Below, piece after piece: positions 1 to 64,000 of a DNA stretch of 64,000 nucleotides. The notes below the pieces were generated by a model. The model had not been told where the DNA came from. It was given only the letters and a program-made list of their open reading frames with translations, and did not search any database. This DNA comes from Natronorubrum aibiense (GTDB lineage: Archaea; Halobacteriota; Halobacteria; Halobacteriales; Natrialbaceae). Both the position numbers and the translations under genes were made by a program. The stretch lies in NCBI RefSeq assembly GCF_009392895.1, contig NZ_CP045488.1, forward strand, positions 3,162,001-3,226,000, written 5' to 3'. Numbering within the stretch: the first letter of the stretch is position 1; each line of letters starts with the position of its first letter.

Positions 1-101
1 TGGCCCGACCGTCCATCGAGGTCGCCGCCCGCCCGCGTCACCTTCGATTTCCTGCACGGGGCTTTCCCACGCCGGTCACGGAGTGGGTTCTAGAGCGACG
101 A

Positions 102-266
102 ATGTGCAAGTACTGTCTCGAGTGCAAGTGGCAGCTCACCGCTGCCGACGACTGCACCGAAGCCGAGGCGTCGAAGAAAGCGATCGAACACTTCGTCGAA
201 ACGGGCCATACGGTCGAATCGTTTCGGCTGCCACCGCCAGTTACGGTCTCCGACTCGGAAACCTGA
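102..266 (+). CDS. Small CxxC/HxxxxxH putative zinc-binding protein (54 aa)
   Basis: The reading frame starts at an ATG at 102 and encodes 54 residues. It opens MCKYCLECKW, so three cysteines (C2, C5, C8) lie at the very N-terminus, and a later EHFVETGH stretch supplies two histidines. This Cys/His layout fits a small zinc finger of the kind common in haloarchaea, but no function is known to me. The frame ends two bases before the stop of the convergent ribL gene, so the two are tail to tail. The start rests on the Cys-rich N-terminus beginning at the first ATG. It could be spurious because it is short, but the Cys/His pattern and tight packing argue for a real gene. Confidence 0.6.
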   Translation: MCKYCLECKWQLTAADDCTEAEASKKAIEHFVETGHTVESFRLPPPVTVSDSET

Positions 267-267
267 C

Positions 268-696
268 CTATCCGCGACGCTCGAGGATACGATCGATGAT
301 CAGTCGGGTCGAGAGGATCTCGTCGTCGGTCGGCTCCCGGCCGCTGGCCCGCTCGACGACACAGTCGATGCCGCGGCGATCGAGTTCGGCTTCGATCGCC
401 GTGGCGTCGTGGTGCTGGTCGTGTCCCAGCGCGATGACGTCGGGGTCGATCTCCTCGATCGGGATGAAAATATCCTCCTCGTGGCCGAGTATCGCCTCGT
501 CGACGGCCTCGAGCGCGCCGACGACGTCGCGTCGCTGCGTCGCTGGACAGATCGGCGCTTCCTTGTGGTCGACGTTCGCTTTGCGAGCGACGATCACGTA
601 CAGTTCGTCGCCCATCGCGGCCGCCTCCTCGAGGTAGTGGACGTGGCCGGGGTGGATGACGTCGAAGGTCCCCTGGGCGATGACGGTCTTCGTCAT
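268..696 (-). CDS. ribL: FAD synthase (archaeal RibL, cytidylyltransferase fold)
   Basis: This 142-residue protein transfers AMP from ATP (or CMP from CTP) to FMN to make FAD in the cytoplasm, as known for archaeal RibL. The N-terminal [17 protein letters not shown] block carries the HxGH nucleotidyltransferase signature (residues 15-18). The C-terminal ILSTRLI matches the second nucleotide-binding motif of the cytidylyltransferase superfamily, and the length is normal for the family. It is transcribed convergently with the small CxxC gene, and the JAMM protease gene lies upstream on the same strand after about 80 bases. Glycerol-3-phosphate cytidylyltransferase is the main alternative in this fold, but the compact archaeal form and the HPGH context favour RibL. 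Confidence 0.85.
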
Positions 697-774
697 GTCG
701 CCCTCCGGTCGCCGCGCGCATTGCTCGTCGTCCGTTCACGGTTCGGGCCGGTAGTCGTCTCGAGCATACTCATA

Positions 775-1272
775 CTATCGTCGGAGTTCGTCGTCGATAT
801 CCGCCTGCGTGAAATCGAAAAAGTCCTCAGTTTCGGGGAGGTCGACGTCGACCACGTTCAACTGGGTCGGCTTCCCCTGCGAGTCGAAGGCCTTCCAGTC
901 CGTTCGGCGGTAGGGGGCGCCGATGATGACGTGGACGCTGCCCCGGCCGAACGTCTCCAGATCCGCGCTACTCGGCTGAATCACACCGTTCGGGTGGGAG
1001 TGAATACTGCCGAGTGCCTTCACGTCGTTTGGAATCTGGCTCGTCCTGACCGTCGCGCTGACGCTGTTCGACTCGGTGCCGGGGACCACTACGATGTCCG
1101 TGATGACGAGTCCGTCCTGCTCGAGTCCGAGTCTGTCCGCCTCGGTGCCCCGGAGAAAACCCATGTACTCGTTCGGGTGGGTCGCCTCCGAGGACTCGAG
1201 GGCGAACTCGAGTGTCTCCTCAGCGATGCCGAGAATCTCACTCGAGCGAAACAGCGCGTCGAACAGCCCCAT
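775..1272 (-). CDS. JAMM/MPN+ metalloprotease, desampylase-like
   Basis: The 165-residue protein carries a complete JAMM zinc-protease signature: a glutamate in NEYMGFLRG (E35), then HSHPNGVIQPSSAD with zinc-binding H91, H93 and D104 and the catalytic-site serine region. Haloarchaeal JAMM proteins of this size remove small archaeal ubiquitin-like modifiers (SAMPs) from targets, so a role in desampylation or in processing sulfur-carrier proteins is likely. Which paralog this is cannot be decided from sequence alone. It has no signal peptide and should be cytoplasmic. The start at 1272 gives a family-typical N-terminus. About 200 bases of intergenic DNA separate it from the divergent malic enzyme gene. 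Confidence 0.8.
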   Translation of the reverse strand: MGLFDALFRSSEILGIAEETLEFALESSEATHPNEYMGFLRGTEADRLGLEQDGLVITDIVVVPGTESNSVSATVRTSQIPNDVKALGSIHSHPNGVIQPSSADLETFGRGSVHVIIGAPYRRTDWKAFDSQGKPTQLNVVDVDLPETEDFFDFTQADIDDELRR

Positions 1273-1470
1273 AGCACACCGTCGGGGCTTGCGGTTGCTA
1301 AACGTTCCGATAAGACGGGCTCGCGAAACGAACCGCGTCCGTGCTGCTCGGACGCCGACGTGAGACGATCATCATCGTCGATGGTATCTCTCAAGGATCA
1401 ACTAGGAATACATACACCTCCACCGCATATTAGCGCGTGTCTTTTTGAGGGGGGCTGGCTATCCGGACGT

Positions 1471-3723
1471 ATGTCACTAGACGAAGACTCACTCGCCTAC
1501 CACAGCGACGACCCGCCGGGCAAACTCGAGATCAGGACGACGAAGTCGACGAGCACGCAGCGGGATCTCTCGCTCGCCTACTCGCCCGGAGTCGCCGCAC
1601 CGTGTCGGGAAATCGCCGACAACAGGAACGACGCCTACCAGTACACGGCGAAAGCGAATCTCATCGGCGTCGTCTCGAACGGCTCCGCGGTGCTCGGACT
1701 CGGCGATATCGGTGCGCAGGCTTCGAAACCTGTCATGGAGGGGAAAGGCGTCCTGTTCAAGCGATTCGCGGATATCGACGTCTTCGACATCGAACTCGAC
1801 CTCGACGACCCCGACGCGTTCGTCGAGTCGGTCGCGGCGATGGAACCGACCTTCGGCGGGATCAATCTCGAGGACATCGCCGCACCGGACTGTTTCCGGA
1901 TCGAGGAGCGGCTTCGCGACCGCATGGACATTCCGGTCTTTCACGACGACCAACATGGAACCGCGATTATCACCGGTGCGGCGCTGTTAAACGCCGCCGA
2001 ACTCGCCGACAAGGACCTCGAGTCGATCTCGGTCACGTTCGCCGGCGCGGGTGCAGCAGCACTTGCGACGGCCCAGTTTTTCGTCTCGCTGGGCGTCAAG
2101 CGAGAGCACATCACGATGGTCGACATCGACGGCATCCTGACGACGGCGCGAGCCGAAGCCGGCGACCTCGATCCCTACAGCCGCGAGTTCGCCCGCGACG
2201 TGCCCGACGGCGAACTCGCCGATGCGATGGTGGACGCGGACGTCTTCGTCGGCCTCTCGGCCGGCGGCATCGTTTCGCCGGAGATGATCCGCTCGATGGC
2301 CGACGACCCGATCGTCTTCGCGATGGCCAACCCCGAGCCCGAGATCGACTACGAGACGGCGAAAACGGCCCGTGACGACGACGTCATCATGGCCACTGGC
2401 CGCTCTGACTACCCAAATCAGGTCAACAACGTCCTCGGATTCCCTTTCATCTTCCGTGGCGCACTCGACGTGCGTGCTGCCGAGATCAACGAGGAGATGA
2501 AAGTCGCGGCCGCGGAATCGATCGCCGACCTCGCGAAACAGGACGTGCCCGACGCCGTCCGCAAGGCCTACGGCGACCAGCCGCTGCAGTTCGGCCCTGA
2601 GTACATCATCCCGAAGCCGCTCGATCCGCGAGTGTTGTTCGAGGTCGCGCCCGCGGTCGCCCGCGCCGCGATCGACAGCGGGGCCGCCCGCACCGACATG
2701 GACATCGAGACCTACGTCGAGCGTCTCGAGGCCCGCCTCGGCAAATCCCGCGAGATGATGCGAACGGTGTTCAACAAGGCCAAAACCGAGCCGAAACGAC
2801 TCGCGCTGGCCGAAGGTGGCAACGAGAAGATCATCCGCGCGGCGGCCCAGATCGAAGAACGAGAGGTTGCCCAGCCAGTGCTGATCGGGGACGAAGCCGA
2901 GATCGCGACGACGATCACGGACCTCGGCCTCGAGTACGACCCCGAAGTGGTCGATCCAAGCGCCGACGTACACGATGGATACGTCGACTCCCTATACGAG
3001 CGCCGCCAGCGAAAGGGCGTGACCCGAACCGAAGCTCGCGAACTGATCCGGGACAGCAACTACTTCGCCTCGGTGATGGTCGATCAGGGCGATGCCGACG
3101 CGATGCTCACCGGGCTGACGAACCACTACCCATCGGCGCTGCGCCCGCCGCTGCAGGTTATCGGTACCGCGCCGGACACCGACTACGCCGCGGGCGTCTA
3201 CATGCTCACGTTCAAAAACCGCGTCGTCTTCCTCGCGGACGCGACGGTCAATCAGGACCCCGACGAGGACGTCCTGGCCGAAATCACACGTCATACGGCT
3301 GCCCTCGCCAGACAGTTCAACGTCGAGCCGCGGGCGGCACTGCTGTCGTACTCCGACTTCGGCAGCGTCGACAACGACGGTACCCGGAAACCTCGACGAG
3401 CGGCCGAACAGCTCCGAAACGACCCGAGCGTCGACTTCCCCGTCGACGGCGAGATGCAAGCGGACACCGCCGTCGTCGAGGAGTTGCTCGAGGGATCCTA
3501 CGAGTTCGCCGACTTAGACGAGCCGGCGAACGTGCTCGTCTTCCCGAACCTCGAGGCGGGCAACATCTGTTATAAACTCCTCCAGCGGCTGGGTGGGGCC
3601 GAAGCGATCGGGCCGATGCTGGTCGGCATGGACCGCCCGGTTCACGTCCTCCAGCGCGACGACGACGTCGCCGACATCGTCAATCTGGCGGCCGTCGCGA
3701 CCGTCGACGCACAGGAAGAGTAG
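1471..3723 (+). CDS. maeB: NADP-dependent malic enzyme with C-terminal phosphotransacetylase-like domain
   Basis: The 750-residue protein has the MaeB architecture. Residues about 1-410 form the malic enzyme part, with [30 protein letters not shown]-type substrate and metal motifs, FHDDQHGTA, and a Rossmann [10 protein letters not shown] segment. Residues about 430-750 are a phosphate acetyltransferase-like domain that in this family acts as an acetyl-CoA-sensing regulatory module. It decarboxylates malate to pyruvate and supplies NADPH. The open frame extends far upstream in the same phase, but that stretch runs antisense to RibL and the JAMM protease. The ATG at 1471 follows a promoter-like AT stretch at about 1425-1433 and gives the usual family N-terminus [11 protein letters not shown]. 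Confidence 0.92.
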
Positions 3724-3820
3724 TCTGTCTAGTCAGTCGATTCTCGCGCGCGATCGCGCGCCGCCGCGCTATTCGGTCTTGACAAGGGTTATACGCGACC
3801 GACGCAAATGACGATCCAAG

Positions 3821-5725
3821 ATGACACGTGAGTCCGCCGGGGAACCCGGCGCAGACGACGGGGATTCCGTCGTCTACGATCTCGCTTCCGAGTGTACTGC
3901 AGCGGACGTCGAATACGATCGGCCGTACCTCGCCGAAATCAACGGTATCGTCGACTACGGCGTTTTCGTCGATCTCTCCGACTCCATCTCCGGACTCGTC
4001 CACGAATCCGTCCTCGACGGCACCTACGCCGTCGGTGACGAACTCGTCGTCGAACTCGAGACGGTCCGAGAGAACGGCGACATGGCGTTCGAACCGGCCG
4101 ACGTCGACGATTATACCGTCGAGTCCGTCGACCACGACTACGCTCTGACCGGGACCGACCGTCTCGAGTCGAACATCGGCGAGCAGATCCACCTCGAGGG
4201 CGAAGTCGTGCAGGTCAAACAGACCGGCGGCCCGACGATCTTCCACGTCACCGACGAGGACGGCGTCGTCCCGTGTGCCGCGTTCGAGGAGGCTGGCGTC
4301 CGCGCCTATCCGCAGGTCGAAGTCGGCGACATCGTCCGCGTCACCGGCGCTCCGGAGTACCGCGAGGGCACCGTCCAGATCGAGGTCGACGGTCTCTCGA
4401 CACTCGAGGGTGAGGACGCCGAGGAAGCCCGCAAACGACTCGAGGACGCCCTCGAGTCCCGCGCACAACCCCACGACGTCGCGCCCCTGATCGACTGGCC
4501 CGCTTTCGAGAAACTCCGACCCAACCTGCAGGAGGTCGCGAAACTGCTCCGACGGACCGTCCTCGAGGGCCGCCCGATCCGCGTGCGCCACCACGCAGAC
4601 GGTGACGGCATGTGTGCCGCCGTTCCCGTTCAGATCGCCCTCGAACGATTCATCGCTGAGGTCCACGAGGACGAGGATGCCCCGCGACACCTCATCAAGC
4701 GCCTGCCCGCGAAAGCGCCCTTCTACGAGATGGAAGACGCCACGCGCGACCTGAACTTCGCTCTCGAGGATCAGGAGAAACACGGCCAGCAACTCCCGCT
4801 GTTGCTCATGCTCGACAACGGCTCGACGGCCGAGGACGTCCCGGCCTACGAGACGCTGGCCCACTACGATATCCCGATCGCAGTCGTCGACCACCACCAC
4901 CCCGACCCCGAGGCCGTCGAGGACTTGCTCGACGCCCACGTCAACCCGTACCTCCACGACGAGGACTACCGGATCACGACGGGGATGCTCTGTGTCGAAC
5001 TCGCGCGGATGATCTACCCCGAACTCACTGACGAACTCCGACACATCCCTGCCGTCGCCGGCCTCTCGGATCGCTCGAAAGCCGACGCGATGAGCGATTA
5101 CCTCGACCTCGCCGCCGAGGAGGGCTACGACGAGGACCGTCTGCAGGACGTCAGCGAGGCGCTGGACTACGCCGCATTCTGGCTGCGCTACAACTCTGGC
5201 GACCAGCTGATTCAGGACTTACTCCACGTCGACAACGGCGACGAGGATCGCCATCGAGAACTCGTGTCGTTCTTCGCCGATCGCGCCCGCGAGGAAGTCG
5301 ACGAGCAACTCGACGCCGCGATGCCCCATCTCGAGCACGAGGATCTGGACAACGGCGCGCACCTCTACCGGATCGACGTCGAGAACTACGCCCACCGGTT
5401 TACTTATCCCGCACCGGGCAAGACCACGGGCGAGATCCACGACCGCAAGATCGAAGAGACGGGCGACCCCGTCATCACGGTCGGCTACGGCCCTGACTTC
5501 GCCGTGTTGCGCAGTGACGGCGTCCGACTCGACATCCCGAACATGGTCACGGAACTCGAGGAGGAGATCCCCGGCGGCGGCGTCTCCGGCGGCGGCCACC
5601 TCGTCGTCGGCTCGATCAAGTTCGTCAAGGGCAAACGAGAAGAAGTGATCGACGCCTTAGTCGAGAAGATGGAAGAAGCCGAGATCGACGAAGCGCTCTC
5701 GAGTGCGGCCCTGATCGACGACTAA
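3821..5725 (+). CDS. DHH-family phosphoesterase (RecJ-like) with N-terminal S1 and OB-fold domains
   Basis: The 634-residue protein starts with an S1 RNA-binding domain (about 36-85, NGIVDYGVFVDL), followed by an OB-fold nucleic-acid-binding domain (about 124-195). A DHH phosphoesterase core comes next: HHADGDG at 257-263, MLDNGS around D332, DHHH at 357-360, and GLSDRSKAD. A DHHA1-type tail GGGVSGGGHL closes the protein. These are the metal-binding motifs of the RecJ/oligoribonuclease/GAN superfamily. The domain order points to a 5'-3' exonuclease or nanoRNase acting on RNA or DNA in the cytoplasm. It is one of several RecJ-like paralogs usual in haloarchaea. The exact substrate cannot be read from sequence. 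Confidence 0.85.
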   Translation: MTRESAGEPGADDGDSVVYDLASECTAADVEYDRPYLAEINGIVDYGVFVDLSDSISGLVHESVLDGTYAVGDELVVELETVRENGDMAFEPADVDDYTVESVDHDYALTGTDRLESNIGEQIHLEGEVVQVKQTGGPTIFHVTDEDGVVPCAAFEEAGVRAYPQVEVGDIVRVTGAPEYREGTVQIEVDGLSTLEGEDAEEARKRLEDALESRAQPHDVAPLIDWPAFEKLRPNLQEVAKLLRRTVLEGRPIRVRHHADGDGMCAAVPVQIALERFIAEVHEDEDAPRHLIKRLPAKAPFYEMEDATRDLNFALEDQEKHGQQLPLLLMLDNGSTAEDVPAYETLAHYDIPIAVVDHHHPDPEAVEDLLDAHVNPYLHDEDYRITTGMLCVELARMIYPELTDELRHIPAVAGLSDRSKADAMSDYLDLAAEEGYDEDRLQDVSEALDYAAFWLRYNSGDQLIQDLLHVDNGDEDRHRELVSFFADRAREEVDEQLDAAMPHLEHEDLDNGAHLYRIDVENYAHRFTYPAPGKTTGEIHDRKIEETGDPVITVGYGPDFAVLRSDGVRLDIPNMVTELEEEIPGGGVSGGGHLVVGSIKFVKGKREEVIDALVEKMEEAEIDEALSSAALIDD

Positions 5726-5998
5726 GACGGAACGCCGTAACGAGTTACCGGCGTGACCGCAGAACGCGGTCGCGCCGAAACTGACGTACAGCGGTCTGTA
5801 TACCGCTCGCAGTCAGTCGGGCATACTTTTGTTTCGCCGTGGTACGCCGACGGTAGTGACTGATATCGCGTCGAGAGCGACCCACAGTGACTCGAGTGGC
5901 CAGCCGCGAGCGCGTCCGCTGTTGATCGACGAGAAAAACGACCGTGAAGAGTGGGGTGGTGTTGGTTCGACGGTTCGATGAGGCGGGCGGCGCGGCGG

Positions 5999-6127
5999 TT
6001 AATCCGAGCCGTGTCGAGGGACGTAGCCGCACTCCTCGCACTCGAGGGCGTCGTGTCGGACCGCGAGCGTCCCGGCGCAGTCGGGACAGTACAGGTCGGC
6101 GTCGGTTGGGGATTGACTGATTGCCAT
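5999..6127 (-). CDS. Zinc-ribbon micro-protein (42 aa)
   Basis: This 42-residue protein has two cysteine pairs, CPDC at residues 14-17 and CEEC at 30-33, followed by GYVPR, which is a classic zinc ribbon similar to the N-terminal ribbons of transcription factors. The frame could begin further upstream at 6211. I chose the ATG at 6127 because a TATA-like TTATTA lies about 25 bases upstream on the minus strand, which fits a leaderless transcript. Small zinc-ribbon proteins are abundant in haloarchaea and some affect biofilm formation or stress responses, but no role can be assigned here. Confidence 0.65.
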   Translation of the reverse strand: MAISQSPTDADLYCPDCAGTLAVRHDALECEECGYVPRHGSD

Positions 6128-6238
6128 ATCGGGACCGCAGTGCTGATCAGTAATAAGCGCACCTATTACAGCGATTGTACTGTACGTTGATGATAAAACC
6201 CATATAAACACACGAGACAGTCCGTGGTAACGCCGGGT

Positions 6239-6562
6239 TCAGAACTGGTAGCGTCGCTCGTCGTCCATCGAGGGGTACTGGTCCGCGCCGGTCATCTCCT
6301 CGAAGGTCATCCCGGAGAGGTACTCGTCGTAGGTGACGTCGTAGGCCGACCGCAGCTGGAAGTCGAGCTTGCCGGTGTCGACGGTCGTCTGAAAGAGCAT
6401 GTGGATCGCTCGGCGAACGAGTTCGTCCGTATCCTCGGGCTCGAGGGCTGCCTCGAGCAAGGCGAGTTCGTTCCGCGCTTCTCGGTCGAGTGAGACGGTG
6501 AGGTCGTCGTCTAGCTGTCCGTAGGAATCCTGTACGTCGTTGGTGAGATCGTCGAGGCTCAT
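6239..6562 (-). CDS. Conserved haloarchaeal hypothetical protein (107 aa)
   Basis: The 107-residue acidic protein begins MSLDDLTNDVQDSYG and is predicted mostly helical, with a charged N-terminal half and a DYDEYLSGMTFEEM-like C-terminal half. It has no membrane segment and no recognisable catalytic motif. I do not recognise a characterised family. The composition and codon use match a real haloarchaeal gene, and it lies divergent to mutY with about 90 bases between the starts. It may be a small regulator or partner protein, but nothing in the sequence decides this. Confidence 0.65.
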   Translation of the reverse strand: MSLDDLTNDVQDSYGQLDDDLTVSLDREARNELALLEAALEPEDTDELVRRAIHMLFQTTVDTGKLDFQLRSAYDVTYDEYLSGMTFEEMTGADQYPSMDDERRYQF

Positions 6563-6655
6563 AGGAGTGGGGACTCGAGCCGGCGGGATAGGGCTTTCGT
6601 GCTCGAGCGATCGAGAACCGCCACCAGTAAGACGCGCCGGTCGCTAGGGCGACCG

Positions 6656-7597
6656 ATGAGCGAGAGCGACGGTGACGCCGACGGGGACAGGGCGTGGACG
6701 CTGCCCGACGATCTCGAGGCCATCCGCGAGGCGCTGATCGCGTGGTACGAGGCCGACCACCGCGACTATCCCTGGCGGCGGACCGACGACCCCTACGAGA
6801 TCCTCGTCAGCGAGGTGATGAGCCAGCAGACCCAACTCGATCGGGTCGTCGACGCCTGGGAGCAGTTCCTCGAGCGCTGGCCGACAACGGCCGACCTCGC
6901 GGCGGCCGACCGGGCGGACGTGGTGGGGTTTTGGACGAGTCACAGTCTGGGGTACAACAACCGGGCGAAGTACCTCCACGAGGCTGCACAGCAGGTGGAA
7001 GGGGAGTACAGTGGCGAGTTCCCCGAGACCCCGACAGCGCTCCAGGAGCTGATGGGCGTCGGTCCCTACACCGCAAACGCCGTCGCGAGTTTCGCGTTCA
7101 ACAACGGGGACGCGGTCGTCGATACGAACGTCAAGCGCGTCTGCTATCGGGCCTTCGACGTGCCCGACGACGACGCGGCCTTCGAGGACGCTGCGAACGA
7201 ACTCATGCCTGACGACCGATCACGAGTCTGGAACAACGCGATCATGGAACTGGGTGGCGTCGCCTGCACCCAGACGCCCCGCTGCGACGAGGTCGGCTGC
7301 CCGTGGCGCGAGTGGTGTGGAGCGTACGCGAGCGGCGACTTCACCGCGCCGGACGTCCCCACGCAGCCGAGCTTCGAGGGGAGTCGCCGCCAGTTCCGCG
7401 GGCGCGTCGTTGGCACCCTCCGGGAGTACGACGAACTCGAGTTGGACACGCTCGGCCACCGCATCCGCGTCGACTACGTCCCGGACGGCGAGTACGGTCG
7501 CGAGTGGCTCGAGGGGCTGCTCGCCGACCTCGAGGACGACGGGCTGGTGACCGTCGAAGACGGCGACGGCGAACGCGTGGCGCGGCTCAAGCGCTGA
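6656..7597 (+). CDS. mutY: A/G-specific adenine DNA glycosylase MutY (no NUDIX domain)
   Basis: The 313-residue protein is a helix-hairpin-helix base-excision glycosylase that removes adenine mispaired with 8-oxoguanine. Visible features are catalytic E53 in SEVMSQQTQ, the HhH hairpin LMGVGPYTANA (132-141), the catalytic aspartate in VVDTNVKR (D156), and four cysteines for an iron-sulfur cluster at 204, 210, 215 and 221. The spacing C-x5-C-x4-C-x5-C differs from the usual C-x6-C-x2-C-x5-C. The region after the cluster is only about 90 residues and shows no clear NUDIX-like 8-oxoG domain. An upstream in-frame ATG at 6599 exists, but MSESDGDAD at 6656 gives the acidic N-terminus expected. Confidence 0.88.
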   Translation: MSESDGDADGDRAWTLPDDLEAIREALIAWYEADHRDYPWRRTDDPYEILVSEVMSQQTQLDRVVDAWEQFLERWPTTADLAAADRADVVGFWTSHSLGYNNRAKYLHEAAQQVEGEYSGEFPETPTALQELMGVGPYTANAVASFAFNNGDAVVDTNVKRVCYRAFDVPDDDAAFEDAANELMPDDRSRVWNNAIMELGGVACTQTPRCDEVGCPWREWCGAYASGDFTAPDVPTQPSFEGSRRQFRGRVVGTLREYDELELDTLGHRIRVDYVPDGEYGREWLEGLLADLEDDGLVTVEDGDGERVARLKR

Positions 7598-7624
7598 TCG
7601 CCAGCTGTGGCTGCGTCGCGAGCG

Positions 7625-8671
7625 TTACACCACGAGAAAGACGAGGATCGAGACGACGATGAAGACGGCTTTGAGCCCCGTGTTGAGGACGATGACCTTG
7701 GTGCCGAACTCTGTGCCCCAGATGCCGTACTGAAACGGGATCGAGCGCTTGACCGTGCCGATCGTCAGCGAGAACAGGCTACCGACGAGCAGCGTGATCA
7801 CTGCCTGTGCGGGCGTGAGCACGTCGCCGATCATGGGCGCGACGGTCATCGCGCCCATCGTCGGATCGACGAGCGAGACGACGATCACTGGCACCGCGGC
7901 ACCCGGCAGGCCGACGAGTCCGGCAATCGGGTCGACGAGCGCCGCGGGCTCCTCGAGGCCGACGGTCGCGAGCGCGGCAACGAGTTGGTCGGTGTACTCG
8001 AGGGCGACGAAGACGAGCGAGTAGATGATCGCCAGCCGCGGGACGATCGATCGCAGCCGATCGGCCGTTTCCGCGCCGGCGTGGCGGAGTTTCTCGCGGT
8101 GTGTCTCCTCCTCGTCGTCGGGTGTTTCCGGCTCGATGGCGCTGTTGTCGTACTCGTAGCCGCGCAACAACACGGCACCGGCCAGCAGGCCGACGATCGA
8201 GATGGCAAGCGAGATACCGGCCCGTGCGCCGACGTACATGAGCCCGGCGTGAAGTCCAAGAATAGGGATGAGGACGGGGCCGTAGTAGGTGAAAATGTGC
8301 TGGACGAAGCCGAAGAACGTGTTGATGACGACGGCGATCAGGGTCGCGCGGTCGTCGAGCAGGCCCGAGTCGCGGAACTCGGCGAGCATCCCGTAGCCGG
8401 CGGTGACCGAGACCGTGTTCGTCAACACTGCCGCGCCGACTTCGTCGGGCAGGTTGGCTGGCTCCGTCAGGTAGCGACCGACGCGGGCGATGACGTCGAC
8501 GAGGCCGTAGGCGACGGCGAGATTCGCAAGTCCGACGCCGACCCCGATCAACAGCGTGATCGTCAGGACTCGAGGCAGCGCCTCGGTCAGCAGAACGGAG
8601 ATGAGCGACTGCACGATGACGCGTTCGAATCCCCGCACGAAAGGCCCGTCGGTCACGGCACACAGCGCCAC
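7625..8671 (-). CDS. Nucleoside recognition (Gate) domain membrane protein
   Basis: The 348-residue integral membrane protein has about eight hydrophobic segments arranged in two halves around a hydrophilic acidic loop (EPETPDDEEETHREK, about residues 185-200). The PDEVGAAVLTNTVSV and VDPTMGAMTVAPMIGD segments are typical of the nucleoside recognition/Gate family related to spore-maturation proteins SpmA/B and nucleoside transporters. It probably transports or gates a nucleoside or small ion across the cytoplasmic membrane, with the substrate unknown. It converges with mutY, and the stops are about 28 bases apart. The divergent FMN reductase gene starts 67 bases upstream, so the promoters are back to back. 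Confidence 0.78.
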   Translation of the reverse strand: MALCAVTDGPFVRGFERVIVQSLISVLLTEALPRVLTITLLIGVGVGLANLAVAYGLVDVIARVGRYLTEPANLPDEVGAAVLTNTVSVTAGYGMLAEFRDSGLLDDRATLIAVVINTFFGFVQHIFTYYGPVLIPILGLHAGLMYVGARAGISLAISIVGLLAGAVLLRGYEYDNSAIEPETPDDEEETHREKLRHAGAETADRLRSIVPRLAIIYSLVFVALEYTDQLVAALATVGLEEPAALVDPIAGLVGLPGAAVPVIVVSLVDPTMGAMTVAPMIGDVLTPAQAVITLLVGSLFSLTIGTVKRSIPFQYGIWGTEFGTKVIVLNTGLKAVFIVVSILVFLVV

Positions 8672-8708
8672 GCGCCCGCGGACGAGTGGCGTTCGACGGC
8701 TACCAGTC

Positions 8709-8715
8709 TATTTGA
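8709..8715 (+). promoter_or_regulatory. TATA-like element for the FMN reductase gene
   Basis: The A/T-rich stretch TATTTGA lies about 24-30 bases before the ATG at 8739. This is the spacing expected of an archaeal TATA box for a leaderless transcript, and it supports that start over upstream in-frame starts. Confidence 0.5.
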
Positions 8716-8738
8716 GGCTCGCAACCCACGGTAGCACT

Positions 8739-9326
8739 ATGGCTGACGTACACGTCGTCGCCGTCTGTGGCAGCCTCCGCGATGCAAGTACGACCCGTCT
8801 CGCCCTCGAGCGAGTCCTCGAGGCCGCCGAGCAAGTCGGAGCGAGCACCGAACTGATCGATCTCCGGGAGTTCGAGTTGCCGATATTCGACGCGGACCGC
8901 GATCGGGACGAAGCGGGCGATGCAGCAGAGTTGGCGGCTCGACTCCGGACGGCCGAGACGATTCTTCTCGGCTCGCCGATGTACCACGGCTCCTACTCCT
9001 CGCCGCTGAAAACGGCCATAGACTACTGTGGCTTCGACGAGTTCGAGGATACGACCGTCGGCTTACTCGCCGTCTCAGGCGGAGCGTTCCCGGTGACGGC
9101 GCTCGAGCACATGCGCTCGGTCTGTCGGGCGCTGAACGCGTGGGTCATTCCACACGAGGCCGCGATCGCGAACTCCCACGCGGCGTTCGAAGACGGCGCG
9201 TTCGTCGACCCGAAACTCGAGGAACGCGTGGTCACGCTCGGGAGACGGGCAGTACAGTATGCGACGATCGAACCGGACCCGGATTCGTTCGAGAGCGACC
9301 AGAACATCGGTGCCGAAGGGAAGTGA
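8739..9326 (+). CDS. NADPH-dependent FMN reductase (flavodoxin-like)
   Basis: The 195-residue protein has the flavodoxin-like NAD(P)H:FMN oxidoreductase fold. The phosphate-binding loop VCGSLRDASTTRLAL is near the N-terminus, GSPMYHGSYSSPLKTAIDY is the flavin-contacting SPxY region, and the second half carries GLLAVSGG. It would reduce FMN or quinone-like acceptors using NADPH in the cytoplasm. The open frame extends upstream to 8556 but overlaps the divergent membrane-protein gene. The ATG at 8739 has a TATA element at the right distance and begins exactly with the first beta strand. Convergent to the membrane protein gene at 9337. Confidence 0.85.
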   Translation: MADVHVVAVCGSLRDASTTRLALERVLEAAEQVGASTELIDLREFELPIFDADRDRDEAGDAAELAARLRTAETILLGSPMYHGSYSSPLKTAIDYCGFDEFEDTTVGLLAVSGGAFPVTALEHMRSVCRALNAWVIPHEAAIANSHAAFEDGAFVDPKLEERVVTLGRRAVQYATIEPDPDSFESDQNIGAEGK

Positions 9327-9336
9327 CCGCGACCGC

Positions 9337-9981
9337 TTAGCGGTCGAGGAACCGCTCGAAGCGCTGTTGGTGGGCGAAAAAGGCGAACAGCCCGAAGCTG
9401 AGCGCACCGATGTGGAGGGCGTCGATCCGCACGCCGATCGTGGTGAACTCGAGCGAGAGCAGCGGCGTGGCGACCGCCCAGTCGGTAAACCACGCCGTAG
9501 CGAGCAGCGTCGCTGCGCCGACGGCCAACAACACTGCCGGAACGAGCGACCCACGAACCGTCCGGGAGCGCAGTTGCGGGCGGAAGACATGTCGCTCGAG
9601 GACGAACTGGCCGGTGAGGAGCCCGGTGAGCACGAGGGTCGCGACGACGAGTCCGGTGGTGTCGCCGATCTGTTCGGCGACGAGCAGCCAGACGATCCAG
9701 CTCCCCGTCAGCGCGAGCGCGGCCGCGAGCCGCCGCGGCTGTAGGAGATCCTCCATATCACTGATCGTCGCGCCGAAGACGCCGGTCCGGAGAAGCGAGC
9801 CACAGAAGAGGATCCCGAGTCCGGCGAGTGCCGTCGACGTGGTTCGGGAGCCGACGACGAGCCCGAACCAGAGACCGACGGCAACCACTTCGATTAGTGC
9901 CGCTGAGAGCGCCGCAGTCGTCCCAACGACTCGTCGTCGGGTCGTTCGCCCGAGAACGCCGGGCTGACGAATGACGCTCAT
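9337..9981 (-). CDS. Hypothetical multi-pass membrane protein
   Basis: The 214-residue protein is very hydrophobic, with about six predicted membrane helices separated by short Arg/Thr-rich loops. A basic N-terminus (GRTTRRR) fits cytoplasmic placement under the positive-inside rule, and the C-terminus is the basic stretch HQQRFERFLDR. I see no motif of a known transporter or enzyme. The start at 9981 is the only ATG preceding the first helix. It converges with the FMN reductase gene, with the two stops about 10 bases apart. Confidence 0.65.
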   Translation of the reverse strand: MSVIRQPGVLGRTTRRRVVGTTAALSAALIEVVAVGLWFGLVVGSRTTSTALAGLGILFCGSLLRTGVFGATISDMEDLLQPRRLAAALALTGSWIVWLLVAEQIGDTTGLVVATLVLTGLLTGQFVLERHVFRPQLRSRTVRGSLVPAVLLAVGAATLLATAWFTDWAVATPLLSLEFTTIGVRIDALHIGALSFGLFAFFAHQQRFERFLDR

Positions 9982-10441
9982 AGGTAGTCATGTTCGCCAC
10001 TCCCTTTCGTTATGGTAGTCATTACCCCACACAGTAACGATATCCTACCAATCTGTCTAACGACGACGATTATATCTGCGAGAAATCTGTTGTTTCTCGA
10101 GCCACAAGATTCGAGGGGGTCGTTTTCCGAGCGCACCAATCACGTGCAGGACCACGGAGTCGTTATGACCGACTCGAGCCGGCACTGGCGCTGACACGAA
10201 GTCGCGGTCACGATAGGCATCCGAGCCGTCGAAGCAGGTGCAGTCCGCTCGTCGATGCGTTCGCACGTCGCGACCAGCAGGAACGTATCACGCTGTGGCC
10301 ACTTGTCTGCCGTCGCGGTCGAGTAGGTGTCGGTTACCACCCCACACGCTGACGGTAGCCGGTGGGTACCGTTCGAGCGCGACGACGGTTCGATCGAAAC
10401 GTTGGACAGAACTATTTACGGGGATGTGGTCGGGTGTGATT
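9982..10441. other. Intergenic region, 460 bases
   Basis: The divergent start regions of the flanking genes lie at its ends. I see no convincing coding frame, tRNA or large repeat. Short frames on the minus strand (for example 10140-10340) lack recognisable protein features. The TATA element for the next gene is at its right edge. Confidence 0.5.
10412..10418 (+). promoter_or_regulatory. TATA-like element for the gene at 10442
   Basis: The sequence CTATTTA sits 24-30 bases before the ATG at 10442, matching archaeal TATA box spacing. It supports the choice of that ATG rather than an upstream in-frame start at 10238. Confidence 0.5.
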
Positions 10442-11014
10442 ATGCCCGAGACGGAACAACAGGACAAGACGCTGTCTGAGATCGTGGTCAAAGAAGCAGT
10501 TGGGAAAGGGATGGACTCGCCGCTGCGCGAGTCGATTCTCGAGGCCGTCGAGGAGGCGGACGGATCGAACGGCGGGGGCACACGCAGCCTGCCGCTGGTG
10601 GGGGCGATTTTCGGTGCCGGTGCGGCACTCGGTTTTCTCGCGGGCCGGCAGTCGACCGACCTCGAGGAACTTTCACTCGAGGAGACGCCGCTCGAAGACA
10701 TCGAGGAGCCCGAAATCATCGACGAGATCGGCGCCGAAGCCGACGAGGAGGAGTCAGCCGAGATGCCGTCCGACTCCGAGGGAGAAAGCGGCTCGAGCCC
10801 CCTCGGACGACTGCTGCTCGCCGTGGGGCTCGTCGCTGGACTCGCCTATCTCCGCCGTCGTTTCGCCTCGGGCGAGGACGACGAGTGGGAACCGATCGAG
10901 GAGTTCGAACCGGCGACTGACATCACCGAGGACGAAGGCGAGGAAGCGGAGACGACGGAGACGGACTCCGACGTCGAAGCAGCCGCGGATGAATCGGACG
11001 AGACCGAGGAGTAA
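10442..11014 (+). CDS. Acidic haloarchaeal protein with two membrane helices
   Basis: The 190-residue protein has a short charged N-terminus, a hydrophobic helix (about 48-66, LPLVGAIFGAGAALGFLAG), a very acidic linker, a second helix (about 118-134) ending in LRRRF, and an acidic C-terminal tail rich in Glu and Thr. The two helices with acidic outer segments suggest a membrane-anchored scaffold or envelope protein. No catalytic motif is visible and I do not recognise a characterised family. The ATG at 10442 is preceded by a well-placed TATA element. Confidence 0.65.
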   Translation: MPETEQQDKTLSEIVVKEAVGKGMDSPLRESILEAVEEADGSNGGGTRSLPLVGAIFGAGAALGFLAGRQSTDLEELSLEETPLEDIEEPEIIDEIGAEADEEESAEMPSDSEGESGSSPLGRLLLAVGLVAGLAYLRRRFASGEDDEWEPIEEFEPATDITEDEGEEAETTETDSDVEAAADESDETEE

Positions 11015-11104
11015 CGACGTCCCACTTTTGTAGTACCGACTGCGCGAGCAGCGCACTCGCCGTTGACGAAGAAGCTAAGAGGCCCACGCCGACAGTGTCA
11101 CTCA

Positions 11105-12178
11105 ATGGAGACGACTCACCGAGTCTTCGTCGGTGACTCACGGGACCTCGCTTCGATCGACGACGAATCGGTCGAACTCGTCGTCACGTCCCCACCGTAC
11201 CCCATGATCGAGATGTGGGACGACCTCTTTACGGCGCTCGATCCCGCGATCGGGGATGCACTCGAGTCCGGCGACGGCCGCGCGGCGTTCGACGCGATGC
11301 ACGCCCAGCTCGACCGCGTCTGGGACGAACTCGAGCGCGTGCTGGTCGACGGCGGCATCGCGTGTCTCAACGTCGGCGACGCGACCCGGTCGGTCGACGA
11401 CAGCTTTCGAGTCTACTCGAATCACGCCCGCGTCCTCGAGGCCTTCGAATCGCGCGGCTTCGACCCGCTGCCCGACGTCCTCTGGCGCAAGCCGGCCAAC
11501 AGCGCTGCGAAGTTTATGGGCAGCGGGATGATCCCCCCCAACGCCTACGTCACGCTCGAGCACGAGTACGTGCTGCTCTTTCGCAAGGGGCCGGTGAGCC
11601 GCTCGTTCGAACCGGGTGCCGATCGGCGCTACGAAGCCGCGTACTTCTGGGAGGAGCGTAACCGCTGGTTTTCGGACGTCTGGACCGAGGTCCGCGGTGA
11701 ACTCCAGACCCTCGAGTTCGCCGACGACGAACTTCGCGACCGGTCAGCCGCCTACCCGCTCGAAATTCCCTACCGGCTGATCTGTATGTACTCGGCTTAC
11801 GGTGACACCGTCCTCGATCCCTTCTGGGGAACCGGGACGACGACGCTCGCGGCGATGTGTGCCGGACGAAACTCGGTTGGATCGGAACTCGAGGCGGCGT
11901 TTCTCGAGCGGTTCGACGACCGACTGGCCGACGTGCCGTCGCTGTCGCGCTCGGTCAGCCGGGCGCGTCTGGAGCGCCACCGCGAGTTCGTCGCTCGCCG
12001 CCGCGAGGAGGGGAAGTCGTTCGAGTACGATGCAACCCACTACGAGACGCCGGTCGTGACCAAGATGGAACGGGACATCCAGCTCCGCGAGGTGACCTCG
12101 CTCGAGGCAGTCGACGGACTCGAGCGTGACTCAGAGTACCGGTATCGGGCCACACACGAGCCACTGACGCTCGAGTGA
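11105..12178 (+). CDS. Beta-class DNA methyltransferase, probable CTAG N4-cytosine methylase (Zim-like)
   Basis: The 357-residue protein carries a catalytic TSPPYPMIEMW motif at residues 28-38 and the S-adenosylmethionine-binding DPFWGTGTT at 238-246. Catalytic motif before AdoMet motif is the beta-class order, and SPPY is typical of N4-cytosine methylases. Haloarchaea have a widely conserved orphan methylase (Zim) that modifies CTAG, and this N-terminus and length resemble it; that assignment is from memory and not verified. No restriction endonuclease gene is adjacent. The ATG at 11105 is preferred over one 14 codons upstream because it opens with a beta strand leading directly to the motif. 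Confidence 0.8.
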   Translation: METTHRVFVGDSRDLASIDDESVELVVTSPPYPMIEMWDDLFTALDPAIGDALESGDGRAAFDAMHAQLDRVWDELERVLVDGGIACLNVGDATRSVDDSFRVYSNHARVLEAFESRGFDPLPDVLWRKPANSAAKFMGSGMIPPNAYVTLEHEYVLLFRKGPVSRSFEPGADRRYEAAYFWEERNRWFSDVWTEVRGELQTLEFADDELRDRSAAYPLEIPYRLICMYSAYGDTVLDPFWGTGTTTLAAMCAGRNSVGSELEAAFLERFDDRLADVPSLSRSVSRARLERHREFVARRREEGKSFEYDATHYETPVVTKMERDIQLREVTSLEAVDGLERDSEYRYRATHEPLTLE

Positions 12179-12321
12179 CGGACCCGGGTGACGACAGGAC
12201 GTGGCTCAGGGCTCGACAAGGATCTTGATCTGATGCCAAAACCCATGGCCACGATCACTGAATGATGGCGTGATCGCCGATGGCAGTATCGCATTTACGT
12301 CGCCGCTACGAAACGGTGGGT

Positions 12322-12651
12322 ATGTCGCTCGACGAATACGACGCTGCACGCACCGACCTCGAGCCAGCCGACGGCGAAATCGAGACTGCGGAACTGGTCG
12401 TCACCGACGACGTGCTGGTTAAGACGTTCGCGCTCGGGCCGGGCGCGGAACTCGAGGCCCACGACCATCCCGAGAGTACGAACGTGTTTCACGTCCTCGA
12501 GGGGACGGTGACGGTCGTCCAAGACGAACAGCACGAGGAGATCACCGCACCCGGCGTCGTCCGTCACGACCGCGGTGTCGTCCACGGTGCACGAAACGAA
12601 ACCGACGAAACGGTCGTCTTCACCGCGAGTCTCTGCCCACTCCCGTCGTAA
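12322..12651 (+). CDS. Cupin-domain protein
   Basis: The 109-residue protein is a single-domain cupin. The first conserved motif is GPGAELEAHDHPESTNVFHVLEG (two metal-binding His and a Glu), and the second region VVRHDRGVVHGARN provides another His. Such small cupins bind a metal and act as dioxygenases, isomerases or sensors, so no substrate can be given. The ATG at 12322 (MSLDEYDAARTD) is chosen over an upstream ATG at 12280 because it lies about 25 bases after a GCATTTACG TATA-like stretch. The next gene, a large Bat-like regulator, follows on the same strand after about 100 bases with its own promoter. Confidence 0.75.
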   Translation: MSLDEYDAARTDLEPADGEIETAELVVTDDVLVKTFALGPGAELEAHDHPESTNVFHVLEGTVTVVQDEQHEEITAPGVVRHDRGVVHGARNETDETVVFTASLCPLPS

Positions 12652-12723
12652 GGTCGGATTCCGAACGCGGTCACGAGCGGCGCTACTGGTGGCGAGTATG
12701 CACAATCGTGCGATGAACACGAG

Positions 12724-12730
12724 TTTTTTA
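12724..12730 (+). promoter_or_regulatory. TATA-like element for the Bat-like regulator
   Basis: A TTTTTTA run lies 24-30 bases before the ATG at 12754. The spacing matches a haloarchaeal TATA box and favours that ATG over the second in-frame ATG at 12781. Confidence 0.55.
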
Positions 12731-12753
12731 TCCGTGCCGACCCCATCGAAGAT

Positions 12754-15700
12754 ATGAATCGCGGTCTCGGTGCCCCTGAGATGACTCACCTTCGGCTCCT
12801 CGTCATCGGTTCGTCGCCGTGGCTGCAGACGGCGACGGCCGCACTCGAGAACGGAGACGTGACGGTTCGTGGGCCGCTCGAAGCGAACGCCGAACTCGAG
12901 GCGGACACACTCGACGGCGTGGACTGTCTGCTGACCGACGAACCCGACGTGCTCGCTGCCATCGAACCGGCGTGTGCGGTCGTCTGTGCCGTCGAGTCTG
13001 TGGATAGCAAGATACTCGATCGCCTGCAAGACCGAGGTGTGACCGACGTCGTTCGGACATCGACGGTCGACACGCCGGCGCTGCTCGAACATCGGCTACA
13101 GCAGGCCGCCCAGTTCGAGACGACGCGCCGGACGCTCTCCCGACAGGAGACGCGGTGTCAGACGCTGCTCGAGCAGTCCTCGGATCTGCTGGTCATCACC
13201 GACGTCGACGGCACGATCACGTCCATCGGGCCATCGGCCGAACAGGTGCTCGGCACGAACCCGGAGACGGTGCGCGACACCTCGTTTGTGGCACACGTTC
13301 ATCCGGAGGATACGACAGTGGTCCGAAGCGCACTCGAGGACCTTCGCGGACGGGAAACGGGCGCGCAGACGACCGTCGAGTACCGGTTTCAACACGCGGA
13401 CGACGGCTGGTTCGTTCACGAAGCCGTCCTCACGAACTGGCTCGAGGCAGACGACGAGATCGTCATCTCGATCCGAGACGTTACGGACCGTCATCAGGTC
13501 GAACGGGAACTTGACGACTCGTTCGAACGGGTGACGGACGCGTTCTGTGCGCTCGACGCCGACCGACGACTGACGTATCTCAACGACCAAGCCGCGTCCC
13601 TCCTCGACGTCGAGTCGGCAGCGGTGCTCGGCAACGACTTCCTCGAGGAATTCCCCGACCTGCAAGGCACGGACTTCCACGACGCGGCGATCGAGGCGAT
13701 GCGGACCCAAGAACACACGTCGCTCGAGGGCTACTACGAACCCACCGACCGCTGGTACGACGTCGGACTGTATCCCTCGCCGTCGGGGCTGTCGATCTAC
13801 TTCCGGGACGTTACCGAGCGAATCGAGCGCGAACGGGCACTCGCCGCCCGGACGGAGCGACTGGAAACGCTCGTCGAGAACGTCCCCGTCGTGCTCTTCG
13901 TCGTCGACACCGACGGGACAATCACCCTCGCCGAAGGTCGTGCGCTCGAGCGCATCGATGGCTGTGGCCCCGACCTCGTTGGCGAGTCGGTGTTCGACGT
14001 GTTCGACGCTCACTCGACCATCCTCGAGGATGCACGAACCGCACTCGACGGCCACGCTGCCCACTCCGTGACAGTGCTCGGTGATCGCGTCTTCGAAGCG
14101 TGGTGGCAACCGATCGCCGCGGACGACACTGACGCCGTTGGGCGCGTGATCGGAACGGCCGTCGATGTCACCGAGCGCACGCAGTACCAGGAGACGCTCA
14201 ACGTTTTGCACGAAGCCACGAGACATCTCCTGACCGTCGAATCGAAACAGGCCGCCTGCGAGTACATGGTCGACGTCGCCGCTGACGTCCTCGATCTCGA
14301 GAGCGTCGTCTACCGCTTCGACGAGCAGCAAAACGAACTGCTGCCGGCCGCCTACGCGCCGGGACTCGAGTCGACGGTCGGTGCGCCTCCTCGACTCGAG
14401 CCGACTGAGAGCATCACCTGGCAGACGTTCATCAGCGACACGCCCTCCCGATTCGACGACGTCAGGGAGTCGCCGTCGGTGTACGATGCGACGACGGCCG
14501 CCCGCAGCGGGCTCTACGTTCCGATCGGTGAACACGGCGTCCTCGTCGCGCTCGATCCCGACCCCGGTCAGTACGATGACGAGACGTTCGAACTCGCCCA
14601 ACTGTTCGCCGCGACCGCCGAAGCCGCGCTCGATCGGATCGAGCGCACCCATCGGCTCCACCGGCGCGAACGAGAACTCGAGCAGCAAAACGCCCACCTC
14701 GAGCGACTGAACGACGCGAACGAGGTGCGACAGGATATCGAGCAACTGCTGTTGATGGCCGACTCCCGAACCGAGATCGAACAGGGGATCTGTGAGCGCC
14801 TCGCCGCCCTCGAAACCTGCTCGTTCGTCTGGATCGGCGAACCCGATCCGAGCGGGAATCAACTCCACAGGCGCACGCAGGCTGGCCACGACCGCGACTA
14901 TCTCGACGCGATCACGGTGACGACTGTCGACGACTCCGCGGCCGAACCGACGGGGCGAGCAGCCCGGACGCTGGATACGGTGTACGTCGAGAACATCGCC
15001 GGCGCGGTTCGCGATGGCACCTGGCGAGTCGAAGCTCTCTCGCGGAACATCCAGTCCGTCTACACCGTCCCGCTCGTGTACGACGACTTCCTCTACGGCG
15101 TCGTCTCGCTCTACGGCGACGATCGAGACGCGTTCGACGCGCCGCTTCGCTCGATGCTCGAGGAACTCGGCGAGACCATCGGCTACGCCATCGACGCGGT
15201 CAAGCGAAAGCGCGCACTGCAGACCGACGGCGTCGCCGCGGTCGAACTCGAACTCGAACTGGAAGCCGAGACCCCACTGTGCCGACTCGCCGAGCGGCTG
15301 GCTACCCGCGTCGAGTACGAGGGAGAGACGATGCGAGCGGACGGCTCGTCGATGGTGTTCGCCACCGTCGACGCCGACGTCGTTCCCGACGACGTCGCGA
15401 CACTCGAGGACCTCGAGGGCGTTCGAACCGTCTCGGTGATCGCTGAAACGGGCGCGGAGACGCTGCTCCAACTGCAGTGTCCGGACCCGTTTCTCGGCTC
15501 CGCCGTCGACACACAGGGCGGAACGCTTCGGTCGTTCGTCACCGACACCACCGACAACCGGGCGATCGTCGACGTCCCGGAGTCGATCGAGATCAGGGAC
15601 GTCGTAACGGGCCTCGGCCGTCGCGGATTTCCGGCGTCGCTGGTCGCCCGTCGCGAGCAGTCGACGGCCGACCTGTCGACGATCGACATCGCCACGCGGA

Positions 15701-15909
15701 ACTCGCTGCTCGAGCGACTGACCGACCGCCAGCGGGAGGTCGTCCAGACGGCTTACCACGGCGGCTTCTTCGAGTGGCCCCGCCAGACCACCGGCGAATC
15801 TCTCGCGGATTCGCTCGAGATTTCGCCACCCGCGTTTCACAAACACGTCAGAGCCGCCGAGCAGAAGCTCTTTACCGCGCTGTTCGACGGGTCTTCGAAC
15901 CGTGGTTAA
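12754..15909 (+). CDS. Bat-like PAS/GAF sensor with bacterio-opsin activator HTH
   Basis: The 1051-residue cytoplasmic regulator has a receiver-like N-terminal region (about 10-110, LRLLVIGSS...), three PAS segments (about 137-250, 255-365 and 370-480, each ending near a VTER or VTDR sequence), and two GAF segments (about 490-640 and 670-820). The C-terminal bacterio-opsin-activator module ends in a Bat-type helix-turn-helix (about 985-1045, LTDRQREVVQTAYHGGFFEWPR). Such proteins sense light, oxygen or redox state and bind promoters directly; there is no histidine kinase domain. The target genes are unknown. A HalOD1 protein is encoded 110 bases downstream on the same strand and may act with it. 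Confidence 0.88.
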   Translation: MNRGLGAPEMTHLRLLVIGSSPWLQTATAALENGDVTVRGPLEANAELEADTLDGVDCLLTDEPDVLAAIEPACAVVCAVESVDSKILDRLQDRGVTDVVRTSTVDTPALLEHRLQQAAQFETTRRTLSRQETRCQTLLEQSSDLLVITDVDGTITSIGPSAEQVLGTNPETVRDTSFVAHVHPEDTTVVRSALEDLRGRETGAQTTVEYRFQHADDGWFVHEAVLTNWLEADDEIVISIRDVTDRHQVERELDDSFERVTDAFCALDADRRLTYLNDQAASLLDVESAAVLGNDFLEEFPDLQGTDFHDAAIEAMRTQEHTSLEGYYEPTDRWYDVGLYPSPSGLSIYFRDVTERIERERALAARTERLETLVENVPVVLFVVDTDGTITLAEGRALERIDGCGPDLVGESVFDVFDAHSTILEDARTALDGHAAHSVTVLGDRVFEAWWQPIAADDTDAVGRVIGTAVDVTERTQYQETLNVLHEATRHLLTVESKQAACEYMVDVAADVLDLESVVYRFDEQQNELLPAAYAPGLESTVGAPPRLEPTESITWQTFISDTPSRFDDVRESPSVYDATTAARSGLYVPIGEHGVLVALDPDPGQYDDETFELAQLFAATAEAALDRIERTHRLHRRERELEQQNAHLERLNDANEVRQDIEQLLLMADSRTEIEQGICERLAALETCSFVWIGEPDPSGNQLHRRTQAGHDRDYLDAITVTTVDDSAAEPTGRAARTLDTVYVENIAGAVRDGTWRVEALSRNIQSVYTVPLVYDDFLYGVVSLYGDDRDAFDAPLRSMLEELGETIGYAIDAVKRKRALQTDGVAAVELELELEAETPLCRLAERLATRVEYEGETMRADGSSMVFATVDADVVPDDVATLEDLEGVRTVSVIAETGAETLLQLQCPDPFLGSAVDTQGGTLRSFVTDTTDNRAIVDVPESIEIRDVVTGLGRRGFPASLVARREQSTADLSTIDIATRNSLLERLTDRQREVVQTAYHGGFFEWPRQTTGESLADSLEISPPAFHKHVRAAEQKLFTALFDGSSNRG

Positions 15910-16018
15910 CTGATTAACCACTCGCGGCAGCTCTAGTTATACAGTTAACAATCAAATTCATTACTTCGACTCGTGAAGAGAGCGTTGTCTTCCCATTGGT
16001 TGGGGGTGTGCAGAATCA

Positions 16019-16333
16019 ATGACTGAAATGACTCCACGTTCATCGTCTCTGTCGACAGACGACTGCTACACTGTACAGTACGATCGACTCGATACTGAAC
16101 CACTGAGCGTCGCCATCGTCGACGCCGTTGCGACGTTCTGCGACGAAGAGATAACCGCACTCGAGCCGCTTCACTATACGGTCAACACTGACGCGCTGGA
16201 GCGACTGTTCGAACCACGTGCGAACGGGCTTCGATCCGGTGGGTCTGTCGCATTCGAGTACCACGACTGTCTGGTGACCGTCAGCGCTGACGGCGAGATC
16301 ACCGTCGAATCGAACTCGTTCGACCGCTACTGA
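16019..16333 (+). CDS. HalOD1 output-domain protein
   Basis: The 104-residue protein matches the HalOD1 output domain of haloarchaeal signalling systems: VAIVDAVATFCDEEITALEPLHYTVNTDALERLF followed by a short beta-rich end (VAFEYHDCLVTVSADGEITV). HalOD1 proteins occur alone or fused to receivers and sensors and are thought to be output modules of signal transduction, without a known biochemical activity. A second ATG lies three codons in, so the start could be 16028. It follows the Bat-like regulator on the same strand. Confidence 0.8.
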   Translation: MTEMTPRSSSLSTDDCYTVQYDRLDTEPLSVAIVDAVATFCDEEITALEPLHYTVNTDALERLFEPRANGLRSGGSVAFEYHDCLVTVSADGEITVESNSFDRY

Positions 16334-16504
16334 GACGGTTCGGTGAGAGTAGTCGTCCCGTCTCGAGGAGCGGTCACAATCGTGTTTTCGATACCAGTTA
16401 CTGCCGAACAGTCGTTCGACTGCGACTCGAGTCTCAACGGCTCCCCAATCGAACCTGTTTCGGCGTTATCACTCGTCTTCGACTCCTGATGTATGTAAGA
16501 AGCA

Positions 16505-16658
16505 TGCCCGGGGAGGGCTCCGAACCCTCGATCTCCGCATGTCCCAGGTCCGAGGCTCGGCAGAGTCCTCGAGGGGACACGGAGGCTTCCAAGGCGAAAC
16601 CGCACCGAATCTCTGAACCCTATGAGTGCGGCGCTATGTCCAGCTAAGCCACCCGGGC
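16505..16658 (-). tRNA. Elongator tRNA-Met (CAT) with an 80-base intron
   Basis: Read on the minus strand, the 7-bp acceptor stem GCCCGGG/CCCGGGC, D arm, anticodon stem CCGCA/TGCGG and T arm GAGGG-TTCGGAG-CCCTC form a full cloverleaf, with an A discriminator at 16505. The anticodon CAT is at 16622-16624 (minus strand). The intron occupies about 16541-16620, inserted one base after the anticodon, which is the canonical position for archaeal introns cut by the splicing endonuclease at a bulge-helix-bulge. CCA is not encoded. Introns in elongator tRNA-Met are typical of haloarchaea. Confidence 0.93.
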
Positions 16659-16729
16659 TCACTTTCTCGTAGTGCCGTCTGTTTCTTTAACCTTCTCATT
16701 CCGTCCGGGCGTGTAACGCCGACCCACGG

Positions 16730-16736
16730 ATTTATC
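16730..16736 (+). promoter_or_regulatory. TATA-like element for the gene at 16762
   Basis: ATTTATC lies 26-32 bases before the ATG at 16762, matching archaeal TATA spacing for a leaderless mRNA. Confidence 0.5.
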
Positions 16737-16761
16737 ACACGGCCTTCCCAACTACCCGCGC

Positions 16762-18042
16762 ATGAGCGTTCCCGGAATCGTCCACTCTACTCTGGATGGC
16801 GAGGATATCGCCGCGCGGGTCTCTCTTGGCGGTGACGACGAACTGTTTATCACCCCCTCGAGCACCCTCGTCTACAACTCCGAAGGCCTCCTGAGCGACG
16901 AATCGGTCGATGAATACCCCCACGACGCCGATCGACTGACGCTCTCGGAAGGGCGACGCAAAACTGCATTCACGCTCGAATACCCACTCGAGGGGACCAA
17001 GAAATTCACCGTTCCCGCGAGCAAGACCGACGCAGTCCTCCATCCGGTGCTCGCCGGCGTATTGAACGGCAACGGGATCACCGAGCCGGGCGAAACGGTC
17101 GTCCAGACCTACCGTTTTAGCGAACTGACGTTGATAATCACGAGCGATCGGCTGGTCAAACACATCGGTGCGGCGGTCTGGGACGGCGACTACGAAGAGT
17201 ACCAGTTCGAAGATGTGACCGGACTGGCCTTCGAAGATGGCAGCGTCGCCACCCAGATCGTTCTCACGGTCGAGGGCCGTCCCCAGCGGATCAAAGCGCC
17301 CAACGAGGAAGCGAACGATCTCCGGGAACGGCTCAAGCGTGCACTGTTCGAGTACCACGACGTCGGCTCGCTCGAGCAACTCAACGAAGTGGTGGGCGAC
17401 GGCGAGTCGGAACCGGATCGTGGCCGTGCGTCGGTCGACTTCGGCGACGGCGTCGACCCGCTCGATGCGAACCCGCCCGAACTGGATGCTGACGTCGGCA
17501 GCGACACCGCCGATGACGCGACCGAGCCAACCCCCGCCGCATCCGACCCCCTTGCAGAGGGGGCGACGGCCGCCGGCACAGCCGAGCCCGAACCCGAGGC
17601 ACAAACGCACACCTCCGACACAGGCGAGACGAGTGTCGGGCACGTCCAGCAAGACCCCTCGCAGGCTCGGCCGAGCGAAGCGAACGCATCTACACAAGCG
17701 GAGCCAGACACCGAACCGGCGGATACCTCAGTCGAGATGCTGACAGACACATCGCCCGAACCGACGACTGATCACGCCGATGCCGACGCCGTCGCGGCTG
17801 CGTCAGACAGCGCTCGAGCGGACCGTCCTGTCGACCTCGAGACGACCCCGTTTCTCGGTGACGACAGCGACACTGCGACGGACACCGACGACGCCCCCGC
17901 AGACGTCGATCAGGTCTCCAACACGGAACTCCTCGAGCGCCTCGAGTCACTCGAGGCGACCGTCGACCGACAGACGGAGACGATCGAGCGCCAACAGCAG
18001 ACGATCGAGCAGCTAATCGCGGAACTACGCACACGTCGGTAA
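16762..18042 (+). CDS. Haloarchaeal conserved protein with acidic linker and C-terminal coiled coil
   Basis: The 426-residue protein has a folded N-terminal domain (about 1-205) of repeated beta-strand/turn pattern resembling a PH-like or DUF7115-type module. A long disordered linker rich in Asp, Glu, Thr, Pro and Ala follows (about 215-385), then a C-terminal coiled coil (about 390-426, NTELLERLESLEATVDRQ...). No catalytic residues are evident. The layout suggests a protein that binds something through the N-terminal domain and oligomerises through the coiled coil. The family label is from memory and weak. The start follows a clear TATA element. Confidence 0.65.
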   Translation: MSVPGIVHSTLDGEDIAARVSLGGDDELFITPSSTLVYNSEGLLSDESVDEYPHDADRLTLSEGRRKTAFTLEYPLEGTKKFTVPASKTDAVLHPVLAGVLNGNGITEPGETVVQTYRFSELTLIITSDRLVKHIGAAVWDGDYEEYQFEDVTGLAFEDGSVATQIVLTVEGRPQRIKAPNEEANDLRERLKRALFEYHDVGSLEQLNEVVGDGESEPDRGRASVDFGDGVDPLDANPPELDADVGSDTADDATEPTPAASDPLAEGATAAGTAEPEPEAQTHTSDTGETSVGHVQQDPSQARPSEANASTQAEPDTEPADTSVEMLTDTSPEPTTDHADADAVAAASDSARADRPVDLETTPFLGDDSDTATDTDDAPADVDQVSNTELLERLESLEATVDRQTETIERQQQTIEQLIAELRTRR

Positions 18043-18089
18043 CTGCCTCGAGACCTCGGCCTGTCGACACAGCGCCGGTACCTTGCGTG

Positions 18090-18488
18090 TCAGTCCTCGC
18101 GTCCCGTCACTTTCCGGATACACGAGGAGCCGAACGGTCCCAGTTCGCCGGCGTCGAGGTTGATGAAGTAGCCCGTCGACAGTCCCGAACCACAGCGCTG
18201 GCACGAGAAGTCACCTTCTTTCGTAACAACGTCCTGCTCGAAGCGTACGTATTGGCGGCTCTTCGGCCGGATGATTCCGTCCTCGCGATCGATGATCCCC
18301 CGGAGTTCCGCCTCGTCGAGAATCGTTCGCGTCACCGTCGGATCGCTCGTCACCGTCTCGATCCGGTCGATGATCTCGGGAAGCGGGAGCGACTCGTGTT
18401 CGAGTCGCTCGAGCAGCGCCAGTCCGAGTGCGACCCGGTCGTCGTCGGCATCAACGGCCGTGTCGGTCCCGGGCTCGTCACGGTCCAT
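18090..18488 (-). CDS. Winged-helix-like regulator with CxxC zinc motif (DUF5830-like)
   Basis: The protein of about 132 residues has an N-terminal helical part (LGLALLERLEHESLPLPEIIDRIETVTSDPTVTRTILDEAELRGII) that looks like a helix-turn-helix. The C-terminal part carries CQRCGSGLSTGYF and a later single cysteine in GSSCIRKV, suggesting zinc binding. Haloarchaeal proteins of this type are annotated as MarR-like or DUF5830; targets are unknown. I chose the ATG at 18488 rather than 18545 because GTTTATT lies 26-31 bases upstream. The gene converges with the coiled-coil protein gene upstream and diverges from the TVP38-like gene. Confidence 0.65.
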   Translation of the reverse strand: MDRDEPGTDTAVDADDDRVALGLALLERLEHESLPLPEIIDRIETVTSDPTVTRTILDEAELRGIIDREDGIIRPKSRQYVRFEQDVVTKEGDFSCQRCGSGLSTGYFINLDAGELGPFGSSCIRKVTGRED

Positions 18489-18513
18489 CGGTGTGTGGTG
18501 TCGGCCCGGCACG

Positions 18514-18519
18514 AATAAA
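18514..18519 (-). promoter_or_regulatory. TATA-like element for the CxxC regulator
   Basis: On the minus strand the sequence reads GTTTAT, ending 26 bases before the ATG at 18488, which fits a haloarchaeal TATA box. Confidence 0.45.
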
Positions 18520-18579
18520 CGTTGTGTCGCGACCCGCAGAGACACAATAGTTTCAACACTCGAGGAAAAACTGTGACCG

Positions 18580-19293
18580 ATGTCGGTATCGCCGAAACGA
18601 GGGCGACAGCTCGCCGCTGCAGTCGTATTCGGGACGATCGTCGTCGCGAGCGTCCTCGTTTCCCCGGGCGAACTGTTCGGGGTCGTCGAGTCGATCGCTG
18701 CCGATCCCTATCTGTTCGGGCTCGTTGTGATCGGTCTCTATCTTCTGCGACCGCTGTTCGTTCTGCCGACGACGCCGCTCGCGGTCGTCGTCGGCTACGG
18801 CTACGGCGTCGCCCTCGGGGTTCCGGTCGCGCTGGTCGGCGTCGTCACGACCGTCGTTCCCGTCTTTCTCGCTGCACGCTGGCTCGGCGCTGGAGCGACA
18901 GAGACAGCCACAGCGTTGCGGGGTGGCTGGTTTGGGGCACTACTCGAGCGAACTGGAACGACCGTCTCACGGTACTACGAGACTGCGGGACCGGTCCGCG
19001 GTGTCGTCGTCTCGCGGCTGGCACCGATCCCGTCGGACGTCTCGACGTGTGCGGCGGCGGTCAGCGATGTCCGACTTCGCGAACTCGTGGTCGGGACGGC
19101 CATCGGCGAACTGCCGTGGACGATCGCGGCGGTCGTCGTCGGTGCGTCGACGGCGACGGTGACGACGGACGGACTCGGCGAACTCGGCGTGCCACTGACG
19201 GTTGGCTGTCTGCTCGCTGCGATGGCGTTGCTCGCCGGACCCGTGTATCGACTCGTTCGATCGTGGCGACGCCAGCGGACTGTCGACTCATAA
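18580..19293 (+). CDS. TVP38/TMEM64 (DedA-like) membrane protein
   Basis: The 237-residue protein has about six membrane segments. The central region LLRPLFVLPTTPLAVVVGYGYG followed by GVALVGVVTTVVPVFLAARWLG and the later RLAPIPSDVSTCAAAVSDVRLRELVVGTAIGELPW are typical of the SNARE-associated/VTT domain of TVP38 proteins. Family members are implicated in phospholipid flipping and membrane homeostasis, so a lipid-related role in the cytoplasmic membrane is likely. The start at 18580 directly follows an AATAGTTT promoter-like stretch. The palindromic mobile element lies 45 bases after its stop. Confidence 0.8.
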   Translation: MSVSPKRGRQLAAAVVFGTIVVASVLVSPGELFGVVESIAADPYLFGLVVIGLYLLRPLFVLPTTPLAVVVGYGYGVALGVPVALVGVVTTVVPVFLAARWLGAGATETATALRGGWFGALLERTGTTVSRYYETAGPVRGVVVSRLAPIPSDVSTCAAAVSDVRLRELVVGTAIGELPWTIAAVVVGASTATVTTDGLGELGVPLTVGCLLAAMALLAGPVYRLVRSWRRQRTVDS

Positions 19294-19337
19294 CGAAACC
19301 GGACTCGAGTCGACTAGATTCAGACGGCAGCAGAGAA

Positions 19338-19421
19338 TATAGTAGCCACTGAAAGTCAATGCACACCGCATCGCACGACGGCTGTGCGATGCGTGTGTAA
19401 ATCGTTTCAGTTGTTACTATA
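19338..19421. mobile_element. 84-base palindromic MITE, copy 1
   Basis: The element begins TATAGTAGCCACTGAAA and ends with the near reverse complement TTTCAGTTGTTACTATA, so it has imperfect terminal inverted repeats of about 17 bases. Its centre holds an inner palindrome (CGCATCGCAC / GTGCGATGCG), so the whole sequence can fold into one long hairpin. It encodes nothing. An inverted copy differing at one base of 84 lies at 37363-37446. Size, terminal repeats and multiple copies fit a non-autonomous miniature transposable element; the parent insertion sequence cannot be named. Flanking TA dinucleotides may be target duplications. Confidence 0.8.
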
Positions 19422-19440
19422 GGTTGCCGACAAAACCCGA

Positions 19441-20211
19441 TCAGTTGCTCGTGTGGTCGTCGTCCGACAACTCGAGGTCGGGCTCCTCGCCGCGGTGGGC
19501 TGCGAGCGCTTCCTCGATCGTCAACTCACCCGACGCGACTCGCCGAGCAAGCAGTTCGTCGATCGCCCGGTTTTCCTCGCTCTGTTCGCGCGAGCGGTCT
19601 TTGATTACCTGGAGCTCGCCCGCCGTCGGCTCGATCTCTCGCGTGTCGACGACCTCGCCCTCAAGGCGCGCGATGTTGACGGCCGCGAGCACGTCACCCA
19701 TTCCTCGCGTCCCCGTGCCCAGGTAGGGCGTCGTGCCGGTTTCGTCGACGAGTTCGACTCGCACGTCCTCCAAGTCGTTGACGAGCTTCGACCCCTGAAT
19801 CCGTGAGCCGTCGCCGATGCGGACGATGGGAGCGGTCGCCTTGGCCGCCTCGCGCTGGATCACGTCGACGGCGTCCGAAAGGGGCACCTGAAAGGCGGCG
19901 ACGACCATCTCTCCCGCGAGGATAGCGATGCCGGGTTTGCGGCCCGGATCGACGCCGATGATCGTTCGACCGCCGTTCCCTCGAACGGCGGTGAGCGCCT
20001 GATCGACGGCGCGTCTCGGGGCGTCCGGCTCCGCGACGATCGTCGTCGCGTCCTCGAACGCGTCGGCGTGGTCGGAGCCGGTAACGACGACCGTCGTTCG
20101 GTCCGGTAACTCGGCGTCCGGCTCGACGGTCGTAAACTCGGTCCCACGGTCGCGGAGTTCGGTGACGACGCCGTGGTAGACCTCGAAATCTTCGGTGGCG
20201 ACGACGATCAC
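19441..20211 (-). CDS. YqgF/RuvC-like RNase H-fold protein adjacent to radB
   Basis: The 256-residue protein has an N-terminal Rossmann-like segment (1-70), then an RNase H-fold domain starting IIGVDPGRKPGIAIL (D88). The VDETGTT stretch (E157) parallels the DExxTT motif of YqgF nucleases, and GDVLAAVNIA (D173) matches the last acidic motif of RuvC-like enzymes. The triad D88-E157-D173 is therefore complete, suggesting a structure-specific nuclease. A basic/helical C-terminal tail follows. It resembles the N-terminal domain of the larger archaeal COG2433 proteins but is much shorter. It is divergent from radB, with about 120 bases between starts, which supports a role in recombination. Confidence 0.7.
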   Translation of the reverse strand: MIVVATEDFEVYHGVVTELRDRGTEFTTVEPDAELPDRTTVVVTGSDHADAFEDATTIVAEPDAPRRAVDQALTAVRGNGGRTIIGVDPGRKPGIAILAGEMVVAAFQVPLSDAVDVIQREAAKATAPIVRIGDGSRIQGSKLVNDLEDVRVELVDETGTTPYLGTGTRGMGDVLAAVNIARLEGEVVDTREIEPTAGELQVIKDRSREQSEENRAIDELLARRVASGELTIEEALAAHRGEEPDLELSDDDHTSN

Positions 20212-20333
20212 ACGCCGGTCTTCGACGCGAACGTGAATAAACGTACGCGAATCCGGTTCGTCGATCGGTCACTGCGAGGGACTCGAGCGCTCGGTTCCGG
20301 GGCCTTTTTCCTCGGTACCTGCAAACTCGAACC

Positions 20334-21041
20334 GTGAACGACGAGCCGATCCCGACCGGCTGTGGTCCGGTCGACGAGTTACTCGGTGGTGGGTTCGAGC
20401 GCGGGACCGTTACGCAACTGTACGGCCCGCCAGCCGCGGGCAAGACCAATCTGGCACTCTCCGCAGCCGTCGAGACGGCCGCCGACGGCGGCACTGCGGT
20501 CTACATCGACACCGAAGGCGTCTCAGTCGATCGATTCCAGCAGCTGTTGTCTGCCCGCGTCGACGACGGCGATCTCGAGGCCGTCGCTTCGAGGATCGTC
20601 ATCGAAGACGCGCTCGATTTCGAGGAACAGGCCGAAGCCGTCCGCGATGCCGAAGGGTTCGCTGAACGAGCGGACCTGATCGTCCTCGACAGCGCAACCG
20701 GCTTCTATCGCCTCGAGCGAACTGCAGACGGGAACGAAGGTGACGCGCTGCGAAGCGTCGCCCGACAGGTGACCCATCTCCTCTCGCTGGCCCGGAAACA
20801 CGAGCTGGCGGTCGTGCTCACGAATCAGGTCTTTTCGGACCCCGACGCCGACCGCACGCGCGCGCTCGGTGGAAATACGCTCGAGCACTGGACCGGCGTC
20901 GTCCTTCGACTCGAGCGATTTCGCGGCGGGAACCGACGGGCGACCCTCGAGAAACACCGCTCGAAGTCGGCTGGCGAATCGGTGCAGTTCCGGATTACGG
21001 ATCGCGGCCTCGAGGGCGGTGCCGAGTCGCCGCGGCGCTAA
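20334..21041 (+). CDS. radB: RadB recombinase paralog
   Basis: The 235-residue RecA-family ATPase has Walker A GPPAAGKT (31-38), Walker B LIVLDSATG, and the ALGGNTLEHW loop of RadB. It lacks the N-terminal HhH domain of RadA, as expected for RadB, which assists RadA filament formation in homologous recombination. The start is a GTG at 20334, about 25 bases after a T-rich promoter-like stretch (20305-20309). A YqgF/RuvC-like protein is encoded divergently. Confidence 0.9.
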   Translation: MNDEPIPTGCGPVDELLGGGFERGTVTQLYGPPAAGKTNLALSAAVETAADGGTAVYIDTEGVSVDRFQQLLSARVDDGDLEAVASRIVIEDALDFEEQAEAVRDAEGFAERADLIVLDSATGFYRLERTADGNEGDALRSVARQVTHLLSLARKHELAVVLTNQVFSDPDADRTRALGGNTLEHWTGVVLRLERFRGGNRRATLEKHRSKSAGESVQFRITDRGLEGGAESPRR

Positions 21042-21244
21042 CTCCTCGATAGCTGTCTCCCGAACAGTTACCGGACGTCCGGCTGGTCTGGACACGATAC
21101 ATGAACGATTCGTCGGCCCGCGTCGAGCAGCCACTCACGGAGTCGTCGCGAAGAAAAACTGCGGCTGGTTCGGAGGTGGGACGACCTCGAGGGGATGGCG
21201 ACGGGGTCTTTCCGGGCGTTGCAGCCGGTGGCGCGACGGCCCGA

Positions 21245-22402
21245 TTACAGCTCGTTCAGCTTCCGCAGGAGTTGGCCGCGGTACTCCTCGTCGCTCGTGA
21301 TGCCTTTGATCTCTAAGACGTTGCGCTCGAGTTTGTCGATGGCGACGCGGAAAGCGTTCTCCGCACCGTAGCCCTCGCCGGTGCCGGCGACCTGTCCTTT
21401 GTTCGTCCGCAGTCGAATCTGACACTGGACGAGTGGGGTGCCACGGAGTTTCTCGTTGTGCTCGTGGAAGCGCACGTGGGCGTGCATCACCTGCATGTCG
21501 GCGTACTTATCCGAGACGTCCTCGATGCTCTGGACGATCGACTCTCGAGTGATCGTATCGAGCATCGAGATGTTGGTAATCTGGACGTCCATGTGTTCTT
21601 CTTCGGTGAACGTCAGCGCCCGCAGGACGTCCGTCTTGGTGATGACGCCGATGACGACGCGGTCGTCGTCCTTGGGCGTGACCATCAGCCCGGCGTAATC
21701 CTGCTCGAGCATCTGCTCGACGGCGGCTTTGGCCGTCGTGTCGAGCGTCGTCGTCGCGACGGGACTGGTCATAATGTCGTAGATGGGGACGTCGAGCAGT
21801 CGCTGGGAGTCGCCGACGCGGTCGCCGGTCGTCGTCGTGTGGTTCTCTCGGATGACGAAGTCGGCGATGTCGTGAGTCGTGACGACGCCGGAGAGGTAGC
21901 CGTTTTCGTTGACGACGGGCAGGCGAGAGATGCCGTGCTCTCGGAGGTGGTTGATCGCCTTGCCGATCCCGTCGTCTTCCGCGAGCGTGACCGGATCGTC
22001 CGAGTAGACGTCCTCGACGGTGAGCGTATCGAGGTTCTCGAGGACGGCCTCGAGGATCGCATCGTCGCTGATGACGCCCCAGAGGTCGCCGTGTTCGAAC
22101 ACCGGCGCGACCTTCGAGTTGCTCTCGATCAGGACGCGTGCGGTCTCCCGGACGTCCTCGTTCCGATCGACTTTTGGTGCCGGCGAGTTGCGGCTAGGTT
22201 TGATCAGCGCCGAGACTTTGGCGTCGTCTTCGACGTGTGACTGGAGGACCTCTCGTTCGCTGATGACGCCTTCGTACTCCCCGTCATCGGTAACGATAAT
22301 TCCCTTGGGATTGCCGTTGTCAAAGGTCGAACGGACCTTTCCCATACGCGTGCCAACGTCGACTTCGATATATTCCGTGGTAGCGATATCAGCGATATTC
22401 AT
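21245..22402 (-). CDS. Four-CBS-domain protein with C-terminal HPF/RaiA-like domain
   Basis: The 385-residue protein has four CBS motifs (about 8-56, 70-118, 127-180 and 210-262), each with a typical G-hxxxD pattern such as GVISEREVL, GVISDDAIL, GVVTTHDIA and GVITKTDVL. The C-terminal part (about 275-365, VQITNISMLDTITRESIV to AFRVAIDKLERNVL) resembles the ribosome hibernation/sigma54-modulation fold. CBS pairs bind adenosine nucleotides, so the protein may link energy status to ribosome binding. That function is inference from domain families. It is convergent with radB after about 200 bases and divergent from the lycopene cyclase-like gene. Confidence 0.8.
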   Translation of the reverse strand: MNIADIATTEYIEVDVGTRMGKVRSTFDNGNPKGIIVTDDGEYEGVISEREVLQSHVEDDAKVSALIKPSRNSPAPKVDRNEDVRETARVLIESNSKVAPVFEHGDLWGVISDDAILEAVLENLDTLTVEDVYSDDPVTLAEDDGIGKAINHLREHGISRLPVVNENGYLSGVVTTHDIADFVIRENHTTTTGDRVGDSQRLLDVPIYDIMTSPVATTTLDTTAKAAVEQMLEQDYAGLMVTPKDDDRVVIGVITKTDVLRALTFTEEEHMDVQITNISMLDTITRESIVQSIEDVSDKYADMQVMHAHVRFHEHNEKLRGTPLVQCQIRLRTNKGQVAGTGEGYGAENAFRVAIDKLERNVLEIKGITSDEEYRGQLLRKLNEL

Positions 22403-22505
22403 CGTCCTATTTCAGTATACTCACGCCGGGGTTTTGAACATACCGCACGTTCTAGCTGGGTGGGTTCACGCCGGGTGTTTTTGCATGGGACGTTGTATTC
22501 TGTAT

Positions 22506-22814
22506 ATGGCACCTGATATCAGCGTCTTCGGGCGATACACCTACCTCGTAACGGAGCTGTTCTGGGGAGCCGTCGCCGTCCTGTTGCTTCGGCGTGCGGA
22601 CGCGCTCCGAAAAGCCGCTATCACGATCCTCGCACTGTACCCCGTCGCCTACGTCTGGGATCGCTACACGCTCGCCGTCGGCGTCTTCGACATCAACCTC
22701 CGAACAGGGATCGATATCGCTGGCATCCCGCTCGAGGAACACCTCTTTATGGCCGTCGTGCCGGGACTCGTTATCGGCTTTCACGAGACGATCTTCGGCG
22801 ATGAACAGTCATAA
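22506..22814 (+). CDS. Single lycopene-cyclase-domain membrane protein (102 aa)
   Basis: The 102-residue protein has three membrane helices and one complete lycopene cyclase domain signature: an aromatic N-terminal helix (RYTYLVTELFWG), WDRYTLAVGVFDI in the middle, and PLEEHLF (75-81). Full haloarchaeal CrtY has two such domains in one chain, whereas this is only one, like the subunits of heterodimeric cyclases. It could act as a homodimer or with an unseen partner in carotenoid cyclisation or retinal supply. The open frame extends far upstream but overlaps the CBS gene; the ATG at 22506 begins at the first helix. Confidence 0.75.
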   Translation: MAPDISVFGRYTYLVTELFWGAVAVLLLRRADALRKAAITILALYPVAYVWDRYTLAVGVFDINLRTGIDIAGIPLEEHLFMAVVPGLVIGFHETIFGDEQS

Positions 22815-22886
22815 TCGCTATCAGGAACGCGTGTCAGTCGCTGCAACTGACCACGACTGCCTTATTCGGGCACCACGTTCCGTGAG

Positions 22887-23666
22887 ATGATGGATCGACG
22901 TCCTGCAGCCGCCTCGCCCGACGGTGACCGCTCGGATCGGGCCGTCATCGGTGCACTCCTTCGGTTTTTCGTCGCTGTCGCCGTCGTCGGCGCACTCGCC
23001 CTTGGAACTGCAGTGCTGGCACCGACCGTTCTCGAGGATCTCGGCGTCGACGACACCGAGTTCACGGTCCCTGATTCGGTCGACACGGACTCGTTGCCGT
23101 CACCGAGTTCAGATCCGCCGCCGGCCGGCGAGCGCAACCCCTCAGTAACCGATCCGGCCGATCCGAACGAGTCGACTTATCAGACTGACGTCGAGACGGT
23201 CGACTCCGCCACCGTCGAGGACTTCGTCCACGCCGAGGTCAACGATCGGCGGGCCGAGCACGGACTCGAGCCACTCGAGTGGGACGGGACGGTCGCGTCC
23301 GTCTCCCGCGCCCACAGCTACGATATGGCTGATCGGGAGTACTTTGACCATACCAATCCCGACGGGCAAGCACCGATGGACCGCTTTACCGACGTCGACG
23401 ACTACTGTCGGGGCTACGGCGAGAACATCGCTCAGACGTGGGTCGATCGACCCGTCGAAGACCCCGGAACCGGCGACACCGTCCAGCACCAGACTGCAGA
23501 AGGACTCGCGACCGGGCTCGTCAATCAGTGGATGAACTCTACGCCACACCGACAGGCGATCCTCGAGGAGGGCAACACACCCGCTTGGGACCGCGGTGGC
23601 GTCGGCGTTTATATCGCCGACGACGGATCGGTCTACGCATCGCACAACTTCTGTGTCGAGTGGTGA
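22887..23666 (+). CDS. CAP-superfamily (SCP/PR1-like) membrane-anchored extracellular protein
   Basis: The 259-residue protein has a cytoplasmic N-terminus (MMDRRPAAASPDGDRSDR), one membrane helix (about 23-47), a Pro/Asp-rich linker and a CAP domain (about 110-258). CAP motifs are visible: RAHSYDMADREYFDHTNPDG, YGENIAQTW, WMNSTPHRQAILE and GVGVYIADDGSVYASHNFC. The conserved His and Glu residues of the CAP cavity are present. Such proteins are secreted or surface-exposed, and their function in archaea is unknown; some bind lipids or metal. The second methionine could be the true start. Confidence 0.82.
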   Translation: MMDRRPAAASPDGDRSDRAVIGALLRFFVAVAVVGALALGTAVLAPTVLEDLGVDDTEFTVPDSVDTDSLPSPSSDPPPAGERNPSVTDPADPNESTYQTDVETVDSATVEDFVHAEVNDRRAEHGLEPLEWDGTVASVSRAHSYDMADREYFDHTNPDGQAPMDRFTDVDDYCRGYGENIAQTWVDRPVEDPGTGDTVQHQTAEGLATGLVNQWMNSTPHRQAILEEGNTPAWDRGGVGVYIADDGSVYASHNFCVEW

Positions 23667-23758
23667 TCGCGACGCACTGGCGGTACGGTCGACTGGAAAC
23701 AAAACCAGAAACTGCGGTCGACTGACAGACCTTTGGTGCTGGCCGTCGTCGTCTTGGC

Positions 23759-24550
23759 ATGGACGTCTCTGAGACGCTCACCACGGTTTATCAGACGGCG
23801 AACGACCGCGACATCTCCTTTCTCGCGGCCGGATTCGCCTACTACGCGTTCGTCTCGCTGATCCCGCTGGTCTTGCTCGCACTCGTCGTCGGTTCGTTAC
23901 TCGGCGGAGAAGACGCGGCTGAGCGGCTGATCCTCGTCGCCGGTGATTTCCTCCCTGCCGCGGGTGAAGATCTCGTCACCGACGCGTTGACGACCGAATC
24001 CGGGCGCGCAGAAGCGACCGTCGTCGCGCTGGTCGTCGCCACCTGGGGTGCGCTCAAGGTCTTTCGCGGCCTCAGCCTCGCGTTCGATAAGGTCTACGAC
24101 GAAGTCGCCGAAGACACGCTCGTCGACCAGATCAAAGACGGACTCACCGTAATCGTCGCTGGTGCGGGCGCGATGGCGTTGATGATCGTGATCGGGACGA
24201 TCCTCGGGTTCGCCGCCGATCTCGTGCCGTTTGCCGGCCTGTTGAGTTGGGTCACGCTACTGATCGGACTCGTACTCGTGTTTCTGCCGATCTACTACGT
24301 CCTCCCGCCCGTTCCGGTGACGGTCACTGACGTTCTCCCCGGCGCCATCTTCGCTGCCGTGGGCTGGACGATTCTTCAGGTCGGGTTCCAGCTCTATGCC
24401 GCCAACGCCGGCCAGTATCAGGCCTACGGGGCAGTCGGCGTCGTCTTGCTCTTCGTCACCTGGCTGTATTTCGCCGGCATGTTGATCCTCTTTGGCGCGG
24501 TGCTCAACGTCGTGCTCTCGAGACCAGCGCTGGCCGAGCAGTCAGCCTGA
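23759..24550 (+). CDS. YihY/BrkB family inner-membrane protein
   Basis: The 263-residue protein has six predicted membrane helices. The N-terminal DISFLAAGFAYYAFVSLIPLVLLALVVG is the hallmark of YihY/BrkB proteins, and the central ATWGALKVFRGLSLAFDKVY and C-terminal VVLLFVTWLYFAGMLILFGAVLNVV match the family throughout. The family was once mislabelled ribonuclease BN; its real function is unclear, possibly transport. It ends about 110 bases before the acidic protein gene. Confidence 0.82.
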   Translation: MDVSETLTTVYQTANDRDISFLAAGFAYYAFVSLIPLVLLALVVGSLLGGEDAAERLILVAGDFLPAAGEDLVTDALTTESGRAEATVVALVVATWGALKVFRGLSLAFDKVYDEVAEDTLVDQIKDGLTVIVAGAGAMALMIVIGTILGFAADLVPFAGLLSWVTLLIGLVLVFLPIYYVLPPVPVTVTDVLPGAIFAAVGWTILQVGFQLYAANAGQYQAYGAVGVVLLFVTWLYFAGMLILFGAVLNVVLSRPALAEQSA

Positions 24551-24661
24551 GCCACTCCCGCTCGAGTGTGCCGTTCGGCCGTCGTTAATCCGAATGCAGT
24601 CACTCGTTGTGACGGTTCCACTGGGGAACAGTTATGGTCCCTGCAGGGACAGACGTGCACA

Positions 24662-25453
24662 ATGAGCGACGAGCAGCCCTCTACGGACGAGTCAGCAGCC
24701 GACTCAAGCGGGTCGACCGACGCTGACAACGACTCGAGTGACAGTCTCGAGCCCGGCGGCGGCCCCCAACGCGTCGTCTCCGAACAAAGCGTCGACGACA
24801 TCCTCGCCTCGCTCGACGAGACGAAATCGGCGGCCGACGACTCGAGCGACGCAGCCGACGGCACGGCGACCGAAACGGACGACTCCGTGATGACCGAGTT
24901 CGACGAAACCGACATTCCAGCGGCCGATTCGGTCGACGACGAAGCCGACGAGGACAGTAGCCAGCCCAACAGTGCGATAGACCACGAGGACAGCGCCAAC
25001 GTGACAACGGCACCGACATCAACCGAACGAGTGGCCGACGACGCCGCTGCCGGCTCTACAGCCGAGACGGGTATCGACTCCGCGACGGCGATCGATGCGG
25101 CGGCGACGGCGATCCCCGACGACACGGATCTGGACGACGACGCCTCACTCGGGGACCTCGCGGCCCGCATCGAAGACGGCACCGTCACCGGCGCGGACGT
25201 CCGTACCGCCGAGGCGGGTTCGGGACGCGAATCGACGCCCGAGGTCGACGAGATCGACCTCTCGATGGACGACCTCGAAGCGACGCAGGCGCAGTCGACA
25301 CCCTCAAACGACGAGAGAGGGCCTGCAGCATCCGGCATCGGCGATGATGCCGGTCCACTCGCCGGTTCGATCGAGAGCGACGACGGCGACGAAGCGGATG
25401 CAGGGGAGGCGACCGGTTTGGTCGGTCGGATTAAGCGGTGGTTCAGTGGGTGA
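24662..25453 (+). CDS. Extremely acidic, probably disordered protein
   Basis: The 263-residue protein is made largely of Asp, Glu, Ser, Thr and Ala and is predicted disordered. Short more ordered islands are VSEQSVDDILASLDETKSAA (about 40-60), LGDLAARIEDGTVTGADVR, and a basic hydrophobic end LVGRIKRWFSG that may bind a membrane or partner. No enzyme motif is visible. The start at 24662 is chosen because MSDEQPSTDES begins the acidic chain; an upstream in-frame start at 24566 adds cysteine-rich non-haloarchaeal-looking sequence. Function unknown. Confidence 0.6.
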   Translation: MSDEQPSTDESAADSSGSTDADNDSSDSLEPGGGPQRVVSEQSVDDILASLDETKSAADDSSDAADGTATETDDSVMTEFDETDIPAADSVDDEADEDSSQPNSAIDHEDSANVTTAPTSTERVADDAAAGSTAETGIDSATAIDAAATAIPDDTDLDDDASLGDLAARIEDGTVTGADVRTAEAGSGRESTPEVDEIDLSMDDLEATQAQSTPSNDERGPAASGIGDDAGPLAGSIESDDGDEADAGEATGLVGRIKRWFSG

Positions 25454-25502
25454 ACCGAGCGATCTCGGGGCAGTCTGTCCGCACCGACGGTAGATGTGAC
25501 GG

Positions 25503-25510
25503 TATATTTA
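25503..25510 (+). promoter_or_regulatory. TATA-like element for the interrupted gene at 25537
   Basis: TATATTTA lies 27-34 bases before the ATG at 25537. It supports 25537 as the original start of the interrupted small membrane protein gene. Confidence 0.5.
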
Positions 25511-25536
25511 CAATATGGGCTGAGAAAAACAGCGGT

Positions 25537-25818
25537 ATGAATCCCGGTCGATTCGTTTCCGTCTGATTCCTCTATATCGGTGCATTGCTCCTCCTCTCGT
25601 TTCTTTTTGGTGTCGCGTCGGGTGAGTTGCAAGTCGGACTCTCCGCAGCGACGTTCGGCGCACTCGTCCCGAGTATTGCGGCGCTCTTTATCGGCGTTCA
25701 CCGGATCAACAACCCAGCAGAAGAGACGTGGCCGGCCGAGTACGGCGCATGGACGTACGTCGCGTCCCTCTTTCTGGTAGGGATGACTGGCTGGTTGGTG
25801 TACACCTTGATTTGGTAG
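25537..25818 (+). pseudogene. Small two-helix membrane protein interrupted by in-frame TGA at codon 10
   Basis: From the ATG at 25537 the frame reads MNPGRFVSV, then TGA at 25564-25566, then continues without a break as FLYIGALLLLSFLFG... to a stop at 25816-25818. The downstream part has two hydrophobic helices separated by HRINNPAEETWP and ends TLIW. A well-placed TATA element precedes 25537. The stop is one change from TGG (Trp) or CGA (Arg). Alternatives are a restart at the TTG at 25585, which would remove part of helix 1, a sequencing error, or read-through. The protein family is not recognised. Confidence 0.6.
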
Positions 25819-25947
25819 GTTCCGAGGACAGGCTCTCGGCATCCGCCGCCAGAGTCGGCAGCGACTCATCCGGTCTGCTGTGCGTCGGTCCCGGTGCGAC
25901 CGAAGACGGATCGTGATCGCGCCGGTAATTCGGTACGGTGGTCCGTA

Positions 25948-26856
25948 TTAACCGACCAGCGAGATCAGCAGGAACAGCGATCCCATCGAGAGCAGCGTCG
26001 TCACGAAGACGTTCAGCGACGCGAACTCGGTGTCGCCGCCGAGTTCGGCCGCGAAGACGAACGTCGAGACCGCCGTCGGCGTGGCAAACATCACGACTGC
26101 TGCAGTGAACGTCGCCGCGTCGACGGCCAGCGCGGAGAAGACGACCCACGCGAGGGCTGGCATGCAGACGATTTTCAGTGCCACGACGCTGCCGGTCGCA
26201 CCGTAGTCGACCGCCGGTAGGTCGACCTCGAGTGAGGCCCCGACACAGAGCAGCGCGAGCGGGAGCGCCAGCGAGCCGACGATATCGAGGCCGGTCGCGG
26301 CGGGGCCGGGGACTGAGAGACCGAGCGAGCCGACCGACAGGCCGGCGAGCAGGGTCAGCAAGACCGGGTTCGTCGCCAGCTCGCGCAGTTTCGCGCCGAT
26401 CGCGGCGTCGGCACCGTTGAGCGTCGAGAGGATCAGCACCGACAGCGGCAACTGGACCAACGTCACGACTCCGAGGATCACGCTGGCAATCGCCGTCACC
26501 GTCTGGTCGAAAGTTGCGGCGATGAGCGGCACGCCGAGATAGCCGATGTTCGAGTGATACGACTGGATTACGGCCACGCTCTGACGGTCCTTCGAGTCGC
26601 GGTTCCGATGCACGAGCCACGCGACTCCCGCCGTCACGAACAGAACGAGCAACAGCCCCCCGACCAGCGCCGTCGACAGAAGCGTCCCAATCGCCTGCTC
26701 GTACGTGGAGACGAAGATCAGCGCCGGCAGCGCGACGTAGTAGGCCACAGCGTTCAATCGCGTCGTCCGGCCGGCGTCGAGGATACCAGTCGCTCGCAGT
26801 CCGGTTCCGAGAAGCAAGACGACGAGCAATGCCAGCAGCCGACCGAGAACCTCCAT
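25948..26856 (-). CDS. AEC (auxin efflux carrier) family transporter
   Basis: The 302-residue protein has about ten membrane helices in two inverted halves of five, as in AEC transporters. Typical features are HRNRDSKDRQSVAVIQSYHSNIGYLGVPLIAATF at the end of the first half and MPALAWVVFSAL with ATPTAVSTFVFAAELGGD near the end. It likely exports a small organic anion, but the substrate is unknown. It is transcribed toward the interrupted membrane-protein gene; tRNA-Val lies about 150 bases upstream. Confidence 0.82.
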   Translation of the reverse strand: MEVLGRLLALLVVLLLGTGLRATGILDAGRTTRLNAVAYYVALPALIFVSTYEQAIGTLLSTALVGGLLLVLFVTAGVAWLVHRNRDSKDRQSVAVIQSYHSNIGYLGVPLIAATFDQTVTAIASVILGVVTLVQLPLSVLILSTLNGADAAIGAKLRELATNPVLLTLLAGLSVGSLGLSVPGPAATGLDIVGSLALPLALLCVGASLEVDLPAVDYGATGSVVALKIVCMPALAWVVFSALAVDAATFTAAVVMFATPTAVSTFVFAAELGGDTEFASLNVFVTTLLSMGSLFLLISLVG

Positions 26857-27006
26857 ACACGGCTCGAGTCGACTCGCACGTTTTTACCGTTCGGTTGGGG
26901 TTGTCAGTGAGAACATCTCTCAGGATTCGATGGCAACAACTCGACCGGTGAGACTCGAGCGTGGCAGTATCGCTACGCCTCGCTCGTTGTATTAGTTCGT
27001 CAGAAA

Positions 27007-27081
27007 TGGGTTGGGGCAGATTTGAACTGCCGGCCTCCTCCATGTCAAGGAGGTGTCATAACCAGACTAGACCACCAACCC
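27007..27081 (-). tRNA. tRNA-Val (GAC)
   Basis: On the minus strand the 75-base sequence folds with acceptor stem GGGTTGG/CCAACCC, D arm, anticodon stem CCTCC/GGAGG with loop TTGACAT, and T arm GGCAG-TTCAAAT-CTGCC. The anticodon is GAC, so it carries valine. The discriminator base is A at 27007 and CCA is not encoded. No intron. Confidence 0.95.
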
Positions 27082-27264
27082 GCCTGGTTTCGCTTCCGTG
27101 GCGTCCGTCGCCACCTCGTCTGCATTCAATCGTTGCCCGCCACGGTAATTGAAGGTTTCGAATCGGAATCCGTTCGGGTGGGAGCCCCACGCATCCCGCC
27201 GACACGCTTAAGTCGATGTACTCATTTGAACATTACAAGACAACTACGTACATTGGTGTTCACT

Positions 27265-28281
27265 ATGCAGGAATACGTCGAACGGGTGACTGAGGGTCAG
27301 GACTTGACACAAGCGGAGGCTCGAGCGGCCTCGACGGCGGTGTTCGAGGACGCAACGGAGGCACAGATCGGCGCACTGCTTGCGGCACTGCGTGCGAAAG
27401 GCGAAACGGAAGCGGAGATCGCCGGCTTCGCGGAAGGGATGCGCGAGGCGGCCCGAACGATCTCGCCTGACCGTGAGCCGCTGGTCGACACCTGTGGAAC
27501 GGGCGGGGACGACTACAACACGATCAACGTCTCGACGACGAGTGCGATCGTCGCCGCCGGTGCGGGCGTCCCGATCGCAAAACACGGCAACTACTCTGTC
27601 TCCTCGTCGTCGGGCAGCGCCGACGTCCTCGAGGTGGCCGGCGTCAACGTCGAGGCCGAGCCACCGGCCGTCGAAGAAGCGATCGAACGCGACGGCATCG
27701 GATTCATGCTCGCGCCGGTGTTCCACCCCGCGATGAAAGCCGTCATCGGGCCGCGCAAGGAACTCGGTATGCGCACGGTGTTCAACGTCCTCGGGCCGCT
27801 GACCAACCCCGCGGGCGCGGACGCGCAGGTCGTCGGCGTCTACGATTCCGACCTCGTCCCCACACTGGCGGCAGCACTCGCCCGGATGGACGTCGAGCGC
27901 GCACTTGTCGTCCACGGCGCAGGCACCGACGAGATCGCCATCCACGGCGAGACGGCCGTCGCCGAAGTCGACGGCGATGACGTCGAACAGTACACGCTCG
28001 AGCCGTCCGATCTCGGCCTCGAGGCCCACGACATCGCGGACATCGCGGGCGGGACACCACAGGAGAACGCCACGGACATGCGCGGCATCGTTGCAGGCGA
28101 CGTCACGGGCGCGAAACGCGACGTTATCCTCGCGAACGCGGGCGCAGCGATCTACGTCGCGGGCGAGGCCGACTCGCTCGAGGCGGGGGCCGACGCTGCC
28201 CGTGAGGCGATCGAATCCGGCGACGCGGCCGCGAGGTTCGAGCACCTCTGTGAGGGAGTCTCCGAACAGGTACAGCGATGA
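27265..28281 (+). CDS. trpD: Anthranilate phosphoribosyltransferase
   Basis: The 338-residue enzyme transfers the phosphoribosyl group of PRPP to anthranilate in tryptophan synthesis. Motifs are DTCGTGGDDYNTINVST (PRPP-binding GTGGD), KHGNYSVSSSSGSADVLEV, and FNVLGPLTNPAGA, all typical of TrpD. The open frame extends upstream through tRNA-Val on the other strand, so the ATG at 27265 is used. The stop overlaps the trpF start by four bases (ATGA), so translation is coupled in the trpDFEG operon. Confidence 0.95.
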   Translation: MQEYVERVTEGQDLTQAEARAASTAVFEDATEAQIGALLAALRAKGETEAEIAGFAEGMREAARTISPDREPLVDTCGTGGDDYNTINVSTTSAIVAAGAGVPIAKHGNYSVSSSSGSADVLEVAGVNVEAEPPAVEEAIERDGIGFMLAPVFHPAMKAVIGPRKELGMRTVFNVLGPLTNPAGADAQVVGVYDSDLVPTLAAALARMDVERALVVHGAGTDEIAIHGETAVAEVDGDDVEQYTLEPSDLGLEAHDIADIAGGTPQENATDMRGIVAGDVTGAKRDVILANAGAAIYVAGEADSLEAGADAAREAIESGDAAARFEHLCEGVSEQVQR

Positions 28282-28946
28282 CGCGCGTGAAGGTCTGCGG
28301 GCTGACGACCGAGGACGACCTCGAGACGGCAGTTGACGCGGGCGTCGACGCGGTTGGGTTCATCTGTGACGTCACCGTCGACACGCCACGCGAAGTCTCG
28401 GTCGACCGCGCTCGAGAACTCGTCGCAGCCGTTCCGCCGTTCGTGACCGCGGTGCTCGTGACGATGCCCTCGAGCCCCGAACGTACGCTCGAACTGGCCG
28501 ACGCGGTCGGTCCGGACGCCCTCCAGATTCACAGCACCCTCGGGCCGGCGGACCTCGCAGCCGTCCGGTCGGAACTCGACACACAGCTGCTGTACGCGAT
28601 CGACGCCGACGACGCGACGGATGCGGCGGCCTACGACGACACCGCCGACGCCCTGCTCGTCGACACGCCAGCCGAAGACGGCGGTGGCGGCACGGGAGAG
28701 ACCCACGATTGGGACCGAACCCGGCGAGCCGCTCGCGACCTCGAGTCGCCACTGATCCTCGCGGGTGGGCTCACCCCGGACAACGTCGTCGACGCGATTC
28801 GGACGGTCGAGCCGTTCGCCGTCGACGTCGCAAGCGGGGTCGAAGCCGCCGATGGCAGCAAGGACCCGGCCGCAGTACACTCGTTCGTCGACCGAGCCAT
28901 GACCGCCCACCGAGCGGTCGAGCCGGACTCGTCCCAGCTCCCATGA
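28278..28946 (+). CDS. trpF: Phosphoribosylanthranilate isomerase
   Basis: The 222-residue TIM-barrel enzyme converts phosphoribosylanthranilate to its carboxyphenylamino-deoxyribulose form. It begins TRVKVCGLTTEDDLETAVDAGVDAVGFI, which carries the catalytic cysteine in KVCG, and later shows LLVDTP (catalytic Asp region), LAGGLTPDNVVDAI and DVASGVE, the phosphate-binding loops. An insertion EDGGGGTGE in loop 5 is acidic/glycine rich. It overlaps trpD and trpE by four bases each. Confidence 0.95.
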   Translation: MTRVKVCGLTTEDDLETAVDAGVDAVGFICDVTVDTPREVSVDRARELVAAVPPFVTAVLVTMPSSPERTLELADAVGPDALQIHSTLGPADLAAVRSELDTQLLYAIDADDATDAAAYDDTADALLVDTPAEDGGGGTGETHDWDRTRRAARDLESPLILAGGLTPDNVVDAIRTVEPFAVDVASGVEAADGSKDPAAVHSFVDRAMTAHRAVEPDSSQLP

Positions 28947-30618
28947 CTGACGCAAACTCTCCATCAGACCCGACGCCGACGCTAGATATCGACCGCGAGC
29001 GCTTCCGCGCGTATGCGGACGAACGCGAGGACCAGCCGACAGTCGTCCGTGCGGTCGCGACACTCGAGGTCGAGACGACGCCGCTTGCAGCCTACGCCGC
29101 CCTCACCGGCCGCTCGCCCTCGAGCGACCGCGAGCGAGCGCCCTACGCCTTCTTGCTCGAGAGCGCGGAGAAGACCGCCTCGAGCGACCCGGACGGCGCG
29201 TTCCGGCCGAGTTCGACGCGAGCGGACCGCCACGCGCGCTACTCCTACGTCGGCTACGATCCGGACGCCGTCGTCACGGTCGACCCGGATGGGACGACCG
29301 TCGAGGCGCTGAGTGACGATGCGCCGCTGGAGCTCGTCGAGACCGACGTTGAGGGCGACACCGTCGACGCGCTTCGGGCGGCGATGCCCGACGTGCACTT
29401 CCCGAACGCACCCGAGTACGACCGCCAGCACCTGACCGGCGGCCTGGTCGGCTTTCTCGCCTACGACGCGGTCTACGACCTCTGGCTCGAGGAGGTCGGC
29501 CTCGAGCGACCCGACTCGCGGTTCCCGGACGCCCAGTTCGTCCTGACGACGAAGACGCTCGCGTTCGACGAACACGAGGGGACAGTCTCGCTGGTCTATA
29601 CGCCGGTTCTCGAGGCCGGCGACGATCCCGACGCGGTCTACGATGACCTCCTCGAGGAGGCACGCGCGGTCGCAGAAACGCTGCGAACGGCCGACGAACC
29701 GGAGACGGGCGGGTTCGTCAGCGAGCGAGAGATCGCCGGCCCCAAAGACGAGTACGAGGAGAGCGTCCGGAAAGCCAAAAAACACGTCCTCGACGGTGAC
29801 ATCTATCAGGGCGTCATATCCCGAACGCGAGAGCTTTACGGCGACGTCGACCCGCTTGGGTTCTACGAAGCGATGCGCGACGTGAACCCGTCGCCGTACA
29901 TGTACCTGCTCGACCACGACGACTTGACCGTCGTCGGCGCGAGCCCCGAGACGCTGGTCTCCGTGCGCGGGCGCGAAGTGATGTCGAACCCCATCGCCGG
30001 AACCTGCGACCGGGGCTCGAGTCCCGTCGAAGACCGCCGGCTGGCCGGCGAGATGCTGGCCGACGAGAAAGAGCGCGCCGAACACACGATGTTGGTCGAT
30101 CTGGCGCGAAACGACGTCCGACGCGTCTCGGAGGCCGGATCGGTTCGCGTCGACGAGTTCATGAACGTCCTCAAGTACAGCCACGTCCAGCACATCGAAT
30201 CGACCGTGACTGGAGCGCTGGCGGTGGACGCCGATGCCTTCGACGCCACACGCGCGTCGTTCCCCGCCGGCACGCTCTCTGGTGCGCCGAAGATCCGCGC
30301 GATGGAGATCATCGACGCCCTCGAGGCCGAGCCACGCGGGCTCTACGGCGGCGGCGTCGGCTACTACTCCTGGACGGGCGATGCGGATTTCGCGATCGTG
30401 ATCAGAACCGCAACCGTAGAGGACGAGAGTGACCGAGACCGGATTACCGTTCAGGCCGGTGCCGGGCTGGTCGCCGACAGCGACCCCGAAGCCGAGTACG
30501 AGGAGACCGAGAAGAAGATGGGTGGCGTGCTCGCCGCACTCGAGGCGATCGAGACACCCGCCGAGGGCGACGAGGACGGGGCGATCGATGCCCTCGAGGG
30601 AACGCCGGAGGTGAGCCG

Positions 30619-30622
<4 letters not shown>
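28943..30622 (+). CDS. trpE: Anthranilate synthase component I
   Basis: The 559-residue enzyme makes anthranilate from chorismate with ammonia delivered by TrpG. The C-terminal chorismate-binding domain is clear: GVISRTRELYGDVDPLGFYEAMRDVNPSPYMY, GASPETLVSVRGREV, PIAGTCDRG, ERAEHTMLVDLARNDVRRV and SGAPKIRAMEIID. The N-terminal half carries the feedback-site-type segment (about 75-100, YAFLLESAEK). The ATG at 28943 overlaps the trpF stop by four bases. TrpC, TrpB and TrpA are not in this window; haloarchaea often keep them in a separate operon. Confidence 0.95.
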
Positions 30623-31245
<623 letters not shown>

Positions 31246-31299
31246 CCACTGTCACGTTCGGCAGCAAACGATAGCAGAAGAGGCGTTCAATCGATCGGT

Positions 31300-31482
31300 T
31301 TAGACACCAGGGAGCAACTCGAGCGTGCCAGTTGCCCACAGCGCGGCGAGTACGACCGCGGCGACGATACCGAGTCGGACGGCCAGTTTGATCGCGATGC
31401 GGATCGCAACGACGGCGACCGCAAAAGCAGCCAGCCCCGCCAGAATGAGCAGGATCGTCGAGGAGGTCAGCGGTTCGAACAT
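31300..31482 (-). CDS. Small two-helix membrane protein (60 aa)
   Basis: The 60-residue protein has two hydrophobic helices (about 7-26 and 33-49) separated by the basic IRIAIKLAVRLG hairpin region. It is convergent with trpG, with about 54 bases between the stops. I do not recognise a family; small helical-hairpin proteins of this kind are common in haloarchaea. The hydrophobic pattern is too regular to be chance, but expression is unproven. Confidence 0.55.
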   Translation of the reverse strand: MFEPLTSSTILLILAGLAAFAVAVVAIRIAIKLAVRLGIVAAVVLAALWATGTLELLPGV

Positions 31483-31921
31483 ACCGGACCCACGGTGCTA
31501 CAGGGACGTAATCTTTCTGGATGTCATGAGAGAGAACTATTCGTGAGTATCACGAAACGTGATGTGACGGCACTGGTGACTACCTAGTTTGCGAAACTGA
31601 AAACCACGGGACGCCACGACGGTATATCGTCGCTATCGATACTTTCAGTTCGGTCTGAAAATCGTTAAGGCCGTTGGCGTTGTAGTTGCTAACAGCACCG
31701 ATTACGGCCGTCTCGAGGCTCGTAATCGAATCGACACACGAAACAGTACAGAGACATCTATGAAACTGGGCTTGTCCTAATCCAATGAGAGTAGGACAAA
31801 ATACCCAGTTTTAAGATGCATGGCTGACTACCGAACCTTCGTCACGAATGATGCAATCTAGGACTTACCCTTCCGCCAGAATCGCTACCCGGCAACGGGA
31901 TACCGCTGAGGTGACCTGCGC
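31483..31921. other. Intergenic region before nrdJ, 439 bases
   Basis: No coding frame is convincing. The notable content is a hairpin at 31763-31811 and a T/A-rich stretch next to it at about 31808-31815 that could be the nrdJ TATA box. If so, the nrdJ message would have a leader of about 80 bases, unusual where most genes look leaderless. Confidence 0.5.
31763..31811. repeat. Imperfect inverted repeat (hairpin) upstream of nrdJ
   Basis: AAACTGGG at 31763-31770 pairs with CCCAGTTT at 31804-31811, and TTGTCCTA at 31772-31779 pairs with TAGGACAA at 31792-31799, leaving a short loop. The stem is about 18-20 base pairs with small bulges. It could be an operator, an RNA hairpin in the leader, or a small mobile-element remnant. 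Confidence 0.65.
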
Positions 31922-34900
31922 ATGAGCGACTCGGAGCTCTCCGCGGCCGAACTCACCCTCCCGATCAAACGCACCGACGGCGACACGCTCGAGGAGCGGC
32001 TGACCGACAACGCCTATCAGAACATCCTGCCCGCACGCTATCTGCGCAAGAACGCCGACGGCGAACTCATCGAGGAGCAGGAGGACCTCTTCGATCGCGT
32101 TGGGAAGAACGTCGCCCTCGCGGAAGCCGTCTACGAGGCCGACAAGCTCGACCTTGAGGTAACCGTCACGCCCGACCAGCTCAAGCCCGACCACCCACGC
32201 CGGGACGAACTCGCCGAGGAGGTCTTCGGTGAGGGGACGACCGCTGATGACGACGTCGAAACCGAACTGACCGAGCACAACGTCAACAAGTTCGCCTACG
32301 ACACGGTCGTGCCGGAACTCCCCGAGGAGATCCGCGAGCACGTCGAAGACGTCGCCGACACGTTCATCAAGGGGATGGAGAGCCTTTCCTTTATGCCGAA
32401 CTCGCCGACCCTGATGAACGCCGGCGACGAACTCCAGCAGCTTTCCGCGTGTTTCGTCATGAGTCCCGACGACGATCTCTCGGACATCCACGAAACCGCA
32501 AAGAAGGCCGCGGAGGTCTTCCAGTCCGGCGGCGGCGTCGGCTACGGCTTCTGGCAGCTGCGTCCCTTCGGTGACTCGGTCGGCTCGACAGGCGGCATCG
32601 CCTCCGGACCGATCACGTTCATGCGAACGTACGACCAACTCTGTGAAACGATCGCACAGGGAGGTACCCGACGCGGTGCCCAGATGGGGATCATGCGCGT
32701 CTCCCACCCGGACGTCATCGAGTTCATCCACGCCAAGAACAAGGACGTCTCGCTAGCGCACACGCTGCGACTCAACGACCCCGACGACTACACCTACACG
32801 ACCTTCTCCGAAGCCCTCGAGGAAGCCCGGGAGCTGATCGACGAGGAAGGACGCGTCCCGAAACACCTGCGCAATGCCGTCGAAGGCCATCTCTCTAACT
32901 TCAACATCTCCGTCGGTATCACGGACGGCTTCATGGACGCGGTCAAAAACGGCGAGGAGTTCACGTTCACCAATCCGCGAACCGAGGAACCCCACATCGC
33001 TACCGAGGAGACCAAGGAGATGTACAGCCGCTACGACCTCGGCGAGCACGTCGAGGTCGGCGAGCCGCTGTCGATCCCTGCCGAACTCATCTTCGAGCGC
33101 ATCGTCGAAGGTGCCCACGAGAACGGCGAACCGGGCGTCATCTACCTCGAGCGCGTCAACAAACAACACTCCTTCGACGTCGAAGAACAGGAGGACCACC
33201 GCATCCTCGCGACGAACCCTTGTGGCGAACAGCCACTCGAGGAGTACGAGGCCTGTAACCTCGGCCACATCAACCTCTCGACGGTTGCGGATCTGGACGC
33301 CCCTGACTGGCGAGTCTGGTCCGCTGAACACGGCGAAGAGTACGACTCTCAGGAAGCAGCCGTCGCAGCCTTCTTAGAGGAGGCCATCGACTTCGAGGAG
33401 TTCGACGAGCGCATCGAGTACGGCACGCGCTTCCTCGAGAACGTCGTCACGATGTCCGACTTCCCCGTCCCCGAGATTGAACAGAAGGTCCGGGACATGC
33501 GCAAGATCGGACTCGGCGTCATGGGGCTTGCTCAGCTCTACATCCAGCTCGGCATCAAGTACGGCAGCGAGGAGGGCAACGAGGTCGCCAGCCAGCTGCT
33601 GACCCACATCAACCACAACGCGAAGGCGACGAGCCACGAACTCGCGACCGAGCGCGGCTCCTTTAACGACTGGGACGACTCGAAGTACGCCGACCCGACG
33701 GAGTACCGCGAGTGGTTCGAACACCAGACTGGCGAAGCCGCCGACGACTGGGCAGAGGGCTTCCCGATCCGCAACCACAACGTCACGACCATCGCCCCGA
33801 CCGGGACGACCTCGATGGTCGGCAACACGACGGGTGGCTGTGAGCCGATTTACAACGTCGCCTACTACAAGAACGTCACCGACGACGTGCAGGGCGACGA
33901 GATGCTCGTCGAGTTCGACGACTACTTCCTGCGGACCTTAGAGGCGAACGACATCGACGTCGACGCCGTCAAAGAAGAGGCCCAAGAGCAGATGGCCACG
34001 AACCAGTTCGACGGCGTCGAAGGACTTTCGACGGTGCCGGACGCGATCGGCGAACTGTTCGTCATCACCAGCGACCTCTCGGCAAAACAGCACGCTGCCG
34101 TCCAGTGTGCCGCACAGAAGGGCGTCGACTCCGCCATCTCGAAGACGGTCAACGCCCCCAACGACTCCACGCTCGAGGACGCCAAGGAGGTCTTCGAGTG
34201 GGTCTACGAGAACGGCGGTAAGGGCGTCACCTACTACCGCGACGGCACCCGCAGCAAGCAGGTGCTGACGACGCGGGCCGACAACGCCGACTTCGCCGAC
34301 GAGACCGAAGCCGCCGAAACGCTCCTCGAGCAGATCGACGAAATTTTCGGTGGCCTCGAGGCGTTCCTCGAGACCGACGACGTCCAGGACGTCCTCGAGG
34401 AGGACGTCGACGACGTGTTCGGCCGGGACCGCGTGCAGGTCGACTTCACGGAGAAACGCGAGCGACCCGACGCGCTGCAGGGTGTCAGCCAGCGCATCGA
34501 CACCGGGTACGGCAAGGTCTACGTGACGATCAACGAAGACCCCGAAACCGGCCAGCCGTTCGAGCTGTTCGCGAACATCGGCCACTCCGGCGGCTTCACC
34601 AACTCCTTTACCGAGGCGCTGGCGAAGGTCATCTCGACCTCGCTGCGCTCGGGTGTCGACCCTGACGAGATCGTCGACGAACTCTGTGGCACGCGCTCGC
34701 CGAAGGTCGCCTGGGACAAGGGCGAACAGATTCAGTCCATCCCGGACGCCATCGGCACCGCGATGCGTCGCTACCTCGAGGACGAGATCGACAAGCCGTA
34801 CCCGACCCAGCAGACGCTCGAGGATGCAGCTGACGTGGACGCAGATGTCGAAGATGTCGAGGTCGACGGTCCGAAAACCGACGGCGGGGCCGCCGCTGCG

Positions 34901-35044
34901 GACAACAACGACGGCGATGACGACGCCATTCAGGACCTCATCGACGCCGGCGAGTCGCCGGAATGTCCTGACTGTGGCTCGCTGTCGCTGTACTACTCGG
35001 AAGGCTGCAAGACCTGCGAGTCCTGTGGCTGGAGCGAGTGCTGA
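31922..35044 (+). CDS. nrdJ: Adenosylcobalamin-dependent (class II) ribonucleotide reductase
   Basis: The 1040-residue enzyme reduces ribonucleotides to deoxyribonucleotides using adenosylcobalamin. Class II features are SACFVMSPDDD with an active-site cysteine, ATNPCGEQPLEEYEACNLGHINLS (radical cysteine and glutamate), and PTGTTSMVGNTTGGCEPIYNVAY. The C-terminal end has a disordered acidic linker (about 940-1010) and a zinc-ribbon-like CPDCGSLSLYYSEGC...CESCGWSEC with redox-type cysteines. An in-frame TGA five codons upstream fixes the ATG at 31922. A U-rich terminator candidate follows the stop. Confidence 0.93.
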   Translation: MSDSELSAAELTLPIKRTDGDTLEERLTDNAYQNILPARYLRKNADGELIEEQEDLFDRVGKNVALAEAVYEADKLDLEVTVTPDQLKPDHPRRDELAEEVFGEGTTADDDVETELTEHNVNKFAYDTVVPELPEEIREHVEDVADTFIKGMESLSFMPNSPTLMNAGDELQQLSACFVMSPDDDLSDIHETAKKAAEVFQSGGGVGYGFWQLRPFGDSVGSTGGIASGPITFMRTYDQLCETIAQGGTRRGAQMGIMRVSHPDVIEFIHAKNKDVSLAHTLRLNDPDDYTYTTFSEALEEARELIDEEGRVPKHLRNAVEGHLSNFNISVGITDGFMDAVKNGEEFTFTNPRTEEPHIATEETKEMYSRYDLGEHVEVGEPLSIPAELIFERIVEGAHENGEPGVIYLERVNKQHSFDVEEQEDHRILATNPCGEQPLEEYEACNLGHINLSTVADLDAPDWRVWSAEHGEEYDSQEAAVAAFLEEAIDFEEFDERIEYGTRFLENVVTMSDFPVPEIEQKVRDMRKIGLGVMGLAQLYIQLGIKYGSEEGNEVASQLLTHINHNAKATSHELATERGSFNDWDDSKYADPTEYREWFEHQTGEAADDWAEGFPIRNHNVTTIAPTGTTSMVGNTTGGCEPIYNVAYYKNVTDDVQGDEMLVEFDDYFLRTLEANDIDVDAVKEEAQEQMATNQFDGVEGLSTVPDAIGELFVITSDLSAKQHAAVQCAAQKGVDSAISKTVNAPNDSTLEDAKEVFEWVYENGGKGVTYYRDGTRSKQVLTTRADNADFADETEAAETLLEQIDEIFGGLEAFLETDDVQDVLEEDVDDVFGRDRVQVDFTEKRERPDALQGVSQRIDTGYGKVYVTINEDPETGQPFELFANIGHSGGFTNSFTEALAKVISTSLRSGVDPDEIVDELCGTRSPKVAWDKGEQIQSIPDAIGTAMRRYLEDEIDKPYPTQQTLEDAADVDADVEDVEVDGPKTDGGAAAADNNDGDDDAIQDLIDAGESPECPDCGSLSLYYSEGCKTCESCGWSEC

Positions 35045-35093
35045 ATCGAAGCGCAGAGCACAACTGAGCGGACCGACCGAAATCCCAAATTTG

Positions 35094-35099
35094 TTTTTT
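35094..35099 (+). terminator. U-rich terminator candidate after nrdJ
   Basis: A run of six T bases about 50 bases after the nrdJ stop fits an archaeal U-tract terminator. It lies before the convergent transporter gene. No strong hairpin precedes it, as is usual for archaea. Confidence 0.4.
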
Positions 35100-35181
35100 G
35101 CTCACTCTGCATCGAGAAGCCCTGAGTAGCGGCGAGTTCACACCGGTCGTCCGGAGACGACTCGAGCGGAGCCGGTCGCCG

Positions 35182-36813
35182 TCAGTCGTCGTCACCGGGA
35201 ACTGCGTCCGAATCGCCGCTCGAGGGCCGCTCCGACGGCCGCGAGCCGACGATCCAGGCGTCTTCTTGCAAGAGCACGCGGCCAAACTTCGAACTGAACT
35301 CGCGGGCGAGACCGAGCAACGCGAGGAGACAGACGAACGCGAACGGACCGCCGGTGATGATCGCGGCCGACTGTAGCGCGTCGACGCCGCCGAGGATCAT
35401 CAGGATCGCCGCCGTCATGCCGAGGACGACCCCCCAGAAGACACGGTTGATGCTCGAGGGACTGGCCTTGCCGCCGGTAGTCATCATGGAGACGGCGAGT
35501 GTCGAGGAGTCCGCCGACGTAATGAAGAACGTGGTGACGAGGATCATAAAGGCGATCATGAACACGGTGCCGAGCGGGAACGCCTCGAAGAGGGCGAAGC
35601 CGGCGACCGGCGCGCCGTGTTCGCCGACGGGACCGAGAATGTCCGTGACACCGTTGTGCTGAGCCCAAACGGCCGAGCCACCGACGAACGTAAACCACGG
35701 AATCGTCGCCGCGGAGGTGGCCGCGATACCCGTAAACGCCACTTCGCGGACGGTTCGGCCACGTGAGATCCGGGCGATAAACAGGCCAGCAAACGGCGAC
35801 CACGAGAGTGCCCACGCCCAGTAGAAGACGGTCCAGGTGTTCGCCCACTCGGTGCCACCCTCGACACCCGCACCGGTAAACAGGCTCATCGAGACGAAGT
35901 TCGTCACCATACCGCCAAATGCCTGCGTTCCGAGCAAGACGAGGAAGACGGTCGGGCCGAGGATAAACGTCGCAAACATGAGGATGACGAAGAGGATCAT
36001 GTTGAAATTCGAGAGCCGACGAATGCCGCGATCGACGCCGAGGACCATCGAAATCGTAAACAGGAGCGTCATCGTCGTCACGACGAGGAGAATGCCGGTG
36101 TTCCCCATGTCGATCCCCCACTGGTAGTCGAGTCCGGTGACGAACTGGCTGCCGATGAAGCCAAGGGATGTCGCGACGCCGCCGATCGTCGCGAAAACGG
36201 CGATGATGTCGATGAACTTGGCGGCGGTACCGTCGAGGTTGTCGGCACCGAGCAACGGCGTCAGCGCCGAGGAGACACGCAACGGAACCGACTCGTAGTT
36301 GTACGCGAAGTAGCCGATGGCGATCCCCATGATCGTAAAGACGGCCAGCTGTGGCAACGCCCAGTGAAACAGGGTCTGTTGGACAGCAACCGTCATCGCC
36401 GCAGCCGAACCGCCGGAGACGTCGAACAGCGGCGAGGGGTTGTCGTAATAAAACAACGCCTCGGTTGGCCCCCAGAAGACGACGCCCGCGGCAAAGCCGG
36501 CCGAGTACAGCATCGAGAAGAACGAGAGAAAGCTGTACTCCGGTTTCTCGTCGCCGAGTTTGATTCTCCCCCACGGGCCGACGATCAAAAACAACAGGAA
36601 CAGGACGATGAGGAAGACGATCGACAACAGCGCCCAGTTCAGGTACTGGAGCATCGACTCGTTTGCGACCGCGATCGCGTTTTCGACGATCGTCGGACTG
36701 ATAAAGTAGAGTGCGATAATCCCAACCGAGAGACCAGCCCCGAACAGGAACACGGTCGGGTCGAGTTCCTCGCGGAAGCGTCCGATCGCGCCGAGATCGT
36801 CCGACTTAGCCAT
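35182..36813 (-). CDS. BCCT-family (betaine/choline/carnitine) transporter
   Basis: The 543-residue protein has about 12 membrane helices. The BCCT signature WTVFYWAWALSWSPFAGLFIARISRGRTVREV is intact, as is the aromatic ligand-box region. It takes up a compatible solute such as glycine betaine with a coupled ion, which fits osmotic adaptation. The C-terminal tail is acidic and short. The open frame extends to 36981, but the added N-terminus is Arg/Ser/Gly-rich and unlike the family, so the ATG at 36813 (MAKSDDLGAIGRF) is preferred; this leaves an AT-rich promoter-like stretch (37000-37007) far upstream. Convergent with nrdJ. Confidence 0.88.
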   Translation of the reverse strand: MAKSDDLGAIGRFREELDPTVFLFGAGLSVGIIALYFISPTIVENAIAVANESMLQYLNWALLSIVFLIVLFLLFLIVGPWGRIKLGDEKPEYSFLSFFSMLYSAGFAAGVVFWGPTEALFYYDNPSPLFDVSGGSAAAMTVAVQQTLFHWALPQLAVFTIMGIAIGYFAYNYESVPLRVSSALTPLLGADNLDGTAAKFIDIIAVFATIGGVATSLGFIGSQFVTGLDYQWGIDMGNTGILLVVTTMTLLFTISMVLGVDRGIRRLSNFNMILFVILMFATFILGPTVFLVLLGTQAFGGMVTNFVSMSLFTGAGVEGGTEWANTWTVFYWAWALSWSPFAGLFIARISRGRTVREVAFTGIAATSAATIPWFTFVGGSAVWAQHNGVTDILGPVGEHGAPVAGFALFEAFPLGTVFMIAFMILVTTFFITSADSSTLAVSMMTTGGKASPSSINRVFWGVVLGMTAAILMILGGVDALQSAAIITGGPFAFVCLLALLGLAREFSSKFGRVLLQEDAWIVGSRPSERPSSGDSDAVPGDDD

Positions 36814-37217
36814 CGCTCCACCTCCGTTCGCTCTGCTCCCGTCCGGGCCGTCTCGTGATCCCTCCCTGTCCCGTATCGCTCGAGTCACGCTGCTCGAGTC
36901 CGTCACCGCTTCTCGAGCAGCCCCACTCGGTCGACCGAATGGCGGCCTGCACGTTGACCATGGTTGATGGTAACACCACACGCACGCACCACGAACTGCA
37001 TATTAACACTATGCATGTTCATTTCTCCGAGAAAACGGTGTGTGAATGATTTTCAATACGGCAGCCCCTGCGAAGGTGAATCCACCTGCCTCAGTCGAGT
37101 TCGGTGCGTTCATACCGCTGGCAGCCGTTTATGCGACCTACGAATGACTCGCAGTCGACCGACACTGTCCGACGGACGGCCCGTCGTCGAGGACACTCCC
37201 TCGAGCGCTGATCGTCC
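36814..37217. other. Intergenic region between BCCT and zinc-finger genes, 404 bases
   Basis: It holds the divergent upstream regions of both genes, including the AT-rich TTAATATG-type stretch (minus strand, near 37000-37007) and a TTTATG stretch near 37129 on the plus strand. I see no further gene or repeat. Confidence 0.45.
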
Positions 37218-37355
37218 GTGACCGACGTCGACGAGACCGACCGAGCGGGCGGCAACCCCTGTCCACTCTGTGAGACGCCGATGTACAAGCGCCACTGCAA
37301 GTACGTCTGCCCGCAACACGGCGTCGTCATCGACTGTAGCGATCCGTTTCGGTAG
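37218..37355 (+). CDS. Zinc-finger micro-protein (45 aa, HVO_2523-like)
   Basis: The frame starts with GTG at 37218 and encodes 45 residues. After a charged N-terminus it reads NPCPLCETPMYKRHCKYVC followed by PQHGVVIDCSDPFR, giving CxxC, a central HC...C and a final DC, a pattern recalled from the haloarchaeal HVO_2523 family of small zinc fingers. The role is unknown; it may bind nucleic acid or a protein partner. The second MITE copy starts eight bases after the stop. Confidence 0.7.
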   Translation: MTDVDETDRAGGNPCPLCETPMYKRHCKYVCPQHGVVIDCSDPFR

Positions 37356-37362
37356 TCAATTT

Positions 37363-37446
37363 TAAAGTAACAACTGAAACGATTTACACACGCATCGCAC
37401 AGCCGTCGTGCGATGCGGTGTGCATTGACTTTCAGTGGCTACTATA
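37363..37446. mobile_element. 84-base palindromic MITE, copy 2 (inverted relative to copy 1)
   Basis: This sequence is the reverse complement of 19338-19421 with a single difference near the left end (TAAAGTA here, TATAGTA expected). It has the same terminal repeats and inner palindrome and contains no gene. It lies between the zinc-finger gene and the Gln/Asn-repeat surface protein gene, and may act as a transcription terminator for one or both. Confidence 0.8.
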
Positions 37447-37552
37447 GCCGCCCGTCGATCGGGTTCGCGCCGCCGTCGGTCGGCCGAGTCTGATGGAACA
37501 CGACCGACGAGTTCTCAAAAAACAGCGGTCACCGCTGACCGAAATCGCTGGC

Positions 37553-39466
37553 TCAGTGTTCGTCGCGTGCTGCGAACAGGGAAGCGACGAGGAGCGCGAT
37601 GAGGGCAACACCGACACCGAGGCCGGGCATCGAGTCGTCCTCGTCTTCGGCGTCAGCCGCGGTCGTCTCGCCGGTGGAGTCGGTGTCGCCGTCGGATTCG
37701 GACGGCGTCGTGTCATCGGTAGCGTCGGTGTCGTCCGTATCGTCGTCTGCCTTCTTTTTGGCATCTTTGTCGCCGACCGTTTTATCGCCAGTGCCTTTCT
37801 TGACGTCGTCGTCGGCGGCTTTGTCAGTCCCCGTCGAATCGTCTTCCGTCCCGTTCGTTCCGTCACCGTTCGTTTCGTCTGCGCCGTTCGAATCGGTGCC
37901 GTCAGCCGGCGATGAACCGACTGTCGTGGCCTCGGTGTCACCGAACTGTACGTTTCTGTTCTCTTGGATCGTGATCTGAGATGCGTCGGCGCTCCCGTTG
38001 TCCTGAGCGATAGCGACGGCAGCCTGCTGCTGATTGACGTTGAGCTGACTGACGAACTGCGCCTGGTCGAGTGCGGCGGCCGAGTACTGGTCGCCGTCAG
38101 TCTGTTGGCCGCTCTCGCCGTCGTAATCGAGTGCCAGCAGCGAGTCTCCGTCGATCTCGTTGCCACCGATCGTCACCGTCGTCTCGTTGGTGACGACGGC
38201 TCCGGCCGCGGCCTCGAGGAGTGGCTCAGTGAGTGGGTCGGTGATTTCGGCATCTACGGCACCGACCTGCTCGTTGTAGTTTCGCTGCTCGGCCAACTGG
38301 ATCGCCGTCGCGTTGCTTTCGTTGGCCGCGATCGCCACCGCAGCACTCTGTAAGTTCACGTTGATTTGGTCTGCGCTCTGGTACTGTGTCACGCTGACCG
38401 CCTCTTCGGTGGCGTCGGCGTCGTCGGTGTCGTCGCCGTCGCTGCCGGTCGTCGACAGCACGCTACTGTTGTCGACGTCGGCAGTCGCGACGTTCATCCC
38501 CGACATCGCGTCGAGAACGGAGACGAGCTCGGTCGACGCAACCTGCTCGTTGAGATTGGTCTGGTCCGTGATCTGGATCGCCGTCGCGACGGACTCAGGG
38601 CCGACCGCGATTGCGACTGCCAGCCCCTGCTGGTTTTGATTCGTCTGGGAGACGTTCTGTGACTGGTCGATGCTGGCGACCGACGACTGGGAAGTCGCTG
38701 GATCGTTGACGGCCGTTTCGAACACCTCCGTCGACCCTTGCTGGAGGTTTTGGTTGACCTGCGTCGACCGTTGGTACGCCACCGCCTCGCTCGCGTTTTC
38801 GGCGATCGCGAATGCCGTACTCTGGTCGTTGAAGTTGACCTGATCGACGTCTTGCTCTTGGTCGGTCGATGCCTCGGTCGGCTGCGCGACATCCTGTGTG
38901 GATTCGTCGCCCATTCCGTCGGCGATACTCCAGCCGTCGAACGTCTGGTCGTCGCCAGTGCCGAACACGATGTGGACGTTTCCGACATTTTCGAAGGCGA
39001 CGTCTTCGGGCATGTCCAGGGTGTTTTCGGCGGTCGCCTCACCGACCTGACTGTTCGCGTTCTGTTGGTTCGCCTCCTGGATGGCGGTCGCCTCACCGCC
39101 GTCGATCGCGATGGAGATCGCGCCGCCCTGCCGGTTGAAGTCGACCTGCTCGACGTCCTGATACTGGACGACGTCGGCGATCTCTTCCTGATCGGTAATC
39201 GATTCGGGACGATCCGCCAACTGGGACTCGATGAACTCGTCAGCCGACCGATTCTCGAGTTCCGCCCCGAAGACGAAGTAGAGGTCCTCGCCGTGCTCGA
39301 GCGTCTGCACCGTACTTTCCGGTGTCGAACCGTCTGCCACCGCATCGTTCGTCGAACCCGTATCGGGAGCCACGCCGGCTGCACCGGCGGGGACGGCCAT
39401 TCCGACCCCCGAAAGGACGACCATCGCGGCGACGAGCAGTACTGAAAGCTGTGAACATCTGGTCAT
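37553..39466 (-). CDS. Secreted Gln/Asn-repeat surface protein, curlin-like, PGF-CTERM-type anchor
   Basis: The 637-residue protein has a signal peptide (LSVLLVAAMVVLSGVGMAV, cleavage near 30). Five repeats of about 43 residues follow, at about 101-143, 203-245, 268-310, 361-403 and 468-510. Each is two half-units, Q-x3-Q-x-N-x-N-x-Q followed by A-x-AIA and then Q-x3-Q-x-N-x-N-x-Q. This resembles the Gln/Asn ladders of curlin amyloid repeats. A long Asp/Thr/Gly/Lys linker (about 515-605) leads to SMPGLGVGVALIALL and a basic end, a variant of the PGF-CTERM archaeosortase signal. Function as fibre or adhesin is inference. No homolog is known to me. Confidence 0.8.
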   Translation of the reverse strand: MTRCSQLSVLLVAAMVVLSGVGMAVPAGAAGVAPDTGSTNDAVADGSTPESTVQTLEHGEDLYFVFGAELENRSADEFIESQLADRPESITDQEEIADVVQYQDVEQVDFNRQGGAISIAIDGGEATAIQEANQQNANSQVGEATAENTLDMPEDVAFENVGNVHIVFGTGDDQTFDGWSIADGMGDESTQDVAQPTEASTDQEQDVDQVNFNDQSTAFAIAENASEAVAYQRSTQVNQNLQQGSTEVFETAVNDPATSQSSVASIDQSQNVSQTNQNQQGLAVAIAVGPESVATAIQITDQTNLNEQVASTELVSVLDAMSGMNVATADVDNSSVLSTTGSDGDDTDDADATEEAVSVTQYQSADQINVNLQSAAVAIAANESNATAIQLAEQRNYNEQVGAVDAEITDPLTEPLLEAAAGAVVTNETTVTIGGNEIDGDSLLALDYDGESGQQTDGDQYSAAALDQAQFVSQLNVNQQQAAVAIAQDNGSADASQITIQENRNVQFGDTEATTVGSSPADGTDSNGADETNGDGTNGTEDDSTGTDKAADDDVKKGTGDKTVGDKDAKKKADDDTDDTDATDDTTPSESDGDTDSTGETTAADAEDEDDSMPGLGVGVALIALLVASLFAARDEH

Positions 39467-40096
39467 GGATACTTTCTGTTAATTTCTGATATGGTCAACG
39501 ACGTTCTTGATTTGACGACTGTCATCAACACGAACCAATGCATCGGGAATACTGTCTTTGTTATCCGGCAGTTACGGGCTAAAGAAGCCGGCGACGCAGG
39601 TAGCAGGCACAACCTAATACGGGGACGGCGGCCGGGCAGCGGATCGTCTCGAGTGGCGAGTTCACCGTTTCTCGATCGAAATCACACGGCGCGATTGGGA
39701 TGCAATACGTCGGTTTCGGGTACTGTGTCTCCGTCCCAACTGTTTCAGACCGTTCTATCCCTGAATGATCGCTTTTCAACGGTCACTGAGCGAACTCGAG
39801 TCACAAATTCCGGCGACTGCAGCGGGGGAGTTCTCACGCGTGTTGAACCCTCACCCGTCGTTTAAATATCCCGTATCGAACTCGTACAGACGATATTCCC
39901 AGACGTAATAATATCGTTTTGTCCGCCTTAGATCGTCTAATTCGCGGTTTGGATTGAAACCGTTCCCGGGGTTCATATTCATCACCGGGGTGGCTACCAA
40001 CCGGGCAACGTGCCATGAGGAGGAGGTTGGCAGCATCGACGAGACGTTGGCGACGATGAGCCGACACGTGTGCCCGACACGCGGTATACTATACAC
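39467..40096. other. Divergent intergenic region, 630 bases
   Basis: It separates the divergent Gln/Asn-repeat and Gln/Glu-rich protein genes and must hold both promoters. It is more AT-rich than the flanking genes toward 39850-39950. Short frames (for example 39491-39865) show no protein features. No tRNA or long repeat is seen. Length and divergence suggest room for regulatory sites. Confidence 0.5.
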
Positions 40097-40531
40097 ATGA
40101 AACGCGCACTCACGCTTGCACTGACGGTCGCATTGATCGGCAGCCTCACGTTCATGGGGTTCGCCGGAACGGCAGCTGCGGACACTGACATCGAGAACGA
40201 CGCTGACCTCGATGAGCAAGAGGCGGAAGCGACGACGGAACAGGATCAGAAGAACGACCAGAACGCTAACAACGACGCTGATGTCGAACAGGAGCAGGAA
40301 CAAGAACAAGAGAACAAGCTCCACCAGGGCGGCAACATCGCGGCTTCACTCCATGGTGACGCCGACGCTGGCAACGACGCAAAGCAGATCAACTACGGAG
40401 AACAGGACCAGGAAGCTGAAGTCGACCAAGAGAATGAGCAGGAGTCCGAACAGGACCAAGATGCTGACACCGAAGCCGAAAGCGAATTCGAACAGGAGCT
40501 TGACGTCGAGAACCTCCTGAGCATCCTCTAA
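40097..40531 (+). CDS. Small secreted Gln/Glu/Asp-rich protein with curlin-like segment
   Basis: The 144-residue protein has a clear signal peptide (MKRALTLALTVALIGSLTF..., cleavage after GTAAA near residue 29). The mature chain is dominated by Gln, Glu, Asp and Asn (EQEQEQEQEN, VDQENEQESEQDQD). A central segment LHQGGNIAASLHGDAD then AGNDAKQINYGEQDQ has GN-x-A and Q-x-N-x-G-x-Q spacing similar to curlin repeats and to the divergent surface protein. No C-terminal anchor is present, so it should be released or bound to other surface proteins. Start at 40097 begins at the signal peptide. Function unknown. Confidence 0.7.
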   Translation: MKRALTLALTVALIGSLTFMGFAGTAAADTDIENDADLDEQEAEATTEQDQKNDQNANNDADVEQEQEQEQENKLHQGGNIAASLHGDADAGNDAKQINYGEQDQEAEVDQENEQESEQDQDADTEAESEFEQELDVENLLSIL

Positions 40532-41558
40532 GATCGCTGTCGAAACCACACCCCGATTTCGTTCCGCGTATTTTTTCGTACCTGATCTAAGTCCAACACC
40601 GAGCAGGTAGTCGCTGTACTCATCGATCACGTCGTTCGTAGCTGCGACAACAAGTATCGATACCCGGTACGGCGTCGTGACGGCTTGACCGTCCTCGAGC
40701 CGCTTCCTGGCGCTCACTGGAATCGACGTTGTCACTGAGTCGGCCGTCGTCACGTGACCGAATTGATTCCACAACCGCCGACAGGGAGACGATTCTATCG
40801 GTCGGCAGTACTGTAACGAGTACAATTCCTGATAGCCGTGCGAGGACCAACCGTCCGCAGTGTTCGGTGCTCGTCCGTACTGTTCGGTTCAGCGTCGGGT
40901 ATCGGTCTCTCGCCACCAATACCACGCATGCCTTTTATATTGTCACTGGGCTCTCACCGCGGGGTACCCAGCCGCTGCAGCCGCCGATCGTCGGACCAGC
41001 GGCGAGCAGTTCACCGGGCTGCGCTGACCGATGCCCCGCGAACTACCTCGATGCGGCCGCCCATTCAACGGGTCGTCAGCGAGCGACAGCATCACTCGAG
41101 TGCGGCCGTCGGCGCGATCGACGAATCTCCACCGATGGTCGAAACTGGATCGATTGCAGACCAACCGGCGTCGTGCAGCCACGAACCGACTTCCCGATTC
41201 GAACGACGTCGTGGCGATTTCGATCAACGCCGTCGAGACGAACCTTGAGGGGACTCGCCTCGGAGCGGTGATGGTACACTCCGGGCACCGCGTGTGAGTG
41301 CGCCGCAGCCTCCCTTTTGTCCTCGAGTTGACGCGTCGTCACTCCGGGTGAGCAGGCGGCAGTTATCCAGCCGACATCAGTTTCGTCCGTACAACACCGC
41401 GGGAGAACTATTGTGTCTGATTCGGATACGTGACGGTGTTCGGATGAGACAGTCCGTGCGGACCGACCGATAAACCACGCTGCTATCGCTCACGGTGAAC
41501 GATAGTGTGAAAAATAAAACACCAACGGCCGGAGTAATCCGGTGGTTAGTTCGACTGT
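40532..41558. other. Gene-poor region, 1027 bases
   Basis: Several short overlapping frames on both strands (for example 40729-41271 and 41076-41342) are Arg/Ser/Pro-rich and look like chance frames. A strong TATA-like CCTTTTATAT is at 40931-40940 but is not followed by a convincing coding frame. A short hairpin with CCGGA/TCCGG lies at about 41521-41550, just beyond the stop of the surface protein gene. It may hold a non-coding RNA or decayed gene. Confidence 0.5.
40571..40576 (+). terminator. U-rich terminator candidate after the Gln/Glu-rich gene
   Basis: Six T bases occur 40 bases after the stop at 40531, in a fairly AT-rich context, fitting an archaeal U-tract terminator. Confidence 0.4.
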
Positions 41559-42827
41559 TTAGTTCTGGCGGCGGAGTGCCAGCATGGCGGCTGCGAGCAG
41601 TGCGACGAGACCGATGCCGATGCCGAAGCCGGGCAGGCTATCTTGTTCACTCTTGTTTTCCTGGTCGTTATCTTGGTCCTGGTCGGTCTCCGAGTCCTGC
41701 TCGCTGTCCTGGTCGTTATCCTGGTCCTGGTCGGTCTCCGAGTCCGTGTCTTCGTCGCCGTTCTTGTCGTCTTCGTCGCCGTTCTTGTCGTCTTCGTCGC
41801 CGTTCTTGTCGTCTTCGTCGCCGTTCTTGTCGTCTTCGTCGCCGTTCTTGTCGTCTTCGTCGCCGTTCTTGTCGTCTTCGACGCCGTTCTTGTCGTCGTA
41901 GTCCTTGTCTCCTTTCTTGGTGTAGTCTTTGTCGCTCTTCTTGGTGTAGTCTTTGTCACCTTTCTTGGTGTAGTCCTTCTCGTTGTCGCCGTCCTTGTCG
42001 TCGCCGTCCTTGTCGTCGCCGTCCTTGTCGTCGCCGTCCTTGTCGTCACCGTCCTTGTCGTCACCGTCCTTGTCGTCGCCGTCCTTATCCTCATCCTCGT
42101 TATCACCGTCATCGACGCCAGGCGTCACGGTGGCCGAATCGGAGATGCTCTCGAAGGCCCCGGCCTCATCGTAGTAGGCCTCAAGTGGTTCGCCGTCGAC
42201 GTAGATCGTCGCCGTGACGACGGTCTCCGTTTCGATCGCAGACGTGTCGATGGAGATGTCTTCGTTCACGCCGGTCAGACCGGTTGCGCTACCGAGCTCG
42301 TCCCCGTCCTCATCGGTGAGGACGACATCGTATTCGGTATCTGCATCGACGCCATCAACCACCAAAGCCCCGACGGAGACCTGATCGATGGTCTCGTCCG
42401 TCGACGTCTGGTCGTCTATGGCAATGTCGGCAGCGTAGACGGAAGCGGAGTCGGTCGCTTTCACATCATCGCTGTTCTTGTCCTCGTAGACGGTAACGGT
42501 GTACTCGCCTGGTTGCTCAACGGTCTGGAAGATTGCAGCACTGTTGAGATCCTCGTCGAGTGTCGCTTCGTACAGTACCTCACCGCTGTTCTCGTTTTCG
42601 ATCACCAGATACTGACCCGCGTGGGCGTCTACCGATTGGACGGCGAAGATCGGCTCGCCTTCTTCATTCTCGCCAACCGCTTGGTCGTTAAACGTCACGT
42701 CTTCTTCGGCGTGGTTCGCTGCTGCCCCGCCCGCAAACGCTGCGGACATGGCAACAACGGACAGGACCAGTAGTCCCGCCATCAGTACCGCACGTCCTTT
42801 CTGGAGAGCTGTTTTTTCGCTTGACAT
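41559..42827 (-). CDS. PGF-CTERM surface protein with Asp/Lys tandem repeats
   Basis: The 422-residue protein has an S-layer-type signal sequence (KGRAVLMAGLLVLSVVAMSAAFAG, cleavage near AAA). A beta-rich N-terminal domain (about 40-230) contains VTFNDQAV, YLVIENENSGEVLY and GEYTVTVYEDKN segments typical of haloarchaeal surface glycoproteins. A stalk of tandem repeats follows: KDGDD units, KDYTKKGD units, seven KNGxEDD units, and SETDQDQDND repeats. The end LPGFGIGIGLVALLAAAML plus RRQN is a full PGF-CTERM signal, processed by archaeosortase A for lipid anchoring. The repeat stalk probably carries the domain away from the cell. Function unknown. Confidence 0.85.
   Translation of the reverse strand: MSSEKTALQKGRAVLMAGLLVLSVVAMSAAFAGGAAANHAEEDVTFNDQAVGENEEGEPIFAVQSVDAHAGQYLVIENENSGEVLYEATLDEDLNSAAIFQTVEQPGEYTVTVYEDKNSDDVKATDSASVYAADIAIDDQTSTDETIDQVSVGALVVDGVDADTEYDVVLTDEDGDELGSATGLTGVNEDISIDTSAIETETVVTATIYVDGEPLEAYYDEAGAFESISDSATVTPGVDDGDNEDEDKDGDDKDGDDKDGDDKDGDDKDGDDKDGDDKDGDNEKDYTKKGDKDYTKKSDKDYTKKGDKDYDDKNGVEDDKNGDEDDKNGDEDDKNGDEDDKNGDEDDKNGDEDDKNGDEDTDSETDQDQDNDQDSEQDSETDQDQDNDQENKSEQDSLPGFGIGIGLVALLAAAMLALRRQN
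41749..41895 (-). repeat. 21-base tandem repeat, seven copies, inside the surface protein stalk
   Basis: The unit TCTTCGTCGCCGTTCTTGTCG is repeated seven times in a row; six copies are exact and the last has one change. It encodes the seven-residue unit KNGDEDD. Near-perfect identity means copy number can change by slippage or recombination. Confidence 0.95.
41986..42090 (-). repeat. 15-base tandem repeat, seven copies, inside the surface protein stalk
   Basis: The unit TCGCCGTCCTTGTCG is repeated seven times with one-base changes in two copies and two changes in the last. It encodes the five-residue unit DKDGD/KDGDD. It is another candidate for length variation. Confidence 0.92.
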
Positions 42828-43504
42828 TTGTTGTATTGTATTATTATTGTATTTCGCTTGAGTGGGTCTCTAGCTGATCTTCAGTGTTGTGAGCTCGATG
42901 GCGCCCAGTCTCGACGGGAACCGTCGCTGACTGGCTCTTCGTGGCCGAAGAGCGCGAACGTACCCGCACCTGCCCCCGTGACGTTCACGAGGCCAGCACG
43001 TTCTGTACGCCGCAACCGTTCGATTTTGCGTACCATCTGTCTCACTCACCCTTTCGGGGCGAAACAGGCTATTTCGAGATGTAACTTTAATATACACCGC
43101 AATGAATTCGGAATAGATCGACTATCGTTTCGAATTATCCGCCTAACCGGTGTCTACACACCGCGTTATCCTCATCGATCAGTTCGTGGTGACTCGAGCG
43201 AGAAATCAACGCCAGTGCCCAACGGTGTCGAGCACATCGACGCGCAGTAGGCACTGCCATCAGTCCGCGTCCGGCCTTGCGGAACGGAAAATACGTCACC
43301 AAAACCAGTCGGTGCCTCGTCGTTTCACTGGGTACTGGCAACTGTTGGAAATCTCGCAACTCACGAAACGCGACCGACGTTGCCAGCAGCCAGTCGGTCA
43401 AGAGGCGACTACTGACGAAACGATTCCAGCCGTTCAACCCCTCCCAAATAAATCACAGACAGTGTGAAAGAACGACGAACCGCTTCTGCAGGGGACGAAC
43501 CGAG
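42828..43504. other. Divergent intergenic region, 677 bases
   Basis: It lies between the divergent PGF-CTERM protein and FSWGTV-repeat protein genes. AT-rich TTATTATTG at 42839-42847 is next to the surface protein start, and AAATAAATC near 43446-43454 is a TATA candidate for the downstream gene. Short frames across it are not protein-like. The region near 43080-43110 is notably AT-rich. Nothing else is recognised. Confidence 0.5.
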
Positions 43505-44104
43505 ATGAATCGATGGATCGTGGTCGCAATCGCCCTTGGATTGGTGCTGAGTGGAAGCGCCATTGTAGGGGGGTCCGGAAGCGACGAAACCGAGAGAGAA
43601 TCAACTGAGATGACAGAGACAACCTTCTCGTGGGGGACGGTAACCCACGAAACCGACTCTACGACCGGTGAAACGCACCTCGAGATAACCGTCGCGAACG
43701 AAGACGACGTCTCGGTCTCGATGACGACAACCGCTAACGGGACTGCTGATGAGGCGGCGATGACTGCTGCTGATTCTGACCTCGAGACGGAAAAATTCTC
43801 GTGGGGAACGGTAGCCTACACGACCGATTCGGAGACCGGTGCCACGAACGTCGCGGTGATCGTCGAGGCCGAGGATGACGTCTCGGTATCTGTGACGACG
43901 GTGTCGGACGACGGAACCCACTCACAGTCGACGACGACTGTCTCGTCTGCGAGCAATGCGGCGACGTCCTCGAGCGTCTCGCAGTCGACCGAGTCGTCGA
44001 CGAGCACCACGCACTCGTCGACCACCAGCAGTTCGACGAGTGTCTCACAGACGACGAGCAGTTCCACCGGTGGATCTGTCTCGATCGACACCGACGACGA
44101 ATGA
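43505..44104 (+). CDS. Secreted protein with duplicated FSWGTV motif and Ser/Thr stalk
   Basis: The 199-residue protein has a signal peptide (MNRWIVVAIALGLVLSGSAI). Two similar units of about 45 residues follow, each beginning FSWGTV, then a D-S-x-TG-x-T turn and a strand ending DDVSVSxTT (about 41-76 and 97-132). The C-terminal third is almost only Ser, Thr and Val, a likely O-glycosylated stalk. No anchor motif is seen at the end. I do not recognise the family. The ATG at 43505 begins exactly at the signal peptide, about 50 bases after a TATA-like AAATAAATC. Confidence 0.7.
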   Translation: MNRWIVVAIALGLVLSGSAIVGGSGSDETERESTEMTETTFSWGTVTHETDSTTGETHLEITVANEDDVSVSMTTTANGTADEAAMTAADSDLETEKFSWGTVAYTTDSETGATNVAVIVEAEDDVSVSVTTVSDDGTHSQSTTTVSSASNAATSSSVSQSTESSTSTTHSSTTSSSTSVSQTTSSSTGGSVSIDTDDE

Positions 44105-44511
44105 CACACCGCTCGGAGGAATGCCAGATAATATAGAGCCGGTGATAGAAGTGGGATTACTGTCGCCCAAACGATAGAATGCCGGAGAATCGCTCGGCTC
44201 ATAGCCGGCGTCTACTCGCGCACCGACCTCGACGGACGACGTCCATCCACGAGTGCACTAACATACTCTCTTCCCGATACGAAAGTGCTGTCCTGCTCAA
44301 ATCCAGCGCTACACTGCGGAATTGTCCGCTGTTCGAGCGGAGGTTACATTCAAATAAAAATACACTCATAAATACTCTCGTATAGTGTAATACACCAGTC
44401 ATTTCGAATGCGGGGAAATCGTATGCGAACGGAAATCGGCCACAACCGAATGTTTCTCTCAGTAACTAAACACGGCGTTTATCCCCCGTTTCCTCACTCT
44501 GTTGAGCATTG
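44105..44511. other. Intergenic region before the polysaccharide operon, 407 bases
   Basis: It is AT-rich at 44335-44400 (AAATAAAAATACACTC...). A TATA-like GTTTAT at 44478-44482 lies about 30 bases before the operon's first ATG. A minus-strand frame at 44199-44402 is not convincing as a gene. Confidence 0.5.
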
Positions 44512-45900
44512 ATGGATACGTCGTCACCCTCAGACTCGTGTGCAGTTTGTGGGTCGTCCAACGTCGAGTCGGAGCGAATTTACGAACACGACTGCGGGTA
44601 CGTTGCGCCTCGAGCCGCGTACCAAGATGATCGCTGTCCGAAATGCGATCGAGTCGTCTCGGACGCGTCACTCGAGCGAGTGAGTACTGTCGATTGCTGT
44701 CTCGACTGTGGACAGCGCTTCGATAAGCACCACGACGTCGATGCCGAGACGCTTCGTGAACGGTCGACACCGGACGTCGATTTTCCCGACTTGCCGTCGC
44801 CCGGCGACAAACTGAGTTGGCTTCCCGGTCGATTCGTGCCGGATTCCGAGCGCGGGCGACAGATCGCAGCCTCGATACTGGTCGTCCTCGTTCTCACGTC
44901 GGGTCTGGTCGGTGCCGTAACGGTCACCCCCTACCTCCAACCGGAGGAGTTCGACGGGGACAGCCGACAGAATGCCGACGTCGACCGGACGTGGAACGAG
45001 TACGAGACGGTGGTCATGTTTCGGAACGACGATATTCAGCCGTGGTACGAAAAGGAGTCCCTCCGCAAGGTCGATCAGGTGTTCATCGAAGAGGACGTTC
45101 CCGTCACCCACGGCGTTATTCCTGCCGTATCGAATGAAGCTGATATTACGGAAGATCAAGAGCTGTGTGGATATCTCACGGACCTCACGAACGAGCATCC
45201 CGAGTTGTTCGAAATGGCACTCCACGGGTACACACACGAGCAACAGACCGACTTTTTGGGTGCCAGCGAGTTCGGCGACGTTCCGATCGAAACGCAGCGC
45301 GACTGGCTCGAGAGGGGTGAGCGAATTCACGAATCGTGTGTCGGAACGGCACCCGAAACGTTCGTCCCACCGCTGAATACGTACGATTCGAACACCGTGG
45401 CAGCGTTAGATGAGCGAGGGTATACGACAGTGTCCGGTGCGCGCTGGGCGACGAACGAACAATACAACGAATCAGCAGTTGCGTTCGAGGAGGGTGGACT
45501 CACTCACGTTTCGATGTTCGAGGACGCCTCGATGGTTCGCTGGGACACTGACGACCACGACGACCACGAATACTACGATCTCGAGGAACTCGAAGCGGAG
45601 TTTGACCGGGCCTACGAGAACAACGTTCCGTACGTCCACATGCTCCATTACTTTACGTTCACCGAGGAGGAACACTACGACCTCCTTCGCGAGTTCATCC
45701 AGTACATGAAATCGAAAGATGACGTCGCGTTCATGACGGTCGGCGAGTTCGGGAGCGGGCTCGAGAACGGGGAAATCGAGGCAACCGACGACGGCTGGAG
45801 AGTGCTCGAGCCGGAAGACGGACAGGGAGAGACCGGCCGCTCGAGCGACTCCGATTCGACAGGGCCGTTCAGTGAGATCTTCGGGAGGATACTGTCATGA
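44512..45900 (+). CDS. Zinc-ribbon, membrane-anchored DUF2334 polysaccharide deacetylase
   Basis: The 462-residue protein has an N-terminal double zinc ribbon (C10-x2-C13, C42-x2-C45, C62/C63-x2-C66), one membrane helix (about 119-138) and a deacetylase domain of the NodB/DUF2334 type outside the cell. Metal-binding motifs are FRNDDIQPW (D173, D174) and HGYTH (H238-H242); VPPLNTYD fits the next motif. It probably removes acetyl groups from a surface polysaccharide. The stop overlaps the GT2 gene start by four bases, so the two are translationally coupled. The combination with a zinc ribbon on the cytoplasmic side is unusual. A TTG precedes the ATG but is not needed. Confidence 0.85.
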   Translation: MDTSSPSDSCAVCGSSNVESERIYEHDCGYVAPRAAYQDDRCPKCDRVVSDASLERVSTVDCCLDCGQRFDKHHDVDAETLRERSTPDVDFPDLPSPGDKLSWLPGRFVPDSERGRQIAASILVVLVLTSGLVGAVTVTPYLQPEEFDGDSRQNADVDRTWNEYETVVMFRNDDIQPWYEKESLRKVDQVFIEEDVPVTHGVIPAVSNEADITEDQELCGYLTDLTNEHPELFEMALHGYTHEQQTDFLGASEFGDVPIETQRDWLERGERIHESCVGTAPETFVPPLNTYDSNTVAALDERGYTTVSGARWATNEQYNESAVAFEEGGLTHVSMFEDASMVRWDTDDHDDHEYYDLEELEAEFDRAYENNVPYVHMLHYFTFTEEEHYDLLREFIQYMKSKDDVAFMTVGEFGSGLENGEIEATDDGWRVLEPEDGQGETGRSSDSDSTGPFSEIFGRILS

Positions 45901-47408
45901 AAGCGGGGCTGTTGGACGCCATAGCGACGCTTCTTTGGCGAGTAAAGTGGCGCTCCGTTGCGCTGTTTATCTCGGCGCTCGTTCCGTTCGCGTTGCTGCT
46001 TTCGATTCTGGAGCGAGGACCGGTGATTGCGATTTTCCTGTTCGTCGGACTCGTATTCGCGTACATCGGCTGGTCCTACTACGTTACGAACGTAAACGAG
46101 TGGTACGCGGAGGTGTTTACTATTCGAACGTTTGCGGTCGTCCTCGCGGCCTATACGGCCGGTGTCATGGTTGTCGGCTGGATCCGACCATCACCCGTCG
46201 CGTTCGTACACGTCGCAGCGATTGCACTCATTTTCATCTACTACTGGTTTATCGCACTCACCGCACTGTATCACGATCAGAGCGGCCGTTCGTCGTACGA
46301 TCCGTCGCCACCGTACCCCTCGATCAGCGTCCTCGTGCCCGCGTACAACGAGGAGGGATACGTCGGACGAACGGTTCAGTCGTTGCTCGACGCGGAGTAT
46401 CCGCGGGAAAAACTGGAGATTATCGTCATCGACGACGGGAGTACCGACGATACCTATCGGGAAGCGGTGGCCTACGAGTCGGAGACGGTCTCGGTCGTTC
46501 GGAAGCAAAACGGTGGCAAGTACTCGGCGTTGAATTACGGGCTGCTGTTCGCGACCGGCGAGATCATCGTCACCGTCGATGCGGACAGCATCGTCGATGT
46601 CGAGGGGTTGAAACGAATCGTCGCCCCGTTTTCCGAGGGCTCGGACGTAGGGGCCGTCACCAGTAACGTGACGATCTGGAATCGGGACTCGCTGATAACG
46701 CGGTGTCAACAACTCGAGTACACGATCGGTGCGAACATCTACAGGCGCATGCTGGATCTCTTCGGAATCGTGCTCATCGTCCCCGGCTGTCTCGGCGCGT
46801 TTCGAAGAGAAGCGATCGAAGAGGTGTTCGCGTACGATCCGGAGACGTTGACCGAAGATTTCGATCTCACGGTCAAAGTCCTTCGCGAGGGATATCGTGT
46901 AACGGCCAGCGATGCTCGCGTCTACACGGAGGCCCCGGGAACGTGGACCGATCTCTACAATCAACGGCTCAGATGGTACCGCGGTAATTACATGACGATA
47001 TTCAAACACGCGGACGTTCTTCGCGACACGTCGTTCGGGCTTCTCAACCGGCTTGCGTTTCCTCTCCGACTCGTCGAGATGTTTTTCCTACCACTGGCGA
47101 GTTGGGTGATTCTGGCGGTTATTGTGTGGCTCCTCGTGTCCGGCTTTATTATCCAGCTGCTCGCGTTGTTCGTCTTCTTCACCAGCATCATCTTCCTGAT
47201 CGCCGCACTCGGCGTTCACATCGAAGGTGAAGACTGGCGGCTGCTCATCTACACGCCGCTGTTCGTCGTTGGCTACAAGCATTTCCACGATTTGATCGCC
47301 GTCAAGAGCCTCCTCGACGTCCTGTTCATTCAGGACCTCGAGTGGACACGACCGGAGCGCGTCGAACAGGAGTTGTCAAAACAACTCGACGAGGAGGCGA
47401 GTGACTGA
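45897..47408 (+). CDS. Processive family 2 glycosyltransferase (polysaccharide synthase)
   Basis: The 503-residue protein has about four N-terminal membrane helices, a GT2 domain (about 140-370) and about three C-terminal helices. It shows VPAYNEEGYVG, DDGSTDD (D179-D180), the DAD metal site (228-230), TED (319-321) and QRLRW (356-360), the set found in processive synthases of PNAG (PgaC), hyaluronan and cellulose. It would polymerise and extrude a polysaccharide, and the coupled deacetylase resembles the PgaB/PgaC pairing. The sugar is unknown. Overlaps the upstream gene by four bases and the downstream start at 47408 by one base. Confidence 0.9.
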   Translation: MKAGLLDAIATLLWRVKWRSVALFISALVPFALLLSILERGPVIAIFLFVGLVFAYIGWSYYVTNVNEWYAEVFTIRTFAVVLAAYTAGVMVVGWIRPSPVAFVHVAAIALIFIYYWFIALTALYHDQSGRSSYDPSPPYPSISVLVPAYNEEGYVGRTVQSLLDAEYPREKLEIIVIDDGSTDDTYREAVAYESETVSVVRKQNGGKYSALNYGLLFATGEIIVTVDADSIVDVEGLKRIVAPFSEGSDVGAVTSNVTIWNRDSLITRCQQLEYTIGANIYRRMLDLFGIVLIVPGCLGAFRREAIEEVFAYDPETLTEDFDLTVKVLREGYRVTASDARVYTEAPGTWTDLYNQRLRWYRGNYMTIFKHADVLRDTSFGLLNRLAFPLRLVEMFFLPLASWVILAVIVWLLVSGFIIQLLALFVFFTSIIFLIAALGVHIEGEDWRLLIYTPLFVVGYKHFHDLIAVKSLLDVLFIQDLEWTRPERVEQELSKQLDEEASD

Positions 47409-48988
47409 TGAGCCGTGATACGACGAGCCACGTCATCGGCACGTGGAATCGGCTTCCCGAACTTGCTACCCACCACGTGCTACTTGCGGGGATACTCGTG
47501 CTTGCGGCGTTTTTCAGAGGATACGACCTCGGTGCGGACAGTCTCTGGATCGACGAAGTGTTCTCGGTCCATATCGTGTCGATTTACTCCTACGAGCAGT
47601 TGCTCTTCGAACTCCCGCTCGAGGATCCGCATCCACCGCTGTACTTCGTGCTTCTGAACGAGTGGACTGCACAGTTCGGCGCTACGACCGTCATGGCTCG
47701 CGTTCCATCGGTTCTCTTCGGCGTCGCAACCATCTATCTCCTGTACGTGACCGGACGCACGCTTTTCGACGTCCAGACTGGCTTGCTAGCGGCGCTCTTT
47801 CTCACCGTGTCTCCCATGCACATCCAGTTCTCCCGCGAAGCACGGATGTATGCCATGCTCGTGTTTCTCGTGGTTCTCTCGATGTACTGTTTCGTTCGGT
47901 TGCTCGAGGGCGACCGATCACTAGTCGTGAAAGGAGGATACGTCGTCGTTTCGATTTTGATGATCTATACCCACGTGTACGCCTTCTTCGTAATTCTTGC
48001 GCAGGCAGTCTCGCTGTTGCTGTGGGTGGTGCCGAATCGATGGCCATCTGCTCTCGACACGACTGAATGGGGCCTTCTTCTGTCCGCCGTCGGTGCCGGC
48101 TCGCTCCCCTTTGTCACCCTGCTCGCGAGTACCGTCGTCGGCGACTCGGGAGCGGGGATGACCGATCACATCGAACAGCCAACGCCGGACGCGCTTCTTG
48201 AGACGATCAGCAGTCACGCTGGTGCACTCGTCAATTATCCGTTTGCCGTTCAGGGATCGGTCTCGCTCGTCGGCTCGGCGATCGTACTCGTCTGTTGTGT
48301 GGCTCTCATCGGGCGGTCGTTCGTCGGATACGAGCCGGGAGTCGATGGGACTGTTCGACAGTACCTTCAGCGAGAGTATCTGTTGTTGACGTGGGTCGTC
48401 ATTCCGATCGGCGTGCCGTTTGCGATTTCCTATCTGATCACGCCGATGTTCGATGCCCGATACACGATCATCGCTCAGGGTGCGCTGTGGCTGCTCGTTG
48501 CACACGGGCTCACTCGCCTCGATCGGTCCTGGCTCCGCTGGCTCGTCGCCGTCCTGCTGGTTACGAGTCTCTTCGGCGCGGGTGCCGTCTACATGACCGA
48601 AGGGACACAAGAAGACTGGCGCGGTGCAGCCGAATCGGTCGACGAGCAACCGTCGCACCCGGTGTTCCTGACTCCCGAATACGCAGAACCCGCGTTTTCG
48701 TTCTATGCGGATCGGCCATCGGAGCGTATCAGTACCCCACCACCGGACGCGGTCGAGGCCGCGAACGATCCGATCGTCAGCCCCGATGAAACGGCTGCCG
48801 AAACGGAAGCAGCGGTCGCAGAACTGTCCGACGACACCGATCGGTTCTACGTCGTCGCGCTCGGATTCGACGCGTCGGAATCCTGGCTCGAGGACGTCGA
48901 ATCGAGGTTCGACGTCGTCTCACACGAACAGCACGGTAGTATCGAGGTGTATCTGTTCGACGTCGACGGCGACGAATCGACGGCGTAA
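47408..48988 (+). CDS. GT-C family membrane glycosyltransferase (GT39/ArnT-like)
   Basis: The 526-residue protein has about ten or more membrane helices. The first extracellular loop carries DSLWIDEVFSV with the acidic pair typical of GT-C enzymes, then EDPHPPLYFVLLNEW and SREARMYAMLVFL, which match haloarchaeal family 39 transferases. The soluble C-terminal part (about 400-526) is acidic and extracellular. It likely transfers a sugar from a lipid carrier to the polysaccharide, a lipid or a protein. The start overlaps the last base of the GT2 stop codon, so it belongs to the same operon. Confidence 0.83.
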   Translation: MSRDTTSHVIGTWNRLPELATHHVLLAGILVLAAFFRGYDLGADSLWIDEVFSVHIVSIYSYEQLLFELPLEDPHPPLYFVLLNEWTAQFGATTVMARVPSVLFGVATIYLLYVTGRTLFDVQTGLLAALFLTVSPMHIQFSREARMYAMLVFLVVLSMYCFVRLLEGDRSLVVKGGYVVVSILMIYTHVYAFFVILAQAVSLLLWVVPNRWPSALDTTEWGLLLSAVGAGSLPFVTLLASTVVGDSGAGMTDHIEQPTPDALLETISSHAGALVNYPFAVQGSVSLVGSAIVLVCCVALIGRSFVGYEPGVDGTVRQYLQREYLLLTWVVIPIGVPFAISYLITPMFDARYTIIAQGALWLLVAHGLTRLDRSWLRWLVAVLLVTSLFGAGAVYMTEGTQEDWRGAAESVDEQPSHPVFLTPEYAEPAFSFYADRPSERISTPPPDAVEAANDPIVSPDETAAETEAAVAELSDDTDRFYVVALGFDASESWLEDVESRFDVVSHEQHGSIEVYLFDVDGDESTA

Positions 48989-49045
48989 CCACGCCCACGG
49001 ATTCGCGTCGGCGCTTGCCACTCACTCGAGTGCCTTCCAGAAACG

Positions 49046-50116
49046 TTACAGTTGCCCCTGGAACGCCGCCGACGAGAGGTGCGTGTCGTCGTCACCGACG
49101 CGATACGCAGCAGTTGTACACCGATCACGATAGGTCTCGTAGACGTCGTACGTCTCGGACCGGTCGTCTGCGCTGTAGGTGTCGGTCCCACGACCGCCGC
49201 CGAACACCGCCCAATCGGTTTCCTTGTCGATGTTGAACCAACAGACCATCCGAACGTCGTACTGTTCGATGAGATCGAACGCGTCGTCGATCCAGCGCGC
49301 TTTCTCGGCCGGCCGATGCTCTCCATCACGGTACGAGGAGGACCCGAACTCCGGGAGAGAAAGCGGCTTGTCGGCCAACGCCGTCAGCCGCTCGAGCATC
49401 GGTTCGAACACCTCGTTCGGTGACTGCCACGACGAGTGTTGCTGGCTATCGCCGAAATTGTACCCATCGAGCCCGATCCAGTCGACGTACTCGTCTCCCG
49501 GGTAGTACGACTCCGTTTCGTGGTCCCCGTGTTCGGTTGCGTTCGGATTCCACATCCACTGCACTCGTTCGTCGGCCAACCCGGCGTCACCCATCGTTTC
49601 GTAGACACGGCGCCACGCTGTGACGAAATCGTCGATCGTCGTTGAGTCGGCACCCCACGGAACCCAGTCGCCGTTCATCTCCGGAAACGGACGAAAGTAC
49701 ACCGATCGGCGTTCGTTCTCACCCGAGAGCCACTCGCCTAGGTCGCGAGCCCACGCCGACAGGATATCGTCGTACGCACCGGCGGCGATTTCCCGTGTGA
49801 CGTTCTCATTTTCGTCGTCGGACCGGGGGAACGGCTGCCACGTCACGATCGGAACGCGGCCGCCGTTCCACTGGTCGGTCATCGCATCGAAGACGAACTG
49901 CTGGCGCTCTTGGTCCGGGATCGCCGCATCGACGTAGTGTGTCGTCACGGCAAACCGCCGCTCGAGCCAGCGCTCGAACGGACGGATCCGCGACCAGTCG
50001 GATCCCGGAAAGATGCCAAGTATTCGCGTCGCCTCCGCCGACTGCTTGGCGCATCCGGCCAGCGTCAGCGGTGCGATCGCCGTGCCGATCGCCTGCAGTG
50101 CGTCGCGCCGGTTCAC
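49046..50116 (-). CDS. GH26-like glycoside hydrolase, Tat lipoprotein
   Basis: The 356-residue protein begins at a GTG and opens MNRRDALQAIGTAIAPLTLAGC: a twin-arginine pair followed by a lipobox, so it is exported folded and lipid-anchored at C22. Active-site motifs match family GH26: acid/base E147 in FRPFPEMNGDWVPW and nucleophile E256 in PLSLPEFGSS. GH26 enzymes cut beta-mannans or related glucans. It may trim the polysaccharide made by the convergent operon. A longer frame starts at 50185, but the GTG at 50116 lies 25-31 bases after a TATA-like element and places the signal peptide at the start. Confidence 0.8.
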   Translation of the reverse strand: MNRRDALQAIGTAIAPLTLAGCAKQSAEATRILGIFPGSDWSRIRPFERWLERRFAVTTHYVDAAIPDQERQQFVFDAMTDQWNGGRVPIVTWQPFPRSDDENENVTREIAAGAYDDILSAWARDLGEWLSGENERRSVYFRPFPEMNGDWVPWGADSTTIDDFVTAWRRVYETMGDAGLADERVQWMWNPNATEHGDHETESYYPGDEYVDWIGLDGYNFGDSQQHSSWQSPNEVFEPMLERLTALADKPLSLPEFGSSSYRDGEHRPAEKARWIDDAFDLIEQYDVRMVCWFNIDKETDWAVFGGGRGTDTYSADDRSETYDVYETYRDRCTTAAYRVGDDDTHLSSAAFQGQL

Positions 50117-50140
50117 TGACTGCTGTAGGCGGTCGTCGGC

Positions 50141-50147
50141 AAAAAAA
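50141..50147 (-). promoter_or_regulatory. TATA-like element for the GH26-like gene
   Basis: A run of seven A bases (TTTTTTT on the minus strand) lies 25-31 bases before the GTG at 50116, which supports that start codon. Confidence 0.4.
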
Positions 50148-50293
50148 CCCGCCCGTGGTTCACACGGACTGCTATACCGGATCACTGGCGAGTTCCCGAG
50201 TCGGGTCGTGCCGGGACTGACAGACAGCAGTCGGTCCCAGTCCCAGTTCAGTGCAGTGGCGGTCCAAATGAACGGATCCCTCTCACGCTCCGA

Positions 50294-52105
50294 TCACAGT
50301 TCGTCGTGAACCGCCTCGAGCAATACCCCGGTTCGATCACCGTACAGTTCCCAGCACATCACACCGCCGTACGCCTCTTCGATGGCGTACTCGGTCTTGA
50401 GAGCGATGGATCTGGGACCGTCGTAGGTGACCATTACTTGCTCTTCCGGAGAGTACACCCAGGGGACCTTCGCCTCGTCGTGCCAGTACGACTGGTAGCT
50501 CGAATCCGACAGTAACTCGGACTCGACGTACTGGTAGTCGGCCATCCCCGGCTCGGCCCAGCCGCCACTTGGCGTCCCGGAGAACGGTTGATGGAGTCCG
50601 TTGTTCCGGTCGGGAACCGACGCGAACCCACGGCTGTAGAAGGCCAGTCCGAGGATCAGCTTGTCGTCGTCGATTCCCGACGCCGACCAGTAGCGCATCG
50701 AGTCGTCGACGCTTCCGGATTCGGTGCCGCCGGAGGGCCGATAGAGCGGCGCGTTGAAACCCGTCGTCGAACTCCACGTACCGACGTAGTCGTACGTCAT
50801 GACGGTAACGTAGTCGACGTAGTCGTTCATCGCGTCCGTGTCGAGTCCGTCGACGTGTCGTTTTCCGCCGCCGACCGCGACCGTCAGTTCGTAGCTACAG
50901 TCGTCCTCGCGTCCCGCGTCGTCGAGTTGCGTTCGAAGCTCCTCGAGAAGCAAGATGAAGTTCTCCGGATCGGAAGGTCGTTCGGTGTTTCCGGCCTGCC
51001 CGCCCCCCGTCGGATACTCCCAGTCGATGTCGAGGCCGTCGAAATTGTACTGTCGGAGCAGTTCGATGGCGCTTCGGGCGAACCGCTCGCGGTTCTGCTG
51101 GGTGGATGCGCCATCCGAGAAGTTCTCCGAGAGCGTCCAGCCGCCGATCGAGAGCAGCAGCTTCGTGTCGGGATGGTCCGCTTTGAGCGCTCGGAACGCC
51201 TCCAGGTTCTGTTGGTCACCCGCTGGATCGGCCAGCACGACTTCGCCGTCCGACTGCACGTCGAGGAACGCGTAGTTGACGTGTGTGAGTCGATCGAACG
51301 GAACGTCCTCGGGGAAGTAGTTTCGATCATATCTGGACCACGACGTATAGTACCCGATAACGGGTGTTTCGGAGTCTGTCACGTCATCTTCCGGGTCCGT
51401 TTCTACCGTCGTTTCCGACGACGTCGGTCCTTCCACATCGTCTCCGTCGACGGCAGTTACTGTGTATGTATAGGAGACCCCCGACTCGAGGCCGGAGTCG
51501 GTGTACGTGGTGTCTTCGGGGTCACCGATCAGGTGATCACTGTCTGCTGTAACCTCCGTGCCCGTGTCTCGGTACACCCGATACGACGCGATCGATTCCT
51601 CGAAATCGTGGTTCCACGCGAGCGAAACGGACGACGGGCCGACGTTCGTGACGACCAGATCGGTCGGTGCGGCCGGCGGTGCTGGCTCGTCGTTGCGCTG
51701 TTCATCGTCGTCACGGTCGACTCGTTCCCACGGCCCCCAGGATGGACTCGAGGATGGGTCATCCCCACTCGTCCACCACTGTGCCTCCCAGACCGTGCCG
51801 TCGTGAACGACCCGATTGCCGGCTCGATAGACTCCATCGGGGGTCCACGCGGGGTACTCGGATTGCCCGTCGACCGAGCCGAGACGGTTCCAGACGCTCG
51901 CCGTGTCATCGGGTTCGTCACCGCGCGTCCACCACTGTGCCTCCCAGACCGTGCCGTCGTGAACGACCCGATCGCCGTCCGTATAGGCTGCCGTATCATC
52001 CCAGGACGGATACGACTCCGTCGTCCCAGTTGCTGTTCCCGAACTCGCAAGCGCAGCAGCGAGTATCGACGTCGTTCGAAGGATACTACGTCGTGATTGT
52101 CTCAT
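50294..52105 (-). CDS. Secreted GH18 chitinase with two carbohydrate-binding modules and Fn3
   Basis: The 603-residue protein has a Tat signal (MRQSRRSILRTT, cleavage near residue 28). Two CBM5/12-type modules follow (about 32-77 and 84-128; HDGTVWEAQWWT in each), an Fn3 domain (about 146-235) and a GH18 catalytic domain (about 247-600) with DGLDIDWEYP (catalytic E363) and SIGGWTLSENFS. It should hydrolyse chitin or another GlcNAc polymer outside the cell. Location beside a polysaccharide synthase operon suggests either nutrient use or matrix turnover. The binding modules share a 47-base identical DNA stretch. Confidence 0.93.
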   Translation of the reverse strand: MRQSRRSILRTTSILAAALASSGTATGTTESYPSWDDTAAYTDGDRVVHDGTVWEAQWWTRGDEPDDTASVWNRLGSVDGQSEYPAWTPDGVYRAGNRVVHDGTVWEAQWWTSGDDPSSSPSWGPWERVDRDDDEQRNDEPAPPAAPTDLVVTNVGPSSVSLAWNHDFEESIASYRVYRDTGTEVTADSDHLIGDPEDTTYTDSGLESGVSYTYTVTAVDGDDVEGPTSSETTVETDPEDDVTDSETPVIGYYTSWSRYDRNYFPEDVPFDRLTHVNYAFLDVQSDGEVVLADPAGDQQNLEAFRALKADHPDTKLLLSIGGWTLSENFSDGASTQQNRERFARSAIELLRQYNFDGLDIDWEYPTGGGQAGNTERPSDPENFILLLEELRTQLDDAGREDDCSYELTVAVGGGKRHVDGLDTDAMNDYVDYVTVMTYDYVGTWSSTTGFNAPLYRPSGGTESGSVDDSMRYWSASGIDDDKLILGLAFYSRGFASVPDRNNGLHQPFSGTPSGGWAEPGMADYQYVESELLSDSSYQSYWHDEAKVPWVYSPEEQVMVTYDGPRSIALKTEYAIEEAYGGVMCWELYGDRTGVLLEAVHDEL

Positions 52106-52702
52106 CGTCTACCATCTGATACAACATTTTCATCATAAACATGTACAGGTTAAAATGTAGGTACTTTATATATCAGTTAGAATGAATGGCGGAGTGATCG
52201 ACCGCTCGTTCGGTCAGCGTTCGAGCGACTCGAGCCCGGTCTGTCGGCTTGCAGGTCAGCTTTGCGGTGACTAGGTGGGACTTCTTTATCCACACTAAAA
52301 TCGTGTTTCGCGCGCTTTCGAAGGCGAGCGCTACCAGCGAACTTTCGGGATCGGAGACGTTCTCGAGCACGTCGGAATCAGCCCCAGCATCGATCAGTTC
52401 ACTGCGGTTCAGATCGCCGCTTGCGCCCATCGCCCGTCGAACGAGAGGAGGAGGAGGAGGATCGCGAAGCAGTCGCGGGCACGGAAAACGAATACTGCCC
52501 GCTGCCCGTCGCGAGCGAGCGCGACTCGAGCGCTTCCCCCAGGGTGTGTCGGTACCACCAAAACCAACCGATGCCGGTACATCTATGTACGCACCAGCCA
52601 TATTCAGATGTGGTAGCATCTAGCACAGGTAATGACTGGGGCTAGCAAAAAAACTATCCGCTCACGAAGCGGAGTCATTGATATCGCCGTCCATCCCGAA
52701 TC
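52106..52702. other. Region between chitinase and Cdc48 gene, 597 bases
   Basis: It holds one doubtful small gene at 52173-52430 (listed separately) and the divergent promoters of the flanking genes. The stretch 52106-52190 is AT-rich (TTATATATC). Nothing else is recognised. Confidence 0.45.
52173..52430 (-). CDS. Possible small protein (85 aa), doubtful
   Basis: From an ATG at 52430 the frame encodes 85 residues: NRSELIDAGADSDVLENVSDPESSLVALAFESARNT and then a more basic helical end ILVWIKKSHLVTAKLTCK. The composition is more protein-like than the overlapping frames, with an amphipathic helical pattern, but I do not recognise a family. The longer version to 52619 has an Arg/Pro-rich N-terminus that looks non-coding. 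It may be a decayed gene. Confidence 0.35.
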   Translation of the reverse strand: MGASGDLNRSELIDAGADSDVLENVSDPESSLVALAFESARNTILVWIKKSHLVTAKLTCKPTDRARVARTLTERAVDHSAIHSN

Positions 52703-54931
52703 ATGAATGAAGTTCAACTGGAGGTTGCGAAGGCATACCCGAACGACTCGGGTCGTGGTATCGCCCGACTCGATCCGGACACACTGTTGCATCTGAAGCT
52801 GAGTCCGGGCGACATCATCGAAATCGAAGGCGCAGACACCACCGCCGCGAAGGTGTGGCGCGCCGACCGGCAGGACTGGAACACGGATACGGTCCGTATC
52901 GACGGCTTCACTCGGCAGAACGCCGACGTGGGGATCGGCGAGCGGGTGACGATCCGGAAAGCCGAAGCGACGAAGGCGGACAAACTCGTCCTCGCTCCGC
53001 CGGAGGAGGCGTCGGTCCAGTTCGGCTCCGACGCGGCTGGCATGGTCAAACGCCAGATCTTGAAACGGCCGGTCGTCGGCCGCGATATCGTTCCCGTGAT
53101 GAGCTCGACGAACCATCCGTTCATGCGCTCGCCGGGGCAAGCGATTCCGCTCATCGCCGTCGAAACCGAACCCGAAGGCGTCGTCCTCATCACCGAGGAC
53201 ACCGACGTCGAACTCCGCGAGGAGCCGATCAGCGGCTTCGAGAAGACCGGTGGCGGGATCACCTACGAGGACATCGGTGGCCTCCAAGGGGAGATCCAAC
53301 GCGTGCGGGAGATGGTCGAACTCCCGATGAAACACCCACAGATCTTCAAGAAGCTGGGGATCGAGCCGCCACAGGGTGTCTTGCTCCACGGCCCGCCCGG
53401 CACGGGGAAGACGCTGCTCGCCAAAGCCGTCGCCAACGAGACCTCCGCGAGTTTCTTCTCTATCGCGGGGCCGGAGATCATCTCCAAATACTACGGCGAG
53501 TCCGAACAGCAACTCCGAGAGATCTTCGAGGACGCGAGCGAGGAGTCGCCGTCGATCATCTTCATCGACGAACTCGATTCGATCGCACCGAAACGTGAAG
53601 ACGTCACCGGCGAGGTCGAGCGCCGCGTCGTCGCCCAGCTGCTGACGATGATGGACGGCCTCGAGGCCCGCGGCCAGGTCATCGTCATCGCGGCGACCAA
53701 CCGCGTCGATTCGGTCGACCCCGCGCTGCGTCGACCGGGCCGGTTCGACCGCGAGATCGAAATCGGCGTGCCAGACGAGGTGGGTCGCGAGGAGATCCTC
53801 CAGATCCACACCCGCGGGATGCCGCTTTCGGACGACGTCAACCTCAGTCACCTAGCCGACGAAACCCACGGCTTCGTTGGCGCCGACATCGAGTCGCTGA
53901 CCAAAGAAGCCGCAATGAAGGCGCTGCGACGGTACTTACCGGAAATCGACCTCGACGAGGAGGACATCCCGCCGAGCCTGATCGACCGGATGATCGTCAA
54001 GCGCCAGGACTTCCGTGGCGCACTCAACGAGGTCGAACCCTCGGCGATGCGAGAGGTGCTCGTCGAGTTGCCGAAGATTTCCTGGGACGACGTTGGTGGC
54101 CTCCACGACGCCAAAGAGCAGGTCCAGGAGTCCGTCGAGTGGCCGCTGAACAACCCCGAGCGGTTCAGCCGGTTGGGCGTCGACCCGCCATCCGGCGTCT
54201 TGTTGTACGGTCCGCCCGGAACCGGGAAGACCCTCATGGCGAAAGCCGTCGCCAACGAGACTAACGCGAACTTCATCTCGGTGCGCGGCCCACAGCTGCT
54301 CAGCAAGTGGGTCGGCGAATCGGAGAAAGCCATCCGCCAGACCTTCCGCAAGGCGCGGCAGGTCTCGCCGACGGTGATCTTCTTCGACGAACTCGACGCG
54401 CTCGCACCCGGCCGAGGCGGCGAGGTTGGCTCGAACGTCTCCGAACGGGTCGTCAACCAGCTGCTGACCGAACTCGACGGGTTAGAGGAGATGGAGAACG
54501 TGATGGTCATCGGCGCGACGAACCGGCCGGACATGATCGACCCCGCACTGCTGCGCTCGGGTCGATTCGATCGACTCGTCATGATCGGCGAACCCGACGT
54601 CGACGGCCGCGAGCGCATCCTCGATATCCACACGGAGGACACGCCGCTGGCCGCCGACGTCACGCTCCGTGAGATCGCCGAGATCACGGACGGCTACGTC
54701 GGCAGCGACCTCGAGTCGATCGCCCGCGAGGCGGCGATCGAGGCGCTGCGAGAGGATCACGAGGCCGACATCGTCGAGATGCGTCACTTCCGACAGGCCA
54801 TGGAGAACGTCCGACCGACGATCACCGACGACATCCTCGAGTACTACGAGCAGATCGAAGAGGAGTTCAAAGGTGGCTCGAGCGGGCCGGATCCGACGGG
54901 ACGTCGCGGCAGCCGAATCGGCTTCCAGTGA
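52703..54931 (+). CDS. Cdc48/p97-family AAA+ ATPase
   Basis: The 742-residue hexameric unfoldase has the N-domain (about 1-180: double-psi barrel and a four-stranded second subdomain). Two AAA modules follow, each with Walker A GPPGTGKT (230-237 and 503-510), Walker B ([24 protein letters not shown]) and arginine-finger/SRH segments [10 protein letters not shown] and [10 protein letters not shown]. It unfolds or extracts proteins, probably including sampylated ones, and hands them to the proteasome. The C-terminus ends RRGSRIGFQ. Haloarchaea carry several Cdc48 paralogs, so the specific one is not named. Confidence 0.94.
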
Positions 54932-55251
54932 CCTGACCGCTCGCCGTCCGCAGCGAACCCAATCATCGACCACCGGATCGATCGCACTCGAGCGCCCGTT
55001 TCGACGCTCGTTCAAGTGTAATTCCTGTGTTATATCCGACGGGGTCAACGAGTGTTTAGCCGCAGTACTCACTGCTTATCGACCACACACTGGCGAATGA
55101 CGAACAGTTGCAAAACGACCAATATCGGGTCAGAGTCACTCAGAACGCGTGTAAGATGAGATTACGGCATGTGAATTCTGCATAATCCCGTGGAACGTTC
55201 GCGTCGATATATTTGCTGGGAGTGAGAAGTGAGAGTCCCCCGATCAGTTCG
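54932..55251. other. Intergenic region, 320 bases
   Basis: No gene, tRNA or repeat is seen. GATATATTT at 55205-55213 is a likely TATA box for the gene starting at 55252, with a leader of about 15 bases. Confidence 0.45.
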
Positions 55252-55509
55252 ATGTCGAATCCTACATCAACCCCGGACGGAGAGTCGGCGACCGACCAGG
55301 ACAGCGCCGACGGCACGCTCGAAGAGGTCGTCCCATCGCTCGCCGGCCCGATCAGAACCACCGGGTTCTGGGGGGCGATCATCCTTCCGATTCTGTACTT
55401 TCCGGTGCTGATCACTGGTTTGTCGACGTCCTTCGAAGTAAGCGTCTTTCTCGGATTAATTGCCCTGAACGTCGTCGCGTTGTACGTCGGGCATGCACAC
55501 CGACGGTAA
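55252..55509 (+). CDS. Small two-helix membrane protein (85 aa)
   Basis: The 85-residue protein has a disordered acidic N-terminus (about 1-30, PTSTPDGESATDQDSADG) and two membrane helices (about 38-57 and 61-78) that end in a short basic His/Arg tail. No known motif is visible. The ATG at 55252 is chosen over a TTG upstream because a TATA-like element at 55205-55213 would place transcription start between them. Convergent with the EamA transporter gene. Unknown function. Confidence 0.6.
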   Translation: MSNPTSTPDGESATDQDSADGTLEEVVPSLAGPIRTTGFWGAIILPILYFPVLITGLSTSFEVSVFLGLIALNVVALYVGHAHRR

Positions 55510-55573
55510 CGCAGTCGGTGTTCGATCGCGCCGGGTTGCGCGCGGGCTGTGTACCCGATCAACTCCAGTCGCC

Positions 55574-56500
55574 TTACTCCTCCGATGGACGTCGTCTGAG
55601 GTGACTGAACTCCTTACGCAGTGCATCACGCTTGACGAGGACGAAGCCGACGGCGATGAATCCGAAGCCGACGGCGGTCGTCACGTCGATGACCTCGCCC
55701 AGATAGAGCCAGCCGATCAGTGCAGCGAAAACCGGTGCGACGTACGAGACCATGTTGATCTCGACGGCACCGAGGCGCTCGAGGAGGTCGAAATACAGCA
55801 GAAAGCCGAGCGCACTTGCCACCAGCGCGAGGTAGCCGAGTGCACCGATCGCTTCGGGATGTGTCCACACCGATGGCTCGAACGGTTCGCGCAGGGCGAG
55901 ACTCACGCCGTGCATCAGGACGGCACCGCCGAGCATCGACCACGCTTCCATCGTCTCGATCGGAAGCGAGGCGTCGATCCGCCGGGTGAGGACGCTCCCG
56001 AGGGCGAACGCGGCAGCTGCACAGAAGACCAGAAACGTGGCGATGACGTCTGCGGTGAGCAGGTTCGACGGATCGGGTTGGGCGATCACGCCGACGCCGA
56101 CGAGTCCGACGAGTAAGCCACCGACCCCGAGGGGAGACAGTGCATCAGCCGGGACGAGCACTCGAGCGAATCCGGTTGTCAAGACCGGTGAGAGACTCAC
56201 GACGATCGCGGCCGCCGCTGCCGTCGTGTTCTGTTGGCCAACGAACAGAAAGACGTGATAGGCTGCGATCAGCAGCGTTGCACCGACGGCGACCAATCCC
56301 CACTCACCGCGGCGTCGCGGGTACCAGTCGTCGACGGCGTAGGCTGCGTATGCGAGCATCACGAGGCCCGCGATGTCGTATCGCAAGGCAGCAAACAGGA
56401 CGGGTGGAAGGTACTCGAGGCCCGCGCTGATCGCGACGAACGCAGAGCCCCAGATCGCAGCGAGTGCCAGAAAGAGTCCGAAATTTCGATAGCGACTCAC
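55574..56500 (-). CDS. EamA/DMT superfamily transporter
   Basis: The 308-residue protein has ten membrane helices in two EamA repeats. The N-terminal LAAIWGSAFVAISAGLEYLPPVLFAALRY and the second-repeat EINMVSYVAPVFAALIGWLYLGEVI are typical of drug/metabolite exporters of the RhaT/EamA type. It probably exports amino acids or other metabolites; the substrate cannot be read. The basic C-terminus KEFSHLRRRPSEE is cytoplasmic. Confidence 0.85.
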   Translation of the reverse strand: MSRYRNFGLFLALAAIWGSAFVAISAGLEYLPPVLFAALRYDIAGLVMLAYAAYAVDDWYPRRRGEWGLVAVGATLLIAAYHVFLFVGQQNTTAAAAAIVVSLSPVLTTGFARVLVPADALSPLGVGGLLVGLVGVGVIAQPDPSNLLTADVIATFLVFCAAAAFALGSVLTRRIDASLPIETMEAWSMLGGAVLMHGVSLALREPFEPSVWTHPEAIGALGYLALVASALGFLLYFDLLERLGAVEINMVSYVAPVFAALIGWLYLGEVIDVTTAVGFGFIAVGFVLVKRDALRKEFSHLRRRPSEE

Positions 56501-56633
56501 AGCGGACGTCTCGCTGGTATCGTCCTACATGTTTCGGTTCGAAATCAGCGATGACGCGACCATCGTCAGCAACGGCGGACGTGACAGGTAACCTCCCCGG
56601 AATCACAGGCTGAACGAGCGGTTCGTGGCTGAT

Positions 56634-56999
56634 CTACAGCGACGAGAGCTGTCGAAGCTCCGGATCGTCTTCGGTCTGTTTGAACTGCTTTAACAGCGGC
56701 TTGAGATCGTCAAATCCGTCGTCGAGGACGATGTCACCGCTTCGAAGATCGTAGTCGATAACACCGTAATCGGCGAGTCGTGGCAGGTGGTTGTGGACCA
56801 GCGAGACGTAGAGTCGTTGTCTGGCTTCCGTGTCGACCTGCGATGGATGGGTATCGTGCTTCCACGCAGCAATCTGGCCGATAACGTCCTCGAGATTCGC
56901 GCTTCGGTGATTCGCCAGTTCGTACAGCAAGTACCGGCGTTCCGATTCCGCCAGGAGAGAACACGCTGCTTCCATCCGGGTGGCGGTTGCGTCGTTCAT
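56634..56999 (-). CDS. Winged-helix regulator (DUF7344-like)
   Basis: The 121-residue protein is a single helix-turn-helix module: LLAESERRYLLYELANHRSANLEDVIGQIAAW, then RQRLYVSLVHNHLPRLADYGVIDYDLRSGDIVL, which matches the recognition helix and wing of the haloarchaeal DUF7344 family. Such proteins are presumed DNA-binding regulators with unknown targets. It stands alone between the EamA transporter and the peptide ABC operon, all on the minus strand but about 260 bases from the ABC operon's end. Confidence 0.78.
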   Translation of the reverse strand: MNDATATRMEAACSLLAESERRYLLYELANHRSANLEDVIGQIAAWKHDTHPSQVDTEARQRLYVSLVHNHLPRLADYGVIDYDLRSGDIVLDDGFDDLKPLLKQFKQTEDDPELRQLSSL

Positions 57000-57258
57000 A
57001 CCTGCTCAAGGAACGCAGTCATATTACACCTGCTGCCAACACAGATTGGGTCCTCGATCCGACCGGCTGATCGCTCGAGGGCAGAATTTCGCCCCCCGAG
57101 TCCGTCACGATCGGTTCTACCCCCGATTCGTTCGGGAGCACAGGAGTGGCGCTTTCACCGTGGTCCACTCAACGACGAAGTCCAAAGATCGATCCGCCGT
57201 GGATGACGTAAACAGCCGCAACCAAGGGTTATGCGCAACCGATCAGTGGCGTTCCGGT

Positions 57259-58575
57259 TTAGTCGTCCAGTTCACCGGGTTGTGCACTCGTATCCCTATC
57301 GAGATGACAGGCGGCCGGGTGGGTTCCATCACCGAGTGCTGGGTGGTCCCGTTCGCACACGCTCTCGTAGTTCTCCCGCAATCGCTCGGCGGCGCGCTCC
57401 CAGTTTTCATCGGCCAGTTCGGTAAGTGCGTCTTCGACGATTTCGTCGTGACGTGGGGGCAACTCGGTCTCGAGCAGCCGTGTTTTGAGCGCTGCGACGA
57501 ACGCGGGAACGTCCGCCGTTGGAACGCCATCATCGCCACTTTCGAACTTCCCATCACCGACGGACTCGAGGGAGAGATCGCGGCGTTCGATCCGTTCACG
57601 CAAGCTCATCAGGTCACGGTAGACCTCCTGATCGATGTCCATGTGCTCAGGTGGGATTACCATCGGACACCGAGTTCGGAACCGGCAGCCGCTGGGCGGG
57701 TCACGCGGCGATGGGACGTCACCGGTAAGCGTCTCCCGATCACGTTTGCGTTCGGTAGTCGAGGCACGAGGTACGCTCTCGAGCAGGGCCTGTGTGTAGG
57801 GGTGGTTCGGATCAGCAAACAGTTCGTCGACCGGCCCGACCTCGACGATTTCGCCGAGGTACATCACGGCCACGCGATCACAGACGTGGCGAACCACCGA
57901 GAGGTCGTGACTGATCAGCAAGTAAGTAAGATCGAACTCGTCTTGCAGATCATCGAGCAAGTTCAGCACCTGAGCTTGCACCGAGACGTCGAGCGCCGAG
58001 GTCGGCTCGTCTAAGACGATGAACTCCGGCTCGAGCGCCAGTGCTCGCGCGATGCCGATCCGCTGGCGCTGCCCGCCGGAGAACTCGTGGGGATAGCGAT
58101 CGAGGTGGCTCGCCGAGAGGCCAACGCGCTCGATGAGATCCGCCACTCGTTCGTCCCGTTCAGTCTCGGTGCCAACGTCGTGAACGTCGAGCGGTTGCCT
58201 GATGGTTTCACCGATCGTCATTCGAGGATCGAGACTCGAGAACGGGTCCTGAAACACGACCTGTGCATCGCGGCGAAACGCGGTGAGCTCGTCGCCGCTC
58301 AGTTCGTAGACGTTTCGCCCGTCGAACTCGACGCGGCCATCGGTCGGCTCCTGAAGCCGTAGCAGGGTTTCACCCATTGTCGACTTGCCACAGCCGGATT
58401 CGCCGACGAGTCCGAGGGTTTCTCCCGCATAAATATCTACGCTCACGCCATCGACGGCACGGACGGGAACGGGTTCGTTCCCGAACAACCGATCGAGAAC
58501 CGAATCGTTCTCCCAGAAGTACTTCTGAAGGTCACCAACGCGAACGAGCGGGGGATTCGATCTGTCGATACTCAT
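57259..58575 (-). CDS. Oligopeptide ABC transporter ATP-binding protein (DppF/OppF-type) with C-terminal insertion
   Basis: The 438-residue ATPase has Walker [10 protein letters not shown], signature [15 protein letters not shown] and Walker [15 protein letters not shown]. The C-terminal cysteine motif of peptide ABC ATPases (CRFRTRCP ... CERDHP ... CHL) is split by about 100 helical, charged residues (about 315-415), longer than in most relatives. It energises peptide or nickel-type import with its partner at 58572-59849. Last gene of a five-gene operon; its start overlaps the stop of the preceding ATPase gene by four bases. Confidence 0.88.
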
Positions 58576-59849
58576 CGCCGCTCACCTCCGGAACTGTCGA
58601 TCGGTGGCTCCGCTCGCTGTGGTCGGCCGTTGGCGTCAGCTCCATCGGTGTCGGCGCGTTTGTTCGCAGTGTCTCGAGTCGAGTCTTCGAAGTAGTTGTC
58701 GGGAACTGCCCGCGCCTCGTCGTACTCCGTCTCGGCGAGTACACACCGAACCTTGTGGACCTCGCTCCCCGATGCGTCGAACTCCTGTGGATGCTCGAGA
58801 CAGTCCTCCATCGCTTTCGGACACCGGTCAGCGAAGTAACATCGGTCTTGCATCTCGTGGTCGAGTAAACTCGGGACGTTGCCGTGGATCGGCTGGAGTC
58901 GATCGGCGACACCATCGAGGGCGGGGACCGAGCCGAGTAGCCCGTCCGTATAGGGGTGGACGTGATCGTCGAAAACGTCCTCGAGGGTTCCGTGTTCGAC
59001 GATTTCGCCGGCATACATGACGCCGACACGGTCACACATTCGTGCGATAACGCCGAGGTTGTGGGTAATCAACAGGACCGTCATCCCGGTCTCCGCTTGT
59101 AACTCGTCGAGCAAGTCGAGGATCTGGGCTTGAATCGTGACGTCGAGTGCCGTCGTCGGTTCGTCGGCGACTAACACGTCGGGTTCGCCCGCGAGCGCCT
59201 GTGCGATCATCGCCCGCTGGAGCATCCCACCGGAGTACTCGTGTGGGTACTGGTCGGCGCGTTCGACCGGGTCGGGGATACCGACCAGTTCGAGCAGTTC
59301 GATGGCCCGTTTGCGACTCTCGTCCGAGACGTACTTCCGTGACGAGAGGAGTGTCGAGAGCAGGTAGTCCCCAAGCGAGTACTCTTTCGCACGGGCGCTC
59401 GTCGATCGTGGCCGGGCGCTCGCTCGGCGCTGGACCTCGACGGCTTCGGCGAGTTGCTCGCCAACTGTGAGCGTCGGGTTGAAGCTGCTTTCCGGATCCT
59501 GAAAGATCATACTGAACGATGTCCCCCGAAGCGACTGTCTGACTCGCTCGGGAACCTCGAGCAGATCGACGAATTCGCCGTCGACGGCGTCCGGATAGTC
59601 GTCAGCGACTGCCTCGGCGAAGTCGGCGTTCCGGTACTCGATCCTGCCGCTGGTGATCTCTCCGGGCGACTCGATCAGATCCATGATCGATCGTGCAGTG
59701 ACGCTTTTGCCGCTGCCACTCTCTCCAACGATCCCGAAGATCTCGCCGCGTTCGATCCGAAGATCGAGACTCGAGACCGCATTTACCTGTCCCTCCTGCG
59801 TGAAAAACCGTGTCGAGAGATCCGTTACTCGAAGTATGTCTTCTGTCAT
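58572..59849 (-). CDS. Oligopeptide ABC transporter ATP-binding protein (DppD/OppD-type)
   Basis: The 425-residue ATPase has Walker [10 protein letters not shown], signature [15 protein letters not shown] and Walker [15 protein letters not shown], then the peptide-family cysteine motif [14 protein letters not shown]...VRCVL. An insertion of about 30 residues (about 140-170, [17 protein letters not shown]) lies before the signature. The C-terminal 50 residues are Asp/Arg-rich and variable. It pairs with the ATPase at 57259-58575, overlapping it by four bases. Confidence 0.88.
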
Positions 59850-60841
59850 CGTCCTTCACCCTCAATGTTCGGATCCAGTGCATCACGGAGCCAGTCACCG
59901 AGCAGGTTGACACTGATCACTGTCAGCACGATCCCGAGTCCCGGAATCATCGAGACCCACGGTCTGGTCGGGAGAATTCCCTGGCCGCGTTCGACCTCGT
60001 ACCCCCACGAGAGCGTCGTCCCGGAGAAACCGAGATACGCAAGTGAGGCCTCGAGCAGGATAATCGCTGCAACCTGAATCGTCGCGAGGACGATTATCGG
60101 CGTGAGGCTATTCGGAAGCACGTGTTTGCGTAGGATCGTCCGATCGTTCGTTCCGAAGCTCTTTGCTGCCTTGACGTACTCTTCGTTGCGGATCGCCAAC
60201 GCCTCACCGCGGGCGACTCGTGCAAACCAGACCCAGGTGACGAGTGCAACGACGATGATGACGGTTCCCGGGACCGGCACCGATTCGGGCATTCCATCGG
60301 CGAGACCGGCAATAACGATCGGATCAGGGAGATGGATCGATGACTGTCCGAACACCCCCAATAAAGCCAGTGCGAGGACGAGCGCTGGGAATGCGAGCAT
60401 CGTATCTGCGATACGCATCAGTCCGTCGTCGACTCGGCCACCGTAGTAGCCGGCGATGAGTCCGATCGGCACGCCGATCAGTAGTGCGATACTCGTCCCG
60501 AGAAATCCAACGAGGAGCGATATCCGCGCGCCGTAGAGGAACCGCGAATAGACGTCTTGGCCGACGTTGTTCGTTCCGAGGATGTGTTCGCGGGTCGGTT
60601 CGACTGTTATCTCGACGGTGTCGCCGTCCTGTGCGATCTGCGTCGTGTACTCGTGTCCGAGCGGCGGGTACTGTGCACCCTGCTCGTTGTAGTATCCCGT
60701 CCGTGTTGGATCGTGAGTGGCCAGCATCGGGGCAAACAGCGCCATGAAGACGATCGAAATCAGCAGTACCAACCCGAGTTTCGGGAGCAAACTTTCGGTA
60801 AACGTCTGTTTGAGATTTATTTTGACTCTCTCCGAGATCAT
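59846..60841 (-). CDS. Oligopeptide ABC transporter permease (DppC-type)
   Basis: The 331-residue permease has a cytoplasmic N-terminus, one helix (about 20-42), a large extracellular insertion (about 43-120, DPTRTGYYNEQGAQYPPLGHEYTTQ...), then five helices with the EAA loop (EYVKAAKSFGTNDRTILRKHVLPN). The DppC family shows LGTDNxGRDVxSR; here it reads LGTNNVGQDVYSRFLYGARISL. A longer frame to 60997 is rejected because its N-terminus is Arg-rich and overlaps the upstream permease. Overlaps both neighbours by four bases. Confidence 0.88.
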   Translation of the reverse strand: MISERVKINLKQTFTESLLPKLGLVLLISIVFMALFAPMLATHDPTRTGYYNEQGAQYPPLGHEYTTQIAQDGDTVEITVEPTREHILGTNNVGQDVYSRFLYGARISLLVGFLGTSIALLIGVPIGLIAGYYGGRVDDGLMRIADTMLAFPALVLALALLGVFGQSSIHLPDPIVIAGLADGMPESVPVPGTVIIVVALVTWVWFARVARGEALAIRNEEYVKAAKSFGTNDRTILRKHVLPNSLTPIIVLATIQVAAIILLEASLAYLGFSGTTLSWGYEVERGQGILPTRPWVSMIPGLGIVLTVISVNLLGDWLRDALDPNIEGEGR

Positions 60842-61827
60842 TCTTCTCGCACCTGTGGATTGAGGTAGTTGTAGAGCGCGTCGACGACGATGTTGATCGT
60901 CACGAACGCGATGGCGATGAACACGATGATTCCCTGCATCAGCGGCCAGTCCCGTGCGCCGAGCGCGTCGACGAGACGGAGCCCGAGTCCCGGCCAATTG
61001 AACACCGTTTCCGTAATGACTGCGCCGCCCAGCAGAGTACCCAACTGCAGTCCGAGCACCGTAATAATGGGGATCATTGTATTCCGCAGTACGTGTTTGT
61101 ATCGCACGAGTACCGAGGGCAATCCCTTCGCCTGACTCGCCGTGACGTACTCTTTGCCGAGTTCGTCAACCATGCCACTCCGGGTGAGGCGAGTGATGAG
61201 CGCCGTAAAGTACGTTCCAAGCGTCAGTGCTGGCAGCGTGATGTACTGCAACCAGACCAGCAGATCGTAGACCGATCCGTACTGCACGAGCGTCATGATG
61301 GCCTGTCCGAAGCCGACCGGTCGTCGTCCGTTCGGGAAGATACCGGCCCACACTGCAAGCACCAAGATCAGCATGAGCCCGAGCCAGAAGTTGGGTGTCG
61401 AAATACCGAGCAACGAGAACAGCGTCGCTCCGTAGTCGGCGGACTCGTTCCGACGCGTCGCCGAGATGACGCCCAGCGGAATCGCGATGACGATCGCGAC
61501 GATCGTTGCGGCCACTGCGAGTTCGATCGTGGCCGGAACGCGTTCGATCACCATCGCTTCGACTTCCCTGTTAGAGCGCCAGGAGTACCCGAAATCACCG
61601 ACGATCATTCCCTGGAGGTAATCAAAGTACTGGACGTAGATCGGCTCGTTCAGCCCTTCCTGTTCGCGAACGTGTTCGATGAGCTCCTGTGTCGCTCCCT
61701 CTCCGAGCATCAACGTCGCCGGATCACCGGGCGAAACCGCCCGGAGGCCGAACATAACCGTGATAACACCCCAGATAACGAATACGCCCTGGAGTATCCG
61801 CCGTACGAGGAATTTCCCCATCGTCAT
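60838..61827 (-). CDS. Oligopeptide ABC transporter permease (DppB-type)
   Basis: The 329-residue permease has six helices. It begins MGKFLVRRILQGVFVIWGVITVMFGL, and includes RAVSPGDPATLMLGEGAT, the periplasmic-loop typical of DppB, and the EAA loop GKEYVTASQAKGLPSVLVRYKHVLRN. With its partner permease it forms the channel through which the bound peptide passes. It follows the binding-protein gene after a gap of about 78 bases and overlaps the second permease gene by four. Confidence 0.9.
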   Translation of the reverse strand: MTMGKFLVRRILQGVFVIWGVITVMFGLRAVSPGDPATLMLGEGATQELIEHVREQEGLNEPIYVQYFDYLQGMIVGDFGYSWRSNREVEAMVIERVPATIELAVAATIVAIVIAIPLGVISATRRNESADYGATLFSLLGISTPNFWLGLMLILVLAVWAGIFPNGRRPVGFGQAIMTLVQYGSVYDLLVWLQYITLPALTLGTYFTALITRLTRSGMVDELGKEYVTASQAKGLPSVLVRYKHVLRNTMIPIITVLGLQLGTLLGGAVITETVFNWPGLGLRLVDALGARDWPLMQGIIVFIAIAFVTINIVVDALYNYLNPQVREE

Positions 61828-61905
61828 ATGAATATTTTACCTGTAGTCATTGAACCGTATCGAATAAATCGAGGAAACAATACTATTGTTGTTGACGGAG
61901 TGTGT

Positions 61906-63507
61906 CTACTCCATTTCCCAGATGAAGACGCTCTCGTCCTCACGCGGCTCCCACTCGATCTGCTCTCGAACACCGTAGATACTCTCTTGGGTGTGAAGGA
62001 ACAGGAACGGGGCCTTCTCGTGGGCCAGTTGGTTAACCTGCTCGAGTTGCTGGCGTCGCTCGTCCGGATCTTCGATCTGTTGACTCTCCAGAATCGCGTC
62101 GCTGAGCTCCTCGTCGTGGAACGTTCGAGCCTCGTTATCGGGGATGGTAAAGAAGCCCTGCACACCGTAGTCAGTGTCACCGGTGATCGTTCCCCAGCCG
62201 ATCAAGTAGAACGGAATCTCGATCGTGTCGGGGTCGACGCCGGCCGAATTCGCGTCCGAGACGGTACCGAACTCGACGACGTTCGCCTCGCAGCTGACGT
62301 TCTCGAGCTGATTGATCTGATCAGCGACCGTCTCTCCGACTTCGGCATCGTTGAGATAGCGGCCCTGTGGCACGGTTAGTTCGATCTCGACGCCGCCGTA
62401 ACCACTCTCTTCGACGAGACTCTCTGCCATCCCGATATCCTGTTCGTAGGGTTCGATCTCGTCGTTGAAACCGTTGATTCCGGGCGCGATGGGCTGTCCT
62501 CTCGCTTCACCGTAGCCGCTGAGAACCGAATTGACGATCTCTTCGTTATCGACGGCGTAGTTCATCGCCTGCCGGAACTCCTGACTGTCGAACGGTTCGA
62601 CGGTATTTTTCATCGGGCAGAAGATGTTCCGGAAACTCGTCACCCGTCTAATCTCGATATCGTCGGCGTCTTGGACGGTCGAGACGTCCTCCGGTAGGAT
62701 GTTGATAGTGAGGTCCGTCGCGTCTGTTCGAAGCGAGTTCACTCGACCGTTGGATTCGCCGTCGGCGTTGAAGATCACCGTCTCGAACGGTGGCTCGTCT
62801 CCCCAGTAATCGTCGAATCGCTCGAGGACGATCTCTTCGCCCGATGTGAAGTCGACGACTTCGTACGGTCCCGTTCCGTTGAAGTCTTCTGGATCGGCAC
62901 CGGAGATGGCCTCGTTTTCGGCGTCGTGGTTATCGATCGCCCACTGCATGTTGAGTGCGCGAGCGTAGTTCCCGAACTCGAACTCGGCGAGCCCTGGTGC
63001 TGCACCGTACTCGACGGAAACGGTCGTGTCGTCGAGTGCTTCTGCACCCTCGATCGAGCCGAGGCCGAACGAGCCAATGTCACTGACGACGCCCAGCTCC
63101 GGATCGACCGTCCGATTGATCGTCCAGGCAACGTCCTCTGCGGTCAGGTCGTCACCGTTGTGGAACACGACGTCGTCCCGCAGATAGAGTTCGGTCGCAC
63201 CCTCGCCCTCCTGAATCTCCCAGTCATCGACGACGCGCGGGAAGATCCCCTCGCCGGGTTCGAAATCGAACAGCGGTTCGTAGATGTGGTCGTAGATGTC
63301 GAAGTAGTCCCCGGTGATGTGGTCGAGCGGGTCGATGGTGTCCGGAAACTGTGACAGTGTGATCGTCAACTCGTCGATCTCCTCGTCGTCACCAGCGGAT
63401 GGATCGTCGAGACAGCCTGCCATGGTCGCTAAACCGGCCGTTCCCGCGGCCCCCGTCAGCTTGAGCAGGCTTCGTCGATCGAGTGTTTGGTTGTCTCCAA
63501 TCTTCAT
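61906..63507 (-). CDS. Oligopeptide ABC transporter substrate-binding lipoprotein
   Basis: The 533-residue family 5 binding protein has a Tat lipoprotein signal: RRSLLKLTGAAGTAGLATMAGC with the twin arginines and a lipid-modified cysteine at about residue 32. The mature chain has family 5 landmarks: YEPLFDFEPG, VVFHNGDDLTAEDVAWTINR, and near the C-terminus LYLIGWGTITGDTDYG. It captures peptides or similar ligands outside the membrane. First gene of the operon; a TATA box lies 24-32 bases upstream. Confidence 0.9.
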   Translation of the reverse strand: MKIGDNQTLDRRSLLKLTGAAGTAGLATMAGCLDDPSAGDDEEIDELTITLSQFPDTIDPLDHITGDYFDIYDHIYEPLFDFEPGEGIFPRVVDDWEIQEGEGATELYLRDDVVFHNGDDLTAEDVAWTINRTVDPELGVVSDIGSFGLGSIEGAEALDDTTVSVEYGAAPGLAEFEFGNYARALNMQWAIDNHDAENEAISGADPEDFNGTGPYEVVDFTSGEEIVLERFDDYWGDEPPFETVIFNADGESNGRVNSLRTDATDLTINILPEDVSTVQDADDIEIRRVTSFRNIFCPMKNTVEPFDSQEFRQAMNYAVDNEEIVNSVLSGYGEARGQPIAPGINGFNDEIEPYEQDIGMAESLVEESGYGGVEIELTVPQGRYLNDAEVGETVADQINQLENVSCEANVVEFGTVSDANSAGVDPDTIEIPFYLIGWGTITGDTDYGVQGFFTIPDNEARTFHDEELSDAILESQQIEDPDERRQQLEQVNQLAHEKAPFLFLHTQESIYGVREQIEWEPREDESVFIWEME

Positions 63508-63530
63508 ACTCTTCTGTAGAAACAGAGATT

Positions 63531-63539
63531 TTATTTATA
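63531..63539 (-). promoter_or_regulatory. TATA box of the peptide ABC operon
   Basis: On the minus strand the sequence reads TATAAATAA, 24-32 bases before the ATG at 63507. This is a near-ideal archaeal TATA box and marks the operon promoter. Confidence 0.6.
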
Positions 63540-63653
63540 GTTGTTGGTGTATGTCAACGCCATCCACACTATCGTTCTAGAGGACTCTGTATAAAATTTA
63601 ATTTGTCTTTGAGTAGCTGTTGAAACGTTCAGGAATTGCGACTCCGCCCACAC

Positions 63654-63660
63654 ATTTAAG
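63654..63660 (+). promoter_or_regulatory. TATA-like element for the ribonuclease HI gene
   Basis: ATTTAAG lies 25-31 bases before the ATG at 63685, fitting a leaderless transcript. Confidence 0.5.
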
Positions 63661-63684
63661 TTACATTCACTGCGTAATGTAGGT

Positions 63685-64000
63685 ATGGCCGCTCACGGCC
63701 GGTCTGCACTGCGGGACCTGTTCGACGAGTCGCCCACGCCGCATATCGCCCACCCGCCACGGACCCATCATCGTGACTTCTACGTCGCCACCGACGGGTC
63801 GTTTCGGGAGTCGGGCGGTGGACTGGGCGCCGTCATTGAAACACGCGACGGCACCCGTGTCGCCCGCGTTGCGACCACGGACACGCCGCCTGACAACAAC
63901 GTCGCCGAGTATCGGGCGCTGCATCTCGGACTCGACGTACTGGCTGCTCGTGCGCCTCGAGACGCCCGTGTCGGCGTTCTCATCGACCACGACGAACTCG
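63685..64000 (+). CDS. rnhA: Ribonuclease HI (5' part, cut by window end)
   Basis: The first 105 residues are visible; the gene continues past the window. After a short N-terminal extension the RNase HI core starts at FYVATDGSFRESGGGLGAV, with the first catalytic aspartate in TDGS. NNVAEYRALHLGLDVLAA carries the catalytic glutamate, and VLIDHDEL probably the next aspartate. It would degrade the RNA strand of RNA-DNA hybrids. The ATG at 63685 follows a TATA element. Confidence 0.85.
   Translation, partial: MAAHGRSALRDLFDESPTPHIAHPPRTHHRDFYVATDGSFRESGGGLGAVIETRDGTRVARVATTDTPPDNNVAEYRALHLGLDVLAARAPRDARVGVLIDHDEL

Follow-up and report, generated by a model that had tools for sequence, protein, structure and literature searches.

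Curlin repeats are about 23 residues long and carry Q-x-G-x2-N and N-x-hydrophobic-x-hydrophobic-x-Q motifs (PMC3521004, PMC10192328), and enterobacterial CsgA, which has four to five of them, polymerises (PMC3521004). In FapC, each repeat forms one cross-beta layer of about 52 residues, with variable linkers between repeats and conserved Asn/Gln residues in a dry core (PMC12392863). Both proteins have minor partners, CsgB for CsgA and FapB for FapC. As for archaea, Dueholm et al (2012) mentioned one protein with curli-like repeats (PMC3521004), and a 2020 review lists the amyloid protein of Haloferax volcanii biofilms as "Not identified" (PMC7582709). In agreement with the preliminary description of this DNA, we found no haloarchaeal amyloid protein of the type presented here in the searchable literature.

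The window (the whole stretch of 64,000 nucleotides that was analysed) encodes a large protein with Gln/Asn ladders and, upstream and divergent, a small one. The data below give good support to a secreted protein of putatively stacking repeats with a one-unit partner. Our leading explanation, to which we give even chances, makes the large protein the major subunit of a secreted surface or matrix polymer of functional-amyloid type, which forms by repeat stacking and has a one-rung nucleator or cap.

The major protein and its divergent partner

The major protein contains ten strict ladders (Q-x3-Q-x-[ND]-x-N-x-Q), arranged as five pairs with a spacing of 27–28 residues (Table 1). In 20,000 shuffles of its composition, strict ladders averaged 0.004 and never exceeded one, so that the Gln/Asn ladders reported earlier in five repeats are borne out, as is the A-x-AIA segment between paired ladders, which is present in all five units. 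The repeats were real but had been given as about 43 residues long; a full unit spans ~48 residues, and the linkers between units ~20–90. Secretion had also been proposed, and a Sec-like N-terminal signal is seen by inspection. The tail, MPGLGVGVALIALLVASLFAARDEH, previously read as a PGL variant of PGF-CTERM, scored 31.9 bits against TIGR04126 (PGF_CTERM; NCBIfam cut-off 24.5), and archaeosortase A is encoded in the same genome (TIGR04125, 333 bits). These features of the major protein, namely ladders, units and tail, are firm.

Table 1. Features of the locus, with positions in the window
Feature	Position	Strand	Basis
Major protein, secreted, five double-ladder units, 637 aa, ATG start	37553..39466	(-)	ORF; family alignments (35 and 62 members)
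PGF-CTERM sorting signal, residues 610–635	37562..37639	(-)	TIGR04126, 31.9 bits (cut-off 24.5)
Acidic spacer rich in Thr/Asp/Gly, residues 520–607	37646..37909	(-)	By inspection
Unit 5, residues 466–513, ladders at 470 and 497	37928..38071	(-)	Strict pattern; unit alignment
Unit 4, residues 359–406, ladders at 363 and 390	38249..38392	(-)	Strict pattern; unit alignment
Unit 3, residues 266–314, ladders at 270 and 298	38525..38671	(-)	Strict pattern; unit alignment; AF2-predicted strands
Unit 2, residues 201–248, ladders at 205 and 232	38723..38866	(-)	Strict pattern; unit alignment; AF2-predicted strands
Unit 1, residues 99–146, ladders at 103 and 130	39029..39172	(-)	Strict pattern; unit alignment
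Sec-type signal peptide, ~residues 1–30	39377..39466	(-)	By inspection: hydrophobic core, then AGA
Conserved upstream element TAACTGCCGGATAACAAAGACAGT, 85 bp before the major gene	39551..39574	(-)	Alignment; unique in the genome; core in 13 loci
Small secreted partner, 144 aa, Gln/Asn/Asp-rich, one degenerate unit	40097..40531	(+)	Unit profile; conserved divergent position
Single-unit region of the small partner	40283..40420	(+)	HMM positions 1–47 matched to residues 63–108

Natronorubrum, Natrinema and some others have kept the element TAACTGCCGGATAACAAAGACAGT ~85 bp ahead of the large gene, where it is possibly a promoter or regulator site. An Rfam scan of window positions 36900–43300 gave no match. 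Further along, at 41559–42827 (minus strand), a 422-aa surface protein is encoded that combines halo_sig_pep and PGF-CTERM signals with long tandem repeats of KDGDD/KNGDED; its place beside the locus is conserved only in Natronorubrum and Natrinema.

The open reading frame of the small partner is listed from a GTG at 40070, and its likely start is MKRALTLALTVALIGSLTFMGFAGTAAA. Against the unit profile the protein scored 20.1 bits, the maximum of its own shuffles being 5.6; weak composition-driven Pfam and NCBIfam matches were disregarded. Judged by its sequence, it is a single-unit relative of the major protein. Among other Natrialbaceae the partners reached as much as 60 bits, and in Haladaptatus, where two single-unit genes lie upstream of the large copy, 63 bits. 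Such genes number one to three per locus, upstream and divergent, typically ~500–1,500 bp from the large gene; they encode secreted proteins of ~90–215 aa with a signal peptide in common (Sec-type, by inspection), which in several genera consist of exactly one unit. Whole-genome searches with the family profile picked up the partners next to the large gene unprompted (E from 1e-6 to 1e-12). In Natronorubrum bangense, for example, the locus comprises DV706_RS17015 with DV706_RS17005/17010.

Counted either by the unit profile or by signal plus Gln/Asn content, a partner is linked at 32 of 42 Sec-type loci. Its presence is associated with the state of the ladders: of these loci, 30 of 32 carry one when eight or more strict ladders are present, against two of ten when there are six or fewer (Fisher p = 1.5e-5, uncorrected for phylogeny). 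Ladders are decayed (four to six strict) in the Sec-type copies L059, L065, L066, L113, L114, L115, L117 and L118, and such copies mostly lack a small partner. No linked partner was found at the 12 Tat-type loci (a set that includes L108, moved there by eye), although the ladders are kept there; some genomes with only a Tat-type copy have unlinked single-unit genes.

Distribution of the family and its relation to curlin

By profile search the family was found in 99 of 125 Natrialbaceae genomes, covering 26 of the 29 genera, and in five genomes from three other families of the order; the remaining non-Natrialbaceae haloarchaea of the 391-genome sample yielded no member. Named database records come from Natronorubrum, Natrononativus, Haloterrigena, and Haladaptatus and Halomicrococcus plasmids, where the proteins are labelled as hypothetical or as PGF-CTERM proteins; the family is hitherto unannotated. 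Several copies are carried on large haloarchaeal plasmids, and the typical locus adjoins radB or other core genes. A viral or mobile origin was considered and rejected, as no relative was found in the viral contigs searched.

The number of units is nearly fixed at five across the family, and the members differ in export and anchoring. Among 82 unique sequences (including two fragments; kinds assigned by simple motifs), 50 have a Sec signal without anchor, 17 a Sec signal with PGF-CTERM, and 15 are Tat-like, often with a Lys-rich tail. The genome to which the window belongs has a second copy, of this last kind (G000:C2:225605-227050, L002), which is Tat-type, lacks an anchor and has a Lys-rich tail. 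Because PGF-CTERM occurs in only 17 of 82 relatives, the anchor is a lineage-specific addition and not a core feature of the family. The cell anchoring proposed earlier thus stands for the window copy and fails as a family trait.

The ladder spacing had been equated with that of curli, which did not survive comparison: curlin repeats are ~23 aa long with other motifs. The Pfam curlin model PF07012, which does recover E. coli and one haloarchaeal genus, did not match the window protein even with the cut-off relaxed to E ≤ 10, nor any of 62 family members, nor anything in its own genome. The full curlin motif (N-x-hyd-x-hyd-x-Q x G x x N-x-hyd-x-hyd-x-Q, ~23 residues) occurs in none of the 62 members, against ten occurrences in an archaeal curlin control. 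Alignment of the family profile with CsgA, CsgB and the archaeal curlin by hhalign gave a probability of 0.2%, and BLASTP against CsgA an E of 2.1. With Pfam, motif, hhalign and BLASTP all negative, curlin membership was rejected at profile level. CsgG was not found in the own genome, which is not decisive given that archaea have no outer membrane.

Genuine PF07012 secreted proteins of 207–245 aa do occur at L040:1303-2037(-), L141:994-1617(+) and L142:1357-2037(-), the first with ten full curlin motifs and a Sec-like signal. Such curlin-repeat proteins are limited to one Natrialbaceae genus (4 of 391 Halobacteria genomes), where both families coexist.

Anatomy and predicted structure of the unit

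Conservation was measured on the unbiased 62-member alignment of diverse family members and not on our set of 215 units of equal length, whose selection by regular expression had predetermined some ladder positions. The 50 ladder positions had a mean identity of 0.94, compared with 0.42 for other Q/N positions (Mann–Whitney p = 1.4e-11) and 0.39 for all remaining positions, and the invariant columns were mostly ladder residues and alanines. Such extreme selection on the ladder Gln/Asn is as expected of a stacking core.

In the 215 units, residues alternate strictly: one face starts with Q Q V Q N N Q and, past a parity slip that is probably a beta-bulge, goes on with A A A up to a D/N-G-S-type turn, beyond which it continues as A A Q S Q N N Q G A A. 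This ladder face has practically no charged residues, whereas several positions of the other face are charged in 28–49% of units; that face is hydrophobic around its middle (positions 5, 7, 14, 16 and 26) and elsewhere often charged. Across 283 units, N-x-S/T sequons number 137 in the short turns versus 79 in the strands, although these are Asn-rich and much longer, a clustering suggesting that the turn is exposed.

An AF2 model of units 2–3, for which the alignment was deepened with internal repeats, reached a pLDDT of 76.2 and a pTM of 0.50 and contains four strands of ~23–28 residues, two long ones per unit, in line with the beta strands expected over the ladders. For residues 40–525, modelled from a seven-sequence alignment, the pLDDT was 35. 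Foldseek searches of the PDB and viral libraries with the two-unit model returned nothing significant; the top rank was FapC (9nqd; E = 0.22, TM 0.12). Covariation of the same position across units was weak (p = 0.03 overall, p = 0.14 for neighbours alone) and strongest for units two apart, which exchange between repeats could explain.

Interpretation and comparison with known systems

Our leading explanation would work as follows. Each ~48-residue unit would form one rung, made of two long beta strands joined by a short exposed turn, with one face of both strands presenting an almost invariant uncharged stripe. The five rungs, joined by variable loops, would stack so that Gln/Asn side chains form hydrogen-bond ladders, and subunits stacking end to end would build a filament, for which the small divergent protein, a lone rung, could act as nucleator or cap. 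Export would be by Sec, or by Tat in the paralogous lineage; the window copy would then be tied to the cell by archaeosortase, while the relatives, mostly without the tail, may be released or held non-covalently. Two traits of functional amyloids with imperfect repeats are seen in the family: selective conservation of Gln/Asn at ladder positions, and secretion together with a smaller homologue encoded close by. Polymerisation, in-register stacking, nucleation, amyloid nature and a role in biofilm or matrix are what we infer, whereas the sequence architecture, the family and its conservation, the homology and position of the single-unit partner and the predicted strands are what the data show. 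The fullest form of the explanation is advanced tentatively, at somewhat less than even chances: a dedicated haloarchaeal functional amyloid of major subunit and one-rung nucleator that arose independently of curli and Fap, its acidic and possibly glycosylated exterior suiting molar salt, with archaeosortase anchoring as an option.

The strongest competing explanation, which we consider rather unlikely, is a monomeric surface protein whose five units stack within one chain only, giving a short rigid beta-solenoid or the beta-sheet stalk of a surface glycoprotein or adhesin, and no polymer. A unit count of almost always five, unlike open-ended polymers, would suit such a stalk, as would PGF-CTERM on the window copy and 16 others and the glycosylation sequons in the turns; other conserved residues in the N-terminal region and first linker (F66, G67, W179) could cap the stack. 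Yet most relatives have no anchor, conservation sits on the ladder and not on a ligand-type patch, and enterobacterial CsgA has four to five repeats yet polymerises (PMC3521004). A one-unit partner with the same ladder in a conserved position is, moreover, hard to explain without pairing between molecules.

A quite improbable alternative is that the Gln/Asn face binds extracellular polysaccharide or a crystal surface, like the Thr/Asn arrays of ice-binding proteins. The protein is secreted, and its flat, invariant, uncharged Q/N/A face on two long predicted strands has the look of such an array; however, Gln is atypical of known surface-binding arrays, and no carbohydrate-related neighbours were recognised at the loci. 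Gln is long, flexible and rare in surface-binding arrays, and typical of buried ladders.

We see only a slim chance that the unit is an antiparallel beta-hairpin and the whole protein a sheet or barrel of ten strands (5 x 2). In the AF2 model the strands of units 2–3 are separated by turns of 3–4 residues and confidence peaks around them, the palindromic Q-x-N-x-N-x-Q suits antiparallel pairing, and long beta-hairpins of pore proteins are among the short low-rmsd local Foldseek matches, so that hairpins within a unit are as compatible with the data as arches. Against this, within-unit antiparallel covariation showed no peak, the second face is partly charged and unfit for a membrane barrel, and linkers of up to ~90 residues would be unusual in a barrel. 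Finally, a true CsgA homologue acquired from bacteria, which five imperfect Q/N-rich repeats and a smaller partner might bring to mind, is scarcely credible given the negative Pfam, motif, hhalign, BLASTP and CsgG searches.

Haloarchaeal biofilms stain for amyloid, the protein being listed as unidentified (PMC7582709). The family supplies named genes in most Natrialbaceae; if our explanation holds in its fullest form, it would be a first identified protein candidate for an amyloid-type matrix in haloarchaea. Should fibres form, a third lineage, an archaeal one, would have come anew to the design of an imperfect Gln/Asn repeat plus a small nucleator. It would have done so in near-saturated salt, under altered hydrophobic and electrostatic forces, which would be of use for amyloid design rules and materials.

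Among known archaeal systems, the haloarchaeal matrix of Haloferax volcanii biofilm stains with Congo red and ThT, the protein behind the signal not being identified (PMC4180959); the family was found in only five sampled genomes outside Natrialbaceae. The sheath amyloids MspA of Methanosaeta and SH of Methanospirillum would share with our candidate an archaeal, extracellular, beta-rich and amyloid-like nature (PMC7582709, PMC10593813), but they form sheath hoops with a cap domain in other archaeal lineages and are not such repeat-ladder proteins. The tail of the window copy is that of PGF-CTERM/archaeosortase A surface proteins, a sorting signal that most relatives do not have.

Like curli CsgA/CsgB, the system has five imperfect repeats with Gln/Asn ladders, a strand–turn–strand repeat, and secreted major and minor subunits encoded side by side (PMC10192328, PMC3521004). 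Unlike curli, its repeat is ~48 and not 23 residues long, the curli motifs are absent, the conserved face is Gln/Asn/Ala where that of curli is hydrophobic, and the genes are divergent, with no csg-like neighbours and no CsgG in the genome. Sequence similarity to FapC/FapB was likewise not detected, neither as a Pfam match among the 62 members nor as a PDB match of the family profile (FapC 9nqd being among the solved structures), and the best reading is that the proposed polymer system evolved independently of curli and Fap. It also differs from Fap in having five units instead of three, an Ala/Gln/Asn face on two long strands in place of a Greek key of five short ones, and no outer-membrane export. 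In common with FapC/FapB (PMC12392863), it would combine a ~50-residue rung per imperfect repeat, variable linkers (35–259 residues for FapC linker 2), a conserved Asn/Gln array as in the polar core of FapC, and a separate minor homologue. By analogy, the layout of major and minor genes would repeat that of CsgA/CsgB and FapC/FapB; the five-repeat count recalls CsgA, and the closest architecture appears to be that of FapC/FapB.
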